A stretch of 64,000 nucleotides of DNA, from positions 1-64,000 of the forward strand of contig QHYZ01000112.1 in assembly GCA_003225295.1 (NCBI GenBank), written 5' to 3'. Shown one piece after another: positions 1-64,000 of the stretch; position 1 is the first letter of the stretch; each line of letters opens with the position of its first letter. The DNA comes from Acidobacteriota bacterium (GTDB lineage: Bacteria > Acidobacteriota > Terriglobia > Acidiferrales > UBA7541). Under the pieces are notes generated by a model, which did not search any database, was not told where the DNA came from, and worked only from the letters and a program-made list of their open reading frames with translations. Position numbers and translations under genes: made by a program.

Positions 1-436
1 GGATCCATCGCGAGACACTCCTTTCCGAGAGATCGAAACCCAGCTTGAGCAGTTCGCCGTGAATGCGCGGCGCTCCCCAGGTTGGATTCTCAGCAACCAT
101 ACGGAAGATCAAGGCGCGAATCTCTTTGCTGACACGCTTCCGTCCTCCTACCTGGCTGATTCTGGAGACCCACGTCCAATACAACCGAAATCCCGCTCGA
201 TGCCAGTTTACGACGGTTCTAGGTGTGACCAAGACGAGAGGCTGCCTCCACCCGGACCAGCACATTCTCAACGCAACCCAGAACAGTTTGTGCAGGGCAG
301 TCAATCGACGGCGAGGTCGTTGCGCGTGCAGAGCCAGCAATTGCCGACGGAGAGCCAGGTTTTCGAGGACGAGGTCCGCCCGGCAACTGAAAGAACTGAC
401 CAACCAGCCGAGGAAATGTCGGAGCGACACGATCAT
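1..436 (-). CDS. Integrase-core transposase, N-terminal part (cut by window edge)
   Basis: The minus strand reads open from an ATG at 436 to the left edge, giving 145 codons without a stop. The protein starts MIVSLRHFLGWLV, has an L-E-N-L-A-L-R-R-Q-L helix near residue 30, a V-N-W-H-R-A-G-F segment, and ends in N-P-T-W-G-A-P-R-I-H-G-E-L. That last stretch precedes the DDE integrase domain in IS3/IS481-like transposases common in soil bacteria. The catalytic core lies outside the window, so intactness cannot be judged. Bases 437-572 up to the rng stop hold nothing I recognise. Confidence 0.8.
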   Translation of the reverse strand, partial: MIVSLRHFLGWLVSSFSCRADLVLENLALRRQLLALHAQRPRRRLTALHKLFWVALRMCWSGWRQPLVLVTPRTVVNWHRAGFRLYWTWVSRISQVGGRKRVSKEIRALIFRMVAENPTWGAPRIHGELLKLGFDLSERSVSRWI

Positions 437-572
437 GGCAAGAATTTTAGCGGAAACGACCGAATCAAGCCTCGCGCCAAGTCATTCATTTCGCAGGTGT
501 ACGACCTTTTGGCGAGGCACAACCTGCGTATTTAGTATCCCATTGTTTTTCAAAGGGATAGAGTTGCTCCCA

Positions 573-3500
573 TCAATAGATGTCGTACTGCTCCCAGTGC
601 AAGGTCGCGTCGGACTGGATGATGATGTGCTTATGTGAGGTTTGCTCAAGTTCGTCGATGAGCATGGACTCGCGGGTCTTCAGAGCTTTGGCGATTTCAG
701 GATTCACGCGGACCGTGAGGTTCGGGCCTTCGTGATCGGCGGTGGCCATCTTGCGCGCTTCGGCCTGGATCTCGTAGCAGAGCGTGGGGATGGACTTGAC
801 CATGCCGGAGCCGGTGCAATACGGGCAGGGCTGGCATAGGACGCGCTCGAGCGCTTGCTTGGTGCGCTTGCGGGTGATGCAGACGAGGCCGAATTCGTTG
901 AAGGAAAGCGCCTTTGACGGGGCCTTGTCTTCCTCGAGGGCCTGCTGCAAGGCGGACAAAACCTTCTCACGATTGCGGCGTTCCTCCATGTCAATGAAGT
1001 CCACGACGATGATGCCGCCGAGGTCGCGCAAGCGAATCTGGCGGACGATCTCCTTGACGGCTTCGAGATTGGTCTTGACGATGGTGTCTTCGAGGCGCGT
1101 GGAGCCCTTGCCGACGAATTTACCGGTGTTGACGTCGATGGCCACCAGCGCCTCGGTGTGATTGATGACGATATAGCCGCCAGACTTGAGCCAGACTTTG
1201 GCGCGCAACGCTTTGTCGAGCTCGTGCTGGATGCCGAACTCTTCGAAGATCGGCGTTTCCTTGGTGTACAGCTTGACCTTGTTGACCAGCTTCGGCTGGA
1301 AGCGGCTGACGAACTCCACGATCTTGCCGTACTCCTCTTCGTTGTCGATCCAGATGCCGGTAAAATCGTCGCTGACGTAATCGCGCAGGATGCGCTCGAC
1401 GAGGTTGAGGTCGCGGTGGAGCAGGGCGGGCGCTTTGCGCTGCTCGCTGCGTTCCTTGATTTCGTTCCAGGTCTTGCCCAGGAACTCGATGTCGGTGCGA
1501 ATCTCGTCGTCGGTGGCGCCACCCGCGGCGGTGCGGACGATGAAGCCGCCGGGATAGGCGCCGCCAGCCTCGCTGACGAGGCGCCGGAGCCGTGAGCGGT
1601 TTTCGGCGGAGATGATCTTGCGCGATACCCCGGTGTGATGGACCGTGGGCATGTACACCAGGAAGCGACCCGGCAGAGCGACGTGGCTGGTGATCCGCGC
1701 TCCCTTCTTGCCGAGAGGCTCCTTGGCGATCTGGATGACGACATCCTGGCCGGCCTTGAGCATCTCGGAGATGAGCTGCGGACGACGCGAGGAGCCAGAA
1801 TGGCCTCCTTGATAGCCCCGATCATGTCGGGGCCCAGCGGGACGGCGTTCGAAACGCGGTCCGCCGCTGCTGGGGCGTCCGCCGCGATCGGGACGGCTAC
1901 CACGGCTATCCGGGCGTCCGCCACGGCTGTCGTGGCCACGGTCACGTCCACCGCTGCGGAACGGGCGCTGGAAGCGCGAACGCGGATTGCCGCCGATACG
2001 CGCGGAGTCCCGCGGGAAATCTTCCCGTGGGGCCGCTGAGCCACCGACGCGTGGGGCACGAGTCTCGCCGGGGAGGAGAATCACGTCCTCCAGGGCCGCG
2101 GCACCTTCCACAACGGGTTCGCCGGGAGCGAGAGAGATCACTCCCTCTTCGATATGCCCGATCTCGGCGTGCACGTCGTCGACCTGTTCATTCTCGCCGT
2201 GCTCGTGCTCGTCATGCGCTGCGTGGTGTTCAGCATGTTCTTGAGCGGCGTCCGCAGCAAATTCAGCCCGGTTGGCCGCGCGTCCCGCTTCGACTTCCTC
2301 GACTTCGTCCTCGGAGAGTTCGGAAACTTCAGCAGTCGGTGATTCCTCAGCTTCTTCCCTTTGTTCTTCTGTTTCTTCTTCATCGAATTCGGTGTCACCG
2401 ACAATCGCATCGGCCTCCGCTTCTTCCTGTGTCTCTTCGTGCTTAGCCTCGACGAAACCAGAAGCGAGTGCGGCGACCTGATCTTCATTCAGATCAGCGT
2501 CATTCCGGGCGGCTTCCACATCGTCTCGCGGCGGTTCGACCACTGCGCTGCCAGCAGCGGAAGCCTCCTCGGCGGCATCAGCAGCTTCTCCCGCAGGAGG
2601 TGCTTCGGCTTCAGCTCCGGCACCGGCAAGGAGCCAGCGGGGCAACCCGCCGGAGAACCGGCGGGGAGCGCTGCTGCCGCTCGGAGCGGAGGCCGGGAGA
2701 CTGCCAGTCGCGCGCGGAGTAATTTCCTCGACCGCGGCTTGCTCCTCTCGTGTCTCGTGCTCAACAATGGGGGCAGGTGTGGGCGCAATTGCAGGCTTGC
2801 CACGATACTTTGCCAGCGACTCGCCCGGTAGAATGATCTCTTCCTCGGTGACATTCGCTAGCGAAGGCGCGGGGCTTCGCGGAGCTTCCGAACGCCGGTT
2901 GTCGTGACTGCGCGGCTGTCCACCGCGATTTTCATATCCGCGGGATTCGCTTCCTTGCGGCGATGCATATTTCGAGGGAGGCAGGTTGCGCCCGCCCGGA
3001 CCAGCCTGCTGCGGGCGTCCGCCGCGGTGGCGTCCGCCACGGCGTCCCCAACGGCCACCGCGGCCGCGATCCCCGCCGCGGTCACCGCCGCGGCCAAAAT
3101 TCTGGCCCGCGCGGTCGTTAGCACCACGGGCGGGATAGCTCTGCGTGGGATTGTAACGTGGCGCGAAGTTCTGGGGCGCGGAAGCGTTCGAATCCGGCTG
3201 GCGTTCCTCCCCCGCCTCGGCGGGTTGCTCTTCCCCGGGAGCGGACTGCAGTGCGTCGTGATGTTCCTCGAGATGTTGGCCTTCCGCGACGGGCGCTTCA
3301 TCGTGGGAAGCCTGCTGCTCGTCAGCGTGCCGAGCTTGGTCTTGGTGAGACTCCTCGTGGCGCGCTTCTTCGTGATGTTCAGCGGCCCGAGCCAGGGATT
3401 CACCGGGAAGCACTTCCACCGGCGAACCATTCGCGGGCGACGGAGAGGCAACGGAGGCTTGCGGTTGCTCGTGCGGATGCCCGGAATCATAGTCTTCGAG

Positions 3501-3728
3501 GTTTTCGAAAACATCGCTGACGTAGAGAAAGGCGTCGCCGTCGAGACCAATGTCCACGAAGGCGGACTGCATGCCGGGAAGGACGCGGGTGACTTTTCCT
3601 TTGTAGATGCTGCCGACGAGCGCGAATTCTTTTTCCCGCTCGATGTAGATTTCGACTAACTGGCCTTCTTCAAGAATCGCGACCCGCCGTTCGTGGGAGG
3701 CCGCGGAGATAACCAATTCTTTCGACAT
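573..3728 (-). CDS. rng: Ribonuclease E/G with a very long disordered insert
   Basis: Endoribonuclease of the RNase E/G family (mRNA decay, rRNA processing). ATG at 3728 follows AAGGAG. Residues 1-81 hold the start of an S1 domain (Y-K-G-K-V-T-R-V-L-P-G-M-Q-S-A-F-V-D-I-G). Homology resumes near residue 653 (I-S-E-M-L-K-A-G-Q-D-V-V-I-Q) and runs through the catalytic part: aspartates in V-A-I-D-V-N-T-G-K and I-I-V-V-D-F-I-D, then the zinc-link C-P-Y-C. At 1051 aa it is about twice an RNase G. The extra ~570 residues are Arg/Gly-rich, then Glu-rich, then Arg/Gly-rich again, with recurring L-P-G-E-S/T motifs. It is last in the mre-rod run. Length and composition of the insert suggest an RNA or protein scaffold; that is inference. 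Confidence 0.95.
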   Translation of the reverse strand: MSKELVISAASHERRVAILEEGQLVEIYIEREKEFALVGSIYKGKVTRVLPGMQSAFVDIGLDGDAFLYVSDVFENLEDYDSGHPHEQPQASVASPSPANGSPVEVLPGESLARAAEHHEEARHEESHQDQARHADEQQASHDEAPVAEGQHLEEHHDALQSAPGEEQPAEAGEERQPDSNASAPQNFAPRYNPTQSYPARGANDRAGQNFGRGGDRGGDRGRGGRWGRRGGRHRGGRPQQAGPGGRNLPPSKYASPQGSESRGYENRGGQPRSHDNRRSEAPRSPAPSLANVTEEEIILPGESLAKYRGKPAIAPTPAPIVEHETREEQAAVEEITPRATGSLPASAPSGSSAPRRFSGGLPRWLLAGAGAEAEAPPAGEAADAAEEASAAGSAVVEPPRDDVEAARNDADLNEDQVAALASGFVEAKHEETQEEAEADAIVGDTEFDEEETEEQREEAEESPTAEVSELSEDEVEEVEAGRAANRAEFAADAAQEHAEHHAAHDEHEHGENEQVDDVHAEIGHIEEGVISLAPGEPVVEGAAALEDVILLPGETRAPRVGGSAAPREDFPRDSARIGGNPRSRFQRPFRSGGRDRGHDSRGGRPDSRGSRPDRGGRPSSGGPRFERRPAGPRHDRGYQGGHSGSSRRPQLISEMLKAGQDVVIQIAKEPLGKKGARITSHVALPGRFLVYMPTVHHTGVSRKIISAENRSRLRRLVSEAGGAYPGGFIVRTAAGGATDDEIRTDIEFLGKTWNEIKERSEQRKAPALLHRDLNLVERILRDYVSDDFTGIWIDNEEEYGKIVEFVSRFQPKLVNKVKLYTKETPIFEEFGIQHELDKALRAKVWLKSGGYIVINHTEALVAIDVNTGKFVGKGSTRLEDTIVKTNLEAVKEIVRQIRLRDLGGIIVVDFIDMEERRNREKVLSALQQALEEDKAPSKALSFNEFGLVCITRKRTKQALERVLCQPCPYCTGSGMVKSIPTLCYEIQAEARKMATADHEGPNLTVRVNPEIAKALKTRESMLIDELEQTSHKHIIIQSDATLHWEQYDIY

Positions 3729-3745
3729 GAAAACTCCTTATGCGT

Positions 3746-4011
3746 GATCCCGGCATGGCCGGGACCGACAGGACGCATCGCCGCGAGCTTCTGCCCGACG
3801 GAGTTCCCAAAAATCGGCGCCGCTCCCGGCAATGCCGGGACGCACGTCGGCCACACTCGTAGGGAAGTGGCTTGGCGTTCGAAGCCAGAGGGAAGAGACT
3901 TCCTCAGTCTTTCGAGGCTGGTCCGTCGCCGGAAACGAGGCGGGCGATCGGCGGACGATGCTGTCCTCACTCTAAAATCCTTCTTAGTTGCGACCCCGGC
4001 CATGCTGGGAT
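3746..4011. repeat. Three copies of a short CCCGGC..GCCGGG palindrome in the rng-rodA gap
   Basis: The 358-base gap 3729-4086 holds no gene I can support. It contains three related imperfect palindromes: 3748-3764 (TCCCGGCATGGCCGGGA), 3824-3840 (TCCCGGCAATGCCGGGA) and 3993-4011 (a decayed copy). Each can form a small GC-rich hairpin in the transcript between rodA and rng. They may be extragenic palindromes or RNA processing/stability signals. Confidence 0.5.
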
Positions 4012-4086
4012 CAACAATTCCTAATGCAAATTCTTTTCCGGTGCGTTCCGGCGAAGCGGAAACGTCACGCGGCACTGGCGGCTTGG

Positions 4087-5199
4087 TCAGTTGACGAAGC
4101 GGCGAAGCCGGACATTCATCACCAGGCCAATCGCCAGGAAAACAAATAACGTGGCGGAACCCCCGTAACTCATCAACGGTAACGGGATGCCGGTTACCGG
4201 CATCGCGCCGATGACCATGGCCACGTTTACCAGCACATGGAACCCCAGCGCCGCTGCGACGCCCATGACCAGAAACATTCCCGCGCGATCTTTCGCGCGT
4301 TGAGCATTCTGCACTAAACGCAACAGAAGCGCCATATACAGCCCTAGGGCCAAAAGCACGCCCTTGAATCCCTGTTCTTCAGCCCACGCCGACATGATGA
4401 AATCCGAATACCGGACGGGGATGTAGCCCAGTTGGTTCTGACTGCCATTGCGGAACCCTTTGCCCCAGAAACCGCCGGAACCCACGGCAATCTTCGATTG
4501 CAAGAGTTGATAGCCGGCACCCTTGGCGTCCTCTTCAGGGTGCAGGAAAGAAGTGATTCGTTCCCGCTGATACGGCTTGAGGATATGCCTGCTAACGGGA
4601 GGATAGAAAACCGCGCCCACTAGCAAAATCCCCGCCAACGAAAACACCGCCGCGTGTTGCCACTGCAAGCCCGCCAGAAAAGCACCAACTACCAGCATGG
4701 GCATCAGCACGAGCGCCGTGCCCAAATCGGGCTGCTTGAGTATCAGCACCAGCGGAACACCTACCAGCAATCCTGCCTTGATCAGATCACGAAGATCAAG
4801 CTGATCGGAGCGCACTTCCGCAAAGAAGCGTGCCAGCACAATGATTATAATCAATTTAACCATTTCTGACACCTGAACAAGCTCTCCGAGTGCGGGAATA
4901 GAGATCCAACGCTTGGCGCCGAAATGCGTGCGCCCGACGAGAAGAACCGCGACAAGTGCTGTGAGGCCAACGAGATAGAGGAGCGGGGCCTGGTCGAGAA
5001 TCAGATGATAGTCCAGGCGAGAAAGCACGAACATCAAGAGGAAGCCGATAACTAGCCAGCGAATCTGCTTCATGTGCATGCCTTCAAGCCCGCTGCCGTG
5101 CGTAGCGGAATAGATTTCCACTACGCCCAGCGCGCAAATCGTGGCCAGAATAGCGAGAAGCCACCAGTCGTAGTCGCGCGTTCCGGGTGCGTCTTTCAT
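4087..5199 (-). CDS. rodA: RodA peptidoglycan glycosyltransferase
   Basis: SEDS-family integral membrane glycosyltransferase that polymerises lipid II during cell elongation with its partner PBP2. It has 370 residues, the usual length, with about ten hydrophobic segments. Family motifs are visible: L-K-Q-P-D-L-G-T-A-L near the middle, a long loop with S-Q-N-Q-L-G-Y-I-P-V-R-Y-S-D-F-I, and M-S-Y-G-G-S-A-T near the C-terminus. It lies about 100 bases downstream of mrdA on the same strand, the normal mrdA-rodA order. ATG at 5199 is the only good start near M-K-D-A-P-G-T-R-D-Y-D-W. Confidence 0.95.
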   Translation of the reverse strand: MKDAPGTRDYDWWLLAILATICALGVVEIYSATHGSGLEGMHMKQIRWLVIGFLLMFVLSRLDYHLILDQAPLLYLVGLTALVAVLLVGRTHFGAKRWISIPALGELVQVSEMVKLIIIIVLARFFAEVRSDQLDLRDLIKAGLLVGVPLVLILKQPDLGTALVLMPMLVVGAFLAGLQWQHAAVFSLAGILLVGAVFYPPVSRHILKPYQRERITSFLHPEEDAKGAGYQLLQSKIAVGSGGFWGKGFRNGSQNQLGYIPVRYSDFIMSAWAEEQGFKGVLLALGLYMALLLRLVQNAQRAKDRAGMFLVMGVAAALGFHVLVNVAMVIGAMPVTGIPLPLMSYGGSATLFVFLAIGLVMNVRLRRFVN

Positions 5200-5305
5200 G
5201 AGCGCCGCATGCCCAACGCGGAAAGTTGAAAGAGGGGAAAGAGTCCGGTGGTGAGGGCCCAGACTCGAGAGCCTCGCCTGTTTTCAGATAAGACCATGAA
5301 ATCCT

Positions 5306-7240
5306 TCAACGCTGCGGCTCCGTGCGGGCGCGAGCCGGCATTACGGCGGCGCTGTCCTCGGGCTTGGCGGCCGCCCGCGGAGCAATGGCAGCCGCAGCCG
5401 AGCCCTTCCCAGGTGGCTCGCTCTTGTTCTCCGTGGTGTACTGGCCCTGCGTCTTCTTGTTTTTCTTGTCGTAGTAGGCCTTGATGAGGTCTTTGACTAC
5501 CGGCCCGGCCGCCTCGCCACCATGTTTTCCGCTTTCTTGAATCAGGACGGCGACAACAATTTCAGGGTTGCGGCGCGGCGCGTAGCCTACAAACCAGGCG
5601 TTGTCCTCGAATTTTTTCTGTTTGCCCATCCGCTCGCGGGTTGCATAACCGATAACCTGCGCCGTTCCCGATTTTCCGCTTACTTCAATTCCCGGCAGCA
5701 TGACGTTTCGCGCCGTGCCACCCGCCTCGTTCACCACGCCGTACATCGCGTCGGTTATTTTTTCCACGGTCGGTTCAGAAAGCGCGAATCGCTCTTCACC
5801 GACACTCGGCGGGTCCTTAAGCAGGTGAGGTTGCTTAAAAACGCCGCCCATGGCGATTCCGCCGATCATCCGAGCGAGCTGCAACGGGGTAGTCGTGACG
5901 GCGCCCTGACCCGTGGACACGGAGATGGTCTCACCCGCATACCACTTGCGGTGGAAGACCCGTTCCACCCATTCGGCGGAAGGCATCAGCCCGGGCTCCT
6001 CGGAGGGCAGATCGATCCCCGTCCTGTGTCCCAGGCCGAATTTGGTGGCGTAGTAAGAAAGACGGTCAATGCCCAGGTGCATGCCGACGTTGTAGAAAAA
6101 GACGTCGCAAGACTCGAGGATGGCTTTGTGCAGGCCCACCACGCCGTGAGAACTCTTCCCGTATACCCAGCACTTGAACTGCCGGCCGTAGAATGTGGCG
6201 TAGCCCGGGCAGAAGGTGGTGAAACTTTCCGGAGGATTCTTGTCCTCCAGCATGGCCGTAGCGGTCACGATCTTGAATACGGATCCTGGCGCGAGCTGCG
6301 CTTGAATCGCACGGTTGAGCAGCGGATGCAGCGGATCTTCGTTGAGGCTCTTCCAGTCATCCCCCGAAATGCGCACTGCGAAATCGTTGGGGTCCAACGC
6401 GGGATGACTCACCATCGCCAGCACTTCACCGGTGCGCGGGTCGAGTGCCACGGCCGCACCTGGTCGGGCACCTAGAGATTGCTCGGCAACCTGCTGCAAG
6501 TCTTCATCAATAGTTAGCTGAATCTGTTTTCCGGGGATGGCTTCCTGGGTGGACAGGCGCTCCACTTCCTTGCCGATGCTGTTGACGACCACGCGCCGCA
6601 TGCCGTCGGTGCCCTGGAGCAAGTCGTTGTACTGGCGTTCCAGCCCGGTCTTCCCGGCGAAATCGCCGGGGCGCAGCTTGCCGTTGCTGGCTTCGATTTG
6701 CTGCTCGCTCACCTCGCCGACGTAGCCGGCAGCATGAGCGAGGAATCCGCCCGGCCGGTAACGCCGTCGCGAGACGGGGATCATTTCCAGAACCGGAATG
6801 TCCGCGCGATGCGATTCGATGAAATCAATATCCGCCCGCGAGGCGTCGGGTTTGATAATGATGGGTTGGAATTTCGGAAGATTTTTCGTGTTGTTAAGCT
6901 GCTCGCGCAAATCATCGATAGGGATTCCCAGACCGTCGGAGATGCCCGGGAGATGCTTTTCCACCAGGGGCAGATCATCGCGAAGCAGGAGCACGCTGAA
7001 GGACGGCCGGTTGTCCACCAGCACACGGCCATCGCGATCGAGCATACGGCCGCGCGGCGCAATCACGGGAATGTAGCGCACGCGATTGCGTTCGGCCAGC
7101 GAGCTGTACTTGTCGGCGTCGATAACCTGGAGTTTCCAGAAACCGAGCAGCAACACGCCGACCATTCCCACGATGATGTAGGAGGCCACGGCCAGCCGCC
7201 CTTGCGGCAATCGATTGTCGTTGCGGAACCAGTACGACAC
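5306..7240 (-). CDS. mrdA: Penicillin-binding protein 2 (elongation transpeptidase)
   Basis: Class B PBP that cross-links peptidoglycan in the elongasome with RodA. The 644-residue protein has a cytoplasmic tip, one membrane segment at about residues 18-38 (A-S-Y-I-I-V-G-M-V-G-V-L-L-L-G), a pedestal domain and a transpeptidase domain. Active-site boxes are present: S-V-F-K (SxxK), S-C-D (SxN position) and K-S-G-T. The start codon is GTG at 7240. The C-terminal tail past about residue 600 is low-complexity (Lys/Ala/Glu). Upstream on the same strand the series would continue into mreD, but two plus-strand genes lie between. Confidence 0.95.
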   Translation of the reverse strand: MSYWFRNDNRLPQGRLAVASYIIVGMVGVLLLGFWKLQVIDADKYSSLAERNRVRYIPVIAPRGRMLDRDGRVLVDNRPSFSVLLLRDDLPLVEKHLPGISDGLGIPIDDLREQLNNTKNLPKFQPIIIKPDASRADIDFIESHRADIPVLEMIPVSRRRYRPGGFLAHAAGYVGEVSEQQIEASNGKLRPGDFAGKTGLERQYNDLLQGTDGMRRVVVNSIGKEVERLSTQEAIPGKQIQLTIDEDLQQVAEQSLGARPGAAVALDPRTGEVLAMVSHPALDPNDFAVRISGDDWKSLNEDPLHPLLNRAIQAQLAPGSVFKIVTATAMLEDKNPPESFTTFCPGYATFYGRQFKCWVYGKSSHGVVGLHKAILESCDVFFYNVGMHLGIDRLSYYATKFGLGHRTGIDLPSEEPGLMPSAEWVERVFHRKWYAGETISVSTGQGAVTTTPLQLARMIGGIAMGGVFKQPHLLKDPPSVGEERFALSEPTVEKITDAMYGVVNEAGGTARNVMLPGIEVSGKSGTAQVIGYATRERMGKQKKFEDNAWFVGYAPRRNPEIVVAVLIQESGKHGGEAAGPVVKDLIKAYYDKKNKKTQGQYTTENKSEPPGKGSAAAAIAPRAAAKPEDSAAVMPARARTEPQR

Positions 7241-7664
7241 GAAAACCCCGCGCGCGAGTACTTTTACAGGGCTTTCAGCCCGGTCCGGCCTAATTTGACT
7301 GAACTGGCCGGACTAAACTCGCGTCACGAAAAAATTCACAGCGCGGGTTTCGAGTTGACCCCGTCTGCCCCGACTTGCTCGGGGACCCGGTCAGGGTCAC
7401 GCCGAAAATGTCCGTTAAAATTTCCTCGAACCTGGGAACCGAAAAAATCTCCCGGAGCGCCCGAATCACCGCCGGACTGAAGCTGCCCGAAGCAGCAAGA
7501 GTCCTTTTAAACGTACCACCTGGTGGAGCGGGCCGCAAGCCGTCCCGGAGGACAGGTTCCAAGAAGAACGCGTTGGTTTTCTGGCCCGCTCACGGTGGGA
7601 CCCCGTGGGACCCTGGTTGCCGTAGCTATGGGTATCACGCTATGGTAGCCATTCAGACAGGATC
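7241..7664. other. Intergenic region between divergent mrdA and kinase-like gene
   Basis: A 424-base gap between two divergently read genes, so it should hold promoters for both, though I see no convincing -35/-10 pair. A 90-codon minus-strand reading frame (7290-7562) has no recognisable domain and I do not call it. Confidence 0.4.
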
Positions 7665-8327
7665 ATGGAAACGAAACAGGAAAGACCCCTGCGGCTGGCG
7701 CTCGTCGGCATGTCCGGTGCCGGGAAGACGTTCTGGGCAAAGAAGTTAGCGGCCATCCAGTATCCCACTGTTTCTTGTGACGACTGGATCGAGCAAAAGC
7801 TCGCCCCCCGTCTGGCCGCCGGCGGCTACCGAGGCACGAGCGGCGTGGCCGCATGGATGGGCTGGCCGGATTCCACCACCTACACCCGGCACGAGTCAGA
7901 GTACTTGGCCGAGGAGATTCATACGCTGGATGAAATCCTGACGGAACTAGAGAAGCAACCTGAGAAATCCTTGGTGCTCGATACCACCGGAAGCGTCATT
8001 TACACCGGGAACAATTTGCTGATGCGCTTGCGCCGCCAGGTGACGATCGTGTATCTGGCGGCTTCCGCCGAAGAGCAGCAGCTGCTGACGGAGAGATATT
8101 TGAACGATCCAAAGCCGGTGTTATGGCGGGGCGCGTTTCAACCAAAGGCGGGCGAAAAGCCACTTGAGACGGTGGCGCGATGTTACCCGGCGCTGCTTGC
8201 CGCGCGGCGTCAAAGCTATGAAGCGCTGGCGCATTGCACGCTCGAAGTTGCCGCCTTGCGGGATGGAGCGCTGGACGCCCCGTCGTTCCTGAAAATGATC
8301 CGGGGCAAAACGGGAAGCCCGCGATGA
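7665..8327 (+). CDS. Shikimate-kinase-like P-loop kinase beside thrC
   Basis: A 220-residue P-loop protein with Walker A G-M-S-G-A-G-K-T at residues 15-22, then C-D-D-W near 38 as in the shikimate kinase substrate region, and L-V-L-D-T-T-G-S near 105 as a probable Walker B/glycine-rich segment. ATG 7665 follows AGGATC. It ends 10 bases before thrC, so the two are co-transcribed. Shikimate kinase is the nearest fold, but the usual substrate-binding Arg residues are not clear and the pairing with thrC argues for another role. Homoserine phosphorylation or regulation of ThrC are possibilities, both inference. Vertebrate THNSL1 fuses the same two domains. Confidence 0.75.
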   Translation: METKQERPLRLALVGMSGAGKTFWAKKLAAIQYPTVSCDDWIEQKLAPRLAAGGYRGTSGVAAWMGWPDSTTYTRHESEYLAEEIHTLDEILTELEKQPEKSLVLDTTGSVIYTGNNLLMRLRRQVTIVYLAASAEEQQLLTERYLNDPKPVLWRGAFQPKAGEKPLETVARCYPALLAARRQSYEALAHCTLEVAALRDGALDAPSFLKMIRGKTGSPR

Positions 8328-8337
8328 GCGAAATTCA

Positions 8338-9639
8338 TTGAGATATCGGAGCACCTTGCGCAAGGCTCCGCTCACCTCGCTTCGCGGCGCGATGCTGCGC
8401 GGGCTTGCGCCCGACGGCGGGCTGTACATGCCGGTGGAGATTGCGCGGCATTCGCCGGAGGAACTGGAGGAGTTTCGTAGGCTGCCGTTCACGGAAGTCT
8501 GTTTCCGCGTGGTGCGGCCATTTGCCACTCCGGATGTTCGGGAGGAAGTGCTCTGGCAAGTCGTGAGCGAGGCGATCAACTTTCCCGTGAAGCTCGTTTC
8601 GCTCTCGCCGGGACTGCACATTCTGGAGCTGTTTCACGGGCCGACGCTGGCGTTCAAGGATTTCGGAGCGCGCTTCATGGCCCGGCTGATGGGTTATTTT
8701 GTGCGCGGTGAAACGCGGCCGCTTGCCGTGCTGGTGGCAACATCGGGAGACACCGGCAGCGCCGTGGCGCATGGTTTCCTGGGCGTGCCCGGCATTCGCG
8801 TAGTGATTCTCTATCCTTCGAAGCGCATCAGCGAAGCGCAGGAAAAACAGTTCACTACGCTCGGCGAAAATATCACCGCACTGGAAGTGGCGGGCACGTT
8901 CGACGATTGCCAGCGGCTGGTGAAGCAAGCTTTTTCCGACGCGGAGCTGAACAAGCGCGTGTGGCTGACTTCGGCGAATTCCATCAATATCGGACGGCTC
9001 CTGCCGCAGATGTTTTATCACGTGGCGGCTTACCGGCAGTTGCCGGTGGCCTCGGTGCCGCTGATCGTTTCCGTGCCCAGCGGAAACTTCGGCAATCTTA
9101 CGGCGGGAATCTTCGCCAAGCGCATCGGGTTGCCGGTCGCGAGGTATGTGGCCTCCACAAATGCCAACGATGTCGTGCCGGAATATTTGCGCACCGGAGA
9201 ATTTCATCCCCGCGCGGCGCAGGCGACTTATTCGAACGCCATGGATGTCGGCAGTCCCAATAATTTTCCGCGCTTGCTCGATTTGTGCCGCAACCGCCTG
9301 GAATACCTGCAAAAGGAAATCTGGGGCCACGGTGCGACGGACGAAGAAACGCTCTCCGCTATGAAGATGCTCCACGATAGGTTCGGCTATATCGCCGATC
9401 CGCACACCGCCGTCGGCGTTCTTGGTTGGGAAGCCTACAAGCGCGAACATCCCGATCCCGCACAGGGTTTGGTGCTGGCCACAGCGCATCCTGCGAAATT
9501 CGCCGACGTAGTGATGAAAGCCATCGGCCCCGCCCCGCCGTTGCCCGATCGCCTCGCGGCCTACCTGAAGCGCGAGAAGTTATCTCTGCCAATATCGAGC
9601 ACCTATGACGACTTCAAGCAATTCCTGCTGACGAGTTAA
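8338..9639 (+). CDS. thrC: Threonine synthase
   Basis: PLP enzyme converting O-phosphohomoserine to threonine. The 433 residues match the family: N-terminal M-R-Y-R-S-T, A-P-D-G-G-L-Y-M-P near 30, PLP lysine in G-P-T-L-A-F-K-D-F-G near 107, T-S-G-D-T-G-S-A for the phosphate contact near 140, and S-V-P-S-G-N-F-G-N. TTG at 8338 is chosen because homologues begin exactly M-R-Y; an ATG start would remove conserved sequence. The ribosome site is weak, so translation may be coupled to the kinase-like gene 10 bases upstream. Confidence 0.93.
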   Translation: MRYRSTLRKAPLTSLRGAMLRGLAPDGGLYMPVEIARHSPEELEEFRRLPFTEVCFRVVRPFATPDVREEVLWQVVSEAINFPVKLVSLSPGLHILELFHGPTLAFKDFGARFMARLMGYFVRGETRPLAVLVATSGDTGSAVAHGFLGVPGIRVVILYPSKRISEAQEKQFTTLGENITALEVAGTFDDCQRLVKQAFSDAELNKRVWLTSANSINIGRLLPQMFYHVAAYRQLPVASVPLIVSVPSGNFGNLTAGIFAKRIGLPVARYVASTNANDVVPEYLRTGEFHPRAAQATYSNAMDVGSPNNFPRLLDLCRNRLEYLQKEIWGHGATDEETLSAMKMLHDRFGYIADPHTAVGVLGWEAYKREHPDPAQGLVLATAHPAKFADVVMKAIGPAPPLPDRLAAYLKREKLSLPISSTYDDFKQFLLTS

Positions 9640-9661
9640 TCTTGAGGCATTTGCCCGCCCA

Positions 9662-10189
9662 TCAATTTTTGCGCAGGCGGTCGAGGAGCAGGAAAAGGAA
9701 GACGGCGACGAGCGCGTTAGCGAGGGCGGCCCCCACCAGGTGCATGCTAAACCACGGCTCCGGTTGCGACAGCAGAATGCGCCGCGTGAGAACGATCAGG
9801 CCTTGATGCGCCACGAAGAAGGTAGCGGTGAGCGCGAACCGCGCGGCGGGATGCTCGGTGTCCAAGCGCGCGCCGATGGAGGAAGCGAGATACCCGATGA
9901 TGGTTTTGGCGATACCGTAAAGTCCCAGCGGAACCTTGGGGCCGCTGAGGCTGTCCTGCAGAAGACCGACAACCATGCCCAGGAGAAGCCCGGTGGAAGG
10001 GTTGCGCCGGCTGAGGCCGAAATAAATTGTCACCAACAAAGGCAAATCGAGGACGGCGGTCTTTGCAAAATGAATCGGGAACGATGCCTGGATCACCAGC
10101 GCGAGCAAAGTGGCGATGATGATCGCACCGGTGCGAAACTTGTGAACTTCGATGTGCGATTCGCCGCGGATATCAAACGCCTCGTTCAT
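9662..10189 (-). CDS. mreD: Rod shape-determining protein MreD
   Basis: Small integral membrane protein of the elongasome, 175 residues with about five hydrophobic segments, including F-R-T-G-A-I-I-I-A-T-L-L-A-L and L-P-L-L-V-T-I-Y-F-G-L-S-R. Its ATG (10189-10187) overlaps the mreC TGA by four bases, a sign of translational coupling. Assignment rests on length, membrane layout and position after mreC. The next gene downstream is convergent thrC, so this half of the operon ends here. Confidence 0.88.
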   Translation of the reverse strand: MNEAFDIRGESHIEVHKFRTGAIIIATLLALVIQASFPIHFAKTAVLDLPLLVTIYFGLSRRNPSTGLLLGMVVGLLQDSLSGPKVPLGLYGIAKTIIGYLASSIGARLDTEHPAARFALTATFFVAHQGLIVLTRRILLSQPEPWFSMHLVGAALANALVAVFLFLLLDRLRKN

Positions 10190-11088
10190 CGCTTTGCCGC
10201 CCGTGGCGGATTCGGCGCGCCGGGCGGGGGCGGCTGCGGATCCCCAGTATTTTCTTCATTTTTCATCTCCAGGGAACGAAGCGAAAGAAGCACCAGCACT
10301 TCCTCCAGACGCTCGAGATTGGCAGCCGGTTTGACGCGAATCTGCTTGAACTGATTGCCGGGCTTGATTTCTGCGACGGTACCCACCGGAAGATCGCGCG
10401 GGAAGATGCGGTCCATGCCACTGGTAATGACCCGTTCTCCCAAATTGACGGTGTCGTCGTTGGGCACATATTTCATGACCAGCAGAGGCTCACCCAGCCC
10501 GCCCACCGGGCCCTGCACGCGGGAATCTGCCAACATCGCGCCGACGCCGCTTTCCTTGTCGGTCAGTAAAAGCACCTGCGAGGCATTCGGATAGGCTTCC
10601 ACGACTTTGCCAACCACGCCATCCGGAGTGATGACTCCCATGTTTTTGCGGATGCCGTCGCGCTCTCCGCGATCCAGTTGAATCGTCAGGCTCGCGGTTC
10701 CCGCGCCCGTGCCAATCACCCGCGCGCCAATCATGGGGACGCTGGCCTGCGACTGGCGGAAATTCAGCAATGCCGCCAGGCGGTCGGCTTCCGCGGCTTT
10801 GCCCTGAAGCTGCGTGATTTGCAGTTTCAGGGCATCGTTCTCACGGCGAATCTGCTCGCTTTCCTTGGTGGTGTTTTGCAGCGCAAAATAGTGCCGCCAG
10901 ATGTCGCGAATCCAGCCGAAGCCGTAGGAGCCGGCCCGCTCAAAGGGAGAAACGGCGCCGACGGTCCAGACGCGAATGAGTCGTCCCTCCGAGTCGCGCT
11001 TGATCTGCACGGCTAGCATAAGCACCTGCAGCACGATGACTCCTGCGAGCAGGACCAGCGATTTGTGGCGAGAGGGAATGGCAACCAT
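10186..11088 (-). CDS. mreC: Rod shape-determining protein MreC
   Basis: Bitopic elongasome scaffold. 300 residues: one membrane helix at about 9-27, a coiled coil at about 70-105 (Q-I-R-R-E-N-D-A-L-K-L-Q-I), and the beta-rich MreC domain with G-V-I-T-P-D-G-V-V-G-K-V. The C-terminal tail is proline-rich (D-P-Q-P-P-P-P-G). It starts at ATG 11088 and overlaps mreD by four bases. The 173 bases up to mreB hold no gene but include a small hairpin (ACCAGC...GCTGGT). Confidence 0.94.
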   Translation of the reverse strand: MVAIPSRHKSLVLLAGVIVLQVLMLAVQIKRDSEGRLIRVWTVGAVSPFERAGSYGFGWIRDIWRHYFALQNTTKESEQIRRENDALKLQITQLQGKAAEADRLAALLNFRQSQASVPMIGARVIGTGAGTASLTIQLDRGERDGIRKNMGVITPDGVVGKVVEAYPNASQVLLLTDKESGVGAMLADSRVQGPVGGLGEPLLVMKYVPNDDTVNLGERVITSGMDRIFPRDLPVGTVAEIKPGNQFKQIRVKPAANLERLEEVLVLLSLRSLEMKNEENTGDPQPPPPGAPNPPRAAKR

Positions 11089-11261
11089 AGGGCAGTCTTC
11101 TCTTTAGTATTTGCTGGAGCGCCGGCGACCAGCGACTGGTGGCTGGTGGTGTCCGTGATCCGGCGTGTTCGATTCGAACTAACGGCGGCGAATCGTTCCG
11201 CCATGCTCGTCCCTTGGGAACCGCAACCTCCGCCCAAAGTTCAAAAACTGAAAACTGTTTC

Positions 11262-12302
<1,041 letters not shown>

Positions 12303-12431
12303 CCCTACGTCCCCCTGCGGAGAAAGACGCTCCGCTGTCCGGCCGGCAATAACGCTGACCCTACCTTGGCCAGCCCCGCGAACCATTGTCTCCGGACACC
12401 ACGACCAGCGCAAAGGCGCTGGGGTCTTCTC

Positions 12432-13724
12432 TTACTTCGGAACCACGATGGGCACCTGCTTCATCGCCGTTCCTCCCCGGCGATTCGATCCGATAATTGA
12501 AATGGTGTGCTGGCCCGGATCGAGCGGCTCGGTGAAGTGCCGGAAAGCTCCATCCGGGGCCACGTTCGGCACGGATTGACCGTTCACGATCAGTGCCGCT
12601 CCTGGTTCCGTATGTCCCACGATCTCCACCACGTGGCCATGCAACTGGGTGGCGTCAATCTCCAGCAGCATGGCCTGCGCCTTGCCTTGCGCCACCAGCG
12701 TAAACTTAAAATTCTCGCTGACTTCGCTGGTCTGTTTCTTTCCATCCGTGGCCGTGACATTCCAGAAGTAGTCGCCGGGGTCGAGCCCGGTGATTTCCAC
12801 GGCGGTTCCCCGGACCGACGCTTCCTGCACGGTTTTTGTAAACATCGCGGTGGTGCTGATCCGCAGCCTATAGGATACGGCATCCTGGACGGGCTTCCAT
12901 TCGAATCGAAGCGGGGAGGTCTTGGGGTTTTCCACGACGATCGGCGCGAGGTTCAGCGGTGCTACGAGTTCGGGAGGTCCCAGCACGTTTGATTTTTGAA
13001 TTGGCCCGCCAATGGGAATGGTGATTTTTTCTCGCGGCGCGAGGTCTATCTTTTCAGCGCCACGCTGTACCTGCGCACTGCCGGCCGAAACCACGATCTC
13101 GCTTTCCTTCTTGTCGGGGTCATTTTTCACCGCCATGCGGCTGTTCGATCGCAATTGCGCGTTGGCATCCTCGGTGCTGACGGCAGCCCTGGAATCCGGT
13201 GAGCTGAAGTTCGGTGTTACCAGATCGACCTGGCCTATGCTAATACGCACGGCGACGCTGGTCGGTTTGTTGCTCTCCGTGGTATTTTCCTCGACGGTCA
13301 CCAGCGTATCGGGCTTTACCGTGTAAATCGTGCCGTCCGCAAAGGTAATACGCGCGTTGGCCTCCGAGCCCGTTTGCACCAGATCGCCTTTATCCAGCAC
13401 GGTACGGTAGTCTGCTTCCACCCACTGCACCGAACTTACTTTTTTCACTTGGACTTTGCCGTCGAGATTGACGAATTTGGCGTGTCTCTGATCGGCGGCC
13501 ACGGCTTCGTTTTCGGGATCGCTGGTTTTCTCCGTGAGCTTCTTGATGAGCACCTGATACAAGTCCGGTTTGGCCAGGTAGAGCCCTGCGGAAACAATCG
13601 CCAGGGCCAATAGCACGTAACCGATCACCGTCTTGTAGGTAACCGCTTTCCAATACACTTCCACGCGCGGCGCCTTTTGGTGGGCCGGGGCGAATTTCGG
13701 ATCGATGGGTGCTTGTGTCGTCAC
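12432..13724 (-). CDS. FecR-domain membrane protein with Fn3-like and Ig-like regions
   Basis: 430 residues starting at GTG 13724. A short cytoplasmic N-terminus is followed by one membrane helix at about 32-50 (V-I-G-Y-V-L-L-A-L-A-I-V). A FecR-like region follows at about 85-210 (V-K-K-V-S-S-V-Q-W, D-K-G-D-L-V-Q-T-G-S-E-A-N-A-R-I-T-F-A-D-G-T). Next is a fibronectin-III-like stretch with F-E-W-K-P-V-Q-D-A-V-S-Y-R-L-R, and a C-terminal Ig-like module (G-H-T-E-P-G-A-A-L-I-V-N-G). FecR proteins usually control ECF sigma factors, but no sigma gene is adjacent. It lies 129 bases upstream of mreB on the same strand, so an envelope role is plausible. Substrate unknown. Confidence 0.75.
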   Translation of the reverse strand: MTTQAPIDPKFAPAHQKAPRVEVYWKAVTYKTVIGYVLLALAIVSAGLYLAKPDLYQVLIKKLTEKTSDPENEAVAADQRHAKFVNLDGKVQVKKVSSVQWVEADYRTVLDKGDLVQTGSEANARITFADGTIYTVKPDTLVTVEENTTESNKPTSVAVRISIGQVDLVTPNFSSPDSRAAVSTEDANAQLRSNSRMAVKNDPDKKESEIVVSAGSAQVQRGAEKIDLAPREKITIPIGGPIQKSNVLGPPELVAPLNLAPIVVENPKTSPLRFEWKPVQDAVSYRLRISTTAMFTKTVQEASVRGTAVEITGLDPGDYFWNVTATDGKKQTSEVSENFKFTLVAQGKAQAMLLEIDATQLHGHVVEIVGHTEPGAALIVNGQSVPNVAPDGAFRHFTEPLDPGQHTISIIGSNRRGGTAMKQVPIVVPK

Positions 13725-13873
13725 GGTTAGTGGTGCTCGGAAAGCTCCAACTTTTCAATGTAGCACAGCGGTTTCCCCTTGACTGAATTGCGGTGTCGCG
13801 CGTAGTCAAATTGCAAATAGCACAGCCGCACCCGGCCCAACCGCCGCTTGGCCTGTCCCTTCGTACAGGTCGG

Positions 13874-15244
13874 TCACTGAACTTGTTGTGGTTCTTTCGT
13901 CCGGGCGAAAAAATGCTGCTTGTCCACGCCGGCGGGAACCGCCACGTCGAAGAAACCCACCATCATTTCGTCGTGGATCTGTTCGCCCCAGCGCACCTCT
14001 GCCTGCCAATCCGGATTATGCGGATTGCCCTTCGAATTGTCGTACCACGCTACCGCTTGAAGCTCCGCTCCCGCTCTTAGGAACCGCGGCTCCGAGATCC
14101 GGTAGCTCATTTGCCAGTGGAAGTGATAGTTGACGCGCAGCAGCGGCTCGATTTCATAATCCGGCTTGCCCTCGGTGCCCATGCTCTTGCGGATCAGATT
14201 GTATTCGAATAACTTTCCCCGTAAGTGCATGTGGGGAAGAAAACTGAGCAGCGTGGCGTCATGAGGAAGCGTGCCGCGCGCCTCCACGCGGTAATCCGGC
14301 ACGCCTGGCGGTATCACGAAATGGTCGTTGGTGAGTTGGAGCGTCAGTACGCGCTGCTCGGGCGTATGGCTCGAAAAAATCAGTCCGATGCTTGATTGAT
14401 CGGAGGCTCGGCGGCCATTGGCGGTGTAGTGCATCTGGAAAACAAGGTCGGAGCCGGCAGGAATGAATTTCGCCATTTTCTCGGGCCAAGCATCCGGCGA
14501 GCTGCCCGGCGCATAGACGAGCAAGACGTCGCTATCTGTCCAGTGAGCGCCGCGACGGTCTTCCGGATCCGTCAACGTCGAAGCGGTAAACGGAACACCC
14601 ACAGGCGCATGCCGTAGCCAGTTCGAATCCGGCGGCCGAACATAGACAACCGCGTGATGCACGTTCGAACGCAGCGACGGCAGAACCTCCGCCATTTGCA
14701 CCCAGCGATCCTCCTTGAAATTTGTGGGAACAATTTCATAGGTGTACTCGATGTCGCCGCTCGCAGGAAGGGGCACCGCCTGTGGCATCTTCAGGAGCAA
14801 ATCCGCCTTACGGTTACTCCAGCTTTCCACCCCGGGCCGGGCCGGCGGCGCATCCTTCGTTTCCCCAGCGGGCGACTTCGCTTCAGCCCACGCCGCGAGC
14901 GTCTCGATCTCCGTCGGCCGCAGCGATAGGTCATTCGAAAACTTTCCTACATTTGGATCAGCGAACCACGGGGGCATGGATTTCTGCTGCGTGGCGCGGC
15001 GGATGGCGTTGGCGAATGGCCGCGTCTCTCCGTACGTTTCGAAGGGCATCGGGGCGATGCCCCCGGCGTGGTGGCAACTTTGGCAATGCTGCTCGAGGAT
15101 GGGCAGCACATCGCGATAAAAGCTCGGGGGATTCCCTGTGGGAGCTTGCTGCGCAAACGATCCGCGCAGCCCCCCAAGAAGGGACCACAGCGCGCCGCTC
15201 AGAACAAGAAACATACGAAGTTCTTGGTTGGCGCGAATTGGCAT
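13874..15244 (-). CDS. Exported cytochrome c with copper type II monooxygenase-like domain
   Basis: 456 residues with an N-terminal signal segment ending F-A-Q-Q. Residues 40-130 carry one haem site C-Q-S-C-H and M-P-P-W-F. The rest resembles the PHM/DBH copper-monooxygenase fold: V-H-H-A-V-V-Y (first copper site), F-Q-M-H-Y-T, H-M-H-L-R-G (second site, HxH) and D-E-M-M-V-G-F (Met ligand region). The family uses two coppers and an electron donor; the fused haem could supply electrons, which is inference. Start ATG 15244; a second ATG ten codons in would also keep the signal segment. Divergent from the PpiD-like gene. Confidence 0.78.
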   Translation of the reverse strand: MPIRANQELRMFLVLSGALWSLLGGLRGSFAQQAPTGNPPSFYRDVLPILEQHCQSCHHAGGIAPMPFETYGETRPFANAIRRATQQKSMPPWFADPNVGKFSNDLSLRPTEIETLAAWAEAKSPAGETKDAPPARPGVESWSNRKADLLLKMPQAVPLPASGDIEYTYEIVPTNFKEDRWVQMAEVLPSLRSNVHHAVVYVRPPDSNWLRHAPVGVPFTASTLTDPEDRRGAHWTDSDVLLVYAPGSSPDAWPEKMAKFIPAGSDLVFQMHYTANGRRASDQSSIGLIFSSHTPEQRVLTLQLTNDHFVIPPGVPDYRVEARGTLPHDATLLSFLPHMHLRGKLFEYNLIRKSMGTEGKPDYEIEPLLRVNYHFHWQMSYRISEPRFLRAGAELQAVAWYDNSKGNPHNPDWQAEVRWGEQIHDEMMVGFFDVAVPAGVDKQHFFARTKEPQQVQ

Positions 15245-15446
15245 GCGGTTTCGATGCGCGGCCTCCGTCTGCGGTGGCTCGCTCCTTCAAAGTCTACTAT
15301 TTCTTGTTCTTGCCGGTGGCTTCCCCGACCGGGCGGGGAAAAACTGGAATCTGCCTGGTCGGGACGGCAAATACGATTGTATTTGAGGCGCGTGCCTATA
15401 TCTCCTATAATGTTGAGTTTGTCTACGGACGCGGGAGATTCATCGG

Positions 15447-17366
15447 ATGGCTGGAGCAAAAGATAAGAGCAAGCTGGGGTATCGCATCCTTCTGGGGGTC
15501 GTCGTCCTGGTCCTCGGAGGCAGCATGCTGCTTTACCTCGTTCCGCAGTCGCCGGTCAGCGGCGAGATCTCCACCGAAACCGTGGCCCAGATCGGGGACG
15601 AGTCGGTTAGCGTGCAGGATGTGCGCCAGCAGCTCAACCAGATCGAGCAGCGCAATCAGAACATGAAGCCCCTCGAGGCCCTTTACGCCCAGCAGATCCT
15701 GAGGCAACTCGTATTTGAAAAAGAGATTGAATATGAAGCCAAGCGTCTCGGAATTACCGTGTCCGACCAGGAGCGGGCAGACCGCATTCGCCAATACGTT
15801 CCGACGGCATTCAACGGTGGTACGTTTGTCGGCATGGACCGCTATTCGGCCGAAGTCCAGGCGCGCTTCCAGCTGACCGTGCCGGTGTTCGAAGAGCTGA
15901 TCCGTCAGGGACTGCTGGAGGAAAAATTCCGCAAGCTGGTGACCGACGGGGTCAGCGTGGGGCCCGCGGAACTTCAGGAGGAGTTCCGCTACAAGAATGA
16001 AAAAGTCAAGCTGGACTATGCCCTGATCAAGCCGGAAGACCTGGAGAGCAAGATTTCGCCGGATGAGGCGGAGATTCGCGCGGCCTACGAAAAGAACAGG
16101 TCGAAATATCAGGTCCCCGAACGGCGTGTGGCGCGCTACGCGCTTGTGGATGTAAATCAACTCCGCCAGAACATCCAGGTTTCCGATGACGTGCTCAAGC
16201 TGCAATATCAGGCCAACATTCAGCAGTATCAGGTGCCGAACCGCGTGCACCTGGAGCACATTCTCTTTATGACCGGCGGAAAGACGGACGCCGAAGTCGA
16301 GGAGATCAGGAAGAAGGCCGAGGACGTTTTAAAGCAGGCCAGGAAGGGCGGAAAGTTCGAGGACCTGGCCAAAAAATACTCGGAGGATGCCGCCAAGGAC
16401 AAGGGGGGCGACATTGGCTGGATCGGGCAGGGACAGGCCTTGCCCGAATACGAAAAGGCGGCCTTCAGCCTGCCCGTGGGCTCTATCTCTGACTTGGTCC
16501 GCACGCAGATTGGCATCTACATAATCAAGGTACTGGAAAAAGAGACCGCTCACACCAAGCCGTTCGAAGAAGTGAAAGAATCGCTGCGCATGCCGCTCTT
16601 GCTCTCGCAAGCCGATAAGCTGGCTAGCGACACGTCGGACCAGTTGTCCGCTGCCATCCGCCAGTCCAACAAGATCTCCCTGGACGATCTGGCGAAACAA
16701 CATCACTTGGTGGTGGGCGAAACGCGGCTCATCAGCGCGACAGACCCCCTGTTGGAGCTCGCGAATTCGCAGGACGCCAAGAATGCGATCTTCCTTTTGC
16801 GCATCGGTGAGCTGAACCCGCCGGTTCGAACCGATCGCGGCTACGTGGTTCTGTCCGTGAAGTCCATCCAGCCGGCACACCAGGGCTCGCTTGAAGAAAC
16901 CCGCGACCGTGTCATTGCCGATCTCAAGAGAGAAAAGTCCGCCGAGATGGCCAAGAGTAAAGCGGAGGAACTAGCCAGGCGCGTCAAGGCCGGCGAGAAA
17001 TTCGAAGCCGCAGCCCGAGCCCTCGGCCTGGAGCCGAAAACGAGCGATCCCATTGCGCACGATGGGTCCATCCCGGGCGCGGCGAGCGGCAAGCAGGTCG
17101 CCGTGGCCTTCCATCTGAAGACGGGCGACGTGCCCGCCCCCTTGAGCCTGGGACAGAGCTGGCTGGTCTATCGCGTGGCCGAAAAAACAGAATCCAACCC
17201 GGCCGATTTCGACAAACAAAAGAAGCAGTTGACCGAAGAGCTCCTGCAGTCCAAGCGGAGCTTGGCGTTTGAGGCCTTTCGGACATCCTTGGACACGCGC
17301 TTAAAACAGGAAGGCAAACTGAAACTCATGCCCGAGAAACTGAAGAGCTTCGGCACTCTAGGCTAG
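15447..17366 (+). CDS. ppiD: PpiD/SurA-type peptidyl-prolyl isomerase foldase
   Basis: Membrane-anchored periplasmic foldase. 639 residues: short cytoplasmic N-terminus, one membrane helix at about 12-32 (I-L-L-G-V-V-V-L-V-L-G-G), SurA-like N-terminal helices up to about 240, a parvulin (PpiC) domain at about 265-375 (V-H-L-E-H-I-L-F, D-I-G-W-I-G-Q-G, P-E-Y-E-K-A-A-F), then a second degenerate foldase region and a C-terminal coiled helix. Length and layout match PpiD (about 620 aa). ATG 15447 is preceded by GGGAG nine bases upstream. Confidence 0.9.
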   Translation: MAGAKDKSKLGYRILLGVVVLVLGGSMLLYLVPQSPVSGEISTETVAQIGDESVSVQDVRQQLNQIEQRNQNMKPLEALYAQQILRQLVFEKEIEYEAKRLGITVSDQERADRIRQYVPTAFNGGTFVGMDRYSAEVQARFQLTVPVFEELIRQGLLEEKFRKLVTDGVSVGPAELQEEFRYKNEKVKLDYALIKPEDLESKISPDEAEIRAAYEKNRSKYQVPERRVARYALVDVNQLRQNIQVSDDVLKLQYQANIQQYQVPNRVHLEHILFMTGGKTDAEVEEIRKKAEDVLKQARKGGKFEDLAKKYSEDAAKDKGGDIGWIGQGQALPEYEKAAFSLPVGSISDLVRTQIGIYIIKVLEKETAHTKPFEEVKESLRMPLLLSQADKLASDTSDQLSAAIRQSNKISLDDLAKQHHLVVGETRLISATDPLLELANSQDAKNAIFLLRIGELNPPVRTDRGYVVLSVKSIQPAHQGSLEETRDRVIADLKREKSAEMAKSKAEELARRVKAGEKFEAAARALGLEPKTSDPIAHDGSIPGAASGKQVAVAFHLKTGDVPAPLSLGQSWLVYRVAEKTESNPADFDKQKKQLTEELLQSKRSLAFEAFRTSLDTRLKQEGKLKLMPEKLKSFGTLG

Positions 17367-17557
17367 TCTAAGTTACACAAAATAAACTAGTTATTCAATT
17401 GGAACGGTGCCCTTGTGTTTCCACGCGCGTCCCGATATCCTATAGTGGTCTTCCTTGAAACCGGATTCGACCCGCTACGCTGTGGACAGCCCGCACTTCC
17501 GCCGCCCGCAACGACTATCGCTGCAGCATCGACCGCAACCAATCGGGTAAATACTGC

Positions 17558-17920
17558 GTGCGCATCCAGGTCCACTACCCCCGGCACGCCTGGACACTGG
17601 GCATCTACTATCTGGCCTCATCCTTCGATCGCGCCATGAAAAAACTCGAAGAGGCTCTGGATTTCCTCCAGCGTCAGGAAGAGAAGCTCTGGTTTTGGGG
17701 TGTGGATCGCGCCGAGGACATGGGATTTTCGGCTGAGTTTCTGAAAGAAGCAGGGTTACGGCTGGACCGCCGCACGGAATTCCCCCGCAAAGCCACCAAC
17801 GTGTCGCTGACTCCCGAGCGCCAAGTGCCGGCCTTCGTTTTGGGGCCGATGCGCCGGGGTTTGGCCGAATCGGTCGAAATGTCTCGCGAAATGTCTCGTA
17901 GTGCCGCCGCTGGCGACTGA
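17558..17920 (+). CDS. Hypothetical protein, probably frameshifted at its 5' end
   Basis: From GTG 17558 there are 120 residues, mainly helical (A-M-K-K-L-E-E-A-L-D-F-L-Q-R-Q-E-E-K-L-W-F-W-G-V-D). No family recognised. The frame is protein-like upstream of the GTG as well (D-Y-R-C-S-I-D-R-N-Q-S-G-K-Y-C). A second frame just before it reads R-Y-A-V-D-S-P-H-F-R-R. Removing one C from the CCC near 17505 would join them as S-P-H-F-R-R-R-N-D-Y-R-C. The true gene may therefore begin near 17455 with a one-base shift, real or a sequencing error. Bases 17367-17454 hold nothing evident. Confidence 0.5.
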   Translation: MRIQVHYPRHAWTLGIYYLASSFDRAMKKLEEALDFLQRQEEKLWFWGVDRAEDMGFSAEFLKEAGLRLDRRTEFPRKATNVSLTPERQVPAFVLGPMRRGLAESVEMSREMSRSAAAGD

Positions 17921-17931
17921 TCCTAAGTCTC

Positions 17932-20145
17932 TTATTTTGAATCGCCTCTCTGCCTGGGCACGTTCCCGTCCGGGCGGTAGTCCGCAGGCTTGCTCGGTGC
18001 CGATGCGCGGATCAGCAGGGGCAACCGGGGGAAGGAAAAGCTTCCCGCCACGTCGTCAATCACGTTCACTTGGCACAGGTATAGCCCCGCCTTCAAAGCC
18101 TCGAGCGACAAATCCATCTGGAAAATGACCGCCTTGCGGTCCGGAGCGGTCACCTCGTTCGCCACCACCGGCTTGGATTCGTAAATCTTTGTAGCGCCTT
18201 GCAAGAACTCGATGCTGGTGAAAACGCGGATGCTATCCTTCGCTGGCTTGGCCGCCGGCGCACCCTTGGCCGTGCGGCTCTGGACATTGGCCCCTAGGGG
18301 TGCCGGATTTTTTCCTTTTGCCGCATCGTACACTTCGTACTGCAAATAGAGATGCTGGTCGGGCGCGAAGACATGCGTAACGTTCGGAACAAGTTCCAGC
18401 TGGTCGCGAATCAGTGGATTCGCTCCGTTTTTCTTGGTCGCCACGGGAGCGCGCAGGCTGCTCAGTACCACCGAGCTCATTTTTAACGGCGTCTTGCGCA
18501 GGTCGGGGATTTGCACGTCCGTTTCGAAAGAGCCCATCCGGCCTGACTGATTCTCGCGGACGATAAATTTCAGGTGGTAGCTGCCGGGAGCCAGTACGAA
18601 GCCGGTGTTGTACTGCACGTTCTTGCGGCGAACCTGCTGCGTGCTCTGGACGGCCAGCTTCACGGTGTCGCGCAATTGCCCAACACGCAGCTTCCCGCCT
18701 TCCAGAGCTTCGCCGATGATGTCGATGGTAGCGTTATCCTTTTCCTTCTCCGTTACAAACGGTATCTGCGAGCCGGGAATCACGAGCGCAACCGCAAGAT
18801 AATAGTGGGCGTCGTCCTGCCGGAAATACGCTGCTCCGGCATAAAGAGGCACGTCGACCCGTGGCAGTTGTGTGTCCAGCTCGTCCACCAGCTGCTGCTC
18901 GCGGTCGGCGCGGTTCAAGTGTTCGAAATCTCGTCCCGCGTAGTAACCCGCGCGAAAATCGAGTTTCAGGTCGGTGCGGTTGACCTGCACTTTCAGCCGG
19001 CGGAATCTTCCGTCCTTCAGCGGATTATTGCTCGTAAAGCCGAGGACGTAATATGCGGAACTGTCCTTCTGAACTTGGGAAAATACGCCGCTGAAATCAT
19101 TCGAATCAAAAAACGCCTTGCCGCCCGTGTCCGACGAAAGGGTTGCCAGCGTTTCCTGCGAAGCGGCGTTTCCACTCAGATCGTTTAGCACGGACTGGCC
19201 CGAATAAGCCGATTGCCCGTGCAAGCTGGCCGATTGTGCTTCTCCTCCTGGAGGGAACGCCTGCAGGCCGCGGATATCCAAAGAATAGATCGATACGTTC
19301 GCTTTCACCGCCGCCGCGGTCGTGGCGCGCAGCGCCGATTGGTTGTCCGCCCCCGACTGGCTGATTCCGTTGCTGAAATAGATGAGGCTCTTTTTCTGCG
19401 GGAGTTTGCCAAGCGCCTGCATCAGCGACTGCAGCGCCAGGAGCTTGCGGTCGGCGTTGAAGGTGTTGAAATCGGTGTCGTCAGCGGAAAACGCTCCGCT
19501 CGTTTCTGCTGCCCCCTCCGCGCTGCCCGTGCTGCCGTTTTCGAAGCCCTGGCCCTGTCCGGAATTGAATGCGGCCAGCGCCGCCAGCAATTTGGTCTTG
19601 TCATCCGTGAAATCCAGGTCCACACGCATGTTCGTGGCCAGCGACACGAGCGCCATCAAATCAGCGGGCTGCATCTTGGTATCAACGAATTTCTTCGCGG
19701 CATCGACGGAGCGGTTAATCTGTTCCGGATCCATGGCCGAAAAATCAAAAAAGAGCAAAATCAATCGCCGGTCGCGCGCGTCCAGCGACGGCTCGGCCTG
19801 CTTTCTAGCACCGAGCAGCGCCCCCCCGGCAACACCCGATACGGCCGCTTCCGCCGGGCCGGCGGTCGCCAGTTCGTCTACATTCTCGAAATCGAAAGTC
19901 GAAATCTCCTGCTTTTTCCCATCCTCCAGGAGCGTGAAATCTCCTTTTTTCAAGTCCCGAACGAGGTTCCCCTTCTTGTCGTGCGCGACGACATTCACCA
20001 GCACGAGTTCGCTCGAAACCTGAATGCGTGCCTCATTGATCCCCGCTGGTCCGCTCTGCTGGGCTATCACTGGCGCTGTCGCTTGTAACCACAGCCCCGC
20101 AACGGTGAAGATCGAAAATATTTTTCTGGGAAGCGGCATATTCAT
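17932..20145 (-). CDS. Secreted VWA-domain protein (acidobacterial family)
   Basis: 737 residues with a signal peptide (about 1-28). A short domain with V-N-V-V-A-H-D-K-K-G-N-L-V-R-D-L and F-T-L-L-E-D-G-K-K-Q typifies the TIGR03436 VWFA-related family of Acidobacteria. A VWA domain follows (L-I-L-L-F-F-D-F-S-A-M-D, S-L-I-Y-F-S-N-G-I-S-Q-S). The second half is beta-rich without a named domain. The metal-site DxSxS is altered to D-F-S-A-M. It starts seven bases after the TonB receptor stop, so it is the last gene of that operon; a partner for the receptor is likely but unproven. Confidence 0.85.
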   Translation of the reverse strand: MNMPLPRKIFSIFTVAGLWLQATAPVIAQQSGPAGINEARIQVSSELVLVNVVAHDKKGNLVRDLKKGDFTLLEDGKKQEISTFDFENVDELATAGPAEAAVSGVAGGALLGARKQAEPSLDARDRRLILLFFDFSAMDPEQINRSVDAAKKFVDTKMQPADLMALVSLATNMRVDLDFTDDKTKLLAALAAFNSGQGQGFENGSTGSAEGAAETSGAFSADDTDFNTFNADRKLLALQSLMQALGKLPQKKSLIYFSNGISQSGADNQSALRATTAAAVKANVSIYSLDIRGLQAFPPGGEAQSASLHGQSAYSGQSVLNDLSGNAASQETLATLSSDTGGKAFFDSNDFSGVFSQVQKDSSAYYVLGFTSNNPLKDGRFRRLKVQVNRTDLKLDFRAGYYAGRDFEHLNRADREQQLVDELDTQLPRVDVPLYAGAAYFRQDDAHYYLAVALVIPGSQIPFVTEKEKDNATIDIIGEALEGGKLRVGQLRDTVKLAVQSTQQVRRKNVQYNTGFVLAPGSYHLKFIVRENQSGRMGSFETDVQIPDLRKTPLKMSSVVLSSLRAPVATKKNGANPLIRDQLELVPNVTHVFAPDQHLYLQYEVYDAAKGKNPAPLGANVQSRTAKGAPAAKPAKDSIRVFTSIEFLQGATKIYESKPVVANEVTAPDRKAVIFQMDLSLEALKAGLYLCQVNVIDDVAGSFSFPRLPLLIRASAPSKPADYRPDGNVPRQRGDSK

Positions 20146-20151
20146 CTTTCT

Positions 20152-23100
20152 TCAGAACCGGAAGCGCGCCAGCAAGGTAACCCGCCGCATGCCGCCCGTC
20201 CCCGTGACTTCCCCGTAAGTGAATGAATTTACAACGGTATTGATGGAGGTGAAGTGCACGATATTAAAGACATTGTTCGCCGAGATGCGCAGCTCAAGCG
20301 CGCGGGATTCTTTGATGGTGATGGTCTTGTTGAGCGACATGTTCATCGAAACTTGTCCCGGCCCCTCGATAATATTTCGTCCCGCGTCGCCAAAGTTGGA
20401 ACCGCTCGCGTTCACACAGGGGGCGCTGGGGGCGCAGAACGCGGCTGTATTGAACCACTTGAGCACGGTCGGATCGCTTACCGAGATGGATTGTCCGGCG
20501 ATGACGTTGGCGCGAAGCGACCCGCTCACCCCGCGGCCGATGTCCAGCCCTCCCCCTAGCACGCGTGGTGTGAAGTACAGTCCGGAACCAACCGTTAGGT
20601 CACCGCTCCACTGCCATCCCCCGAGAATGTGGCTCCCGGCACCTTTGCTAACAAACCGCCGGTTTTCACCGAATGGCAGATCGAGAATCCAGTTTCCCGT
20701 GAATTTGTGCCGCTGGTCGAAGCTGGAAAGCCCGCGGTCCGCGGAGATGTCAAATGGATCTTGCGCCACAACACTGCCCCCGCCTCCGATCGATGAAGCG
20801 TCGTCGATGGACTTCGAAAACACATACTGCGCTCCGAGCCCCAGCCCTTTGGCCATACGCTTGCGCACGCGCACGGAGCCCGCATGCAAGATCGAATCTC
20901 CCTCTGACGATTCGTAAATAAATGGCTGGCCGCCGGAGACCACCAGCGCGCGCTCGGTATCCAGCCGCGTTCCCTTCGCACCGTTGTAGCCCGCATGCAT
21001 CACCACCCCACCAGGAAACGCGCGCTGTAGATCGACATTCCAGATCTGCACGTAGCCAAGACGATAGTTTGGGTTGACGGCAAAGTTGTTGGTCACCGTG
21101 CTTCCGGAATTGGGAAATCCCTCCGTGATGGTCAAGCGGCTCGTCGTGCCAATGAGACCGTTGACATCGGTGGTGTTCGTCGCGGTGTTCGCAAACGGCG
21201 GTTGAAACGCGAAGTTCTGAATCATGCTCGCATATTGCGCCAGGTTGTAGTTGATTCCGTAGCCCGTTCTGACCACCGTCTGCTTCTGCGGTTTCCAGGC
21301 AATCCCGATGCGCGGGGCGAAATTATTGCGGTCCGGGCGGACGAGCGAAGCCGGAAATGTTCCATTGAAGGGCCCGGCATTGCCGGGCAGCACACGCGCG
21401 GCAGTTGTAAAACCCGCCGCCACGTCCAGATCAGCGATGCGATTCTCGGCCTCGGTATAAGGTCCGTTGTACTCGTAGCGCAGCCCTAAATTGAACGACA
21501 GATTCGAACGGAATCTCCAATCGTCTTGCGCGAAGAAATCAAACGCGTTGGCGCGGAAGTTGTAGGAATTTGCGCCGGACTGTAGCGAAGTTTGTTGCGG
21601 GAAACCCAGCAGGAAGTCCGCAAAATCGGAACCCGTGTCGGGTACTGGTTGAGTGCTCCCGGTCAAGTATTGCGATGTCGCGAACCCGGTAAACACAAAA
21701 CTGCCCTCCGCATTTCTTGCCGAACGAAAGCTCTGCAAGATGCGGCGGTAGTCTCCGCCGAAACGCCAGTTATGCTTTCCGCGATTCCACGAAACCGTTT
21801 CCGAGATGGAATAGGTCTGGTCGAGCTCGCGGCGAGGTGTCGGGTCGCTCAGACCGCCGAACGATGTGAAACTGATTCCCGGCAATCCCCAGTCAAACGG
21901 ATCGTCGGAAATCCCGCCGATCCTTGCGCCATTCGGTCCGGAAACGTCAGTGACGTTCGAATACAAGTTGGTTGTGGAGACATGATTGTGGTTGTAGTTC
22001 ACCCGCAAGATGCTGGTGACGCGGCCTTTCCCATAGGTCCACCCTGCGCTGGCGTTGAGCCCCTGGGTTCGTGTTGCTCCCGCGAGTGAAGGAAAAGGGT
22101 TCACGATGTTGCTCGAGCTGCGCGACCAGTTCAGCCCGAAATTGATATTGTTCTGCGAACCACGCCTGCCCCCGCCGCTTCCACCGCCCCCATTGCCAAA
22201 CCGACCGAATCCGGGACCACTGCTTGCACCAAAGTTGTGGACCAGCCTGAGAATCACCGAGTCGGAATTGCTGTCCGCAGAGGTCACGTAATGGAAGTTC
22301 TGGCCGGAAGTGGTCGTCCGAATGTTCGGCAACGGGATGTACTGCAGGAGCGCCGTCGCTGCCGGATTGATCAAGGACGGATCGATCCCATTCGGCAAGC
22401 CGTTCGATTGATATTGCTGTCCACTCTGCGGATCGAAAATCTGGACGGGCTTACCGTCATTGTAGGTGGCCCCGGCAAAATTGCCGTGGCGTTCATCCGG
22501 TGTCGGCACGGTGGAGAAGGCATCGTACGGATTGCTCCCGCGCGACCCGTTCCATCCGCCGAAAAAGAACCATTTATTGCCCCCGTTGAAGATCTTAGGG
22601 ATATTCAGCGGCCCACCGATGTTAACGCCGAAATGAGCTTGGTTGTAATTGGCCTTCGGTGATTCAATTCCGGTCAGTGAGTACGATCGAGCATCCCATC
22701 CGGCGTTATCGTCAGAGAAATACAACGTCCCATGAGGCTGATTGATGTTGAAGCCCTTGGGCATCCTGCCCAGGGCGATGGTCCCCCCGCCAGGTCCGCC
22801 GAAGCCGCCACCCCAGCCGCCACCACCGCCTTCGCGTTGCATGCGATCGCGAAACTCTTGAATCCGCTGTTGCACATCCTCTTCGTTGCCTCCGCCGAAG
22901 TCCTGTGTCCGTCCCGGTGCGCCGCTGATGCTCACCGACTCCGTCGGCCCCTCGGCCCCCGCGCCATTGAGGGGCAGGCTCGAAAGATCGCTGTTGCCCG
23001 GGCCCCCGCTCGGCCCACCCGCCCCGCCCAAGCCGGAATCTCCACCGGCAAGGGAAGAGAGTGCGCTGTCCATCGCCAGACTTTGAAATCCCCGGCCCGC

Positions 23101-23532
23101 CGCCGCAATTGCCGCGTTGTTATTGTTCGACTGATCTTGCTGGCGAGAAGCCAGAATCAGTTCGGCGTCCGCTTTCGCCGATGGGTTCTCCGGATTCAGT
23201 ACCACTTCCTCTGTGAAAGCTGCGAATCCCATGAATTCCATGCGTATTACATATCGCCCGCGGGTCATGCCCGACAACCCGAATTTGCCTTCGGAGTTGG
23301 TCGCCGCAGCGTACTTCTTCCCCGTTAACGTGTTGGCCGCGGTAACCGTCACTCCCGGCAGTGGCGTCTTGCCGCTTCGCGCCGAACCATTGATTTCATA
23401 GGCTGGCGCTGCGGCGGTAGCCGTCGCGGACGACGCCGTCGGGAGTGGCGCCGCCTCCTGCGCAGGCAAGGTCGGCGCAAGAGAAATCGCCACGAATTGC
23501 AGTATGAGGATGCCCCGAGCAATCGACTTCAA
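20152..23532 (-). CDS. TonB-dependent receptor, Oar-like
   Basis: Outer-membrane beta-barrel of 1126 residues. Signal peptide about 1-25, then a carboxypeptidase-regulatory-like beta-sandwich at about 45-130 (A-R-S-G-K-T-P-L-P-G-V-T-V-T-A-A-N). A Gly/Pro-rich spacer at about 160-260 is followed by a plug-like region and a long barrel rich in N-F-G-L-N/F-N-L-G-L-R-Y-E-Y strands, ending in aromatic R-F-R-F as barrels usually do. Acidobacteria carry many such receptors, thought to import glycans or peptides; the substrate cannot be read here. The start is TTG at 23532, with GGGAG eight bases upstream. Second gene of a three-gene operon. Confidence 0.9.
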   Translation of the reverse strand: MKSIARGILILQFVAISLAPTLPAQEAAPLPTASSATATAAAPAYEINGSARSGKTPLPGVTVTAANTLTGKKYAAATNSEGKFGLSGMTRGRYVIRMEFMGFAAFTEEVVLNPENPSAKADAELILASRQQDQSNNNNAAIAAAGRGFQSLAMDSALSSLAGGDSGLGGAGGPSGGPGNSDLSSLPLNGAGAEGPTESVSISGAPGRTQDFGGGNEEDVQQRIQEFRDRMQREGGGGGWGGGFGGPGGGTIALGRMPKGFNINQPHGTLYFSDDNAGWDARSYSLTGIESPKANYNQAHFGVNIGGPLNIPKIFNGGNKWFFFGGWNGSRGSNPYDAFSTVPTPDERHGNFAGATYNDGKPVQIFDPQSGQQYQSNGLPNGIDPSLINPAATALLQYIPLPNIRTTTSGQNFHYVTSADSNSDSVILRLVHNFGASSGPGFGRFGNGGGGSGGGRRGSQNNINFGLNWSRSSSNIVNPFPSLAGATRTQGLNASAGWTYGKGRVTSILRVNYNHNHVSTTNLYSNVTDVSGPNGARIGGISDDPFDWGLPGISFTSFGGLSDPTPRRELDQTYSISETVSWNRGKHNWRFGGDYRRILQSFRSARNAEGSFVFTGFATSQYLTGSTQPVPDTGSDFADFLLGFPQQTSLQSGANSYNFRANAFDFFAQDDWRFRSNLSFNLGLRYEYNGPYTEAENRIADLDVAAGFTTAARVLPGNAGPFNGTFPASLVRPDRNNFAPRIGIAWKPQKQTVVRTGYGINYNLAQYASMIQNFAFQPPFANTATNTTDVNGLIGTTSRLTITEGFPNSGSTVTNNFAVNPNYRLGYVQIWNVDLQRAFPGGVVMHAGYNGAKGTRLDTERALVVSGGQPFIYESSEGDSILHAGSVRVRKRMAKGLGLGAQYVFSKSIDDASSIGGGGSVVAQDPFDISADRGLSSFDQRHKFTGNWILDLPFGENRRFVSKGAGSHILGGWQWSGDLTVGSGLYFTPRVLGGGLDIGRGVSGSLRANVIAGQSISVSDPTVLKWFNTAAFCAPSAPCVNASGSNFGDAGRNIIEGPGQVSMNMSLNKTITIKESRALELRISANNVFNIVHFTSINTVVNSFTYGEVTGTGGMRRVTLLARFRF

Positions 23533-23552
23533 ATCTTGGTCTCCCGAGTGGA

Positions 23553-24314
23553 CTATTGCTGCGGTTTTGGTGCGGTCGCAGGATTACTGGCTGGCGCACT
23601 CCCGGCAGGAGCCATTCCACTCATCTTTCGCATTTCCTCCATCTGCTTCCATTGCTCGGGAGAAAGGACCATTACATTTTTCGGAACAAAGGCATTATCC
23701 TGGACGGCCCCGCGAACCACCACGTGATCGCCCGGCTGGATGTCTGCCATGGTGATACTCTCGCGTCCTCTGCGCAGCGAGGTCTCCTCATTCAACTCCA
23801 GAGTTTGTGTGACGTTGTCCGGGCGCAGCACCGTGAGTTTCGGTGCGTCGACGGATTTCACTTCACCCACAACGAAATCCTTTCCTAATTCGCCGAACCC
23901 TCGGCCACCGATTATCCCGCCGGTCCCACCGCCGATCATCTGTGCGGTCACGCTGTGATCCGCATTCTCCTCCCCGCGGACGAAGACCATGTCGCCAACC
24001 TTGAAATCTTCGAGTTTCGCGCTTTGGCGGTCCTTGCGGTATTCCGTCTTATCCGTAATCTTCACTGCCACCGTTCGGCCGTCCGGCTTGGCCAACTCCA
24101 GCGATCCTTTGCTGACCGCCGTGATCTTTCCAAACAACGGCCGGCCCTGGCCCTCGTTTGGTGCAGGTCTTTGGCCTGCCGCTGGGGGCCCCGGTTCCTG
24201 ACCCACTGCGGCCGGCGCGGGCGCCTGCGCTCGGCCGGCCGTTGCCGCCAGCAAGAACAGCAAACTTAAGCGCAAGAATGGCTTCCCGCGCATCAACATG
24301 ATGACCATACTCAT
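23553..24314 (-). CDS. Secreted DUF5666-like protein
   Basis: 253 residues from ATG 24314, chosen because GAGAGG lies six bases upstream; a reading from 24383 only adds residues before the signal peptide. Signal segment L-R-L-S-L-L-F-L-L-A-A-T-A-G-R-A-Q, then a proline-rich linker. Two OB-like repeats resemble DUF5666: G-K-I-T-A-V-S-K-G-S-L-E-L with V-G-D-M-V-F-V-R-G, and G-E-V-K-S-V-D-A-P-K-L-T-V with P-G-D-H-V-V-V-R-G. First gene of the operon with the TonB receptor (20-base gap) and VWA protein. Function unknown. Confidence 0.75.
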   Translation of the reverse strand: MSMVIMLMRGKPFLRLSLLFLLAATAGRAQAPAPAAVGQEPGPPAAGQRPAPNEGQGRPLFGKITAVSKGSLELAKPDGRTVAVKITDKTEYRKDRQSAKLEDFKVGDMVFVRGEENADHSVTAQMIGGGTGGIIGGRGFGELGKDFVVGEVKSVDAPKLTVLRPDNVTQTLELNEETSLRRGRESITMADIQPGDHVVVRGAVQDNAFVPKNVMVLSPEQWKQMEEMRKMSGMAPAGSAPASNPATAPKPQQ

Positions 24315-24801
24315 AGCTACCCTCTCATCCTTAAAGACGCAAGACCAGGCGTCCAAGTAACGCCACCCAACCCTTCTGGCCATCGATAATTCCTCTACTT
24401 CCTAGTTTCCTCAAGAACGACACTAAAGTTCCCGCACGAACTTCCCACAAAGATACATGCGCTCATGGCACCGAGGTAAACCTGCGGCGCGCCCCGGAAA
24501 GCCACCCGGCCGCCGGTCTAAGGCCCTCGATTCGAATATACCCGATCAGCCGCCGTAGATGGAGCGATAACCCAAGATGAAAAGCGCGAAGAGTCTGTAC
24601 GTCGCTTTGCTCGCGGGCACGGTCTGGTATCACCGGCCCGGCACAAGGTGGTATGGAAAGACCAGGAAAAGGAAGTACGTGACGCGAGCCCTGCCGTTAA
24701 GGTGGGCTACCGCCCGGCAAGAAAGAATAAGAAGGGCATTTCAGCAGGGACGTTCTCCAGCCGTTTTGGTGCGCGATATTGCTTCTGCGCTTCTCGAACG
24801 T
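24315..24801. other. Intergenic region upstream of the DUF5666-TonB-VWA operon
   Basis: 487 bases. It should hold the operon promoter, but no consensus pair stands out. A plus-strand frame at 24577-24858 begins M-K-S-A-K-S-L-Y-V-A-L-L-A-G but then becomes Arg-rich and overlaps the opposite gene; I treat it as unsupported. Confidence 0.35.
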
Positions 24802-25095
24802 TCATTTTTCACGCAGGATGACTTCCCCATGGCCCACGAGTTGGTCGTTCAGCCATAAGCGGTACTTGTACGTAGCTGCCTTGCTGCCGGGGCGCGGCGG
24901 GCCGCTAAGCAGCCGCATGCCGGCCGGCGCCTGAAAAACATTCGATGAAAACGGACACCGGTTGACATCGAATTCGACGCGCAAATTGCCTGCGTCGGAG
25001 ATCCACGAGACTTGGTCGCTTTCATCGATCACCACGACTTGCGGGATGAGTCCAACGAGTACCGGGCGTTCGGCCATTTCTTGTGGGGCCCCCAT
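24802..25095 (-). CDS. Hypothetical protein
   Basis: 97 residues. The body reads like a small beta-rich domain: V-V-V-I-D-E-S-D-Q-V-S-W, L-R-V-E-F-D-V-N-R-C-P-F, then A-T-Y-K-Y-R-L-W-L-N-D-Q-L-V-G-H-G-E-V. That pattern (strand, exposed Cys-Pro, tyrosine-rich strand) looks like coding sequence rather than chance. No signal peptide and no family recognised. The start is uncertain: ATG 25095 or the ATG six codons later, neither with a strong ribosome site. Confidence 0.45.
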   Translation of the reverse strand: MGAPQEMAERPVLVGLIPQVVVIDESDQVSWISDAGNLRVEFDVNRCPFSSNVFQAPAGMRLLSGPPRPGSKAATYKYRLWLNDQLVGHGEVILREK

Positions 25096-25408
25096 GCCGT
25101 TCAGGGGCCGATGCTCCTGACTCTATCGGTGCACAGGGACGATAGCATAATCCCTGGAAAGAATTCTTCGCAGACTGCTCGCAGCGCCGGCCTATGTTAG
25201 TGACAGTGAATCTGCGATTTTTTACCAACAACCTGTACCCTCGGGCGTCTTCACTAAGGCAACCTGTACTTCGCTGCCCTTGACCGTTCTTCCGCGCGAC
25301 CGTACACTGAAATTGTTGATTCGTGGCGCGAAGTTCCGGCTGGACCTCTTGCGCTCGCGGAAAGATGTATTTATAAGCGTCGCACCCTGACGCGGAGGAT
25401 TTTGTCGG
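25096..25408. other. Intergenic region upstream of the desaturase
   Basis: 313 bases between a minus-strand hypothetical gene and the desaturase. No gene or clear promoter seen. Confidence 0.35.
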
Positions 25409-26266
25409 ATGGCTTCAGCTTCTCGCTATTTGTCTATACCACTCCCGAACGGCTCGCGGATTTCCGTTCTTCTTTCCTTGCCCTTTGCGCTCATTCACAT
25501 CGCTTCGCTGCTAATTTTCTTCATGCCGTTTCATTGGTATTACCTGGTGGCATGTCTCGGCCTGCTGGTCGTGAGGATGTTCTTCGTCACGGCGGGCTAT
25601 CACCGCTATTTTTCGCACCGCTCGTTCAAAACTAGTCGCGTGTTCCAGTTCGTGATTGCTTTCATGGCCATGACCTCTTCGCAGAAGGGCGTGCTTTGGT
25701 GGGCGGCGCATCACCGCCACCATCACCGGCATTCCGACCAGGAACTGGATTTGCATTCGCCGACGCTTTTCGGGTTTTTCTGGTCGCACGTAGGCTGGAT
25801 CATTTCCGATAAATACAACGACACGCGGATCGAATACATCGCCGACTTCGCAAAGTTTCCCGAGCTGCGCTGGCTGAATAAGTACCATCTGGTGCCGCCG
25901 GTCACACTCGGCGTGGTGCTGTGGCTGATCGGCGGATGGCAGCTGTTTGTCTGGGGCTTCTGCCTGAGCACGGTGCTGCTGTGGCACGATACGTTTACCA
26001 TCAACTCGCTCTCGCACCTCTTTGGTTCGCGCCGCTACCAGACCACCGACACCAGCCGCAACAACTGGCTCCTCGCCCTGCTCACCCTCGGCGAAGGCTG
26101 GCACAACAACCATCATCACTTTATGGCTTCGGCGCGCCAGGGCTTCTATTGGTGGGAAATCGATATCACCTACTACACCCTGAAGATTCTCTCCTGGTTC
26201 GGCATCGTCTGGGATCTGCGCAAAGTCCCGACGCATTTGTTGACCCAAGACCGACTGGCCGCCTAA
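25409..26266 (+). CDS. Acyl-lipid/acyl-CoA delta-9-type fatty acid desaturase
   Basis: Membrane di-iron desaturase introducing a cis double bond into fatty acyl chains. 285 residues with four hydrophobic segments and the three histidine boxes of the family: H-R-Y-F-S-H (about 64), H-H-R-H-H (about 101) and H-N-N-H-H (about 232). GGAGG lies ten bases before ATG 25409. Chain and regiospecificity cannot be fixed from sequence; delta-9 is the family norm. Monocistronic by spacing. Confidence 0.92.
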   Translation: MASASRYLSIPLPNGSRISVLLSLPFALIHIASLLIFFMPFHWYYLVACLGLLVVRMFFVTAGYHRYFSHRSFKTSRVFQFVIAFMAMTSSQKGVLWWAAHHRHHHRHSDQELDLHSPTLFGFFWSHVGWIISDKYNDTRIEYIADFAKFPELRWLNKYHLVPPVTLGVVLWLIGGWQLFVWGFCLSTVLLWHDTFTINSLSHLFGSRRYQTTDTSRNNWLLALLTLGEGWHNNHHHFMASARQGFYWWEIDITYYTLKILSWFGIVWDLRKVPTHLLTQDRLAA

Positions 26267-26358
26267 TCCACCACCACCAAAGCCATTTTAATACTATAAA
26301 TACCGTAATCTAGTTCCACATCGGTTGTGCATCTCCTCTCCGCGATATACTTTCGCGC

Positions 26359-27645
26359 ATGCCTCTCCGTAGTCTGTTAAGCACTGGTTCTTGGTACTGC
26401 ATTTTTTGCACTTTTTCCGTTTTAGCGGCGGCGGCGCAATCTACACATTACTCTGTAAAGCTGGCGCCGGATTTCGAGCGCCAACTCTTGCGGGGTGATG
26501 AAACCATCGAGTTTCAGGTCGAGGCGGGCGCAGTCGAGTGGCAGAAGCAAGCGGGTTTGCATGTGCTCAGCGCGGACGTTACTGCTGGAGAGGTGACGGT
26601 GGCCGAGCACGCCGTGCGCGTCCGCTTGCGTTCGGGTGGCCGACACAGTTTGAAGCTGAAATACACCGCGGCTGCAGGGCGAGGCATCCGGTGGTTTGCG
26701 GACCGCGCAGGGTTGGCGACGGCATTTTACTGCGAGGCATGGATGGTCTGTGACAATTCGCCTGGCCAGCGCGCCACGCTACAGCTGGAGATTGCCGTTC
26801 CTTTCACGCCGCCCGCTCGCGGTGCAAACGGATTCCGGGCGGTGGGACCCGGGCGCCGGGGGAAAGAGTGGCACGGCCGCGATGGCGATCACGTTGTTTT
26901 TGAGCAGAGCGATCCGGTGCAAACGTATTTGCTTAGCTTTGCCGTTGCGCGGCTTGCCGTTGCGGTCGATGACAGGTTTTCGATTTACGCGCAGAGAGTG
27001 GATGCACATAAGGCGGCATTGGCCAAGACGGCCGATGCCTATGCGTTTCTGAGGGCGGTAGCATCGGTGGATATGATGAACTCGCACTACACACAAGCGT
27101 TCTTGCCGGGACCCAGCATGGGGCAAGAAGCCGCCGGCATGGCGCTCATGTCGCAGGACGACCTTGCCGATCTGGCGGCCAAAGATGACGTGCAGTTAAT
27201 GGCCCATGAGCTGGCTCATCAATGGTGGGGCGTGACGCTGGGCATCCGCTCGTGGTCCGATTTCTGGTTGAACGAAGGGTTTGCGGAGTTTATGTCTGAC
27301 GCGTATATCGAGAAGCACCGGGGGCGCGCGGCGTACGACCAGCAACTCACGGAATTACGGGAGCGGATGAGGAAATTGCGCGAAGCAGGGAAGGATCGCC
27401 CGCTGCATTGGGAAAAGTGGAAGGACGCCCATGAGGCACTGGGGCCAATTCCGTATGTGAAAGGAGCTTTGTTCCTGGACCGTCTGAGGATGGAGCTGGG
27501 CGACGAGGTTTTCTGGCAAGGGATCGCTCTGTACACCTCCGGTAATGCGCGCCGGCTAGTGGACTCCAGAGATTTCGAACAGGCGATGGAAAAAGCCAGC
27601 GGTCGCGATCTGAGGATGCTATTCGATGAAGCGGTCTATCACTGA
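26359..27645 (+). CDS. Secreted M1-family metallopeptidase, short form
   Basis: 428 residues with an N-terminal signal segment (about 1-28, ending A-A-A-Q-S). The zinc motif H-E-L-A-H-Q-W-W-G with the downstream N-E-G-F-A-E-F supplies the HExxH-(18)-E ligands of M1 aminopeptidases. The exopeptidase GxMEN loop is replaced by a G-P-S-M-G-Q-E-A-A-G stretch, so specificity may differ. A C-terminal helical domain is mostly missing compared with 600-900-residue relatives. Weak ribosome site at ATG 26359. Confidence 0.85.
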   Translation: MPLRSLLSTGSWYCIFCTFSVLAAAAQSTHYSVKLAPDFERQLLRGDETIEFQVEAGAVEWQKQAGLHVLSADVTAGEVTVAEHAVRVRLRSGGRHSLKLKYTAAAGRGIRWFADRAGLATAFYCEAWMVCDNSPGQRATLQLEIAVPFTPPARGANGFRAVGPGRRGKEWHGRDGDHVVFEQSDPVQTYLLSFAVARLAVAVDDRFSIYAQRVDAHKAALAKTADAYAFLRAVASVDMMNSHYTQAFLPGPSMGQEAAGMALMSQDDLADLAAKDDVQLMAHELAHQWWGVTLGIRSWSDFWLNEGFAEFMSDAYIEKHRGRAAYDQQLTELRERMRKLREAGKDRPLHWEKWKDAHEALGPIPYVKGALFLDRLRMELGDEVFWQGIALYTSGNARRLVDSRDFEQAMEKASGRDLRMLFDEAVYH

Positions 27646-27775
27646 AATCGGGATGGTTAGGCTGCCGGCTTCAAGCGCGCGTCTTTCCAGCTTTGGTTAA
27701 CACTTCTGGGCCGCTTGGCGTCTTGGCTGGACGTAGTCGGATCAACGAACGTCGACGGTGCCAGGAAGGCCAGCC

Positions 27776-28980
27776 ATGCCACGGAAACCACTGCTCTTAC
27801 CGCTCTGCACTCTGGTTACTTGCTGCTTGGCCCTCTTGCCTCATACGTTGGGCGGGGAACCCGGCCGCTCTATTCTAGACTCACAGCGCATGAGTGGGGC
27901 ACCTTTACATCCATCGCCGACAGCACCGGCAGGGCAGCCCAATGGTCACCGCTCACCGGGTCCACGGACCTGCCCGCCTTCGTGGAGCATTCTCGGAATG
28001 CCGGCTTCAAGCTCGGCTTGCGCGGCACGGTGCGCATGGAAACTCCGGTCCTCTATCTCTATGACTCGCGGGAAGAGACCGTCTCGGTTAAGGTGGCTTT
28101 CTCCAAGGGCGTCATCACCGAGTGGTATCCTCGCGCCAGCCGCGTCGAGCCTGCCGCCAACATTTTTGATGGCACTCTCTACCAGCCACACCCCGACGGG
28201 AGCATTGCATGGGATTCCGTGACCGTCTCGCCCAGTCTGAGAGCGGAATTCCCGCGCGAAAATCTGGACAACCGCTATTATGCTGCCCGCATGACCTCTT
28301 CGACGCTCCTTCGCGTGAAGACACCCGCCGGCGAGCAACAAGAGAAGTTTCTTTTCTACCGCGGCGTATCCACTTTTCCCGTCCCCCTTTCTGCGAAGCT
28401 CACCGCCGCGGGTAAATTGCTGGTCGAAAATCGCAGCGAGGAAGAGATTCCCAATACTATTCTCGTGGAGCGGCGTGGAGAGCAAGTGGGCTATCGCATC
28501 GGCGGCGCGCTGCGGAAGGATGTGGTTCTCGGTGCAGCGGAGCTTACCGCCACGATCGATGATTTGGGCAGAGATGTGGAAGGAATGCTCGTTGCCCAGG
28601 GCCTCTACCAGGATGAAGCGCACGCTATGCTGGAAACCTGGCGCGGTTCCTGGTTCGAAGAAGGCAGCCGGTTACTGTACATCGTGCCCACCGCATTTGT
28701 GGATGGCGTGCTGCCACTTTCGATCAATCCAGCTCCTTCACAAACCGTGCGCGTCTTCGTTGGACGGCTTGAAATCGTTACCCGCGCGACGGAAAAGGCG
28801 GTCGAGGGAGCGCTAGTCACGCACGACAGCGCGACACTGAAGATGTACGGCCGATTCCTGGAACCCATCCTGGCAACCATGATCCAAGAAGAATCGAATC
28901 CAGCCAGGGTTCAGCAGTACTACCAAGCCCTGAATTCCTACTTCAGTTCGGAAGTTGCCCACAATAGGCGCCGAGACTGA
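27776..28980 (+). CDS. Conserved secreted hypothetical protein, apparent frameshift after the signal peptide
   Basis: The main frame (27715-28980) encodes a protein beginning its conserved part at L-T-A-H-E-W-G-T-F-T-S, a family seen in Acidobacteria and Planctomycetes with no known role. In that frame nothing upstream looks like a leader and the only start is TTG 27715. A different frame offers ATG 27776 with AGGAAGG upstream and a textbook signal peptide (M-P-R-K-P-L-L-L-P-L-C-T-L-V-T-C-C-L-A-L-L). The two join only with a one-base shift between about 27840 and 27880. The body has no recognised motif. Either a sequencing error or a recent mutation. Confidence 0.7.
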
Positions 28981-29144
28981 ATTCTCGAAACATCGTGGCC
29001 GCGCGTCATGAAGCGGACGCCAGCGATCGTGCCGCAATCAAAAAGTTTTCGCGCCGCCGCTTGGAGAACTGCTACGTGCCGAGTGGACGCCAGCTGACAG
29101 GCCAGGCATGGTCATAGTTGGTCCTTTTTGCTCCAGGTGATCGT

Positions 29145-29387
29145 TCACATCAGACCGAATTCGCGGGCGTGTTTGGCGCACAGGAAGAGATTCAGGTAGG
29201 GGTTCTGGCCGAAATTCCAGTCCGACCATCGATGCGCCCAGTCCGGCCTTCTGAAATCACAAGCGTAATCTCCGAGGACTTCCACGGAGCGCAACTTGCC
29301 CGTTTGATTACGCGCATAAAAAATGAATTCAGCCCGGCATTCCGTCCCGACGGCGGCCTCCTGCTTTTTTGGTTCCTGCCGGTTCAT
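29145..29387 (-). CDS. Small hypothetical protein
   Basis: 80 residues beginning M-N-R-Q-E-P-K-K-Q-E. It has two cysteines flanking a charged aromatic stretch (D-Y-A-C-D-F-R-R-P-D-W-A-H-R-W, L-F-L-C-A-K-H-A-R). No family recognised. Its ATG overlaps the TGA of the membrane gene upstream by four bases, which supports it as real. Last gene of a compact three-gene run. Bases 28981-29144 hold nothing evident. Confidence 0.6.
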   Translation of the reverse strand: MNRQEPKKQEAAVGTECRAEFIFYARNQTGKLRSVEVLGDYACDFRRPDWAHRWSDWNFGQNPYLNLFLCAKHAREFGLM

Positions 29388-29569
29388 TTTGCTGCCGGCC
29401 TGGAGAGGAAATAGAGCAAGGTAAGAGCCAGAGAAAAGAGCACCGCGCCGGCTATCACGCTGTCAGAAGCTGCTGCGCTCCGCTGTGCCAGGGAGTCGTA
29501 GAGCATGAAAATTCCGACGGAGATCATCGTTACCGTAAGAAAAATCGCGAAACCCTTGAATACCCTCAT
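29384..29569 (-). CDS. Small membrane protein with two transmembrane helices
   Basis: 61 residues from ATG 29569, preceded by GGAGGGGAAG. Two hydrophobic helices (F-A-I-F-L-T-V-T-M-I-S-V-G-I-F-M-L and V-I-A-G-A-V-L-F-S-L-A-L-T-L-L-Y-F-L) are joined by a short polar loop. Family not recognised. It overlaps the genes on both sides by four bases. Confidence 0.65.
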   Translation of the reverse strand: MRVFKGFAIFLTVTMISVGIFMLYDSLAQRSAAASDSVIAGAVLFSLALTLLYFLSRPAAK

Positions 29570-29742
29570 GTTAGGATCTTCCCCTCCGGCGGTATAGGCG
29601 ACCGGCCTTCGTGCTCCCTCCGCACGAAGGGTCCAGGGCTTGTCCAATGGCTAACTTGCCCACGTCTGAAAACTGCGGTGCACCACCAAGTATTAGTTCC
29701 GGCCGGACATAGGGTTTCCTCCGGCATTCCTGATTCTGACAA
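29566..29742 (-). CDS. Possible small protein, first gene of an overlapping run
   Basis: 58 residues if read from TTG 29742, which has AAGGAG ten bases upstream; an ATG five codons later has no free ribosome site. The protein carries C-P-A-G-T-N-T-W-W-C and a C-terminus P-P-E-G-K-I-L-T. Its TGA overlaps the ATG of the membrane gene (ATGA). The coupling supports it, but composition alone does not. Confidence 0.35.
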   Translation of the reverse strand: MSESGMPEETLCPAGTNTWWCTAVFRRGQVSHWTSPGPFVRREHEGRSPIPPEGKILT

Positions 29743-30456
29743 CGCTACTGCTCTCCTTTTCGGATATGCATAATGATTCGTCCTCCTTTGCGAATTATTG
29801 TCTGGCATTGTCGCGCGATGCCCGTGCCGCTGGTGGAACCACAAACGAGGGGTAAATTGGGGGCTGGCCGTGGATGCCTGAAGCGTTTACCGCCGTGGCT
29901 CTTCGCATCCATGATGGAGTATTCGTGCGGGACGGAAGTTGGACGCCCACAAATTTCGGCACGCTTGGGATTACAACCGTTGAGGCGCAATCGGAAGAAG
30001 TCAATCGGGAATTGCGGGTTTGTCGCCGAGGCCCCGGAATGTTCCTGGAATCGATTCTAGATGATTAAATATTTACTAAAAGTGTAAGCCAAGAAAAGTC
30101 TCGGCGGCGAGTGCCAGATAGCAAACCCACGATATTCAGGCAAAAACGACCCAATCGCAAATCCTGACGGGTGTTACCGGGAGCACGCTCATGAGCACGT
30201 GGCCTCTCGATGTTACGGTTTCGTGTACGTTGCAGTTGCATTGTGTTTCCGCTGCTGCAGTTCTTCGCGATTCTCTGGCCATCCCGCGTATTTGCTACCT
30301 TGGCAAGACCTTACTGCGTGAGTTCTGGTTGGGATGCCAACCAGATGACCGCTGGCCGCCCGCCTTTCTGATTTCCCTCCTAGGCTAGTGTGGGGCGCGA
30401 ATGGGGCGGCACGATCCAAGCCTTCATCGTCCCTACTTCCTTCGAGGAGATAAATA
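29743..30456. other. Intergenic region upstream of the small-peptide cassette
   Basis: 714 bases without a gene I can support. A minus-strand AAAGGAGG site precedes an 8-codon frame (ATG near 29770), possibly a leader for the small-gene run. A 64-codon plus frame at 29874-30068 looks mildly protein-like but has no family and only a weak site. No tRNA or terminator seen. Confidence 0.35.
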
Positions 30457-30669
30457 ATGACTAAACTGCGCATCAAAAACGCACTTTATATGGTGGTTGT
30501 GGCCGCTGCCGTGGCTGTTTTTTCGGGGGTGGTCCCAGTTCCATTTTTGAACGCAGGAAAGCACAATCTGCCCGCAATGCTGTCCCACGGCGTGGTCACC
30601 CTGACCGCCGATGGAACGGACCCAGTGCCGCCGCCAAAACCACTGCCATGGCTTGGGGTAGCTTGCTAG
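30457..30669 (+). CDS. Small exported peptide with Pro-rich C-terminus
   Basis: 70 residues with a strong ribosome site (GAGGAG then ATAAATA then ATG). A positive start is followed by a hydrophobic signal-like helix (A-L-Y-M-V-V-V-A-A-A-V-A-V-F), then a short linker and the tail T-A-D-G-T-D-P-V-P-P-P-K-P-L-P-W-L-G-V-A-C. From memory, similar D-G-T-x-P-x-P-P-P-K-P tails occur on small acidobacterial proteins; no function is established. It heads a run with two membrane proteins, a soluble protein and a convergent XRE regulator, so a signal or effector peptide is possible. Confidence 0.7.
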   Translation: MTKLRIKNALYMVVVAAAVAVFSGVVPVPFLNAGKHNLPAMLSHGVVTLTADGTDPVPPPKPLPWLGVAC

Positions 30670-30767
30670 GAAGGAATTCTTAAGGAGGGGCGGGTCGCCT
30701 GCGTCCTTCCCCTCCCGCATGCTAGGATTGGCTCCGCGCGATCGATCCAGGTCGGCGTGGGAGGAAA

Positions 30768-31529
30768 ATGCTCGGCCAAGCCATTTGGTGGAGCGGCATC
30801 GCAGTCGAAGCTCTACTGCTGGTTCGAGGATTTCGAGGCCAGTTGCTGTCTCGTTATCCGGCTTTCTTCTCGTATATCCTCTTCGTCTGGTTGCAGTCTC
30901 TCCTACGGTTTTCTGTCTACCATCTGCGCCCGCAGCTTTATTCATCCGTTTACTGGATCACCGAGTGGCTAGCCATTTTGGTCGGGTGCGGTGTGGTCTT
31001 CGAGGTTTACCGCGTGGGGCTGGCCGCCTATCGCGGGACGGCGCGAATGGCTCGAAATCTGCTGGCCTTCGCGTTCGTCCTGCCGTTTACCAAAGCGATC
31101 GTGGAGACCTGGAATGACCCCCATTGGTGGCTGATAGCCACCACCATCGATCTGGAGCGCTCTTTACGGATGGCGCAGGCCCTCGCCATCGTTGCGCTGG
31201 TGGTGTTGTTTTTATTTTATTCGATACCGTTCGGCAGAAATCTCAGAGGCGTTTTGTTGGGCTACGGCTTGTTCATTGGCGAGAGCATCATTTGGTTAAC
31301 GTTTCGTTCCTCTGGCGGAGAGAAGTTTCGCCAATTCTGGTCGCACGTCCACCCCGCTTCCTATTTCGTTGTTCTCGGAATCTGGGCCGTGCATCTGTGG
31401 TCCTATGTTCCGAATCCTGAGCCAACAAGAGCAGTGCGCCTGGAAGAGCAATACCAAAGAATGGCGGCGGCGACGAGCCGGCAATTGCGAGCGGGGTGCG
31501 GCTACCTGGCGAAGGTGGTGCGCTCGTGA
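30768..31529 (+). CDS. Multi-pass membrane protein of unknown function
   Basis: 253 residues, about seven hydrophobic helices, aromatic-rich (F-F-S-Y-I-L-F-V-W-L-Q-S-L, W-W-L-I-A-T-T-I). GGAGG lies four bases before ATG 30768. The C-terminal 40 residues are cytoplasmic and charged. No family motif recognised. Overlaps the next gene by four bases (GTGA). Confidence 0.8.
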   Translation: MLGQAIWWSGIAVEALLLVRGFRGQLLSRYPAFFSYILFVWLQSLLRFSVYHLRPQLYSSVYWITEWLAILVGCGVVFEVYRVGLAAYRGTARMARNLLAFAFVLPFTKAIVETWNDPHWWLIATTIDLERSLRMAQALAIVALVVLFLFYSIPFGRNLRGVLLGYGLFIGESIIWLTFRSSGGEKFRQFWSHVHPASYFVVLGIWAVHLWSYVPNPEPTRAVRLEEQYQRMAAATSRQLRAGCGYLAKVVRS

Positions 31530-32071
31530 TAGGGACTTCCAGCGCGCTGATCGGCGCCGTCGTGTTTCTCGTGCTGATACTGGTGTGGATCAGAGCGGAC
31601 TCCACATCGCGGCGTCTGCCTTCCGTTCTAGACACCTGGTCCCCTGACCAGGACGACGCCGCGGAGGTATGCCCGCCGGAGTTTGTCGCGCAAATCTTTT
31701 CAGGGCAAGACCTCGCATTCATTTTGCGATTGGAATCGCCCGATTTGAAAAGACATTTCCTCCGGGAGCGCAACGCCGTGGCGCTCTTTTGGGTCCAGCA
31801 AACTTCGGCGGTCATCCGCCGAATCATGCGGCGCCATTTGGAGGCCAGCCGCCTGAGTGCAGATATCGAATTCGCGATGGAGGCCAGGATATTCCTCCAG
31901 TACGCCAAGCTTAGGTTGCTTTGCGCAGTTCTTTTCCTGTTGATCGGGCTGGCCGGCCCGCAGAAGTTACACGCTATCGCCTTGTATGCGGACAGACTTA
32001 CGCAGCGCATCGGCAATGTTCTGAGGGAGTTCGAATCCGGAGTTCGAACGCGCGAAATGGATGGTGCGTGA
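31526..32071 (+). CDS. Membrane-anchored hypothetical protein
   Basis: 181 residues from GTG 31526, which overlaps the previous TGA and has AAGGTGG eight bases upstream; a GTG at 31496 is the alternative. One N-terminal helix (S-A-L-I-G-A-V-V-F-L-V-L-I-L-V-W) anchors a charged, Arg-rich helical domain with W-V-Q-Q-T-S-A-V-I-R-R-I. A second hydrophobic segment (L-L-C-A-V-L-F-L-L-I-G-L) follows. Unknown family; translationally coupled to the multi-pass protein. Confidence 0.7.
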   Translation: MIGTSSALIGAVVFLVLILVWIRADSTSRRLPSVLDTWSPDQDDAAEVCPPEFVAQIFSGQDLAFILRLESPDLKRHFLRERNAVALFWVQQTSAVIRRIMRRHLEASRLSADIEFAMEARIFLQYAKLRLLCAVLFLLIGLAGPQKLHAIALYADRLTQRIGNVLREFESGVRTREMDGA

Positions 32072-32111
32072 TCTTCCTGAGCCATATCGCGTCTGCGGTT
32101 GAGGGAGCCGG

Positions 32112-32558
32112 GTGAGTATGAGCGTCGCGGTCAAACTCGTGCCGGTGCAAGAAGCCTACGACGATCTCTTGAACCGCACACTATCCAGGATTTCCTGCGA
32201 TCTTGGCCGCCTGATCTATCTGGCCTCGACTCGCGATTACAATACGGGAAACTATTATCACGAGGGACTGGCCAGCCGCTTCAGCCCGGAGGTTGCACGC
32301 AAAGCGCTGGAAATCGCCCACCGGCAGGCCTTTTATAAGGTTTCCTCTTTTTCGCTGGAAGTCTTAGCCAGCGACCTAGAGGTTTATCTGCGTTCTTCCC
32401 GGGAGAACCCTCAGGAGTTTTTGCGCGCTTGGCAGAAGCTGGAGCCGTACCGCGTCACCATTCCTACGGAAGTGAATCTCACCGTCGCGCGGCTCTTTAC
32501 GTCCAACCTCAGACTCTCTTTGGCAATTTTGCGTTTCCGTCAGGAGCAGAGTCACTAA
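32112..32558 (+). CDS. Small soluble helical hypothetical protein
   Basis: 148 residues starting at GTG 32112 or ATG 32118; GGGAG sits just upstream. Helical, charged, no signal peptide. Contains R-L-I-Y-L-A-S-T-R-D-Y-N-T-G-N-Y-Y-H-E-G. No domain recognised. Its last 50 bases overlap the 3' end of the convergent XRE gene, so the two messages can pair. Confidence 0.65.
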   Translation: MSMSVAVKLVPVQEAYDDLLNRTLSRISCDLGRLIYLASTRDYNTGNYYHEGLASRFSPEVARKALEIAHRQAFYKVSSFSLEVLASDLEVYLRSSRENPQEFLRAWQKLEPYRVTIPTEVNLTVARLFTSNLRLSLAILRFRQEQSH

Positions 32559-33324
32559 CGTCGCTCAGTTTCATGGCCACAGCCGTTACCTGCCCGACGA
32601 TCTCCGCGTCGGTACCATACTTGAATTTTCGCGCGTTGCAGGGTGACAGGGGATGAGGAAGCAGCAGGAGTTGGTCGTCCAGAAGGTCGCACCAAGAGCA
32701 AGCGTAGCCGTCGCGCAGCTCCACAAAATAGATGGGACGGTCAAATTCGGTGCGCCGGCGAAGAGGCTGCACTTTCCGCACGCGCGAATCGATCTGTACG
32801 AAGGAACCTGGGCGCAGCAGCGGATAGAGGGTGTAATCCTGCAGGCCCACATAGCCGTATTGGCTGTGCCGGATGTCCAGGTGCTGGATCAACGCTATCG
32901 GCACTTCTCCCCAAAGTTCCACCATGCGCGAGAGAAGGTTGGTGTTGTCCAGATCGAAGGATCTGTCAAACCGAATGGGAAAAGAAACCGTGCGGTCCGC
33001 ATCGTAGACTTCCAGGGTAGTTAGGTGGGTGTGTGGTAGCGGGGCAGCCAGCTGATGGAACCCCAACTTCTGCAGGTCCAGCCCATAGAGGCGCAGTAGG
33101 TCGGTGAACTTCATCCGATAGATGGCACTCAAACTGTACAGCTTGAAAATGCTCGGGACGGAGTCTGAATTCTCGATTTGCGTAAGCCAGGCGTTGGAGA
33201 TTTGGAATTCCGGGTTGCCCTCCGCTTCCGCAATGCGCAGGCTGAATTCCGCCACATCGCGGGTAGTTATGCCCAGCCGCGAGCGCAGGTCCTTTAGTTG
33301 TTCGTTGGGCGGTAGCGCCGTCAC
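32509..33324 (-). CDS. XRE-family transcriptional regulator with C-terminal sensor-like domain
   Basis: 271 residues starting at GTG 33324. Residues 5-75 form an XRE helix-turn-helix (L-K-D-L-R-S-R-L-G-I-T-T-R-D-V-A, I-S-N-A-W-L-T-Q-I-E-N). The second half (about 140-250) is beta-rich with L-L-R-P-G-S-F-V-Q-I-D and I-Y-F-V-E-L-R-D-G-Y-A, like S24/LexA-type C-terminal domains, but I see no clear Ser/Lys protease pair. Convergent with the small-peptide cassette, overlapping its last gene by 50 bases, so local regulation is likely but inferred. Confidence 0.8.
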   Translation of the reverse strand: MTALPPNEQLKDLRSRLGITTRDVAEFSLRIAEAEGNPEFQISNAWLTQIENSDSVPSIFKLYSLSAIYRMKFTDLLRLYGLDLQKLGFHQLAAPLPHTHLTTLEVYDADRTVSFPIRFDRSFDLDNTNLLSRMVELWGEVPIALIQHLDIRHSQYGYVGLQDYTLYPLLRPGSFVQIDSRVRKVQPLRRRTEFDRPIYFVELRDGYACSWCDLLDDQLLLLPHPLSPCNARKFKYGTDAEIVGQVTAVAMKLSDVSDSAPDGNAKLPKRV

Positions 33325-33789
33325 AGGTTGCTATCTTACCTCAAGTCGGCGGGGAGAATAGTGGAGCGGCTTGAACCTTGGAAATTCAGATTACCACTGT
33401 TAGGGGATCAAACCGTTCAACCAGACAACCAGAATTGCTGCCGGGCAGGGGGCTTACTTGGGTGTCTTTGGCACCCGCGGTTTTTCGTTCTCGGACCTCT
33501 AGTCGCTGCAATTAAAATGTCTCGCGCAAAAGGCCAGCAGGCCAGCGCCAGCAAGAGAGTTAGAGGAGTTACCTCACGCGGCTCCTTCGGGACGGTGTAG
33601 CTGCCCAAACTCCGTGCCCGTTGGAGATAAGCGCCGCGGACCCAGCCAAATTGTCGGTTGCGCGGTTGTGGGGATTGCGCGAAAATTAGGGTTCTCGCCG
33701 TGGCAGGAAAAGTCCCCGAGAGCGCCTTCGCGGGCGGTTCGAGATTCGAACACGAGAATCAAGCGCAAGAATAAAGAAGGGCAAACGTC
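33325..33789. other. Intergenic region upstream of XRE gene and aminotransferase
   Basis: 465 bases between divergent genes; presumably holds both promoters. No gene, tRNA or strong hairpin recognised. Confidence 0.35.
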
Positions 33790-34998
33790 ATGACGCAACA
33801 CGTTGGCGAACTCCATGCTCCGGTTCGGTTGATGCTGACGCCCGGGCCGTCTTCTATCGATCCGCGGGTTTATCGCGCGATGGCCACGCCGCTGGTGGGG
33901 CACATGGACCCGTGGTTCAAAGGGTGTATGGAAGAGACGCAAATCTTGATGCGCCAGTTATTTCAGACGGAAAACCGGATCACCATGCCGCTCTCCGCTT
34001 CGGGTTCGGGCGGGATTGAGGCGTCGGTGCTGAACTCGCTGGAAGAAGGCGATGAAGGCATCGTGGCGGTCAACGGCGTTTTTTCCGAGCGCATGTACGA
34101 AATTGCCACGCGGGCGTCGTCGAAAATCGTAAAGGTGGAGGCGCCCTGTGGGAAGCCGGTGGATGCCGAAGATGTACGCCGGGCGGGCAAGGGCAAAAAG
34201 ATCAAGATCATAGGCTTCGCGCATGGGGAGACTTCGACCGGCGTGGTCACCGGCATCGACGCCTACCGAAAGGTGGCGGACGAATTGGGTGCGCTGTTGA
34301 TCGTGGATACCGTGGCGTCCCTTGCGGCCGTGCCGCTCCATGTCGACAGGCAGCGCATTGATATTTGCTTCAGCGGATCGCAAAAGGCGATTAGCGCGCC
34401 ACCGGGAATGTCGCCGATCACGGTGAGCCCAACCGCCGAGGAGGTGTTTCGAAAGCGGAAGACCAAAGTGCAGAGCTGGTATTTCGATTTGACAACGGCG
34501 ATGAATTATTGGGGCAAAGACCGGCTGTATCATCACACTCCGCCGATTTCGCTGATCTTTGCGCTGCGCGAAGCGATGCGGCTGGTGGTCGAAGAAGGAC
34601 TGGAATCGCGCTGGGAGCGGCATCGCGTGAATCAACTCGCGCTGATCGCGGGCATCGAGGCTATGGGTCTGGATCTGCTGGTGAAACACGCGGCGGACCG
34701 CTTGCCGACGGTCACCGCGGTGATGATTCCAGGTGGCATTGACGACGGGAAAGTGCGCAATCAGTTGCTGGACGAATTCAACATCGAGATCGCCGGCGGT
34801 TTCGGTGCGGTGAAGGGCAAAATCTGGCGTGTGGGGTTGATGGGCTACTGCAGCCAGAAGCCTTTCGTATTGTTGTTCCTGGCGGCGCTGGAAAAGTGCT
34901 TGCTCGATCAGGGATTCCGCGTGCCTAGCGGCGCCGGAGTGGGAGCGGCGATTCGGAGTTACTCGCAAGTGGAGACCGCTGCCGCTGTTAGCCGCTAG
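33790..34998 (+). CDS. Class V aminotransferase, alanine/serine-glyoxylate type
   Basis: PLP enzyme of the AGXT/purine catabolism aminotransferase group, transferring an amino group to glyoxylate or a related keto acid. 402 residues: L-M-L-T-P-G-P-S-S-I near the N-terminus, S-G-S-G-G-I-E-A-S for the phosphate cradle, D-T-V-A-S-L-A-A (PLP ring Asp) and the Schiff-base lysine in S-G-S-Q-K-A-I-S near 200. AGAAGG lies ten bases before ATG 33790. Substrate not resolvable from sequence. No glyoxylate pathway genes nearby. Confidence 0.88.
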   Translation: MTQHVGELHAPVRLMLTPGPSSIDPRVYRAMATPLVGHMDPWFKGCMEETQILMRQLFQTENRITMPLSASGSGGIEASVLNSLEEGDEGIVAVNGVFSERMYEIATRASSKIVKVEAPCGKPVDAEDVRRAGKGKKIKIIGFAHGETSTGVVTGIDAYRKVADELGALLIVDTVASLAAVPLHVDRQRIDICFSGSQKAISAPPGMSPITVSPTAEEVFRKRKTKVQSWYFDLTTAMNYWGKDRLYHHTPPISLIFALREAMRLVVEEGLESRWERHRVNQLALIAGIEAMGLDLLVKHAADRLPTVTAVMIPGGIDDGKVRNQLLDEFNIEIAGGFGAVKGKIWRVGLMGYCSQKPFVLLFLAALEKCLLDQGFRVPSGAGVGAAIRSYSQVETAAAVSR

Positions 34999-35083
34999 CT
35001 AGCTGGGCTGACGACACCGTCGGTCATGCTGGCGAAGTATCTCGGCGCAAGCTGCCAAACGAGCAGTCAGTAAAGGAGAGTGC

Positions 35084-35458
35084 GTGACGACACGCCCGGT
35101 ACTCGCGAATAACGGTGCCATGAGCCAGTTCGTCGGCGCTTTCGAAGTCACTTCCAAATTGAGCGGGCAAGCGTATCAGTGCCGCTTCTCGCACATGTGG
35201 AACGGCATCGCGACGCGTCACGCGGATACGATTGACACAAAGTTTTTTGTCGATGGCGCGGCGCATGTTGTCGGTCTAGCGCACCTAGCGTTTGTGAAGT
35301 TCCGGGAGAAGGCCAAGCGCGACTTGACCGATCGCGAGGCGAGCTTTGTCGCTGCGGAGTATTTGCGCGAGAGGCTCGAAGAAGAAGACGTGCGGCCGGT
35401 GTACGACGTAGCACAGGACGAGGTGCTGCGCCTGATCGCCCAGGTCGGCATGCGGTAG
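35084..35458 (+). CDS. Conserved-looking hypothetical protein
   Basis: 124 residues starting at GTG 35084 with a perfect AAGGAG five bases upstream, which makes the gene convincing. Mixed alpha/beta: F-V-G-A-F-E-V-T-S-K-L-S-G-Q-A-Y-Q, then F-F-V-D-G-A-A-H-V-V-G-L-A-H and a charged helix E-Y-L-R-E-R-L-E-E-E-D-V. No family recognised. About 85 bases after the aminotransferase, possibly co-transcribed. Confidence 0.65.
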   Translation: MTTRPVLANNGAMSQFVGAFEVTSKLSGQAYQCRFSHMWNGIATRHADTIDTKFFVDGAAHVVGLAHLAFVKFREKAKRDLTDREASFVAAEYLRERLEEEDVRPVYDVAQDEVLRLIAQVGMR

Positions 35459-35518
35459 GAATCATCAACCATGGCTTGGTAAAAGACGGGTTCGCTCCGC
35501 CACTTTTGTTTTGGGCTG

Positions 35519-36763
35519 TTAGTCGCCGGGTTCGGCGTGGAAAGCGGCCAGGGTTGGATGGCGGAGGCCGTCGCGGCGAATGAAGTGAATGACGAGAAGC
35601 ATGAGCAGCGCGCCGCAAACCATAACAGCCACCGCGATTTGCAATCCGAGCTGCAAGTCGTGAAGATCGGAGATTTTCCCCACCACTTGCGGTCCGAGAC
35701 CGCCAAACAATTGCGTGGCGAACATGTAGACGCCGACGCAAGTGGCGTGCGCGCGGCGCGGCATCATGTCATGAAGAACGGCAGTGACGGGTCCGTGATA
35801 CCAGGACATGAAAAAGCCGGCAACAAACAGTCCGACGAGCACGGTTGATTTCTCTTCCGACTGGATAGCCAGCAAGAGAAACGGAGCCGCGAGCAGAAAT
35901 GCGGCGGCGACGGCAACGATGCGTCCGTAGGTGAAGGTTCTTTGCACCCGATCCGCAATGAACCCACCCATCAGCACGCCCGAAACGGCAGACACGAGAG
36001 CGATGACGGCGAGCGAGACGGAGGCTTGACGCAAACTGAAATCCTTATAGCTGACCGCGAAGTCCGTTCCCCAGGTAAGAAGCGAGACGCTGGAAAAAGT
36101 AATGCAAATCCCGGCGAAGATCATGGAGACAAAGGCGGGGACACGAAGAAGTCGAGCGATCGGCACCACCTCTGAGCGCGGGCCGCGCGGCGGTTCAGCA
36201 ATCCAGAAAAGAGCTATACCGGGAACAATCCCGGCGAAAGCCACGATGAAGAGGGCTTCCTGCCAGCCGTATCGCGGGCCAATGATGCCACCTAAAGCGT
36301 GGCCGGCAGCGCCCCCCAGCAGCATACCGGAAGCAAATATGGCTTGCGCGATGGCGCGGCGTTCCTGCGGAAACGCCCCCGAGATCATGGACTGCGCCGC
36401 AGGCGCGTAAGCAGCTTCGCCGAGGCCGACAATGGCCCTGGGGATCAAAAAGAAAAGAAAAGTGGAGGCGAAACCGCCTGCCAATGTCGCGACGCTCCAG
36501 AGCAGGATACCGATAGCGATGATGGCCTTGCGGCTGAAGCGGTCGGCGAAGAAGCCAAAAGGTACGCTGCCGACGGCGAGAACCACGAGGAGAAAGGTTT
36601 GCAATGAGCCAAGCTCGGCGTCGGTAACATGGAGATGATCGCGCAACAGCGGAATCAGCGGGACGAACACCTGGCGAGCGGCGAAGTTGACAAAATTGAT
36701 CAAAGCAAGTACAGCAAGGAGACGAATCTGGTAAGACGTGAGCGGAATGGACTTCGTAGACAT
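35519..36763 (-). CDS. MFS transporter
   Basis: Major facilitator with 12 predicted helices in 414 residues. The loop 2-3 signature is F-G-F-F-A-D-R-F-S-R-K, with a parallel in the second half (G-G-F-I-A-D-R-V-Q-R). Layout resembles Spinster-like or sugar-acid/organic-anion MFS members. Substrate unknown. Divergent from the AI-2E family gene with only about 80 bases between. Confidence 0.88.
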   Translation of the reverse strand: MSTKSIPLTSYQIRLLAVLALINFVNFAARQVFVPLIPLLRDHLHVTDAELGSLQTFLLVVLAVGSVPFGFFADRFSRKAIIAIGILLWSVATLAGGFASTFLFFLIPRAIVGLGEAAYAPAAQSMISGAFPQERRAIAQAIFASGMLLGGAAGHALGGIIGPRYGWQEALFIVAFAGIVPGIALFWIAEPPRGPRSEVVPIARLLRVPAFVSMIFAGICITFSSVSLLTWGTDFAVSYKDFSLRQASVSLAVIALVSAVSGVLMGGFIADRVQRTFTYGRIVAVAAAFLLAAPFLLLAIQSEEKSTVLVGLFVAGFFMSWYHGPVTAVLHDMMPRRAHATCVGVYMFATQLFGGLGPQVVGKISDLHDLQLGLQIAVAVMVCGALLMLLVIHFIRRDGLRHPTLAAFHAEPGD

Positions 36764-36847
36764 GCTGAATTGGCTCGGTGACTCGCGCGTGACCTGGTGG
36801 AGCGTAGACCGGAAGTTATCAGCCTTTGCTCAGCCTTTCAAGATTAT

Positions 36848-37930
36848 ATGATGACTAAGAATTCTGCCCTTTCCACGAATGCGACAACCAGTGACCGTTT
36901 GACTACCGTTCTCTCCTACGGCGTGCTGCTGCTCCTGATCTACCTTGTTTTCCGGATCTACGAACCGTTTCTCGCGGCGCTGGGTTGGGCGGCCATTCTG
37001 GCGATTTTTTTCTATCCCATGCACCACTGGCTGCTGCGGCGTTTCTCCGGGAGCAGGGCGGCCGTCTTAAGCACCTTGGCGGTGACTTTCCTGCTGATCG
37101 TGCCGGCCATCCTGGTGACCACCTTGTTCATCCGCGAGGCGTTTGCCGTTTCAAAGGGCGTGCAGCATACCTTGTTGGTGCAGCAGGCGCCCCAATTGGC
37201 GAAAGGCTGGGCCTGGATCGCGCAACACGTCCCGGGCCTCGATCCCAACGCCGACGCGCTGGAGATGCTGTCCCAGGGGGTTCAGAAAGAGGCAGGGTAT
37301 CTCGCGGAGCGCCTCGGCACGGTACTGCGGAACATCGCGGCGTTTATTTTCGACCTGTTTGTGATGATCTTCGCGATGTTTTACTTTTTTCGCGACGCGG
37401 ATCGCATTATCCAGGGAGTCCGAAGTATCTTGCCTTTTGATGCCGAACATAGAGACACGATGATGACGCAAACGCGGGACCTCATCTCCGCAAGCGTGAC
37501 CACCAGCCTTATCCTCGCGGCCATCCAAGGGGGAATCGGCGGACTTGGGTTCGTGCTCGTGAAGTTGCCGGCGCCGCTGTTCTGGGGCGTGGCCATGGCT
37601 TTCTTTTCGCTGGTGCCGGTGGTGGGCTCGGGGTTGATCTTCGTGCCTGCGGCGTTGTGGCTGGGATTCACGGGGCATTGGGGGCGGGCCATTCTTCTGC
37701 TGGTGATTTGCGCAGGAGTGTCTGCCATCGTGGACAACGTCTTGCGGCCGCTCTTGCTCGGCGGGCGAACCGAATTGAGCGGGTTGGTGATTTTCATCAG
37801 TGTGGTTGGCGGGGTCGGCCTATTTGGAATGCTGGGTCTGGTGCTGGGTCCCGTCTTGGTGGCCACGGCGGCGGGGGTTTTGGCGGTGTACCTGGAGCGG
37901 CCGCAGAATCCGCCCATAACGGCTCGATAA
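36848..37930 (+). CDS. AI-2E family (PerM-like) membrane transporter
   Basis: 360 residues from ATG 36848; a GTG at 36797 would add 17. Eight or so membrane helices with the family layout: L-G-W-A-A-I-L-A-I-F-F-Y-P near the N-terminus, a soluble amphipathic middle region, and V-D-N-V-L-R-P-L-L-L-G-G in the C-terminal third, a strong PerM/AI-2E signature. Substrate varies between members (autoinducer, Na+/H+ or unknown), so none is assigned. Confidence 0.9.
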   Translation: MMTKNSALSTNATTSDRLTTVLSYGVLLLLIYLVFRIYEPFLAALGWAAILAIFFYPMHHWLLRRFSGSRAAVLSTLAVTFLLIVPAILVTTLFIREAFAVSKGVQHTLLVQQAPQLAKGWAWIAQHVPGLDPNADALEMLSQGVQKEAGYLAERLGTVLRNIAAFIFDLFVMIFAMFYFFRDADRIIQGVRSILPFDAEHRDTMMTQTRDLISASVTTSLILAAIQGGIGGLGFVLVKLPAPLFWGVAMAFFSLVPVVGSGLIFVPAALWLGFTGHWGRAILLLVICAGVSAIVDNVLRPLLLGGRTELSGLVIFISVVGGVGLFGMLGLVLGPVLVATAAGVLAVYLERPQNPPITAR

Positions 37931-37997
37931 CACGCAGTTTGTCTTCCCGTGGGCGCGTGACTTGAGTGTGCTAGAGTAACGCGCTCGAAGGAAATTC

Positions 37998-40448
37998 ATG
38001 ACCATTAAACCGACCCTGAAGCCCACGGAGCTTCCCGCGGCGAAACTGAGGTGGAGATGTGAGCTCTCGCGCATCCCCTTCGAAACAACCGCGCAAGCGG
38101 AGTTGCGCGAAGGGTTCATCGGACAGGAACGTGCGCTGCGCGCACTGAAGATGGGCGCGGAGCTTTCGGCGCCCGGATACAACGTTTTTGTATGCGGGCT
38201 GGCGGGGACCAGCCGCGGCGGAACGATCGCGCGGATGGTCGAAGAGCTTCATCCTCCGACGAAAGAATCGCTCGATCGCTGCTATGTCAATAATTTCAAA
38301 TTGACGGACCGGCCCCGTTTGCTGGCGCTGCCGCGCGGGGAAGCAAATGCCTTCAAGAAAGACATGCAGGGGGGAATCGATTTTCTGCGTCGGCGAATTC
38401 CACAAGTGTTCGAGGGCGAGCCGTTCCAGCGGCAAAAAGGGCGGATCGTGGAACGCTTCACCGTGCGCGAAAAAGAATTGATGGACGATTTCACTCGCAG
38501 GATCGCGCGCGAACAATTTGCGCTGGGCCACATGCAGGTAGGCGCGGTGGCACTGCCCGAAATTTTTCCCGTGCTGGAAGGCCAAATGGTACCGATCGAG
38601 GACATCTCCAAGATGGTGCACGAGGGAAAACTCGAAAGCCCCGTGGCGGAAGATATCGAGCGGAAGTATGAACAGTTCCGGCAGGAATTCACGGTGGTGT
38701 ACCGGAAGACGCTGACGCTATCGCGGGAACTGGCCAGCGAGTTGAGTTACCTGGAGCAAGAGGCAGCATCGGTGCTGGTCGATGGCGTCATCGAGGAACT
38801 CAAGGAAAAATACGCCGGCCAAAGCATCGCCGAATACCTCGAAGAAGTGCGCCACCATCTTCTCGATAATCTCGACCCCTTCAAGGAGCGCGAGGGCGAA
38901 GGCGAACACGACGAAGAGACACCGGACGGTTTGCCCAAGGCGCAGGGAGGTCCGGAGCGCGATCCCTTCCGCGTGTACGGCGTGAACGTCATTCTCGCGC
39001 ATAGCGACGGAGACAAATCACCAGTTATTTTCGAGACCACGCCCACGTATGCCAATCTGTTCGGGACCATTCAGCGCGCCTATGACACGCGAGGTGGCTG
39101 GACCAGCGACTTCATGGACCTGCGAGGCGGGTCGCTGCTCCGCGCCGATGGCGGCTTCCTGATCATGTATTCGCTGGAAGCGCTGTCGGAAGTCGGCGTG
39201 TGGCGCGCTTTGAAGCGCACGCTGAACCACAACCGGTTAGAAATTCAACCGTTGGAAATGTTCTATCCGTTCGGCGGAAGCGCGCAGAAGCCAGAAGCCA
39301 TCGACATCAACGTGAAGGTGATCCTCATCGGCGACCGCTCTTTGTACGAGCTGCTGTACGAATACGAGGAAGACTTCCGCAAAATCTTCAAAGTGCGTGT
39401 GGAGTTCGATGAAGAGATGGCCATGAGCGACGGCGTCATCGCGGAATATGCGGGACGTCTGCGTGCGCTGTCCGAAAAAGAAAATTTGTATCCCTTCGAC
39501 CGCGGCGCGTTTGCGGCGATGCTGGAATACGGCGTGCGCCAGGCGGGGCGAAGAAACAAGGTGACGGCGCGCTTTATCGAAATCGCTGACCTGGCGCGCG
39601 AGGCGCACTACAACGCGGCGGCCGCAGGAGAATCCGTGGTCCGCGCAGCACACGTGCGCGGTGCTTTGTCGTCGAAAATGGAGCGCCACAACCTGATCGA
39701 GACGCGCATCCGGGAAATGATTCAGGAAGGTACGCTGCTGGTGGATGTGCAAGGGATGCGCGTCGGCCAGGTAAACGGGCTGAGCGTATTGGAAATCGGC
39801 GGATACTCGTTTGGCAAGCCGGTGCGCATCACCGCCACGGCGGCTCTTGGAAAAACGGGATTGATCAACATCGAGCGCGAGGCGAATTTGAGCGGACGCT
39901 TCCACGACAAAGGGATGCACATCATCGCCGGTTTCTTGCGGAGCCAGTTCGCGCAGGACAAGCCACTCTCGCTCGCAGCAAGCATCTGCTTCGAGCAGTC
40001 ATACTCGGGAGTCGATGGCGACAGCGCCAGCTCCACAGAGATCTATGCGCTGGCGTCGGCGCTTTCCGGTTTGCCGCTCCGGCAGGACATTGCGGTGACC
40101 GGCTCGATCAACCAGCAGGGCGACATTCAGGCGATTGGCGGCGTAAATGAAAAAATTGAAGGATTCTTTGACGTGTGTAGCATCAAGGGGCTCACCGGAA
40201 CGCAAGGCGTGATGATGCCGGAGTCCAACGTGGAAGATTTAATGCTGCGTGAAGATGTTCTGGAAGCGGTCGCCGCTGGAACATTTCACATCTGGCCGGT
40301 GGCTAAGGTCGAACAAGGCATCGAGATACTGACCGGAATTGCCGCGGGAAAGAAAAACGGTGACGGGAAGTTCGAACCTGGGACCGTGCTCGGTATGATC
40401 GATGAGCGGCTGCACACCATGGCGCACATGTTGAAAGAATTCGAATAG
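37998..40448 (+). CDS. Lon-like ATP-dependent protease (COG1067 type) with degenerate Walker A
   Basis: 816 residues with a C-terminal Lon protease domain: catalytic serine in V-D-G-D-S-A-S-S-T-E and lysine in G-G-V-N-E-K-I-E-G. The N-terminal half is AAA-like with a helical insert (about 160-300) rich in Glu/Lys. The P-loop position reads G-L-A-G-T-S-R-G-G-T, lacking the usual G-K-T/S, so ATP binding may be altered. AAGGA precedes ATG 37998. Related proteins are called Lon-related or YcbZ-like. Confidence 0.9.
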   Translation: MTIKPTLKPTELPAAKLRWRCELSRIPFETTAQAELREGFIGQERALRALKMGAELSAPGYNVFVCGLAGTSRGGTIARMVEELHPPTKESLDRCYVNNFKLTDRPRLLALPRGEANAFKKDMQGGIDFLRRRIPQVFEGEPFQRQKGRIVERFTVREKELMDDFTRRIAREQFALGHMQVGAVALPEIFPVLEGQMVPIEDISKMVHEGKLESPVAEDIERKYEQFRQEFTVVYRKTLTLSRELASELSYLEQEAASVLVDGVIEELKEKYAGQSIAEYLEEVRHHLLDNLDPFKEREGEGEHDEETPDGLPKAQGGPERDPFRVYGVNVILAHSDGDKSPVIFETTPTYANLFGTIQRAYDTRGGWTSDFMDLRGGSLLRADGGFLIMYSLEALSEVGVWRALKRTLNHNRLEIQPLEMFYPFGGSAQKPEAIDINVKVILIGDRSLYELLYEYEEDFRKIFKVRVEFDEEMAMSDGVIAEYAGRLRALSEKENLYPFDRGAFAAMLEYGVRQAGRRNKVTARFIEIADLAREAHYNAAAAGESVVRAAHVRGALSSKMERHNLIETRIREMIQEGTLLVDVQGMRVGQVNGLSVLEIGGYSFGKPVRITATAALGKTGLINIEREANLSGRFHDKGMHIIAGFLRSQFAQDKPLSLAASICFEQSYSGVDGDSASSTEIYALASALSGLPLRQDIAVTGSINQQGDIQAIGGVNEKIEGFFDVCSIKGLTGTQGVMMPESNVEDLMLREDVLEAVAAGTFHIWPVAKVEQGIEILTGIAAGKKNGDGKFEPGTVLGMIDERLHTMAHMLKEFE

Positions 40449-40933
40449 CCTCAAAATAAGCTCGCTCTCGCCACCGGCCTTCGGGCCATAGTTCTGTTTT
40501 TCAAGGTCTGTCCAGTGCCACCAGTGGGTCAGTCTCCGGCAGCCGCGTAATACCTCCAAGTCACAGCAGCCCTTTTGCCGTCCGAACTTCCAATCATCTG
40601 ACAATGGCCCCGCGAATGGCGTGTTTCAGGTGGCGAGTTCGCGCCCGCTGGATCGGAGGGTACACGGAGCGCCGTGCCCCGCTGAGGCCAGCGCACATGC
40701 GAAACACGCACATCCGAATAAGGCGTTTTTTGGAGATCACTGTCGTTTGCTGCGCTCGCCAGGGGTCGGAAGATTCATTAGAGGTCAACAATGTCGCTCT
40801 GGTTCTCAGCCTCCTTTGCAAAGTATGCGGATCGTGACGAGGAGCCAAACAAAGCGTGGGAAAAGTCCCTTCTGAAGGGGCATCGTTCCATGTGTCCCTT
40901 GGCCGTAGATCGGCCAGACCGGAATCTGAACCC
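40449..40933. other. Intergenic region between Lon-like and VWA genes
   Basis: 485 bases where the plus-strand Lon-like gene and the minus-strand VWA gene converge. I see no tRNA, no supported gene and no clear terminator. Confidence 0.35.
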
Positions 40934-41905
40934 CTAACGGTGAGCGGGGGCAAGGTAGGCCTGGCGATGATCCACGCGGCACCAGAAGCGCCTCACTTTG
41001 ACTTGCATCGTGTGAAGCTGCCCATCGTTTGAGGGCGGGCTGAAAGCAATACTGTACTCGTGCCGGACGAGTTGGGCGATTTCAGAATAGGCGCGATCGA
41101 ATTCCTTCTCATTTCGCGGGAGATAGACGCGTCCGCCCGTGGCCTGTGAGAACGCGTGTAGCGCTTGGTCGGCCTGAGCAAACCCTTGCTTTACGAACAC
41201 TCGATCTTGGCGCTCCTGAGGAGAGAGTTTCCGGTCCTTCAGGGGTTTGCGGAAGTCGCCGGAAAGTGAGACTGCCAGGATGCGAACATCGGAAGTTTTG
41301 AGTTTTTGCTGAATCACTTGCCACTTTTCCGGTGGTGAAGTATCGACACCGGTGGAGAGCAGAACCACGGTTTTCTTCCCGGGAAAGGGCGCGAGCCAAT
41401 CGATGGCTGACGCCAAGCTGGAGGACAGGTTCAACTCGGCAAAGCCAAGCGTGAAATTTAAACTTTGCAGCGCGAGCCGCGCCGTGAGCTTATCGGGTGT
41501 GAAGTCAAGGAGCAGTTCCGGGTTTTTCGAATAGCTGGCGATCGCCACGCGGTCGTTGGGAGCGAGGTTGTTCAAGAGTGCCTTCGAGGCACGAACATGG
41601 TTCGTCCCCAGGAAAAGAACGGCTGGGCCCGACTCGATGAGCAAGAGAACCTGCGCCGGCTCCTCGATGGTGGCGAAGCCGGTGAGTGGTTGCTCGATCC
41701 CATTATCGAAGATACGGAAATCTTCGCGACGAAGGCCTTCGACGAAATGACCGCTATGATCGGTGACAATCACTCCCACGTTGACGCGGTCAACGCCGAC
41801 TCGAATGGTTGGCTTTTGCGGGTTTTCCTGAGCCTCAACAAAGGAACACACGCAAGACACGGCAGGCAAGAGCAGTGCCGCCGCCACGAGGCGAGAAAAG
41901 TTCAT
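40934..41905 (-). CDS. Secreted VWA-domain protein
   Basis: 323 residues from ATG 41905, giving a proper signal peptide (L-V-A-A-A-L-L-L-P-A-V-S-C-V-C-S-F) and a seven-base gap from the gene upstream; the longer frame from 41965 would overlap it. Same family as 17932-20145: V-N-V-G-V-I-V-T-D-H-S-G-H-F-V-E-G-L and F-R-I-F-D-N-G-I-E-Q, then a VWA core (V-V-L-L-S-T-G-V-D-T-S). Short member with no beta-rich tail. Co-transcribed with 41913-43661. Confidence 0.82.
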   Translation of the reverse strand: MNFSRLVAAALLLPAVSCVCSFVEAQENPQKPTIRVGVDRVNVGVIVTDHSGHFVEGLRREDFRIFDNGIEQPLTGFATIEEPAQVLLLIESGPAVLFLGTNHVRASKALLNNLAPNDRVAIASYSKNPELLLDFTPDKLTARLALQSLNFTLGFAELNLSSSLASAIDWLAPFPGKKTVVLLSTGVDTSPPEKWQVIQQKLKTSDVRILAVSLSGDFRKPLKDRKLSPQERQDRVFVKQGFAQADQALHAFSQATGGRVYLPRNEKEFDRAYSEIAQLVRHEYSIAFSPPSNDGQLHTMQVKVRRFWCRVDHRQAYLAPAHR

Positions 41906-41912
41906 CGCTCCG

Positions 41913-43661
41913 CTATTCAACCCACTGGTCCCAATGGATGCCCTTCGAATCCTTCCACGAGACACTCACAGAATAGTGCAGATGCCGCGAGAAGACTTGG
42001 GGATTGCACTGCGCTAGCCAGTCAGGGGCCGAGGACGGCACGACGTTTTGAGAAGAGTTCATGGTTCTTGCGACCGGGCTCTTCTTCGCCTCTTCAATCC
42101 AACGGTCCTTCAGTGCCTGCCAATCGACTTTCTGAAAGTCGAAATAGCTAAGACCGTTGAGATGTTCGGGGAATTTGGCGCGGCCGGCCTGAAACTGCGG
42201 CGCGGTGGCGAGGCCCTCGACGGCGGAAGCGTGCGCGCGATGAGCGAGCACTTCGCGAAGGGTTTCCACGCGATTGGCACCCAGAATCATGTCCGGTGCG
42301 ACCGCCAGATTGAAGGAATTCCACTGGGTGCTGCCTTGTTTTCCCCCGAGTGAGATCTTCAGGAAAGTAATATCGTCTTCATTGCGCTCCGAAGTGATCT
42401 GATCGCTGAAGACGGTGCGCATGAGTTTTAGAGTCTCCGGTCTCTTTCGAATGCCAAGAAAATAGACCTGTTTCGTGGAGTCCATCGACGCGCTGGTTTG
42501 CATTGAAGCGAATTCTCCGGTGAGCAGTTCAAGAGCTTCCGCCGCGGGCATTCCCAGCTTGTGCTGCGCGATTGTGTCAAGTAAATCGGCGTTGCCCTGC
42601 TGAGCTTGCGGAAACGCGGCGCGAGCCACGCGCTTTACCGTGTTGTAGATGCCCAGGAAATTGAGTTGCGCTGAGGTGTAAGAGACGGCATCCACCGGTA
42701 CGAAGGAGAGAGAAGCAAGCGAGGACTGTCCGGTGGCCCAGACGTCAAAGGGCGTTCCTGTAGCGGCATCGCCCAGGAGCGCGGCCTGCACGTGCGTTTT
42801 CGCGCCTTCGAACGAGACGTGGCCGCTGACAGAGTGCAAAGCGGCGACCCCGGCGGCATCGAGCAGTGGGCGAACCTGAAAAGTTCCTGCCTTCGAATCG
42901 GCCGCAAGATTCTCCAGGTCGGGAATGCGCAGAAAAAATTCGATCAAGCCGCTACCGAGATTCGCTTGCGCTTCCTGATACGCGGCCGACTGAGTTAGTG
43001 ATGCCGCTCCTCTAAGTTTGCCATCGAGGCGGCCCAATATTTCTTCCATGACCGAGCGTTCACCGGTGCTGACGGCGTACTTGCCATGCTCGGCCCAATA
43101 GCTGATGCCGCTTTTGCCTTCAGCCTTGAGAACCTGCGCGCCTCCGATGGTAACTTGCGAGAGGCGGGGCGCCTCCTTTTCTTCCGTGCGCAAGCGAAGA
43201 ACTGCTTTCGAAAGCAAAACTTCTTTGCCGGTGCGATCATACACAAGAAACATCCCGTTCCATGCCGGTTTCGAATTCAGGGAGCCGCCGGCATTCGAAG
43301 CGGCTCGTCTTTGAGGTTCGCTCACATAGCCGATGGTGAACGAATTTTCCAGAAGCGCCGCATATTGCTGAATCTCGTCGGCAATCAGTTTTTCTTTTGG
43401 CGTTTTTTCCGCCGAGGAGCCCATCAGATTCGAAACCATCGCCGAACTCACGGGGGCAAAATCCGGATCGTCCCAGAGGGCGAGGAGGGAGTTGGCCTTT
43501 CGAACGTCAGGGGACGGAACCCCGTGCCAGATCAAATAGAACGCCGTGCGCGGGGACATTTGCGCCGGCTCGAGCGGAGCTTGCGCGCGCGCCGGGTTCG
43601 GCCCGAAGGCCACCAGGAGAGCGGCAATCGGCAAGAGAAGGCGAAGGCTCAGTACTTTCAT
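41913..43661 (-). CDS. Large secreted hypothetical protein
   Basis: 582 residues from ATG 43661, where a signal peptide begins (L-R-L-L-L-P-I-A-A-L-L-V-A-F). The rest is soluble alpha/beta with F-Y-L-I-W-H-G-V-P-S-P-D, E-F-L-L-R-like and F-L-G-I-R-K-R-P-E-T segments. Layout recalls bacterial secreted proteins of DUF3352 type, but I cannot confirm it. Operon with the VWA protein, seven bases downstream. Function unknown. Confidence 0.7.
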   Translation of the reverse strand: MKVLSLRLLLPIAALLVAFGPNPARAQAPLEPAQMSPRTAFYLIWHGVPSPDVRKANSLLALWDDPDFAPVSSAMVSNLMGSSAEKTPKEKLIADEIQQYAALLENSFTIGYVSEPQRRAASNAGGSLNSKPAWNGMFLVYDRTGKEVLLSKAVLRLRTEEKEAPRLSQVTIGGAQVLKAEGKSGISYWAEHGKYAVSTGERSVMEEILGRLDGKLRGAASLTQSAAYQEAQANLGSGLIEFFLRIPDLENLAADSKAGTFQVRPLLDAAGVAALHSVSGHVSFEGAKTHVQAALLGDAATGTPFDVWATGQSSLASLSFVPVDAVSYTSAQLNFLGIYNTVKRVARAAFPQAQQGNADLLDTIAQHKLGMPAAEALELLTGEFASMQTSASMDSTKQVYFLGIRKRPETLKLMRTVFSDQITSERNEDDITFLKISLGGKQGSTQWNSFNLAVAPDMILGANRVETLREVLAHRAHASAVEGLATAPQFQAGRAKFPEHLNGLSYFDFQKVDWQALKDRWIEEAKKSPVARTMNSSQNVVPSSAPDWLAQCNPQVFSRHLHYSVSVSWKDSKGIHWDQWVE

Positions 43662-43733
43662 CGGAGTGCTCCACAACAAATGGTCAAAGGAAAGGACTAA
43701 CTTTTCAATGCTAACGCGGCGGGCGAAAGGACA

Positions 43734-43779
43734 GAAGCCCTGTCCCGCGCTGAGTTTCCACAACGGGGAACAGGGCTTC
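43734..43779. repeat. Inverted repeat between two minus-strand genes
   Basis: GAAGCCCTGT at 43734-43743 and its exact complement ACAGGGCTTC at 43770-43779, with a 26-base loop. It lies past the stop of the coiled-coil gene and before the start of 41913-43661. It could be a transcript end or a leader structure; there is no long T run. Confidence 0.5.
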
Positions 43780-43862
43780 CTGGCATTGCAAATTACGACA
43801 AAAACTTTAAAAGAGCGCGCGGTCTTTCATCCGCCTCCGCTCTAAACGGCCGCGGCGCGCCG

Positions 43863-44768
43863 CTAGGGTTGTGGGGGCGTGGGGGCGGGCGCGGGCGTCG
43901 CGGCGGCGCCCGGAGGAGCCGCGGCACCGGCTTCTTTGGGGGTCGCCAGGTAGCCGGTGATCTGATTCTTGCCGACGTCGAAAACTACGATTTCGTAAGG
44001 GGCCATGCGGGAGCTACCTTTTACATAGAACTGCACGGGCTCGCCGGAAGTTTTGTCCTTCTTTTCGATGGTCTTGTCGTCGGCGATGACCGTTACCGTG
44101 TATTTTGCTTTTTTCGGATCGGTCTTGTTGAGAGAGACCTGGACGGGTCCGACGCGCTGCGGCGTCTTGGATTTTTGCAGAGTGAACTCGTAGTAGTTGC
44201 GGTCGCCGCGGCGTTTAAGATCTTCGAGGTCGTCGCGATTGTGCGCGATGAGGCCGCTCATGACGTTCATGTCGCCCAAACTGCGATCGAGTTTGCCCTT
44301 CGTAGCTTCCAAATCGCTTTTTGTGGTTTCGATGTCTTTCTTGGCGCCGCCCACTTCGGTAGCCACCGCGCCGATCTTTTCTTCGCTTTCCTTCTGGACC
44401 TGGCCAAGCTGCTCGGTGATCTTCTCATCGGACGCTTGCTGTTCCTTGCGGATGGATTCGGCGCGGCTCTTGGCCTGCGCGAGCTCTGACTGCGTCAAAC
44501 CGACTCTCTGCGTGGTGATTTCCATCTTGCTCTTCAAATCGGCGATGCGTGAATTCGCCTGGTCGAGCTGGGCGGTGAGGATTTTATTCTGTTTCTCCTG
44601 CTCGGAGAGCTCCTGGTTCAGGCGGGACTCCGTGGAATAGCCGGCATAGCCAAGCACGGCCATCGCGGCGATCACGATGCCAAACAGCACCGCGATCCAT
44701 CGCGGCGTACCCGCGGATTCGTACTGAAACGACTCCTGCGGGCTCGGTATGTTTGGAGAAATGCTCAT
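43863..44768 (-). CDS. Membrane-anchored coiled-coil protein
   Basis: 301 residues from ATG 44768, chosen for the GAGGAGGGGGGA just upstream. One membrane helix (I-A-V-L-F-G-I-V-I-A-A-M-A-V-L-G) is followed by a long coiled coil (about 45-170; E-L-S-E-Q-E-K-Q-N-K, A-Q-A-K-S-R-A-E-S-I), a beta-rich domain with Y-Y-E-F-T-L-Q-K and a Pro/Ala tail. No catalytic motif. Probably an envelope structural protein. Confidence 0.75.
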   Translation of the reverse strand: MSISPNIPSPQESFQYESAGTPRWIAVLFGIVIAAMAVLGYAGYSTESRLNQELSEQEKQNKILTAQLDQANSRIADLKSKMEITTQRVGLTQSELAQAKSRAESIRKEQQASDEKITEQLGQVQKESEEKIGAVATEVGGAKKDIETTKSDLEATKGKLDRSLGDMNVMSGLIAHNRDDLEDLKRRGDRNYYEFTLQKSKTPQRVGPVQVSLNKTDPKKAKYTVTVIADDKTIEKKDKTSGEPVQFYVKGSSRMAPYEIVVFDVGKNQITGYLATPKEAGAAAPPGAAATPAPAPTPPQP

Positions 44769-44933
44769 TCCCCCCTCCTCAGTTATAGGCGCCCCCCATG
44801 CACGTTTGCGCCGAAAGGGAATTATCCCCTGCATTCTCCTCCCTGTCCACCGGGCGGAGGAGGAGTGTGTATTTAGCCCCGCCCCCGGCCGCCATTCCGG
44901 AGGCTTGCCGATCGGCGGCGGGCGCGACGCGCT

Positions 44934-45404
44934 TTATAGCTCGCGCTCACCTTTGCGCTCGCCCAGCAGCTCCTCGAATGCGGATGGATCGACTTTGAGC
45001 GACCCGCGCTTGGACTTGGAGTTGGTCTGGGGCCAGCGGGCAAAGATGGACGTGGTGAGGCCGCCGCGGGGGCTGAATTCGCCACGGACGATGCACCATT
45101 CGGGGCGAACGGCGGCGACGATATCGCCGAGGATTTTGTTGACGGCGTTTTCGTAGAAGATGCCCAGGCCGCGGTAAGCGAGGAGATACATTTTCAGGGC
45201 CTTCAGCTCGACGCAGTCTTTCTTTGGCATGTATTGGATGGTGATGGTGCCGAAGTCGGGGAGACCGGTCTTGGGGCAGACAGAGGAGTATTCGGGAAAG
45301 CGCGTGGTGATGACATAACCGGGAAATTGATTGGGCCAGGTTTCGAGCGCGGGCAATTTTGTTTGGATGCCGGCGCGAGCGTGCTCTGCGGTGTAGTCAG
45401 CCAT
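44934..45404 (-). CDS. queF: NADPH-dependent 7-cyano-7-deazaguanine reductase
   Basis: Reduces preQ0 to preQ1 in queuosine synthesis. 156 residues, the short (type I) form. The catalytic cysteine lies in S-S-V-C-P-K-T-G-L-P-D-F-G, and the E-L-K-A-L-K-M-Y-L-L-A-Y-R motif that binds substrate/NADPH is intact. GAGGAG precedes ATG 45404 and a TACAAT -10-like box lies about 20 bases further. No preQ1 riboswitch fold was recognised upstream. Other que genes are not in the window. Confidence 0.95.
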   Translation of the reverse strand: MADYTAEHARAGIQTKLPALETWPNQFPGYVITTRFPEYSSVCPKTGLPDFGTITIQYMPKKDCVELKALKMYLLAYRGLGIFYENAVNKILGDIVAAVRPEWCIVRGEFSPRGGLTTSIFARWPQTNSKSKRGSLKVDPSAFEELLGERKGEREL

Positions 45405-45837
45405 GAGTGCTCCTCAGGATTATTGTATCGTGACCAGGGGCCTTGCCATGTAGGCCCTAGGGTCTCGGCGTGCTTAGGCCGGGAATATGGGGACATAGGG
45501 CCCTCTTGATTTCGGCGGCCCATGTCGAGACAGGCCATGCCTTTAGAGTTCCTTGGTTGCTTGCACGCGATTTCCAGCCATACGAAAATTGTTATTACCT
45601 GCTCGGCGATGGCAATATCGTCTATAATAAGGGTTAGGACGTAGCCCTCATCCCCCTCTTAAGGCAATTGCGACCTCCTAGCGCTGCCGACCAATGGTTC
45701 AGATACTCGTCGCCCCTCGATGGCCTGGGCCCAGCGAGGCATGCACCCGTCGGGCCGCTAAACGAAGCGGGCCCTGTCACGTCCCTTTGGGATTTTTAAG
45801 AAACCTCCCACACCTGGCGTTCCTGTCCGTAGTTCTC
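45405..45837. other. Intergenic region between queF and the tRNA-Glu island
   Basis: 433 bases. A TATAAT box at 45623-45628 could serve a plus-strand promoter, though no good -35 lies 17 bases upstream. The distal part continues as open frame into the excisionase-like remnant but has no start. Confidence 0.4.
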
Positions 45838-46011
45838 GTTTGCTCAATCTCAAGAATGCCGCTGCCTATCTTGACGTGCGTTTGTGGACTGTTTCGGCAG
45901 CTGATTCGTGACGGAGTCCTCCGATGCGTCCCAATCGGCAACAAGTCTTTCATTGACCGGTTAGACTTAGACAAATTCATCGAGAAAACAAAGGTCGGCG
46001 TTGCGGCTTGA
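45838..46011 (+). pseudogene. Excisionase-like helix-turn-helix gene, frameshifted
   Basis: Two adjacent frames give the halves of one excisionase/MerR-like HTH. From about 45838 one frame reads L-L-N-L-K-N-A-A-A-Y-L-D-V-R-L-W-T-V; from 45895 the next reads R-Q-L-I-R-D-G-V-L-R-C-V-P-I-G-N-K and D-R-L-D-L-D-K-F-I-E. One extra T in the TTT at 45892-45894 explains the break. The stop ends three bases from the tRNA-Glu 3' end. Such proteins direct excision of integrative elements, so this is an element remnant. Confidence 0.7.
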
Positions 46012-46013
46012 GT

Positions 46014-46089
46014 TGGTAGCGGTAACGGGATTCGAACCCGTGTTTCCACCTTGAGAGGGTGGCGACCTAAACCCCTAGTCGATACCGCC
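46014..46089 (-). tRNA. tRNA-Glu (anticodon CUC)
   Basis: 76 bases on the minus strand fold as a cloverleaf. The acceptor stem is GGCGGTA with TACCGCT (G-U at the top pair); D arm GAC...GTC; anticodon stem CCACC/GGTGG around loop CTCTCAA (anticodon CUC, reads GAG); T arm ACGGG TTCGAAT CCCGT; discriminator A and an encoded CCA. It is flanked within about 12 bases on each side by integrase and excisionase remnants. Confidence 0.93.
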
Positions 46090-46100
46090 AGACGTTTATC

Positions 46101-46390
46101 TTATCGTGCGTCGGATTTTTCGGCAATCGGAGTCGCGCTCGCTGGTTTGAATTGGCCAACCTTGATGAGAGCTTCTTTCACGTCGTCGGTCGTTTTGATG
46201 TTGCATCGCTCGAAGATAGCTGCTGTCTTGTGTCCGGTGATCTTCATTGCGGTCCTCCAGCCTTAATCAGATTGCGGGATGCGCTCCGGCGAAAATCGTG
46301 AGGAACGAGCCCGTTGTATTTCTTCGTTTCTGGATCGAACGTTCCGAGCCCGAGGCTGTCACACACCTTAACAAACCTCAAAGTTAGCAT
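46101..46390 (-). pseudogene. Tyrosine recombinase (integrase) C-terminal remnant
   Basis: Two minus-strand frames give the catalytic end of a phage-type integrase. From about 46390: V-K-V-C-D-S-L-G-L-G, then P-H-D-F-R-R-S-A-S-R-N-L-I-K-A-G (HxxR box). After a frameshift near 46250: A-M-K-I-T-G-H-K-T-A-A-I-F-E-R-C-N-I-K-T-T-D-D-V. The nucleophile tyrosine of the usual E-R-Y-N-I is a cysteine here, so the enzyme would be inactive even without the shift. The N-terminal two thirds are gone. Stop at 46101, 12 bases from the tRNA 5' end. Confidence 0.8.
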
Positions 46391-46523
46391 CGTTGTCCGC
46401 ACGACCAGTCCCGAAGGAAAGGCACCTGCTTAGGACACCTAGCAGTCCGAGTTTCGATGGCCGGAAATAGATGATTTGCGCCGACTTGACGCGAATGCCC
46501 TTAACCGTCTAAGTTAGACAATC

Positions 46524-46877
46524 ATGCGTCTAGTCAGGCCATTCTTTCTGGCCGTGCTCGCAATCGCTCTCGCGGGGTATGCCTTCGACTGCGGTGCCAC
46601 CACGACGCCGGAACAGGCGATGCAGTGCTGCGATTCAATGCCGTGCTCTTCGCACGGTCATCACGGCCAGGATTGCTGCAAGACCATGCCAACGGTACGC
46701 GCTCCTTTTGTGCAGCCGTCCTCCGTGCCTGGCGTTTCCTACTCTCCTGGTGTACTGGCAGTGCTGCCAGCGACTGGCAAATCTTTCGCCCTAGATTCTC
46801 CCGACCGTGTGATTGCGACATGTTGCCACGCGCCGCCAATCCGCTACTCTACAGCCCCACTGCCACTTCGCATCTAG
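46524..46877 (+). CDS. Small secreted Cys/His-rich protein, putative metal binder
   Basis: 117 residues with a signal segment (F-F-L-A-V-L-A-I-A-L-A-G) and a compact Cys/His cluster: Q-C-C-D-S-M-P-C-S-S-H-G-H-H-G-Q-D-C-C. Later C-C-H-A-P-P. Two C-C pairs and an H-G-H-H run fit soft-metal or copper binding; function inferred. First gene of the cassette with a beta-barrel-like protein, a Sec HMA protein and TlpA; it begins 134 bases after the integrase remnant. Confidence 0.65.
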   Translation: MRLVRPFFLAVLAIALAGYAFDCGATTTPEQAMQCCDSMPCSSHGHHGQDCCKTMPTVRAPFVQPSSVPGVSYSPGVLAVLPATGKSFALDSPDRVIATCCHAPPIRYSTAPLPLRI

Positions 46878-46952
46878 TCAGTCCTCCAGTCGGCTCCCAA
46901 CTTGAAGCACTGGTGTGCTTCGGCATGCCCGTTTCTACTGGAGGAAGCATTG

Positions 46953-47906
46953 GTGAGAATTCGAAATCCATATTTCATTGGGCCATGGGCGCGTGCAGTC
47001 CTGTCGTTCCTCCCGCTGCTCGGTGCTTCAGTAGCCAGAGCGCAAGGCCCCGCCCCAGAGACGGCGCCGCCTTTGTTCCCCGGTGGCGGACTTGTTTCTT
47101 ACAATTCGATCTTCACCACGCGAGGCCTCATGCCGGGCATTTCGAACGGTATTCCCGCAACAGCCTTCCCCACTTTCGCTCACGAGGCCGATTTCAATTT
47201 CACGTGGGGGTTCTACCGCAATTTTGATTTGACCGTGGTCGTTCCGGTTGTGACGAATCACTTTGACACCGGGAGCGCGCCAGCCGTTGGGGAATCGGGG
47301 TTTGGCGATGGCATGCTGCTCGTGAAGTATCGCTTCTATCGGCGAGATTCGGAACGGGGCACCACCCAGGCATCCGTCACATTTGGCCCCAAGATGCCGA
47401 CAGGGCGAACGGACTTGACGGACACAAACGGACGACGACTGCCTGCGGGTCTGCAACCCGGCTCGGGCTCGACCGATCTCTTCCTCGCCACAAATTGGAC
47501 TTACACCGGGCTGTTCCATTTGAAGCGTCTGGTTGCTGATGAGGATTTCCATTCCCTTAGCCGGTCAGAGGGGAGGCAGGCAACACGCCTCGGCAGCGAC
47601 GTCCAATCACGTTTCTGGTTATCGTACAGACCTTATGAGTCGAAGAACGTGGCCCGTGAATGGTTCATTGGCCCGGCGCTGACTTGGCTGCATTCTCAGG
47701 ATGAGCGCATCGCAGGAGTCAAGCAGAACGGGAGCGGCGGCGATGCACTACTGGCCGGAATGGCCACCTATGTGGGGGTGCGTCCCGGAATGCATGTCTG
47801 GCTCGGGATGGATTGGGACGTGGCGCATTCCACTGGCGCAATGTTCATGCCCGTTCGCCGTCATATCAGTTTTGGAATAACACAGCAGTTTCGGATGCAC
47901 CGTTAA
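46953..47906 (+). CDS. Outer-membrane beta-barrel-like transporter protein
   Basis: 317 residues from GTG 46953, with GGAGGAAG just upstream (a TTG 51 bases earlier is the alternative). Signal peptide ending V-A-R-A-Q. The body is amphipathic beta strand throughout (F-N-F-T-W-G-F-Y-R-N-F-D-L-T-V-V-V-P, V-K-Y-R-F-Y-R-R) and ends F-R-M-H-R. It resembles the transporter family seen with phenol-degradation and metal clusters. Fifteen bases before the Sec HMA gene. Confidence 0.7.
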   Translation: MRIRNPYFIGPWARAVLSFLPLLGASVARAQGPAPETAPPLFPGGGLVSYNSIFTTRGLMPGISNGIPATAFPTFAHEADFNFTWGFYRNFDLTVVVPVVTNHFDTGSAPAVGESGFGDGMLLVKYRFYRRDSERGTTQASVTFGPKMPTGRTDLTDTNGRRLPAGLQPGSGSTDLFLATNWTYTGLFHLKRLVADEDFHSLSRSEGRQATRLGSDVQSRFWLSYRPYESKNVAREWFIGPALTWLHSQDERIAGVKQNGSGGDALLAGMATYVGVRPGMHVWLGMDWDVAHSTGAMFMPVRRHISFGITQQFRMHR

Positions 47907-47920
47907 GGAAAGGAGGAGCG

Positions 47921-48445
47921 ATGAACACGAAGAAACTGGCCCTGGTTGCTCTGCTCGTCTCGATAGTTAGCCCAGTGTCTCAGGCGCAAATCAAGCATAT
48001 TGAAATGCGGGTCGAAGGCATGACTTGAAACTTTTGAGCATACGGGGTGAAGCAACACCTCGGACGCCAGTCTGGCGTTCAAACAGTTGAAGTCAGCTTG
48101 CTAGAGGGAAAGGTTGATGTCACGCCCAAAGAGGACGGACAGATTGACCCAGCCCAGCTTCTAAAGGCGACATACGACAGTGGTGTGACCGCTGCGGAGA
48201 TGGATATAACCGCACGCGGAAAAATCGTGAGGGACTCTTCGGGTAGCTTTGCCTTACAAGTTGAACCGAATCGGTCTTTCGTGCTTACACCCAATGAGTT
48301 GTCGAAAGGACTGGAAGCCCTCGCGGATACCCAAACGATGGTCACAGTTCGTGGTCAGTTGTACAAAAAGCCCCCAGGGAAAAAGAAAGCACATCCTTCT
48401 GCTTCCCTCAAGCTGCTGATTCTCGAAGTGCAAAACAAGGAATAG
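47921..48445 (+). CDS. Selenocysteine-containing HMA/MerP-like protein (UxxU)
   Basis: Read through two in-frame TGA codons (48026-48028, 48035-48037) this is one 174-residue protein. ATG 47921 follows GGAGGAGCG. Signal peptide about 1-22 (A-L-V-A-L-L-V-S-I-V-S-P-V-S-Q-A), then an HMA domain: H-I-E-M-R-V-E-G-M-T-U-N-F-U-A-Y-G-V, continuing V-Q-T-V-E-V-S-L-L-E-G-K-V-D-V. HMA domains bind Hg, Cu or Zn through GMTCxxC; both Cys positions are TGA. A second beta-rich domain (about 85-174) follows, unrecognised. The stop is TAG 48443-48445, then ATG of the TlpA gene. Standard calling would give a 35-residue peptide and a truncated protein from 48047. Confidence 0.88.
48044..48080 (+). promoter_or_regulatory. 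Putative bacterial SECIS, two stacked hairpins
   Basis: Downstream of the second TGA lie hairpin A (48044-48061: GGGGUG, loop AAGCAA, CACCUC, one G-U) and hairpin B (48062-48080: GGACGCC, loop AGUCU, GGCGUUC, one G-U). Loop B starts 31 nt after the second TGA and has G at its second position, within the usual bacterial rule (16-37 nt, G among the first two loop bases). It resembles the AGGUCU loop of E. coli fdhF. Hairpin A's loop is 21 nt from the first TGA but lacks an early G. Confidence 0.65.
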
Positions 48446-48979
48446 ATGCTAAGAAAACGCCTATGGGTTCTGAGCCTCGCGGGAGTCGGCCTGGTGGGAT
48501 GCAATCAGCAGCCGGCAAGTCCCCCTCAGCCGAAAGAAGAAGCTTTAATCGCGGCGGGTGAGATCGGTTCACGGTTGCCTGATTTCTCTGTGAAGGATTT
48601 GCAGGGGCGCGAGGTTTCCTCGGCTGATCTTCACGGCAAGGTGGTGCTGATTGATTTTTGGGCCACCTGGTGCCAACCGTGCAAGAAGGAGATGCCGGGT
48701 TATCAGAAACTCTTAGATCGCTATGGCTCTCGCGGATTCGCGGTAGTCGGGTTCAAATTTGACACCATGATGGATATGGAAGACCCGGTCACGTTTGCAA
48801 AGAAAATCGGAGTCCGTTATCCGCTGGCGGTAGCTGCTGATGATTTGAAGCAGAAGTTTGGAGGCATTGAAGGTTTACCGACCACGATACTGTACGACCG
48901 CCAAGGAATACTGCGGAAGAAAGTCATCGGGTTTGAATACACAAATGTAATTGAATCGGAGCTAAAACCACTTCTCTGA
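48446..48979 (+). CDS. TlpA/ResA-type thioredoxin lipoprotein
   Basis: 177 residues. Lipobox V-G-C at about 17-19 after a hydrophobic helix, so probably a membrane-anchored lipoprotein. Thioredoxin fold with W-A-T-W-C-Q-P-C-K-K (CxxC), G-L-P-T-T-I-L (cis-Pro region). ATG directly follows the TAG of the Sec HMA gene, implying coupling. TlpA proteins reduce disulfides in the envelope; reduction of a selenenyl-sulfide or diselenide in its neighbour is a natural inference. Confidence 0.88.
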   Translation: MLRKRLWVLSLAGVGLVGCNQQPASPPQPKEEALIAAGEIGSRLPDFSVKDLQGREVSSADLHGKVVLIDFWATWCQPCKKEMPGYQKLLDRYGSRGFAVVGFKFDTMMDMEDPVTFAKKIGVRYPLAVAADDLKQKFGGIEGLPTTILYDRQGILRKKVIGFEYTNVIESELKPLL

Positions 48980-49002
48980 ACGGCGCGCCGCCTCTACTGC
49001 TC

Positions 49003-49223
49003 TTAGCCATGTGAACCAGGGGTACTGAAAAAACTCCGTCGGCCACTCGAACCGCGCGCAGCTGGGTCGCCATTAATAGTATAGCTAACCGAAGGCGTAA
49101 GCCCATCCCCGATCCACGTAAAGACATAGCCACTTTTCGCACCGCTCGCCAGAAGGGAGTCGATGTGATCGCCACGACGATAAGAAGTTCGATGAGGGAG
49201 AACCCTGCCTGTTTTTTACTCAT
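49003..49223 (-). pseudogene. Type IV pilin pseudogene with internal deletion
   Basis: Starts M-S-K-K-Q-A-G-F-S-L-I-E-L-L-I-V-V-A-I (intact prepilin site and helix start). The next frame continues D-S-L-L-A-S-G-A-K-S-G-Y-V-F-T, which matches the C-terminal part of pilins, and ends at TAA 49003. The middle of about 60 residues is lost, and the join is out of frame. The adjacent intact pilin at 49570-50046 has the same order (A-A-G-V-K-S-G-Y-T-F). Bases 49224-49496 hold nothing else I recognise. Confidence 0.75.
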
Positions 49224-49496
49224 GGGCTGTCCCACACGACGGAGCTGACAGGAGCCCACCAGCACTTTAGGGGAGTATTTCATGGGCCAACTCTCGCCCT
49301 AACCGACCTGTTATAACCCCTGTAAAATAAATCATATAGGGTCAAGACGATATCGCCGCGGATGGATTATTATCTCTATCGACAAAAAAGCGTCCGCCAA
49401 AAACAATCATTGACAATAACCGGCACCTTCGCAATTCCTGATATTAGTTTTCGGCCTCCCAGATTCGGTCGGCAGAGGTTGACGGCGTCAGAAATG

Positions 49497-49526
49497 AAAA
49501 AGCACGGGACCCAGGTCCCGTGCTTT
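49497..49526 (-). terminator. Rho-independent terminator downstream of pilA
   Basis: Near-perfect 14-base-pair hairpin with AAAA and TTTT ends: AAAAGCACGGGACC, loop, then GGTCCCGTGCTTTT. It is symmetrical, so it can stop transcripts from either side. It lies 43 bases past the pilA stop. Confidence 0.85.
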
Positions 49527-49569
49527 TCGATTCTAACTGGAGCCAAGAGCAAGCCCCAGGTTGAGGTTC

Positions 49570-50046
49570 TTAGAGTGCCGGGCTGGCGTTCGTGGGGACG
49601 GCACCAGCTGCGTCGTAACGGATGACGACGGACTGGTCGGAGAAGAACCCGCGCTGACCGCTCTGACCAACCACGGTCGGTACCCCAGTCGCAGTATACT
49701 GAACAAATGGTTGGATGCCGGACGTCGTAGCCACGAAGGTATAACCGCTCTTCACGCCGGCGGCCAAGGTATCGTCGACCAAACATGCCAACGCTGAAGT
49801 TGCAGTCGTGGCACAAGTTCCCGCAGCGCCACCAAGCTGGGCTAGGGTTGCAAATCCAACTGAGGGATACGTAGTGGAATAAGTCACTTCCGCCGTGTTG
49901 ATGGTGCGGATAGAACCGACTGCCGAAGACTCGTTCGCGGCCATACGGGACCTGAGGAGGTTCGGAATTGCGATGGCCGCGATGATCAGAATGATGGCCA
50001 CGACGATCAGCAACTCGATAAGAGAGAAACCCTTCTGTTTCTTCAT
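49570..50046 (-). CDS. pilA: Type IV major pilin
   Basis: 158 residues, prepilin peptidase site in K-K-Q-K-G-F-S-L-I-E-L-L-I-V-V-A-I and a hydrophobic assembly helix with E5. Gly/Ser/Thr-rich globular part with two cysteines (G-T-C-A-T-T-A-T-S-A-L-A-C) that may form the D-loop disulfide. AAGGAG precedes ATG 50046. Followed by a terminator. No pil assembly genes in the window besides a PilR remnant. Confidence 0.93.
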   Translation of the reverse strand: MKKQKGFSLIELLIVVAIILIIAAIAIPNLLRSRMAANESSAVGSIRTINTAEVTYSTTYPSVGFATLAQLGGAAGTCATTATSALACLVDDTLAAGVKSGYTFVATTSGIQPFVQYTATGVPTVVGQSGQRGFFSDQSVVIRYDAAGAVPTNASPAL

Positions 50047-50327
50047 GATGCTAGATCTCCTTGATAGTTTTTATGTTGCCAGCCACATCTATACGCAAGC
50101 CAGAGACCAATGCTGCAGCTGAGGTGATCGCCCGTTCTGTCTCTTGTAGCACGTTGATAATAAATAAGTTACTAAAGTTGCGCCGGATGAGGCCGCGCAC
50201 CTGTCTGCCCACAAATGGGCAAAAATCGTTGACCTTGCCCCTTTTTGTCCATCACCAAAAGCACAAATCGTCACTGCTCATCATGACCCGTCGGCTGCGG
50301 CGATGTGGTTTTCTCGCCGCGTCAACC

Positions 50328-50590
50328 CTACAGGTTGTGCTTCTTGGCATAGTGACGGAAGGAGCGGTAACTGATCTTCAGCAGCTCCGAAGCTCGGGTC
50401 CGAACCCCTCCCGCCTTTTCCAAAGCGGCTTGCAAATACCGCCGTTCAGCCTCGGCAATTTCCTTCTCGAAATCCACCCCGTCGACTGGAAAACCCGCCG
50501 TCTGGCTCCCTGGCACCCCCATGGAAGATGCTCCCGAATAGCCGGCGATCCGATCCGGCAACATTCTCAAATTCCTTGGGATTTAGTTGG
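50328..50590 (-). pseudogene. PilR/NtrC-type regulator remnant (C-terminus)
   Basis: Near 50584 one frame reads N-P-K-E-F-E-N-V, matching the N-x-R-E-L-E-N-V end of sigma54 AAA+ domains. After a shift the other frame gives D-F-E-K-E-I-A-E-A-E-R-R-Y-L and a Fis-type DNA-binding helix pair G-G-V-R-T-R-A-S-E-L-L-K-I-S-Y-R-S-F-R-H-Y. The receiver and ATPase domains are absent. In intact relatives this tail belongs to PilR, the pilin activator. Confidence 0.7.
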
Positions 50591-50683
50591 TTCAGATGGA
50601 ATCCCTGTATCGCTAGCAGTGCTGCCTGATGTTTTCATTCGGCTTTGGTCTTCGAGTGTCGAAAACTGCATAATATTCCGGCC

Positions 50684-52396
50684 ATGCGTTTTTTCCTCGG
50701 TTTGGTGGTTGCCATTTGCGGCCTGTTAGCTTCTGCGCAACAGAAGATGGCCTCCCAGCCGATCTCCGCCGGTGGGAGATTTGTCGACGTAACCGCGGCA
50801 CTGGGGATCCACTTCCAATACCTGTCCTCGCATGTTTCGAAACACTATCTGATCGAAACCATGGGTGCAGGGGTCGCGCTGTTCGACTACGACAACGATG
50901 GGCGGCTGGATGTTTTTCTCGTGAACGGCGCGCCTCTCAGCGATCCCACACCCAAAGGGGCCATCCCTCAAAAGAGCGGACCTCCCTACTGGAACCGGCT
51001 GTACCACCAGAAGAGAGACGGCACTTTTGAGGACGTAACAGAAAAGGCCGGCTTGCCGGGCACGGGATACGGGATGGGTGTGGCGGTCGGCGACTATGAC
51101 AATGACGGCTTCGAAGATCTGTATGTGACCGCTTACGGGGGAAATAAGCTCTACCACAACAATGGCGACGGTTCCTTCACCGACGTCACGGAGAAGGCCG
51201 GTGTCGGAGGGAGCGGCTGGTCCACCAGCGCGGCGTGGGTGGATCTGGACAACGACGGTCTTCTGGACTTGGTGGTGTTGAGATATGTCCAGTGGGACTT
51301 CGACGACATCTGGTGCGGAGAGCATCGCGAAGGATACCGGGCCTACTGCCACCCGGATTTGTTTCAACCGATCACGCCGCTGGTTTACCACCAGGATGGC
51401 AACGGCCACTTCACCGAGGTTTCGAGCAAGGTTGGAATTTCAAAACCGGGCAAGGGGCTGGGCATTGCGCTCGCGGATTACGACCGCGATGGACATGTGG
51501 ATATTGTTTTGGCCAACGACTCGATGCTCGAATTTCTCTATCGCAATAAAGGGGATGGAACGTTTGAAGAAGTTGGGCTTCTTTCGCAGATTGCCGTGGA
51601 CGCAAACGGCCGCACGTTCGCGGGGATGGGAGTGGACTTTGCCGACTACAACAATGACGGTTTACCGGACATTGTGATTACCGACCTGTCCAATCAAATG
51701 TATGCCCTTTACAAAAACGGCGGAGACGGCAGTTTTTCCTATGATAGTTTCACTTCCGGCCTCGGGCGGATGACCCTTCCGCATTCGGGATGGGGCGTGC
51801 GCTTTTTCGACTTTGACAATGACGGCTGGAAGGATCTTCTGGTGGCCCAGGGGCATGATCTCGATACCGTGGAACTAAACTATCCCAACTTGCACTACCG
51901 CGAAACAATGCTGCTGGCGCGGAATACCGGCAAAGGATTCGTGGATGTCTCGGCGGAATCGGGTGGTGTTTTCCATGAAGCCTTTGTGGGTCGAGGGCTG
52001 GCCATCGGAGACATCGACAACGACGGCAGGCTGGATGCCGTGGTGACCTCAAACGACGGGCCGATTCACATTCTGCACAACGAGACGCCCCCGCGGAATC
52101 ACTGGCTGATCTTGAAGCTCGTGGGACACAAGAGCAACCGTGACGCCATCGGCGCCGAAGTGAAACTGGTCACATCAAATGGGGCCCAGTTCGCCACGGT
52201 AACGACCGCCGGCAGCTATCTTTCCGCCAGCGACAAGAGAGTGCATTTCGGGCTGGGCGCAGATGCAGGTGCCGAGCGGGTCGAGATTCACTGGCCGAGC
52301 GGAATCATTCAGACACTTAAACAGGTTCGCGGCGATCAAATCTTGCAGGTTGAGGAGCCCTCCCCGCCCGCGGTGGAGAGAGCGCCCCCGAAATAA
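50684..52396 (+). CDS. CRTAC1/ASPIC-UnbV secreted FG-GAP protein
   Basis: 570 residues from ATG 50684. Signal peptide, then repeated FG-GAP/VCBS calcium-loop repeats (D-Y-D-N-D-G, D-L-D-N-D-G, D-F-D-N-D-G, D-I-D-N-D-G), forming a beta-propeller. The C-terminal ASPIC/UnbV domain has S-N-R-D-A-I-G-A-E-V and Y-L-S-A-S-D-K-R-V-H-F-G-L. Likely extracellular adhesin or matrix protein; exact role unknown. First of three paralogues in the window. Confidence 0.88.
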   Translation: MRFFLGLVVAICGLLASAQQKMASQPISAGGRFVDVTAALGIHFQYLSSHVSKHYLIETMGAGVALFDYDNDGRLDVFLVNGAPLSDPTPKGAIPQKSGPPYWNRLYHQKRDGTFEDVTEKAGLPGTGYGMGVAVGDYDNDGFEDLYVTAYGGNKLYHNNGDGSFTDVTEKAGVGGSGWSTSAAWVDLDNDGLLDLVVLRYVQWDFDDIWCGEHREGYRAYCHPDLFQPITPLVYHQDGNGHFTEVSSKVGISKPGKGLGIALADYDRDGHVDIVLANDSMLEFLYRNKGDGTFEEVGLLSQIAVDANGRTFAGMGVDFADYNNDGLPDIVITDLSNQMYALYKNGGDGSFSYDSFTSGLGRMTLPHSGWGVRFFDFDNDGWKDLLVAQGHDLDTVELNYPNLHYRETMLLARNTGKGFVDVSAESGGVFHEAFVGRGLAIGDIDNDGRLDAVVTSNDGPIHILHNETPPRNHWLILKLVGHKSNRDAIGAEVKLVTSNGAQFATVTTAGSYLSASDKRVHFGLGADAGAERVEIHWPSGIIQTLKQVRGDQILQVEEPSPPAVERAPPK

Positions 52397-52606
52397 GGCC
52401 ACCTTTGCGCAAGATGGAGCGTTGCAATCGAAGCGCAACCGTGCTGATCCCGGTGGGCTCAGATACAATTTCTTTGATTCTATGTATCGGGTCTTTTGAT
52501 TGACGGTCGGAAGTGCCACGCGATACCCTATGGCCGGGTTGGCCAGCCTTTGGCGCCCGAGAGTTTGCCCCTGGAGCTCGAGCTTTATCCCACTTTGAGG
52601 AGATTC

Positions 52607-54037
52607 ATGTCCAACGAACTGCGTAATTTTCTAGCCCTTTCCTATGACGAGCTGGAGCAGTTAAATCTGAAAGCCAAGGAGCAGCGTCAGAAACGAGTGG
52701 ACGCGCACAAAATTCAGGAAGAACGCATTAAGTATTTGACAGATGAAAAGCGCATCAAGGCCGTGACCGTGTTGTTCAGCGACCTCGAAGGCCGTCTGCA
52801 CATGCTCGACTACGACAAGAAGTTTCTCATTAAGAGCTGGGACAATTTGACGTTTGACGGCTCCTCGATCCGTGGATTCACCGCGCAACGCGAAAGCGAC
52901 CTGCGGCTGGCCATGGATTGGGGGTCGTTTTATTGGGCGCCAGCGGATGTGTTTGGATCCGGCAAAGTCCTTGTCTTCGGCCACGTGATCGACAAAGACG
53001 GTTCGCCTTACTCCGCTGACATTCGAGGAGTCCTGAAGGGCTACGCCGACAATCTCCACGAGAAGAAGGGCTATACGCTCAACGCCGCCAACGAAATCGA
53101 AGGATTCCTTTTCAAGGGCCAAAATGCGGAGCGGAATTACAACGAAACCGGCAGGTTCGAATACGTCAATACCGGCGGTTACTACCACTCTCTGCCCGGC
53201 GATCCGCTGCGCACGTTTATTGATACCACCGCGGAAGTCCAGCGGGCCATGGGTTTCCAGAACGAGAAGGATCACCCGGAAGTCGCGCCCTCGCAATTTG
53301 AAATCAACTACAGCTACGGCGAAGTCGTCGCCGCCGCCGACCAGATCCAGCTCTACAAGCTGATTTGCCGCCAGGTGGCCACCAACATGGGGTTCACGGC
53401 TTGCTTCCTGCCGAAGCCCGTGGTCGGCGTCAACGGCAGCGGCATGCACACCAACGTTTCCATCAGCAAAGAGGGAAAAAACCTGTTCTGGGATCCCAAG
53501 GGCGAAGAAAAGCTCAGCAAGATGGGCTGGGAGTTCGTGGACCGCATCCTCACCCACGGAAACGATATCTGCCTGTTGTTCAATTCCAGCGTGAACGCCT
53601 ATCGCCGACTTGACCCGCACTTCGAAGCGCCCAATCAGCTCAATGCTTCGCCGGTGAACCGCGGAGCTATGGTGCGCATCCCCATTGGCAACGAGCGCAG
53701 CATGCGCACCGAAGTGCGCGCCGTCGCTCCTGACGCAAATCCGTACATGGTGATGTTCTCGATCTTTAAATCTGGACTGGACGGCGAGGTAGCCAAGATC
53801 AAGAATCTGCGCTCAGCTCAGCGCTACCTGCCGGACAATATCTATACGGCACTCGAAAACTTTGAAAAGGCCGAGTGGACCACCACCCTTCTTGGCGCCG
53901 ACGTCAAAGCTCGTTACTCGGACCTGAAGCGCGTCGCCGCGGATCGTTGCCCTCGTTCCCTCGGCACCGTCGTGAAAGTCCCCGAGGTGCAGTATCACCA
54001 CGAGGTATACAACCAGTTCCTGTGGAACTTGTTCTAG
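52607..54037 (+). CDS. glnA: Glutamine synthetase
   Basis: ATP-dependent synthesis of glutamine from glutamate and ammonia. 476 residues from ATG 52607 (GAGGAG five bases upstream; the frame reaches 52496 but adds unrelated residues). Motifs: F-D-G-S-S-I-R-G-F, N-E-I-E-G-F, P-S-Q-F-E-I-N-Y, N-G-S-G-M-H-T-N (ATP/ammonium) and R-T-E-V-R-A-V-A-P-D-A-N-P. Type I-like, with a helical N-terminal extension. The adenylylation tyrosine region reads R-Y-L-P-D-N-I-Y, not the enteric N-L-Y-D-L-P, so adenylylation control is doubtful. Confidence 0.93.
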   Translation: MSNELRNFLALSYDELEQLNLKAKEQRQKRVDAHKIQEERIKYLTDEKRIKAVTVLFSDLEGRLHMLDYDKKFLIKSWDNLTFDGSSIRGFTAQRESDLRLAMDWGSFYWAPADVFGSGKVLVFGHVIDKDGSPYSADIRGVLKGYADNLHEKKGYTLNAANEIEGFLFKGQNAERNYNETGRFEYVNTGGYYHSLPGDPLRTFIDTTAEVQRAMGFQNEKDHPEVAPSQFEINYSYGEVVAAADQIQLYKLICRQVATNMGFTACFLPKPVVGVNGSGMHTNVSISKEGKNLFWDPKGEEKLSKMGWEFVDRILTHGNDICLLFNSSVNAYRRLDPHFEAPNQLNASPVNRGAMVRIPIGNERSMRTEVRAVAPDANPYMVMFSIFKSGLDGEVAKIKNLRSAQRYLPDNIYTALENFEKAEWTTTLLGADVKARYSDLKRVAADRCPRSLGTVVKVPEVQYHHEVYNQFLWNLF

Positions 54038-54121
54038 AAATTCTTCTCTGAAGGCCGGTAAAACGCCCCCAGCCGATTCGCGGACGGTTTGCTTATCGCC
54101 GGAGAGGTTTCGCGGGAGCGT

Positions 54122-55834
54122 TTAGTTTTTCTTTTCGAAAGGGCGGGATGCGCTGATCCCTTTTCCTTCGGTCACCGTCACGGTCTGGCCTGCGCGCGCA
54201 TTCGAAAGCCGATCGACCTCGCCACTGGGCCAGCGAATTTCGACGGTGTCGACTTTCTCGTTGTGCGCCAGGCCAAACGTCAAAACGAGCTCGCTGGCGG
54301 AGAGGTAACTGGAGCCGCTGCGCAGCATCTGCGTCTGCGTTTCTCCTCCGGACGTTAGCCTCACAGTTGCCCCAATGCCATCACGGTTGGATTTTGTGCC
54401 GGTCAGCTTGATGCGCAGACTGTGGTTCAGGGCGGCGCCCTGCACTTCATTCCGAAACAAATACACCGGGCCGCCGTTGGTGGAAAGCAGCAGGTCCAGG
54501 CGGCCGTCGTTATTGAAATCCGCGTAGGCGGCCCCGCGCCCCACTCGGGGAGAGGCGAATGCTTGCCCAAGGGACTTGGTGACCTCTTCGAATTTCCCTT
54601 TGCCAACATTGCGAAACAGATGCGGTGGCATGGCGTATTTCACGTTCGCCTGCACGCGTTGGACGTCGGCATCGATGTGGCCGTTCGCGACCAGCACATC
54701 TGGCCAGCCGTCAAGGTCATAATCGAAGAAAAAGCAGCCGAAGCCGAGAGTGAGCAGGGAAGCGCGCCCGATCTCCGAGCGCGGAGCTTCGTCGACAAAG
54801 AGTCCTTTTCCTTCATTGTGATAGAGCGACAGCATCTGGTTCGCAAAATTGGTGATCAACAGGCTGGGGAAGCCGGAATGGTCGTAATCCGCCGCATCCA
54901 CACCCATGCCGGCGCGGGCCACGCCATCTTCACTGAAAGCGATTCCTGCGACGACCGCTTTTTCCGTAAATGTGCCGTTGCCATTGTTGCGGTAAAGCTT
55001 GTTCGGCTGCGTATCATTCGAAAACATAAGATCGGGCCAACCGTCGTCGTCGAAATCGAGCACTGCGACACCAAGAGTTTTCGAAGTGGGGTCTCCGAGA
55101 CCGGCTTTCTGCGTTAGGTCTTCGAATGTGCCATTGCCGCGATTGTGCCAGAGACGAACAGAAGTTCCTTTGTAGGATTCTGGCGTGCAGTACGATTTGC
55201 TTTTGCCGTCAAGCGTGCAATACAGATCAGTCTCCGGGGTCCACTGGACATAGTTGCTGACCACCAAGTCCAGATGTCCGTCTTTGTCGTAGTCGACCCA
55301 CGCCGCGCTGGTGCTGAATTCCTTGGGCCCCAGCAGGCCCGCTTTTTGCGTGACATCGGTGAAAGTGCCGTTGCCGTTGTTGTGAAAAAGGTGGTTCTGC
55401 CCGTATGCGGTGACGAAAAGATCGTCGTAGCCGTGGTTGTCGTAGTCCCCGACCGCCACGCCCATCCCAAACATCTGCACGTCCAATCCCGCCCTGTGCG
55501 TTACGTCCGTGAACGTGCCGTCATGATTGTTGTGATAGAGCTTGGGCGTCGTGTGTTTCTGAACGTGGCCGGGCCAGTCCATGCCGTTCACAAGAAAAAT
55601 GTCCGGCCAGCCGTCGTTGTCGTAGTCAATAAAGGCCACTCCCGGTCCCATTGTTTCGGGGAGAAATTTCTTCCCAAAAGCGCCGTTGTTGTGGACAAAG
55701 CGGAGTCCCGCTTGTTGCGTGACATCCCGGAGTTGAACCGTTGAGATTTCCGGCATTGTTCCGATTCCTGTTTGTTCCATGAGGACTATTGCCAGGGGAA
55801 AAGCTAGAATTGTTGCGAGCGAACGCTTCACCAT
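54122..55834 (-). CDS. CRTAC1/ASPIC-UnbV secreted FG-GAP protein
   Basis: 570 residues, signal segment, FG-GAP repeats (D-Y-D-N-D-G-W-P-D-I-F, D-Y-D-K-D-G-H-L-D-L) and C-terminal UnbV domain with K-S-N-R-D-G-I-G-A-T-V. GGGGG precedes ATG 55834. It starts 11 bases after the AhpD-like selenoprotein stop, in an operon with it and the five-haem cytochrome. Confidence 0.88.
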   Translation of the reverse strand: MVKRSLATILAFPLAIVLMEQTGIGTMPEISTVQLRDVTQQAGLRFVHNNGAFGKKFLPETMGPGVAFIDYDNDGWPDIFLVNGMDWPGHVQKHTTPKLYHNNHDGTFTDVTHRAGLDVQMFGMGVAVGDYDNHGYDDLFVTAYGQNHLFHNNGNGTFTDVTQKAGLLGPKEFSTSAAWVDYDKDGHLDLVVSNYVQWTPETDLYCTLDGKSKSYCTPESYKGTSVRLWHNRGNGTFEDLTQKAGLGDPTSKTLGVAVLDFDDDGWPDLMFSNDTQPNKLYRNNGNGTFTEKAVVAGIAFSEDGVARAGMGVDAADYDHSGFPSLLITNFANQMLSLYHNEGKGLFVDEAPRSEIGRASLLTLGFGCFFFDYDLDGWPDVLVANGHIDADVQRVQANVKYAMPPHLFRNVGKGKFEEVTKSLGQAFASPRVGRGAAYADFNNDGRLDLLLSTNGGPVYLFRNEVQGAALNHSLRIKLTGTKSNRDGIGATVRLTSGGETQTQMLRSGSSYLSASELVLTFGLAHNEKVDTVEIRWPSGEVDRLSNARAGQTVTVTEGKGISASRPFEKKN

Positions 55835-55845
55835 TCCCCCAAAGA

Positions 55846-56412
55846 TCAGTCGCGGCCGACGCCAAGTGCATCGGCCGCGCGATTGATGTAATTAAACCAG
55901 GACGCGATCAGGGTGATCTGCAGAATGCCGCGATCTTCAAAGCCCACAGCGCGCAGCTTGACATGATCTTCCGGGCCGCATTGCGTCGCGTCTTTCGTGA
56001 GCTTCACTACGTAGTCCAGCATGGCGCGATCCTGCTCGCCAATCGGCGCAGTCCGATAGTCATGCCGCAGCGCACTGACCATTGGTTCATCCAGCGTGAC
56101 ACGACGCAGAAACTCTGCGTGAGACTCAATTCAATAGTGGCAGCGATTCGTCACCGAAACCATGGTCGCGATCATTTCGTGCTGATGCCGCTTGAGAGGC
56201 AAGTCCGGTGACATGAGCGCACCAAACGTACTAAAGGCATGGAAGAGCACGTCGGGGAGAAGCGTATGGCTCGCTACGATGCCGGACGTTTCGCCGTCAT
56301 TCACAGGATGGACGGGCGTAGCGTATTCGACCGGATAGAGCTTGCGCTGCGCTTCCATTGCGCTCTTTACGCGATCATCTTCATCCATTCGGACAGTCTT
56401 GATCCAGGTCAT
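55846..56412 (-). CDS. AhpD-like peroxidase-related selenoprotein (CxxU)
   Basis: Read through one in-frame TGA (56133-56131) this is a 188-residue carboxymuconolactone decarboxylase/AhpD-like protein. ATG 56412 follows AAGGAG. Family order: [15 protein letters not shown], then [17 protein letters not shown], where the relatives have CxxC, then [11 protein letters not shown] and [13 protein letters not shown]. AhpD-like Sec proteins are a known selenoprotein group. Without recoding it would be split into pieces of 93 and 78 residues. Operon: 37 bases after the five-haem gene, 11 before CRTAC1. Confidence 0.9.
56104..56120 (-). promoter_or_regulatory. Putative bacterial SECIS hairpin of the AhpD-like gene
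   Basis: On the transcript, ten bases after the TGA, ACGCAGA pairs with UCUGCGU around loop GUU. The seven-pair stem is perfect, and the loop begins 17 nt after the TGA with G first, matching the bacterial SECIS rule. Confidence 0.75.
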
Positions 56413-56449
56413 TCGCCGTGGCTCCTTGAACCGACCATCAGGCTAAGAA

Positions 56450-59347
56450 TTATCTCGAACCGCCGGATCGGGCACGCTCCCGGGTGACGCTTGGCGCTGA
56501 CGCCCGCGCAGCAATAGCCTTCTTGGTCTGCGCCGTGGTAAGCGCGACGCTGACGTGTTCGTGAATCGCCTGCCGCTCATTGTTGTCATCGGGATGAGCC
56601 TGGCGATAAGGCCCGGTAATGGCCTGCGCGGATTCGTCGGCTTTGAAGCGCAGATAGCGTGTCTTGTGTTCGTTGGCTTTAGCATCGTCGCCGAGGCCGT
56701 TGTAGCAGAGCATCAGGTTGTAATGTGCCTGCAGATCTTCGGGATCAATGGACAGTGTCTGCTCGAATTCTTTAACGGCATCGGCGTAGCGCTTCTGGAG
56801 AAACAAAACGCGGCCAAGCTCGTTGCGCACAACTCGGTCGCGCGGGAACTGCTCAAGGACGGTCCGCAAGTGAGCAATCGCGCCGTCGTAGTCGCCGTCT
56901 TCTTTGAGCGCGCGCGCGTAAAAGAAATTCGTCCGCGCAAGCCGCGCGTCGATTACCAGGGATTTCTCCAGCACTTTTCGCGCGCCCGCAGTATCCCCCT
57001 CCTGTAACAGAACGCGGCCAATGTTGGTCCAGCCGTCGGGATTCTGCGGGTCCGCCTGGGTGATCTTCTCAAAGGCTGCCGCGGCAGCTTTCAAATCGCC
57101 CTGCAAGAAGAGCCCGATCCCGTAATCGTTCCACCGGGTCCAATCTTCCTTGGAGCTGGCTGTCTTGGGCTGGGGGACGGCCGCATTTCGTGGAAGAACT
57201 CGCAGCGTCTTGGTGTCCTCCGCAATGGTGGTGATGGGAAGGTTGGGAATGGTCTTGAGGTTGCCAGACACCTTCGCAGTGTCGCCGTTGAATGCCCACT
57301 GGCGGTCGTCGTAATCAGGCGTGGTGGCCCTGCCCAGGTCGCCCGGCCCCGTTTTGTCCGCCTCGACGCCGGCGAATGAAAAATGAGTATTGAACCAGCT
57401 GAACTTCCGGTAGTTGAGCCGAGCATGCAAGGTGATCTGGTCGCCAGCATTCTCCGGGATATGCAGACGATAGTGCGCCGTGTCTGCCGCCCCCGGAGGG
57501 ATCAGATGGACGTAAACAACCGACCGAGTCGCCCAGGCGTTTCGCTTGTTGATGGGATGGCCATGCCCGTCAATCTGCAGCGAACGATAGAAGTGCGCCC
57601 CGGGCTCGACCGGTCCTTGGCCATCGTCCTCCACTTTCCCGCTCCAGAAAATCACTTGGCCCTTTTCATCCGTGGCTTGCAGCTCAAGCCAGACATCGAA
57701 AGCGTCCACCGTGCCACCAGGGAAGAAGTGCCCAACCTTGCGGGTGCGCACGACGACATCCACGCGAGCGTCATCGCCGCGGCGCACGGCCGCGTCGGTG
57801 CGATCAATGGGAGCGGTAATGGGACGAATTTCGCCGGCGGGGCCTTTCGGTAGTGAAATATCAGATTCTTCGCCAACGGCGAAAGTCGTCGAGAGTTCCG
57901 GCCTTCCCATTTCGCCGCGCACGGGCACGTTGGTTTGTTTTTCCGCCGGTGAGAGCGCGAAAATATCTACGCTCAGTTGTTTGTCCTGTAGAAACGTCTT
58001 GGCGAACTCGAATTGCGCCTGGTCCTGATTTGCCGTGGGTACCGCCGTGTTCGCGCCGGGGAAGCGATGCGAATGGATCAGGCCGTCAACGTTGCCGTCA
58101 TCGTTCGAGGGAACTTGCGGCATGTGGCAATCCGCGCAATTCATGGGCGACTTCGGATAATAGAAGGCGCGCGCGCCCTGCCCGGAAACTCCACTGGCTT
58201 GCCAGTTGTCATATTCGTTGAAGCCGCGAATCCAACGGTAATGATTCACCGGGACATCCAGATGAACCTTGTGGCACGATGAGCAGAATTCCGCGGTGTC
58301 TAAGCGCATGAACGGCTTCAGAAAAGTACGGCGGTGCGGCTCGGGGTTCAGGCGAACGACAAAGTCGTGCAATGAGCGCACCAGCGGATTCTCGCTGGCC
58401 GCCAGTTCGTGGAGCTTCGGGTATTCCAGGAAAAAGTCGCCTTGGCCCATGGTGCTCTTCACTTCGACGATGCTATGGCACATCAGACAGCCCAGACCGG
58501 CGCGAGCTTCCGGAAGGTCGACGATCTGCTTGATGGGCGCATCGAATAACCCGCCGTAGAGCAGCGCGGGATCATGGCAGCCGGCGCACCACTTGGAGGA
58601 ACGCGTGCCAGCGACTTCCTGCATGTACTCGATGCTCTTGCGGTACCACTGGTTGTTGAAGGAAGAGAAATGATGCATCGAGCTGTCCCACTGCTTGTAG
58701 ATGTCGGCATGGCAGCGCTGGCAGGCATCCGATTTCATGAAGTACTGGGAGGGAATATTGCCGCCGTGTCTCGTCTGCGCGGAGCTGGGGAAGAATTTCC
58801 CCTGCGGACCGTCGCCTTCGCTGTCCATAGTCTCCGGCGGCATCGGCGGATTGGAGATGCGGTTCGCGTTTTTCCAGGCGACCTCGCGCGTCCACCACGT
58901 TCCTGCCGCCATGCCCACGGTTAGCAGCGTCAGCGCGGCAAATCCCAAGCCGCGCCGGGGAATGCTCTCACCGAGCCACCCTTTTGAAATGAGCCACGAG
59001 GTTGCTAGGAAAAGCGCGCCAAGAACGCACAACGCTATATGCGCATACAACCACGGCTTCAGCCGAAGAGGCGTGCCGATCTTGATCAACACGATTCCGA
59101 GAAGGGCTCCCGCAGCCAGCCAGAGCCAGCCCAGGCGGCCCAGCAGTGTTTCGCGTGGGAGCAGCCGCACCACGCAGAAAAAGAGGAGAATCGCTAAGAC
59201 TATTCCAAGGGCCACATGCAACAAATCGACAATGAAGTAAAAAATCGTGGCCGAGGGATATCCGTACAGGTAAACGGCGCTGAGCGTCAGCGCCGCCAGG
59301 ATTCGCGATAACCACCGCTTAGCAAAATCAATCGGCATCATCTCCAC
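56450..59347 (-). CDS. Membrane pentahaem cytochrome c with TPR repeats
   Basis: 965 residues. N-terminal 160 residues hold about five membrane helices. A cytochrome part (about 200-420) has five CxxCH haem sites: C-Q-R-C-H, C-A-G-C-H, C-L-M-C-H, C-S-S-C-H, C-A-D-C-H. A middle beta-rich region (about 480-690) follows, then TPR repeats (G-L-F-L-Q-G-D-L-K-A-A-A-A-A-F, G-R-V-L-L-Q-E-G-D-T-A, A-I-A-H-L-R-T-V-L). Likely periplasmic electron transfer with protein docking. First gene of the operon with AhpD-U and CRTAC1. Confidence 0.85.
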   Translation of the reverse strand: MEMMPIDFAKRWLSRILAALTLSAVYLYGYPSATIFYFIVDLLHVALGIVLAILLFFCVVRLLPRETLLGRLGWLWLAAGALLGIVLIKIGTPLRLKPWLYAHIALCVLGALFLATSWLISKGWLGESIPRRGLGFAALTLLTVGMAAGTWWTREVAWKNANRISNPPMPPETMDSEGDGPQGKFFPSSAQTRHGGNIPSQYFMKSDACQRCHADIYKQWDSSMHHFSSFNNQWYRKSIEYMQEVAGTRSSKWCAGCHDPALLYGGLFDAPIKQIVDLPEARAGLGCLMCHSIVEVKSTMGQGDFFLEYPKLHELAASENPLVRSLHDFVVRLNPEPHRRTFLKPFMRLDTAEFCSSCHKVHLDVPVNHYRWIRGFNEYDNWQASGVSGQGARAFYYPKSPMNCADCHMPQVPSNDDGNVDGLIHSHRFPGANTAVPTANQDQAQFEFAKTFLQDKQLSVDIFALSPAEKQTNVPVRGEMGRPELSTTFAVGEESDISLPKGPAGEIRPITAPIDRTDAAVRRGDDARVDVVVRTRKVGHFFPGGTVDAFDVWLELQATDEKGQVIFWSGKVEDDGQGPVEPGAHFYRSLQIDGHGHPINKRNAWATRSVVYVHLIPPGAADTAHYRLHIPENAGDQITLHARLNYRKFSWFNTHFSFAGVEADKTGPGDLGRATTPDYDDRQWAFNGDTAKVSGNLKTIPNLPITTIAEDTKTLRVLPRNAAVPQPKTASSKEDWTRWNDYGIGLFLQGDLKAAAAAFEKITQADPQNPDGWTNIGRVLLQEGDTAGARKVLEKSLVIDARLARTNFFYARALKEDGDYDGAIAHLRTVLEQFPRDRVVRNELGRVLFLQKRYADAVKEFEQTLSIDPEDLQAHYNLMLCYNGLGDDAKANEHKTRYLRFKADESAQAITGPYRQAHPDDNNERQAIHEHVSVALTTAQTKKAIAARASAPSVTRERARSGGSR

Positions 59348-59377
59348 CAGCGTGCGCGGTTAGCGGTTATCAAAATA

Positions 59378-59409
59378 GCGGCCGGATGTTTCCAGAAACA
59401 TCCGGCCGC
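59378..59409 (-). terminator. Strong hairpin terminator after the CRTAC1 operon
   Basis: A perfect 15-base-pair stem (GCGGCCGGATGTTTC and its complement, two-base loop) lies about 115 bases past the stop of the Tat-type CRTAC1 gene. On the minus strand it is followed by TATTTT. It separates two minus-strand operons. Confidence 0.75.
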
Positions 59410-59522
59410 GATTCAGTTTGGGGTGCCCCGAAGCGAGCCAGGGACTGGCGAGGCTGGAGGCCATACTGCTTGTTGGCCCAGTTATAGGGATTGCTGCCGC
59501 GCTTGGCAATAATGGAAAACCA

Positions 59523-61220
59523 CTAGAAGCCGGGCTGACCATCTATCCCCTTTGTTTCCATGCAATTATACGTTTTTCCAACCCGCAGATCTTTGTACTC
59601 CTCGGTGCGGCCGCTAGACCAGTCAATCACCACGCGCTCGATTTTCTCAAGCCCGCCGAGGCCAAACGTCACCGGCAATTCCGATTGAGAAAGATAGCTG
59701 GAGCCCCCTCGAACGATCCTCGATTGCCTTTGGCCCTGGTGGAAAATGTGGACGGCCGAGCCGATGGCATCCCGATTCGACTGCGTGCCCTTCAAGTGAA
59801 ATCGAATGCTCCGAGCGTTTGCTGTTTGGTCGTTGCGGTATAGGTAGGCTGGCCCATTGTTCGTGGTCATCAGGATGTCCACGTCACCGTCGCGATCGAA
59901 ATCGCCGCAGGCCAGGCCGCGACCTACCTTTGGAGATTCGAAACCGGCGCCAACCTGGCCGGCCACGTCGCGGAATTTTCCGCCGCCTAGATTCAGAAAA
60001 AGTTGCGGCGGTTGCGCGTAGCCGATGTTGCCGCGTATGTTTCGAACGGTTTCATCAATGTGGCCGTTGGCAACGGCGAGGTCCAGAAAACCGTCGAGAT
60101 CGGCGTCGAGGAAAGAGCAGCCGAAGCCCAGCGAGTTGCGCGACGCAGCCCCGATGCCGGATGGAATGGACACATCGTCGAAAACTCCTGGGGCGGTAGC
60201 GCGATAGAGACCGATCATTTCGTTGTCGAAATTGGTGATGGCCACACCGGGCTTGCCCGAACCATCGAAATCTCCCGCGTCGACGCCCATGCCGGCGCGT
60301 GCTTTTCCTTCCGTGCTGAACGCCAGACCGGCCTCCACCGCAACGTCCTTAAACTTCCCGTTCTTCAAATTACGGTACAACTTATTGGGCTGCGTATCAT
60401 TGGCCACCAACAGATCCGGCCAGCCGTCCTGATCGTAGTCGAGCATCGCCACTCCCAGGGATTTTGAGCTGCTGTCAAAAATGCCGCTGGTTGCCGTCAC
60501 GTCTTCGAAAGTTCCGTTGCCGCGATTGTGAAAGAGCCAGCAGGTATCCCCACGATACGCTTCCGGGGTGCAATACGACTTGTGCGAGCCATCGGTGCTG
60601 CAGAAGACATCGTGCTGGGGAGACCAGCGCACATAATTGCAAATGAAAAGGTCCAGCAATCCATCCCGATCATAATCAAACCACAGAGCGGAAGTGCTGA
60701 AGCCCTGACGCCCGAACAAGCCACTAGAGCGCGTGGCGTCCACGAAAGCACCTCTGCCGGTGTTGCGAAAAAGTCGGCTTTGCCCCACGCAAGTGATGAA
60801 AATGTCGGGGAAACCATCATTATTGTAATCGCCGACGGCCACGCCCATGCCGTAGATCTCGACGTCGAGGCCGGCGCTTCGCGTCACGTCCGTAAACGTG
60901 CCGTTGCGGTTGTTCCGGTAGAGCCGCAACGTGGATCGCTGGCGCTTGTGTCCGGGCCAGTCCATGCCGTTCACCAACAGGATGTCTTGCCAGCCATCGC
61001 TGTCATAATCAAGGAACGCGCAGCCCGAGCCCAGAGTCTCCGGCAGCAACTTGCCGCCATAGGCGCCGCTGTTGTGCCGAAACTGGACTCCCGCAGCGTT
61101 CGTCACGTCGGTCAAGCGGAATCCCAAAGTAGCCGGGGGCTTCGCAAAGATCCAAGGTGGCGCTGCCGCCGTAGTTAGTCCCGCCGCGAGAGTTCTAAAA
61201 AGGAAGTCTCGCCGGTTCAC
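59523..61220 (-). CDS. CRTAC1/ASPIC-UnbV protein with Tat-type signal
   Basis: 565 residues. Begins M-N-R-R-D-F-L-F-R-T-L-A, a twin-arginine signal motif, unlike the other two paralogues. FG-GAP repeats (D-Y-D-S-D-G-W, D-Y-D-R-D-G, D-A-D-L-D-G, D-F-D-R-D-G-D-V) and C-terminal UnbV domain with Q-S-N-R-D-A-I-G-S-A-V. Tat export suggests folding or cofactor binding before secretion. Its ATG overlaps the stop of the response regulator by four bases. Confidence 0.88.
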   Translation of the reverse strand: MNRRDFLFRTLAAGLTTAAAPPWIFAKPPATLGFRLTDVTNAAGVQFRHNSGAYGGKLLPETLGSGCAFLDYDSDGWQDILLVNGMDWPGHKRQRSTLRLYRNNRNGTFTDVTRSAGLDVEIYGMGVAVGDYNNDGFPDIFITCVGQSRLFRNTGRGAFVDATRSSGLFGRQGFSTSALWFDYDRDGLLDLFICNYVRWSPQHDVFCSTDGSHKSYCTPEAYRGDTCWLFHNRGNGTFEDVTATSGIFDSSSKSLGVAMLDYDQDGWPDLLVANDTQPNKLYRNLKNGKFKDVAVEAGLAFSTEGKARAGMGVDAGDFDGSGKPGVAITNFDNEMIGLYRATAPGVFDDVSIPSGIGAASRNSLGFGCSFLDADLDGFLDLAVANGHIDETVRNIRGNIGYAQPPQLFLNLGGGKFRDVAGQVGAGFESPKVGRGLACGDFDRDGDVDILMTTNNGPAYLYRNDQTANARSIRFHLKGTQSNRDAIGSAVHIFHQGQRQSRIVRGGSSYLSQSELPVTFGLGGLEKIERVVIDWSSGRTEEYKDLRVGKTYNCMETKGIDGQPGF

Positions 61221-61852
61221 GGCAGGTTCACCAACCCATTTCGAATCGCGTAGACGACCAGCTCTGCCGTCTTGTGAATCCCCAGCGTGTCCATGATATT
61301 GGCGCGGTGCACTGCAACAGTATTCACGCTCAGATTCAAGTCCGCTGCGATTTCCTTGTTCGATTTGCCGGCCACGATGTGTTGCAGGATTTCCAGCTCG
61401 CGTGGTGTCAATCCTCCTCCGCGCTCCCCTTTGAGAGTGTCCCGGCGCGACACTTGCGGATCGAGCACCGTCATGCCCGCCGCGATGCTCTTCACTGCGC
61501 TGACTAGGTCGAGGTCCATGGCATTTTTCAGCACGTAGCCGCGTGCGCCTGCCTCGAGCGCCTGGCTTACCAGGGTTTCCTCGGAATGCATGCTGAGCAT
61601 CAGGATTCCCGCCTCCGGAAATTTTTCCAGGATTCTTCGTGTCGCTTGGATGCCGCTCAGTTCCGGCATCGCGCAGTCCATCACGATGATGCGGGGCCGC
61701 AATTCGCAGGCCAGGCGCACTGCTTCTTTACCGTCGCTGGCTTCTCCAACCACCAAGATTTCCGGGTCATCTTCCAGCATCCGGCGGAATCCACGGCGTA
61801 CTAGCGCGTGATCGTCGGCCAGTAGAACGGTAATCTTATGCGCCATTAGCAT
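61217..61852 (-). CDS. NarL/FixJ-type response regulator
   Basis: 211 residues. Receiver domain with acidic pair L-A-D-D-H and phospho-acceptor Asp in I-V-M-D-C-A-M-P-E; conserved Lys in Y-V-L-K-N-A. LuxR-type HTH at about 145-205 (L-T-P-R-E-L-E-I-L-Q, N-K-E-I-A-A-D-L-N-L-S-V-N-T-V-A-V-H). Start at ATG 61852 or the ATG at 61846. Overlaps the kinase gene upstream and the CRTAC1 gene downstream, so the three are coupled. Confidence 0.92.
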   Translation of the reverse strand: MLMAHKITVLLADDHALVRRGFRRMLEDDPEILVVGEASDGKEAVRLACELRPRIIVMDCAMPELSGIQATRRILEKFPEAGILMLSMHSEETLVSQALEAGARGYVLKNAMDLDLVSAVKSIAAGMTVLDPQVSRRDTLKGERGGGLTPRELEILQHIVAGKSNKEIAADLNLSVNTVAVHRANIMDTLGIHKTAELVVYAIRNGLVNLP

Positions 61853-63179
61853 CCACTTTGACTCGAGGAATCTGAAGACGGATTTTGGTTCCGCCTTGGG
61901 GCCATGGTGAGATGGTCAGCGTGCCGCCAATCAACTCGGCGCGTTCCCGCATGGCTACCAACCCGATCCCACGTTGCAACTTTTCTGGCACGAAACCAGT
62001 GCCGTGATCTTCCACTTCGAGCTCCAGTGAATCCGGAGAGTATCTCAGCCAGATCCAGGCGTCGCTGGCACCGGAATGCCGGCTCACGTTATTCAATGCT
62101 TCCTGCAACACGCGATAGATATGTACCCCTGCGCTCGTTTCGACTGGGAAGGGTTGTCCCGTCTTCTCGTAATGTAGCGCGAGACCCGTCTGCCGTCCCA
62201 CGGTGGGAATATACCAGTCGAGCGTGCTTTCTAGTCCGGCCTCTTCGAGCAGCACGGGATGAAGAGCTTGAGAGAGCATCCTGATGTTGTTTAGTGTCGA
62301 TTGCGCGACCTCCTGCACCTCCTTCAGATCCTCGCCGAGGGACGATCCTTCCGGAGCATGCTTGCCTGCACGGCCCAGCATCGATCCGATGGCCGTCAAA
62401 ACCTGGCCGAACTCATCATGGAGTTCGCGGGAAATATGCCGTAGCGTCGATTCCTGAGTGGAGATCAGTTTTTGCGCCAAATCGCTGCGCTGCTCGGAAA
62501 GCTCTGCCAGGCGGGCAAAAATTTGGCGGTTGCTGCGAATCAGGTACAAGCTGGTCAAAACGATGGCGATGAGCATTGCCGCCAGGAAAATATAGAGCTG
62601 CCGCTGCACACCGTCGTAAATCTGAGCGATGCGCGCGGCGGCCTGCTCCTCGCCTTCGTTGTTTTCCACGAGTAGCCGCGACACCGCCGTGCTGAGGGCT
62701 TGTTGTCGCGCCTGGAGCGACAATCGAATTTGCTCTCTCGCCTCGGCTTCCTTGCCGTTCTGCGCCACCCCGAACATGCGGTTCACGGCGTCCCAAAACT
62801 GTGCCACCGCTTGAGAGAGAAACAGCCGCTGCTCAGGAGTGCGGTTCGCTCCGGCAAGACTCTCCTCGAGCTTCAACCCGGCGTCCAGATCCTGATGAAT
62901 GCGTTCGAATTGAGCCGTCCAGGCCGTCAGCGGATAAGATTCCGTGGTGTCCAGCATGTCGCGCATCGCAAGCGCAATGGAATTGAGATCGTTCTGGACG
63001 CGCAGCAGCTGTAGCGAGTCTTTCCGGTTGCGGTCCACCATCTCGCTCTGCAGTCTTCGCAGACCAGCGAGCTGCACGGTGGTGTAGGAGGCGTAAGCCA
63101 GAACGGCGGCCAGGGTGATCACCAGCCCCAGGAGCAGTCCGTTCGTGGGTGAGCCGTCAGAGGATGCGGCATTCTGCAC
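61836..63179 (-). CDS. NarX-like sensor histidine kinase
   Basis: 447 residues starting at GTG 63179. Two membrane helices (about 14-34 and 193-212) enclose a helical sensor domain. Cytoplasmic HisKA_3 dimerisation box with the phospho-His in S-R-E-L-H-D-E-F-G-Q, and an HATPase domain with E-A-L-N-N-V-S-R-H (N box) and D-H-G-T-G-F (G1). It pairs with the response regulator it overlaps. Signal unknown. Fourteen bases after the MFS stop. Confidence 0.92.
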   Translation of the reverse strand: MQNAASSDGSPTNGLLLGLVITLAAVLAYASYTTVQLAGLRRLQSEMVDRNRKDSLQLLRVQNDLNSIALAMRDMLDTTESYPLTAWTAQFERIHQDLDAGLKLEESLAGANRTPEQRLFLSQAVAQFWDAVNRMFGVAQNGKEAEAREQIRLSLQARQQALSTAVSRLLVENNEGEEQAAARIAQIYDGVQRQLYIFLAAMLIAIVLTSLYLIRSNRQIFARLAELSEQRSDLAQKLISTQESTLRHISRELHDEFGQVLTAIGSMLGRAGKHAPEGSSLGEDLKEVQEVAQSTLNNIRMLSQALHPVLLEEAGLESTLDWYIPTVGRQTGLALHYEKTGQPFPVETSAGVHIYRVLQEALNNVSRHSGASDAWIWLRYSPDSLELEVEDHGTGFVPEKLQRGIGLVAMRERAELIGGTLTISPWPQGGTKIRLQIPRVKVDANGA

Positions 63180-63193
63180 GGACTAAGAATACC

Positions 63194-64000
63194 TTACGCC
63201 GCCGACTGCCGGCGCAGCAGTAGTGCCAGACAAATCAGGATAGTTGCGCAGATCAGCGGCACGAGCAATCCCACGCGCAGGCTGCCGGAGTACTGGGAGA
63301 CCGCTCCGATCAACCCAGGACCGGCAGATCCTCCGAGAGAAGCAAGAGCGAAGAGCATGCCTCCGATTTTTTTCGCGCCTGCCCCATACCATCGCGAGAG
63401 CCAGGCAATAAAAATGGGGTAAACACTCGCGCACCCCAGGCCGGCCAGAAAGACTGCCACGGTGGCAACGGGAAGCGATCTGGATACGATCAGCAATGCC
63501 GTTGCCGCCGCCGCCAGACTCAGAGCGCCCAGCACTATTTTTCTCTCGGGCAGGCGCCGTAGTACGAGCGGTGCGGCGGCGCGGCCGGATGTCAGACCGG
63601 CGTAGAAGAACATAGGCGCAAGCGTGGTCATGCCAGTAATGCCGCTCGCGAGCCGCTTGGCGTACTCTGCGGACCAGATACCGATACCGTTTTCCATCGC
63701 AACATAAATGAAAAACATGACCGCCAGGGCAAACGTGACTCCCAGTCCGATTGCGGATGATGGGGTACTGGCGGCATGCGCATCTTTTTCATGTTTCTGC
63801 ACGCCGAAAGAGACGAACAACAGGCCCAGAACGAGAATTCCACCAAAGGTGGCGGCACCCGTCAGCAGGATACCCAGCCCATTGCGTTTCAACGCCAGAG
63901 CGATTAATGGGGAACAGGCCATCGCTCCTGCTCCCCAGGCGAAATTGAGGTAGTTCAAGAGCGAAGCACTCTTGGCTGCGCCTAATTCCGCAACGAACAA
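63194..64000 (-). CDS. MFS transporter, C-terminal part (cut by window edge)
   Basis: 268 residues, open at the right edge. Nine or so membrane helices; ends L-A-L-L-L-R-R-Q-S-A-A. Layout resembles the FucP/sugar-MFS group (N-Y-L-N-F-A-W-G-A-G-A, then Y-P-I-F-I-A-W-L-S-R-W). The substrate may link to the sensor kinase downstream, since they are likely co-transcribed. Confidence 0.8.
   Translation of the reverse strand: MFVAELGAAKSASLLNYLNFAWGAGAMACSPLIALALKRNGLGILLTGAATFGGILVLGLLFVSFGVQKHEKDAHAASTPSSAIGLGVTFALAVMFFIYVAMENGIGIWSAEYAKRLASGITGMTTLAPMFFYAGLTSGRAAAPLVLRRLPERKIVLGALSLAAAATALLIVSRSLPVATVAVFLAGLGCASVYPIFIAWLSRWYGAGAKKIGGMLFALASLGGSAGPGLIGAVSQYSGSLRVGLLVPLICATILICLALLLRRQSAA

Follow-up and report, generated by a model that had tools for sequence, protein, structure and literature searches.

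Locus and gene content

The window is a stretch of 64,000 nt from an Acidobacteriota bacterium (UBA7541; assembly GCA_003225295.1), covering positions 1 to 64,000 of the forward strand of contig QHYZ01000112.1. The source is a soil acidobacterium. Its genome contained 8.13 Mb in 385 contigs and was 96% complete.

The gene of interest lies at 47921..48445 on the plus strand and encodes 174 residues. The product has a start that looks like a signal peptide by eye, an HMA domain (residues 29 to 83), and a C-terminal domain. We infer that it is exported. Sequence inspection placed a Shine-Dalgarno-like GGAGG at 47912..47916 (+). An earlier note on this DNA had described one frame with this start, broken by two TGA codons, and re-reading confirmed it. 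The frame opens with ATG 47921 and ends with TAG 48443-48445, and its sole interruptions are the plus-strand TGA codons at 48026..48028 (residue 36) and 48035..48037 (residue 39). Each is very probably read as selenocysteine (Sec). Reading TGA as U gives the product motif GMTUNFUAYG, within the HMA domain. That domain matched Pfam HMA (PF00403) with 38.5 bits, over the gathering cutoff of 24.8, and the 44 PDB sequences that it matched show a metal-binding fold. The Pfam match and the codons of homologues, which are TGA or Cys, also bear out the claim that both TGAs stand at the two Cys positions of the HMA motif. The C-terminal domain had no PDB match at E values up to 10 and, in the window protein, no Pfam match. 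In 19 members it gave weak Pfam matches only, the best being to DUF4431 (2 members, E 7.3e-5) and DUF5818 (1 member).

The gene sits in a conserved cluster. The first gene of the cluster (46524..46877, +) encodes a small Cys/His-rich protein of 117 aa. Its homologue was found upstream in 20/24 close loci, and two of the four loci without it (L086 and L095) are near a contig end. The protein had no Pfam match and no useful NCBIfam match. It contains a CC..MPC..HGHH..DCC stretch that has a metal-binding look by eye. The next gene (46902..47906, +) encodes a probable outer-membrane beta-barrel protein of 334 aa, with a homologue upstream in 24/24 close loci. It had no Pfam match of its own; phmmer showed it to be related (E 2e-9) to a protein with PF13557 at the mer-type locus L115. 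Directly downstream of the UxxU gene, 48446..48979 (+) encodes a TlpA/ResA-like thioredoxin of 177 aa with a WCQPC motif (PF00578, 79.5 bits; NCBIfam ResA, 92.3 bits, below the cutoff of 170). The barrel-like, UxxU, and TlpA-like genes occur together, the last downstream, in 24/24 close loci (L076 to L099). At the distant TGA/TGA loci L049 and L050 the order is swapped, in that the TlpA-like gene precedes the family gene and the barrel gene follows it, and a TlpA-like gene is also beside or near the distant TGA/TGA gene L075. No tRNA was found in the window other than a tRNA-Glu (CTC) at 46014-46089 on the minus strand, just upstream of the cluster.

Homologues and codon states

The motif codons were read in 77 distinct fetched stretches that scored above 57 bits. 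One HMM was used for scoring, and identical 69-base stretches were counted once. The codons were TGA/TGA in 40 stretches, TGA/Cys in 6, and Cys/Cys in 31, and nothing else was seen. The homologue search that the earlier note proposed thus found Cys aligned at both TGA positions in relatives and no other residue in 77/77 stretches. Matches below 57 bits, which are general HMA proteins, were excluded, among them L040 (AAG/TGA, 42.0 bits) and L118 (TGA/TGT, 23.2 bits); L040 is the only listed row with a motif codon other than TGA or Cys. L100, L038, and one of L111 were excluded with the motif out of view.

Among 95 genomes of the order, 28 had a match at E <= 0.001. Sixteen of these, the genome of the window included, have a copy of at least 53% identity with exactly two TGAs. 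The other 12 comprise 3 more distant copies with two TGAs, 2 with one, and 7 that are partial or general HMA proteins. When 396 genomes of the phylum were searched with a profile, with at most 8 candidates scored per genome, 124 had a match at 1e-8, and loci were obtained for 30 matches. Some phylum matches stand outside the codon counts. They carry two TGAs (G113 and G186), one TGA (G291), two TGAs and one TAG (G429), or one TGA and one TAA inside (G415). A scan of genome contigs retrieved 46 loci, including 24 close relatives (L076 to L099) and 1 fragment. The named TGA/TGA loci are all from Acidobacteria, with other phyla reached by one scan only. Cys/Cys loci were also retrieved from records titled as members of Pseudomonadota, Planctomycetota, Desulfocapsa, members of Bacteroidota, Nitrospirae, and Gemmatimonadetes. 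Among 72,556 plasmid records there was a single weak Cys homologue.

A tree of the 77 sequences (136 columns, with the two motif columns blanked) required 7 changes between the three codon classes; it is unrooted, with 13 of its 74 inner branches starred, and so gives no number of Sec gains and losses. A sister family with the motif FGMDU..CAHA and similar has TGA/Cys in L036, L037, L054, L055, and L066. In genome G471, two copies of the family lie about 1 kb apart, one TGA/Cys (L051) and the other Cys/Cys.

Selection and the origin of the TGA pair

The protein 3' of the TGAs is under purifying selection. The dN/dS ratio over residues 40 to 174 was 0.11 to 0.29 in 13/15 relatives where it was computable, which agrees with the earlier claim that the frame stays protein-like after the TGAs. 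Over residues 96 to 174 it was higher in two close pairs with small dS (L018, 0.85; L021, 0.47).

The frame could be a pseudogene, or two Cys codons could have been miscalled as TGA. The spacing by itself gives this reading something to stand on. TGA-NNN-NNN-TGA occurs 39 times in the six frames of the window. Two of these (48026, +; 45205, -) have at least 30 open codons on the 5' side and at least 100 on the 3' side; the pair at 45205 sits opposite ORF 44934-45404. The bare pattern is not rare and by itself is no proof. What lifts the pattern above chance is that both TGAs are kept in 40 distinct related stretches. Many genomes that were assembled separately carry the pair, which makes sequencing error, and with it a miscalled TGC or TGT, very unlikely. 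With purifying selection on the protein behind the pair as well, this reading is already contradicted and has hardly any probability left. Much the same holds for the idea that this genome reads TGA generally as an amino acid. It would explain a frame that reads through two TGAs, but elsewhere the window uses TGA as an ordinary stop. Fourteen of 40 long nonoverlapping ORFs end in it, including the adjacent gene at 48446-48979. The genome also encodes a tRNA-Sec with SelA, SelB, and SelD, and the data already contradict reassignment almost completely.

Selenocysteine machinery

The source genome was checked for the sel genes, and all four are present over their cutoffs. It encodes SelA (574 bits; cutoff, 267.9), SelB (359.1 bits; cutoff, 242.25), SelD (345 bits; cutoff, 125), and a tRNA-Sec (selC) with anticodon TCA (68.7 bits; cutoff, 47). 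A second match to the tRNA-Sec model was found in the same genome (G000) at contig C223:168181-168253, with 47.6 bits against the cutoff of 47. The selD gene (L127, contig C197:16214-17179) contains one in-frame TGA (VKAAGUAAK), and behind it a strong hairpin with the loop GGUUG starts 19 nt from the TGA. From the TGA and the hairpin together, SelD is a second likely selenoprotein of the genome.

SelB was over its cutoff in 80/95 genomes of the order, and SelA was found in 250/396 genomes of the phylum. The machinery is common in the group, so its co-occurrence with the gene lends weak support. Within the order, SelB was over its cutoff in 17/19 TGA/TGA genomes. Among the genomes behind the 29 fetched phylum loci, the window's own excluded, SelA was present in 13/15 with a TGA-type gene versus 9/14 with a Cys/Cys gene. 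The FGMD family gives the clearest SelA contrast between codon classes. Its Cys/Cys genomes G143, G188, G241, and G476 had no SelA match, and its TGA/Cys genomes G161, G201, and G304 encode SelA. The TGA/TGA genomes that had no clear SelB or SelA match were G079 (79% complete), G085 (73%), G360 (72%), and G408 (88%).

RNA hairpins behind the TGA codons

The earlier note had claimed two hairpins behind the TGAs, and both were found. Hairpin A spans 48044..48061 (+), with its loop at 48050-48055, and may be a spacer or a first SECIS. Hairpin B spans 48062..48080 (+), with its loop at 48069-48073 and an invariant G at 48070, and is the likely SelB recognition element. Hairpin A starts 6 nt behind the second TGA, and its loop starts 21 nt behind the first. 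Loop B lies 31 to 32 nt behind the second TGA and 40 to 41 nt behind the first.

Hairpin B beat more than 95% of synonymous shuffles in 40/40 TGA/TGA stretches, 0/6 TGA/Cys stretches, and 9/31 Cys/Cys stretches. For hairpin A the counts were 35/40, 3/6, and 7/31. The 40 TGA/TGA stretches align without gaps and thus have a fixed total length. In all 40, hairpin B keeps the stem CGCC + GGCG, the T that follows it, and the first loop G; the second loop letter is G in 21 and T in 19. Loop A has no conserved sequence. It starts with AA in the close relatives of the window, which misses the G rule, and with G in some distant members, such as L033 and L034. In five of the six TGA/Cys stretches (L036, L037, L054, L055, and L066) one hairpin, with the loop CGUGN, follows the single TGA at 17 nt, and L051 has no hairpin with such a loop. 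The single hairpin is borderline, with only 2/6 beating 95% of synonymous shuffles.

Synonymous sites are constrained over the same region. Across 16 sequences, synonymous identity was 0.80 at codons 35 to 57 (20 scored columns) versus 0.59 over all scored codons, and 0/20,000 random column sets reached 0.80. The stem codons 42, 43, and 49 to 52 have no synonymous variation, and the surrounding codons 40, 44, 45, 47, 48, and 53 have it.

Covariation of the hairpins is modest. Over 37 distinct rows, 96.9% of the cells of helix B are paired, and 4 of its 7 pairs never vary. Helix A has two registers, paired at 77.9% and 64.9%, and members use either. Cells changed on both sides numbered 14 and 11, and 0/500 shuffles were as high. 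The count of pairs with a double change was matched by 155/500 shuffles in the first register and by 3/500 in the second. Sliding the partners dropped pairing to 31 to 57%, and some slid controls equaled or exceeded the double changes (27 at -2; in the other run, 16 at -2 and 15 at -1). The 16 closest sequences contain no pair with a double change. The main RNA evidence is therefore the synonymous constraint and the contrast with the Cys/Cys relatives.

The Rfam model SECIS_1 (RF00031) had no match in the source genome or in 14 controls. We take this model to be that of the eukaryotic SECIS, and the result is uninformative. The published bacterial SECIS has a loop of the pattern N1, G, G or U, N, N2, located 16 to 37 nt behind the UGA (PMC13188914, section 5). 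As set out there, it resembles hairpin B in its small loop with G and then G or U, in N1 and N2, which are mostly pairable, and in the distance of 31 to 32 nt. The earlier claim that loop B fits this SECIS thus stands for the G rule and for the spacing from the second TGA, and fails for the first TGA, which is outside the range. The arrangement also differs from that section of the review in having two UGAs 9 nt apart and an extra conserved hairpin between them and hairpin B.

Comparison with known families

One of the closest likenesses is to NF041115 (UxxU_metal_bind), an NCBIfam metal-binding (seleno)protein that shares the HMA-like domain and has Sec at both metal-ligand positions. It is listed with the motif UxxU and two Sec in the 2026 review PMC13188914. 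The earlier note named no characterized example of the architecture and allowed that Sec-containing HMA relatives might have been reported. The latter was borne out, since NF041115 already catalogs UxxU HMA selenoproteins, and a motif of this kind is therefore not new. The NF041115 model covers 74 positions; the window protein is longer, at 174 residues, and has an extra C-terminal domain. It scored 36.4 bits, below the cutoff of 95, with U entered as C, which may lower the score a little. Scored in the same way, over matched ranges that are not always whole genes, the TGA/TGA proteins L049, L052, L071, L073, and L075 had 30.6 to 53.2 bits, and the TGA/Cys protein L036 had 44.8 bits.

NF045683 (MerT_CopZ_Se), a MerT/CopZ fusion-like heavy metal transport selenoprotein, has the HMA/CopZ-like part in common. 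It also has a MerT part that the window protein lacks, and the match was 29.5 bits against a cutoff of 375. None of the six relatives was over the cutoff of NF041115 or NF045683. MerP (TIGR02052), the periplasmic mercury-binding protein, is likewise a short exported HMA protein with a GMTCxxC-type motif. The window protein differs in its extra C-terminal domain and scored 36.6 bits, below the cutoff of 92.55. MerP is among the selenoproteins in a table of the GOS paper PMC2398784.

The protein is not described in passages of PMC12013277 and PMC7609411, and a word search of PMC1088965 and PMC5029168 gave none of the metal terms tried. It is also not described among the listed titles and abstract openings on Acidobacteria selenoproteins, metal-binding or MerP selenoproteins, two-Sec bacterial SECIS elements, and Olavius. 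Given the existing UxxU model and this literature, novelty would be limited to the long exported UxxU form below the NF041115 cutoff, its own gene cluster, and the two conserved hairpins behind tandem UGAs.

Metal context

A MerA-like gene (E < 1e-40) lies near 7 distant Cys/Cys loci (L102, L108, L110, L114, L115, L116, and L117), as found in flanks of 1.5 to 5 kb with a query taken from L115. The L115 protein, the only one tested, passes the MerA model with 533.8 bits (cutoff, 454.45). A neighbor like the MerT/F-like protein of L115 was found at the TGA/Cys loci L051, L054, L055, and L066 and at the TGA/TGA locus L052; the L115 protein itself matches the MerT models weakly (14.7 and 20.4 bits). 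The TGA/TGA loci L105 and L106 have a MerR-like neighbor, and the close loci L083 and L084 have a MerR-like gene on the opposite strand. Unlike the mer-operon setting of MerP, with MerA and MerT adjacent, the close loci L076 to L099 had no MerA or MerT/F-like neighbor in searches with the L115-type queries. The flanks of the window gene were searched with the mer queries within the 3.5 kb of locus L001. The MerA-like genes near the seven distant relatives point to Hg or another soft metal, and with no MerA or MerT/F in the close loci, the case for Hg rests on distant relatives. From this we infer that the gene context suggests Hg as the bound metal. Cu is possible.

Decoding and function

We propose that 47921-48445 encodes an exported UxxU HMA protein in which both UGAs are decoded as Sec by SelB, giving a soft-metal site, and we put the probability of this reading at roughly 0.8. 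Comparison among relatives makes recoding at both codons, the hairpins, the gene cluster, and the Sec machinery appear well supported.

SelB and tRNA-Sec would decode both UGAs, directed by the two-hairpin RNA 3' of them. SelB would recognize hairpin B for the second UGA and probably for the first as well. A single SECIS might serve both UGAs, whose starts are 9 nt apart, through hairpin A as a collapsible spacer; we offer this tentatively. While the first UGA occupies the A site, hairpin A would be folded and its 18 nt would drop out, so that loop B would be about 22 nt away instead of 40. With the second UGA in the A site, hairpin A would be melted in the ribosome entry channel, leaving 31 to 32 nt to loop B, which is in range. 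A collapsible spacer would account for the fixed length, the invariant loop B, and the pairing of hairpin A that is kept despite drift in sequence and register. There may instead be two separate SECIS elements, one for each UGA, hairpin A for the first and hairpin B for the second, a serious candidate at less than an even chance. The 21 nt from the first TGA to loop A is ordinary spacing, hairpin A is kept in 35/40 TGA/TGA stretches, and the single CGUGN hairpin of most TGA/Cys stretches shows a comparable one-hairpin arrangement, though few of these beat the shuffles. Loop A speaks against it, with no conserved sequence and an AA start in close relatives where loop B has its invariant G and then G or U, an objection limited by the distant members in which loop A begins with G. 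That SelB reads hairpin B alone, with hairpin A as a spacer, seems somewhat more likely.

The periplasmic UxxU site would bind a single soft metal ion, with Hg(II) the most likely and Cu(I) less so. The protein would hold the metal or hand it on together with the neighboring barrel-like protein, and the TlpA-like thioredoxin may keep the selenols reduced. The constant TlpA-like neighbor, directly downstream in every close locus and beside or near the three distant TGA/TGA genes, would also suit a UxxU site that acts mainly as a diselenide/diselenol redox centre, with the TlpA-like protein as its partner, and not as a metal carrier. We consider this unlikely. The domain is HMA, with the metal-binding fold of its PDB matches, distant relatives lie near mer-type genes, and metal-binding selenols too would need a reductant.

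A double-selenol HMA site of the kind proposed would, as a biological ligand, bind soft metals very strongly. Ordinary gene calling loses the site, as in the mechanical ORF list, which places the gene start at 48047, 3' of the UxxU motif. Bacterial decoding of two nearly adjacent UGAs from one RNA region is not treated in section 5 of PMC13188914. The 40 double-UGA stretches, with their 6 UGA/Cys and 31 Cys/Cys relatives, are natural controls for it, and the roles of the two hairpins are separable by synonymous changes.
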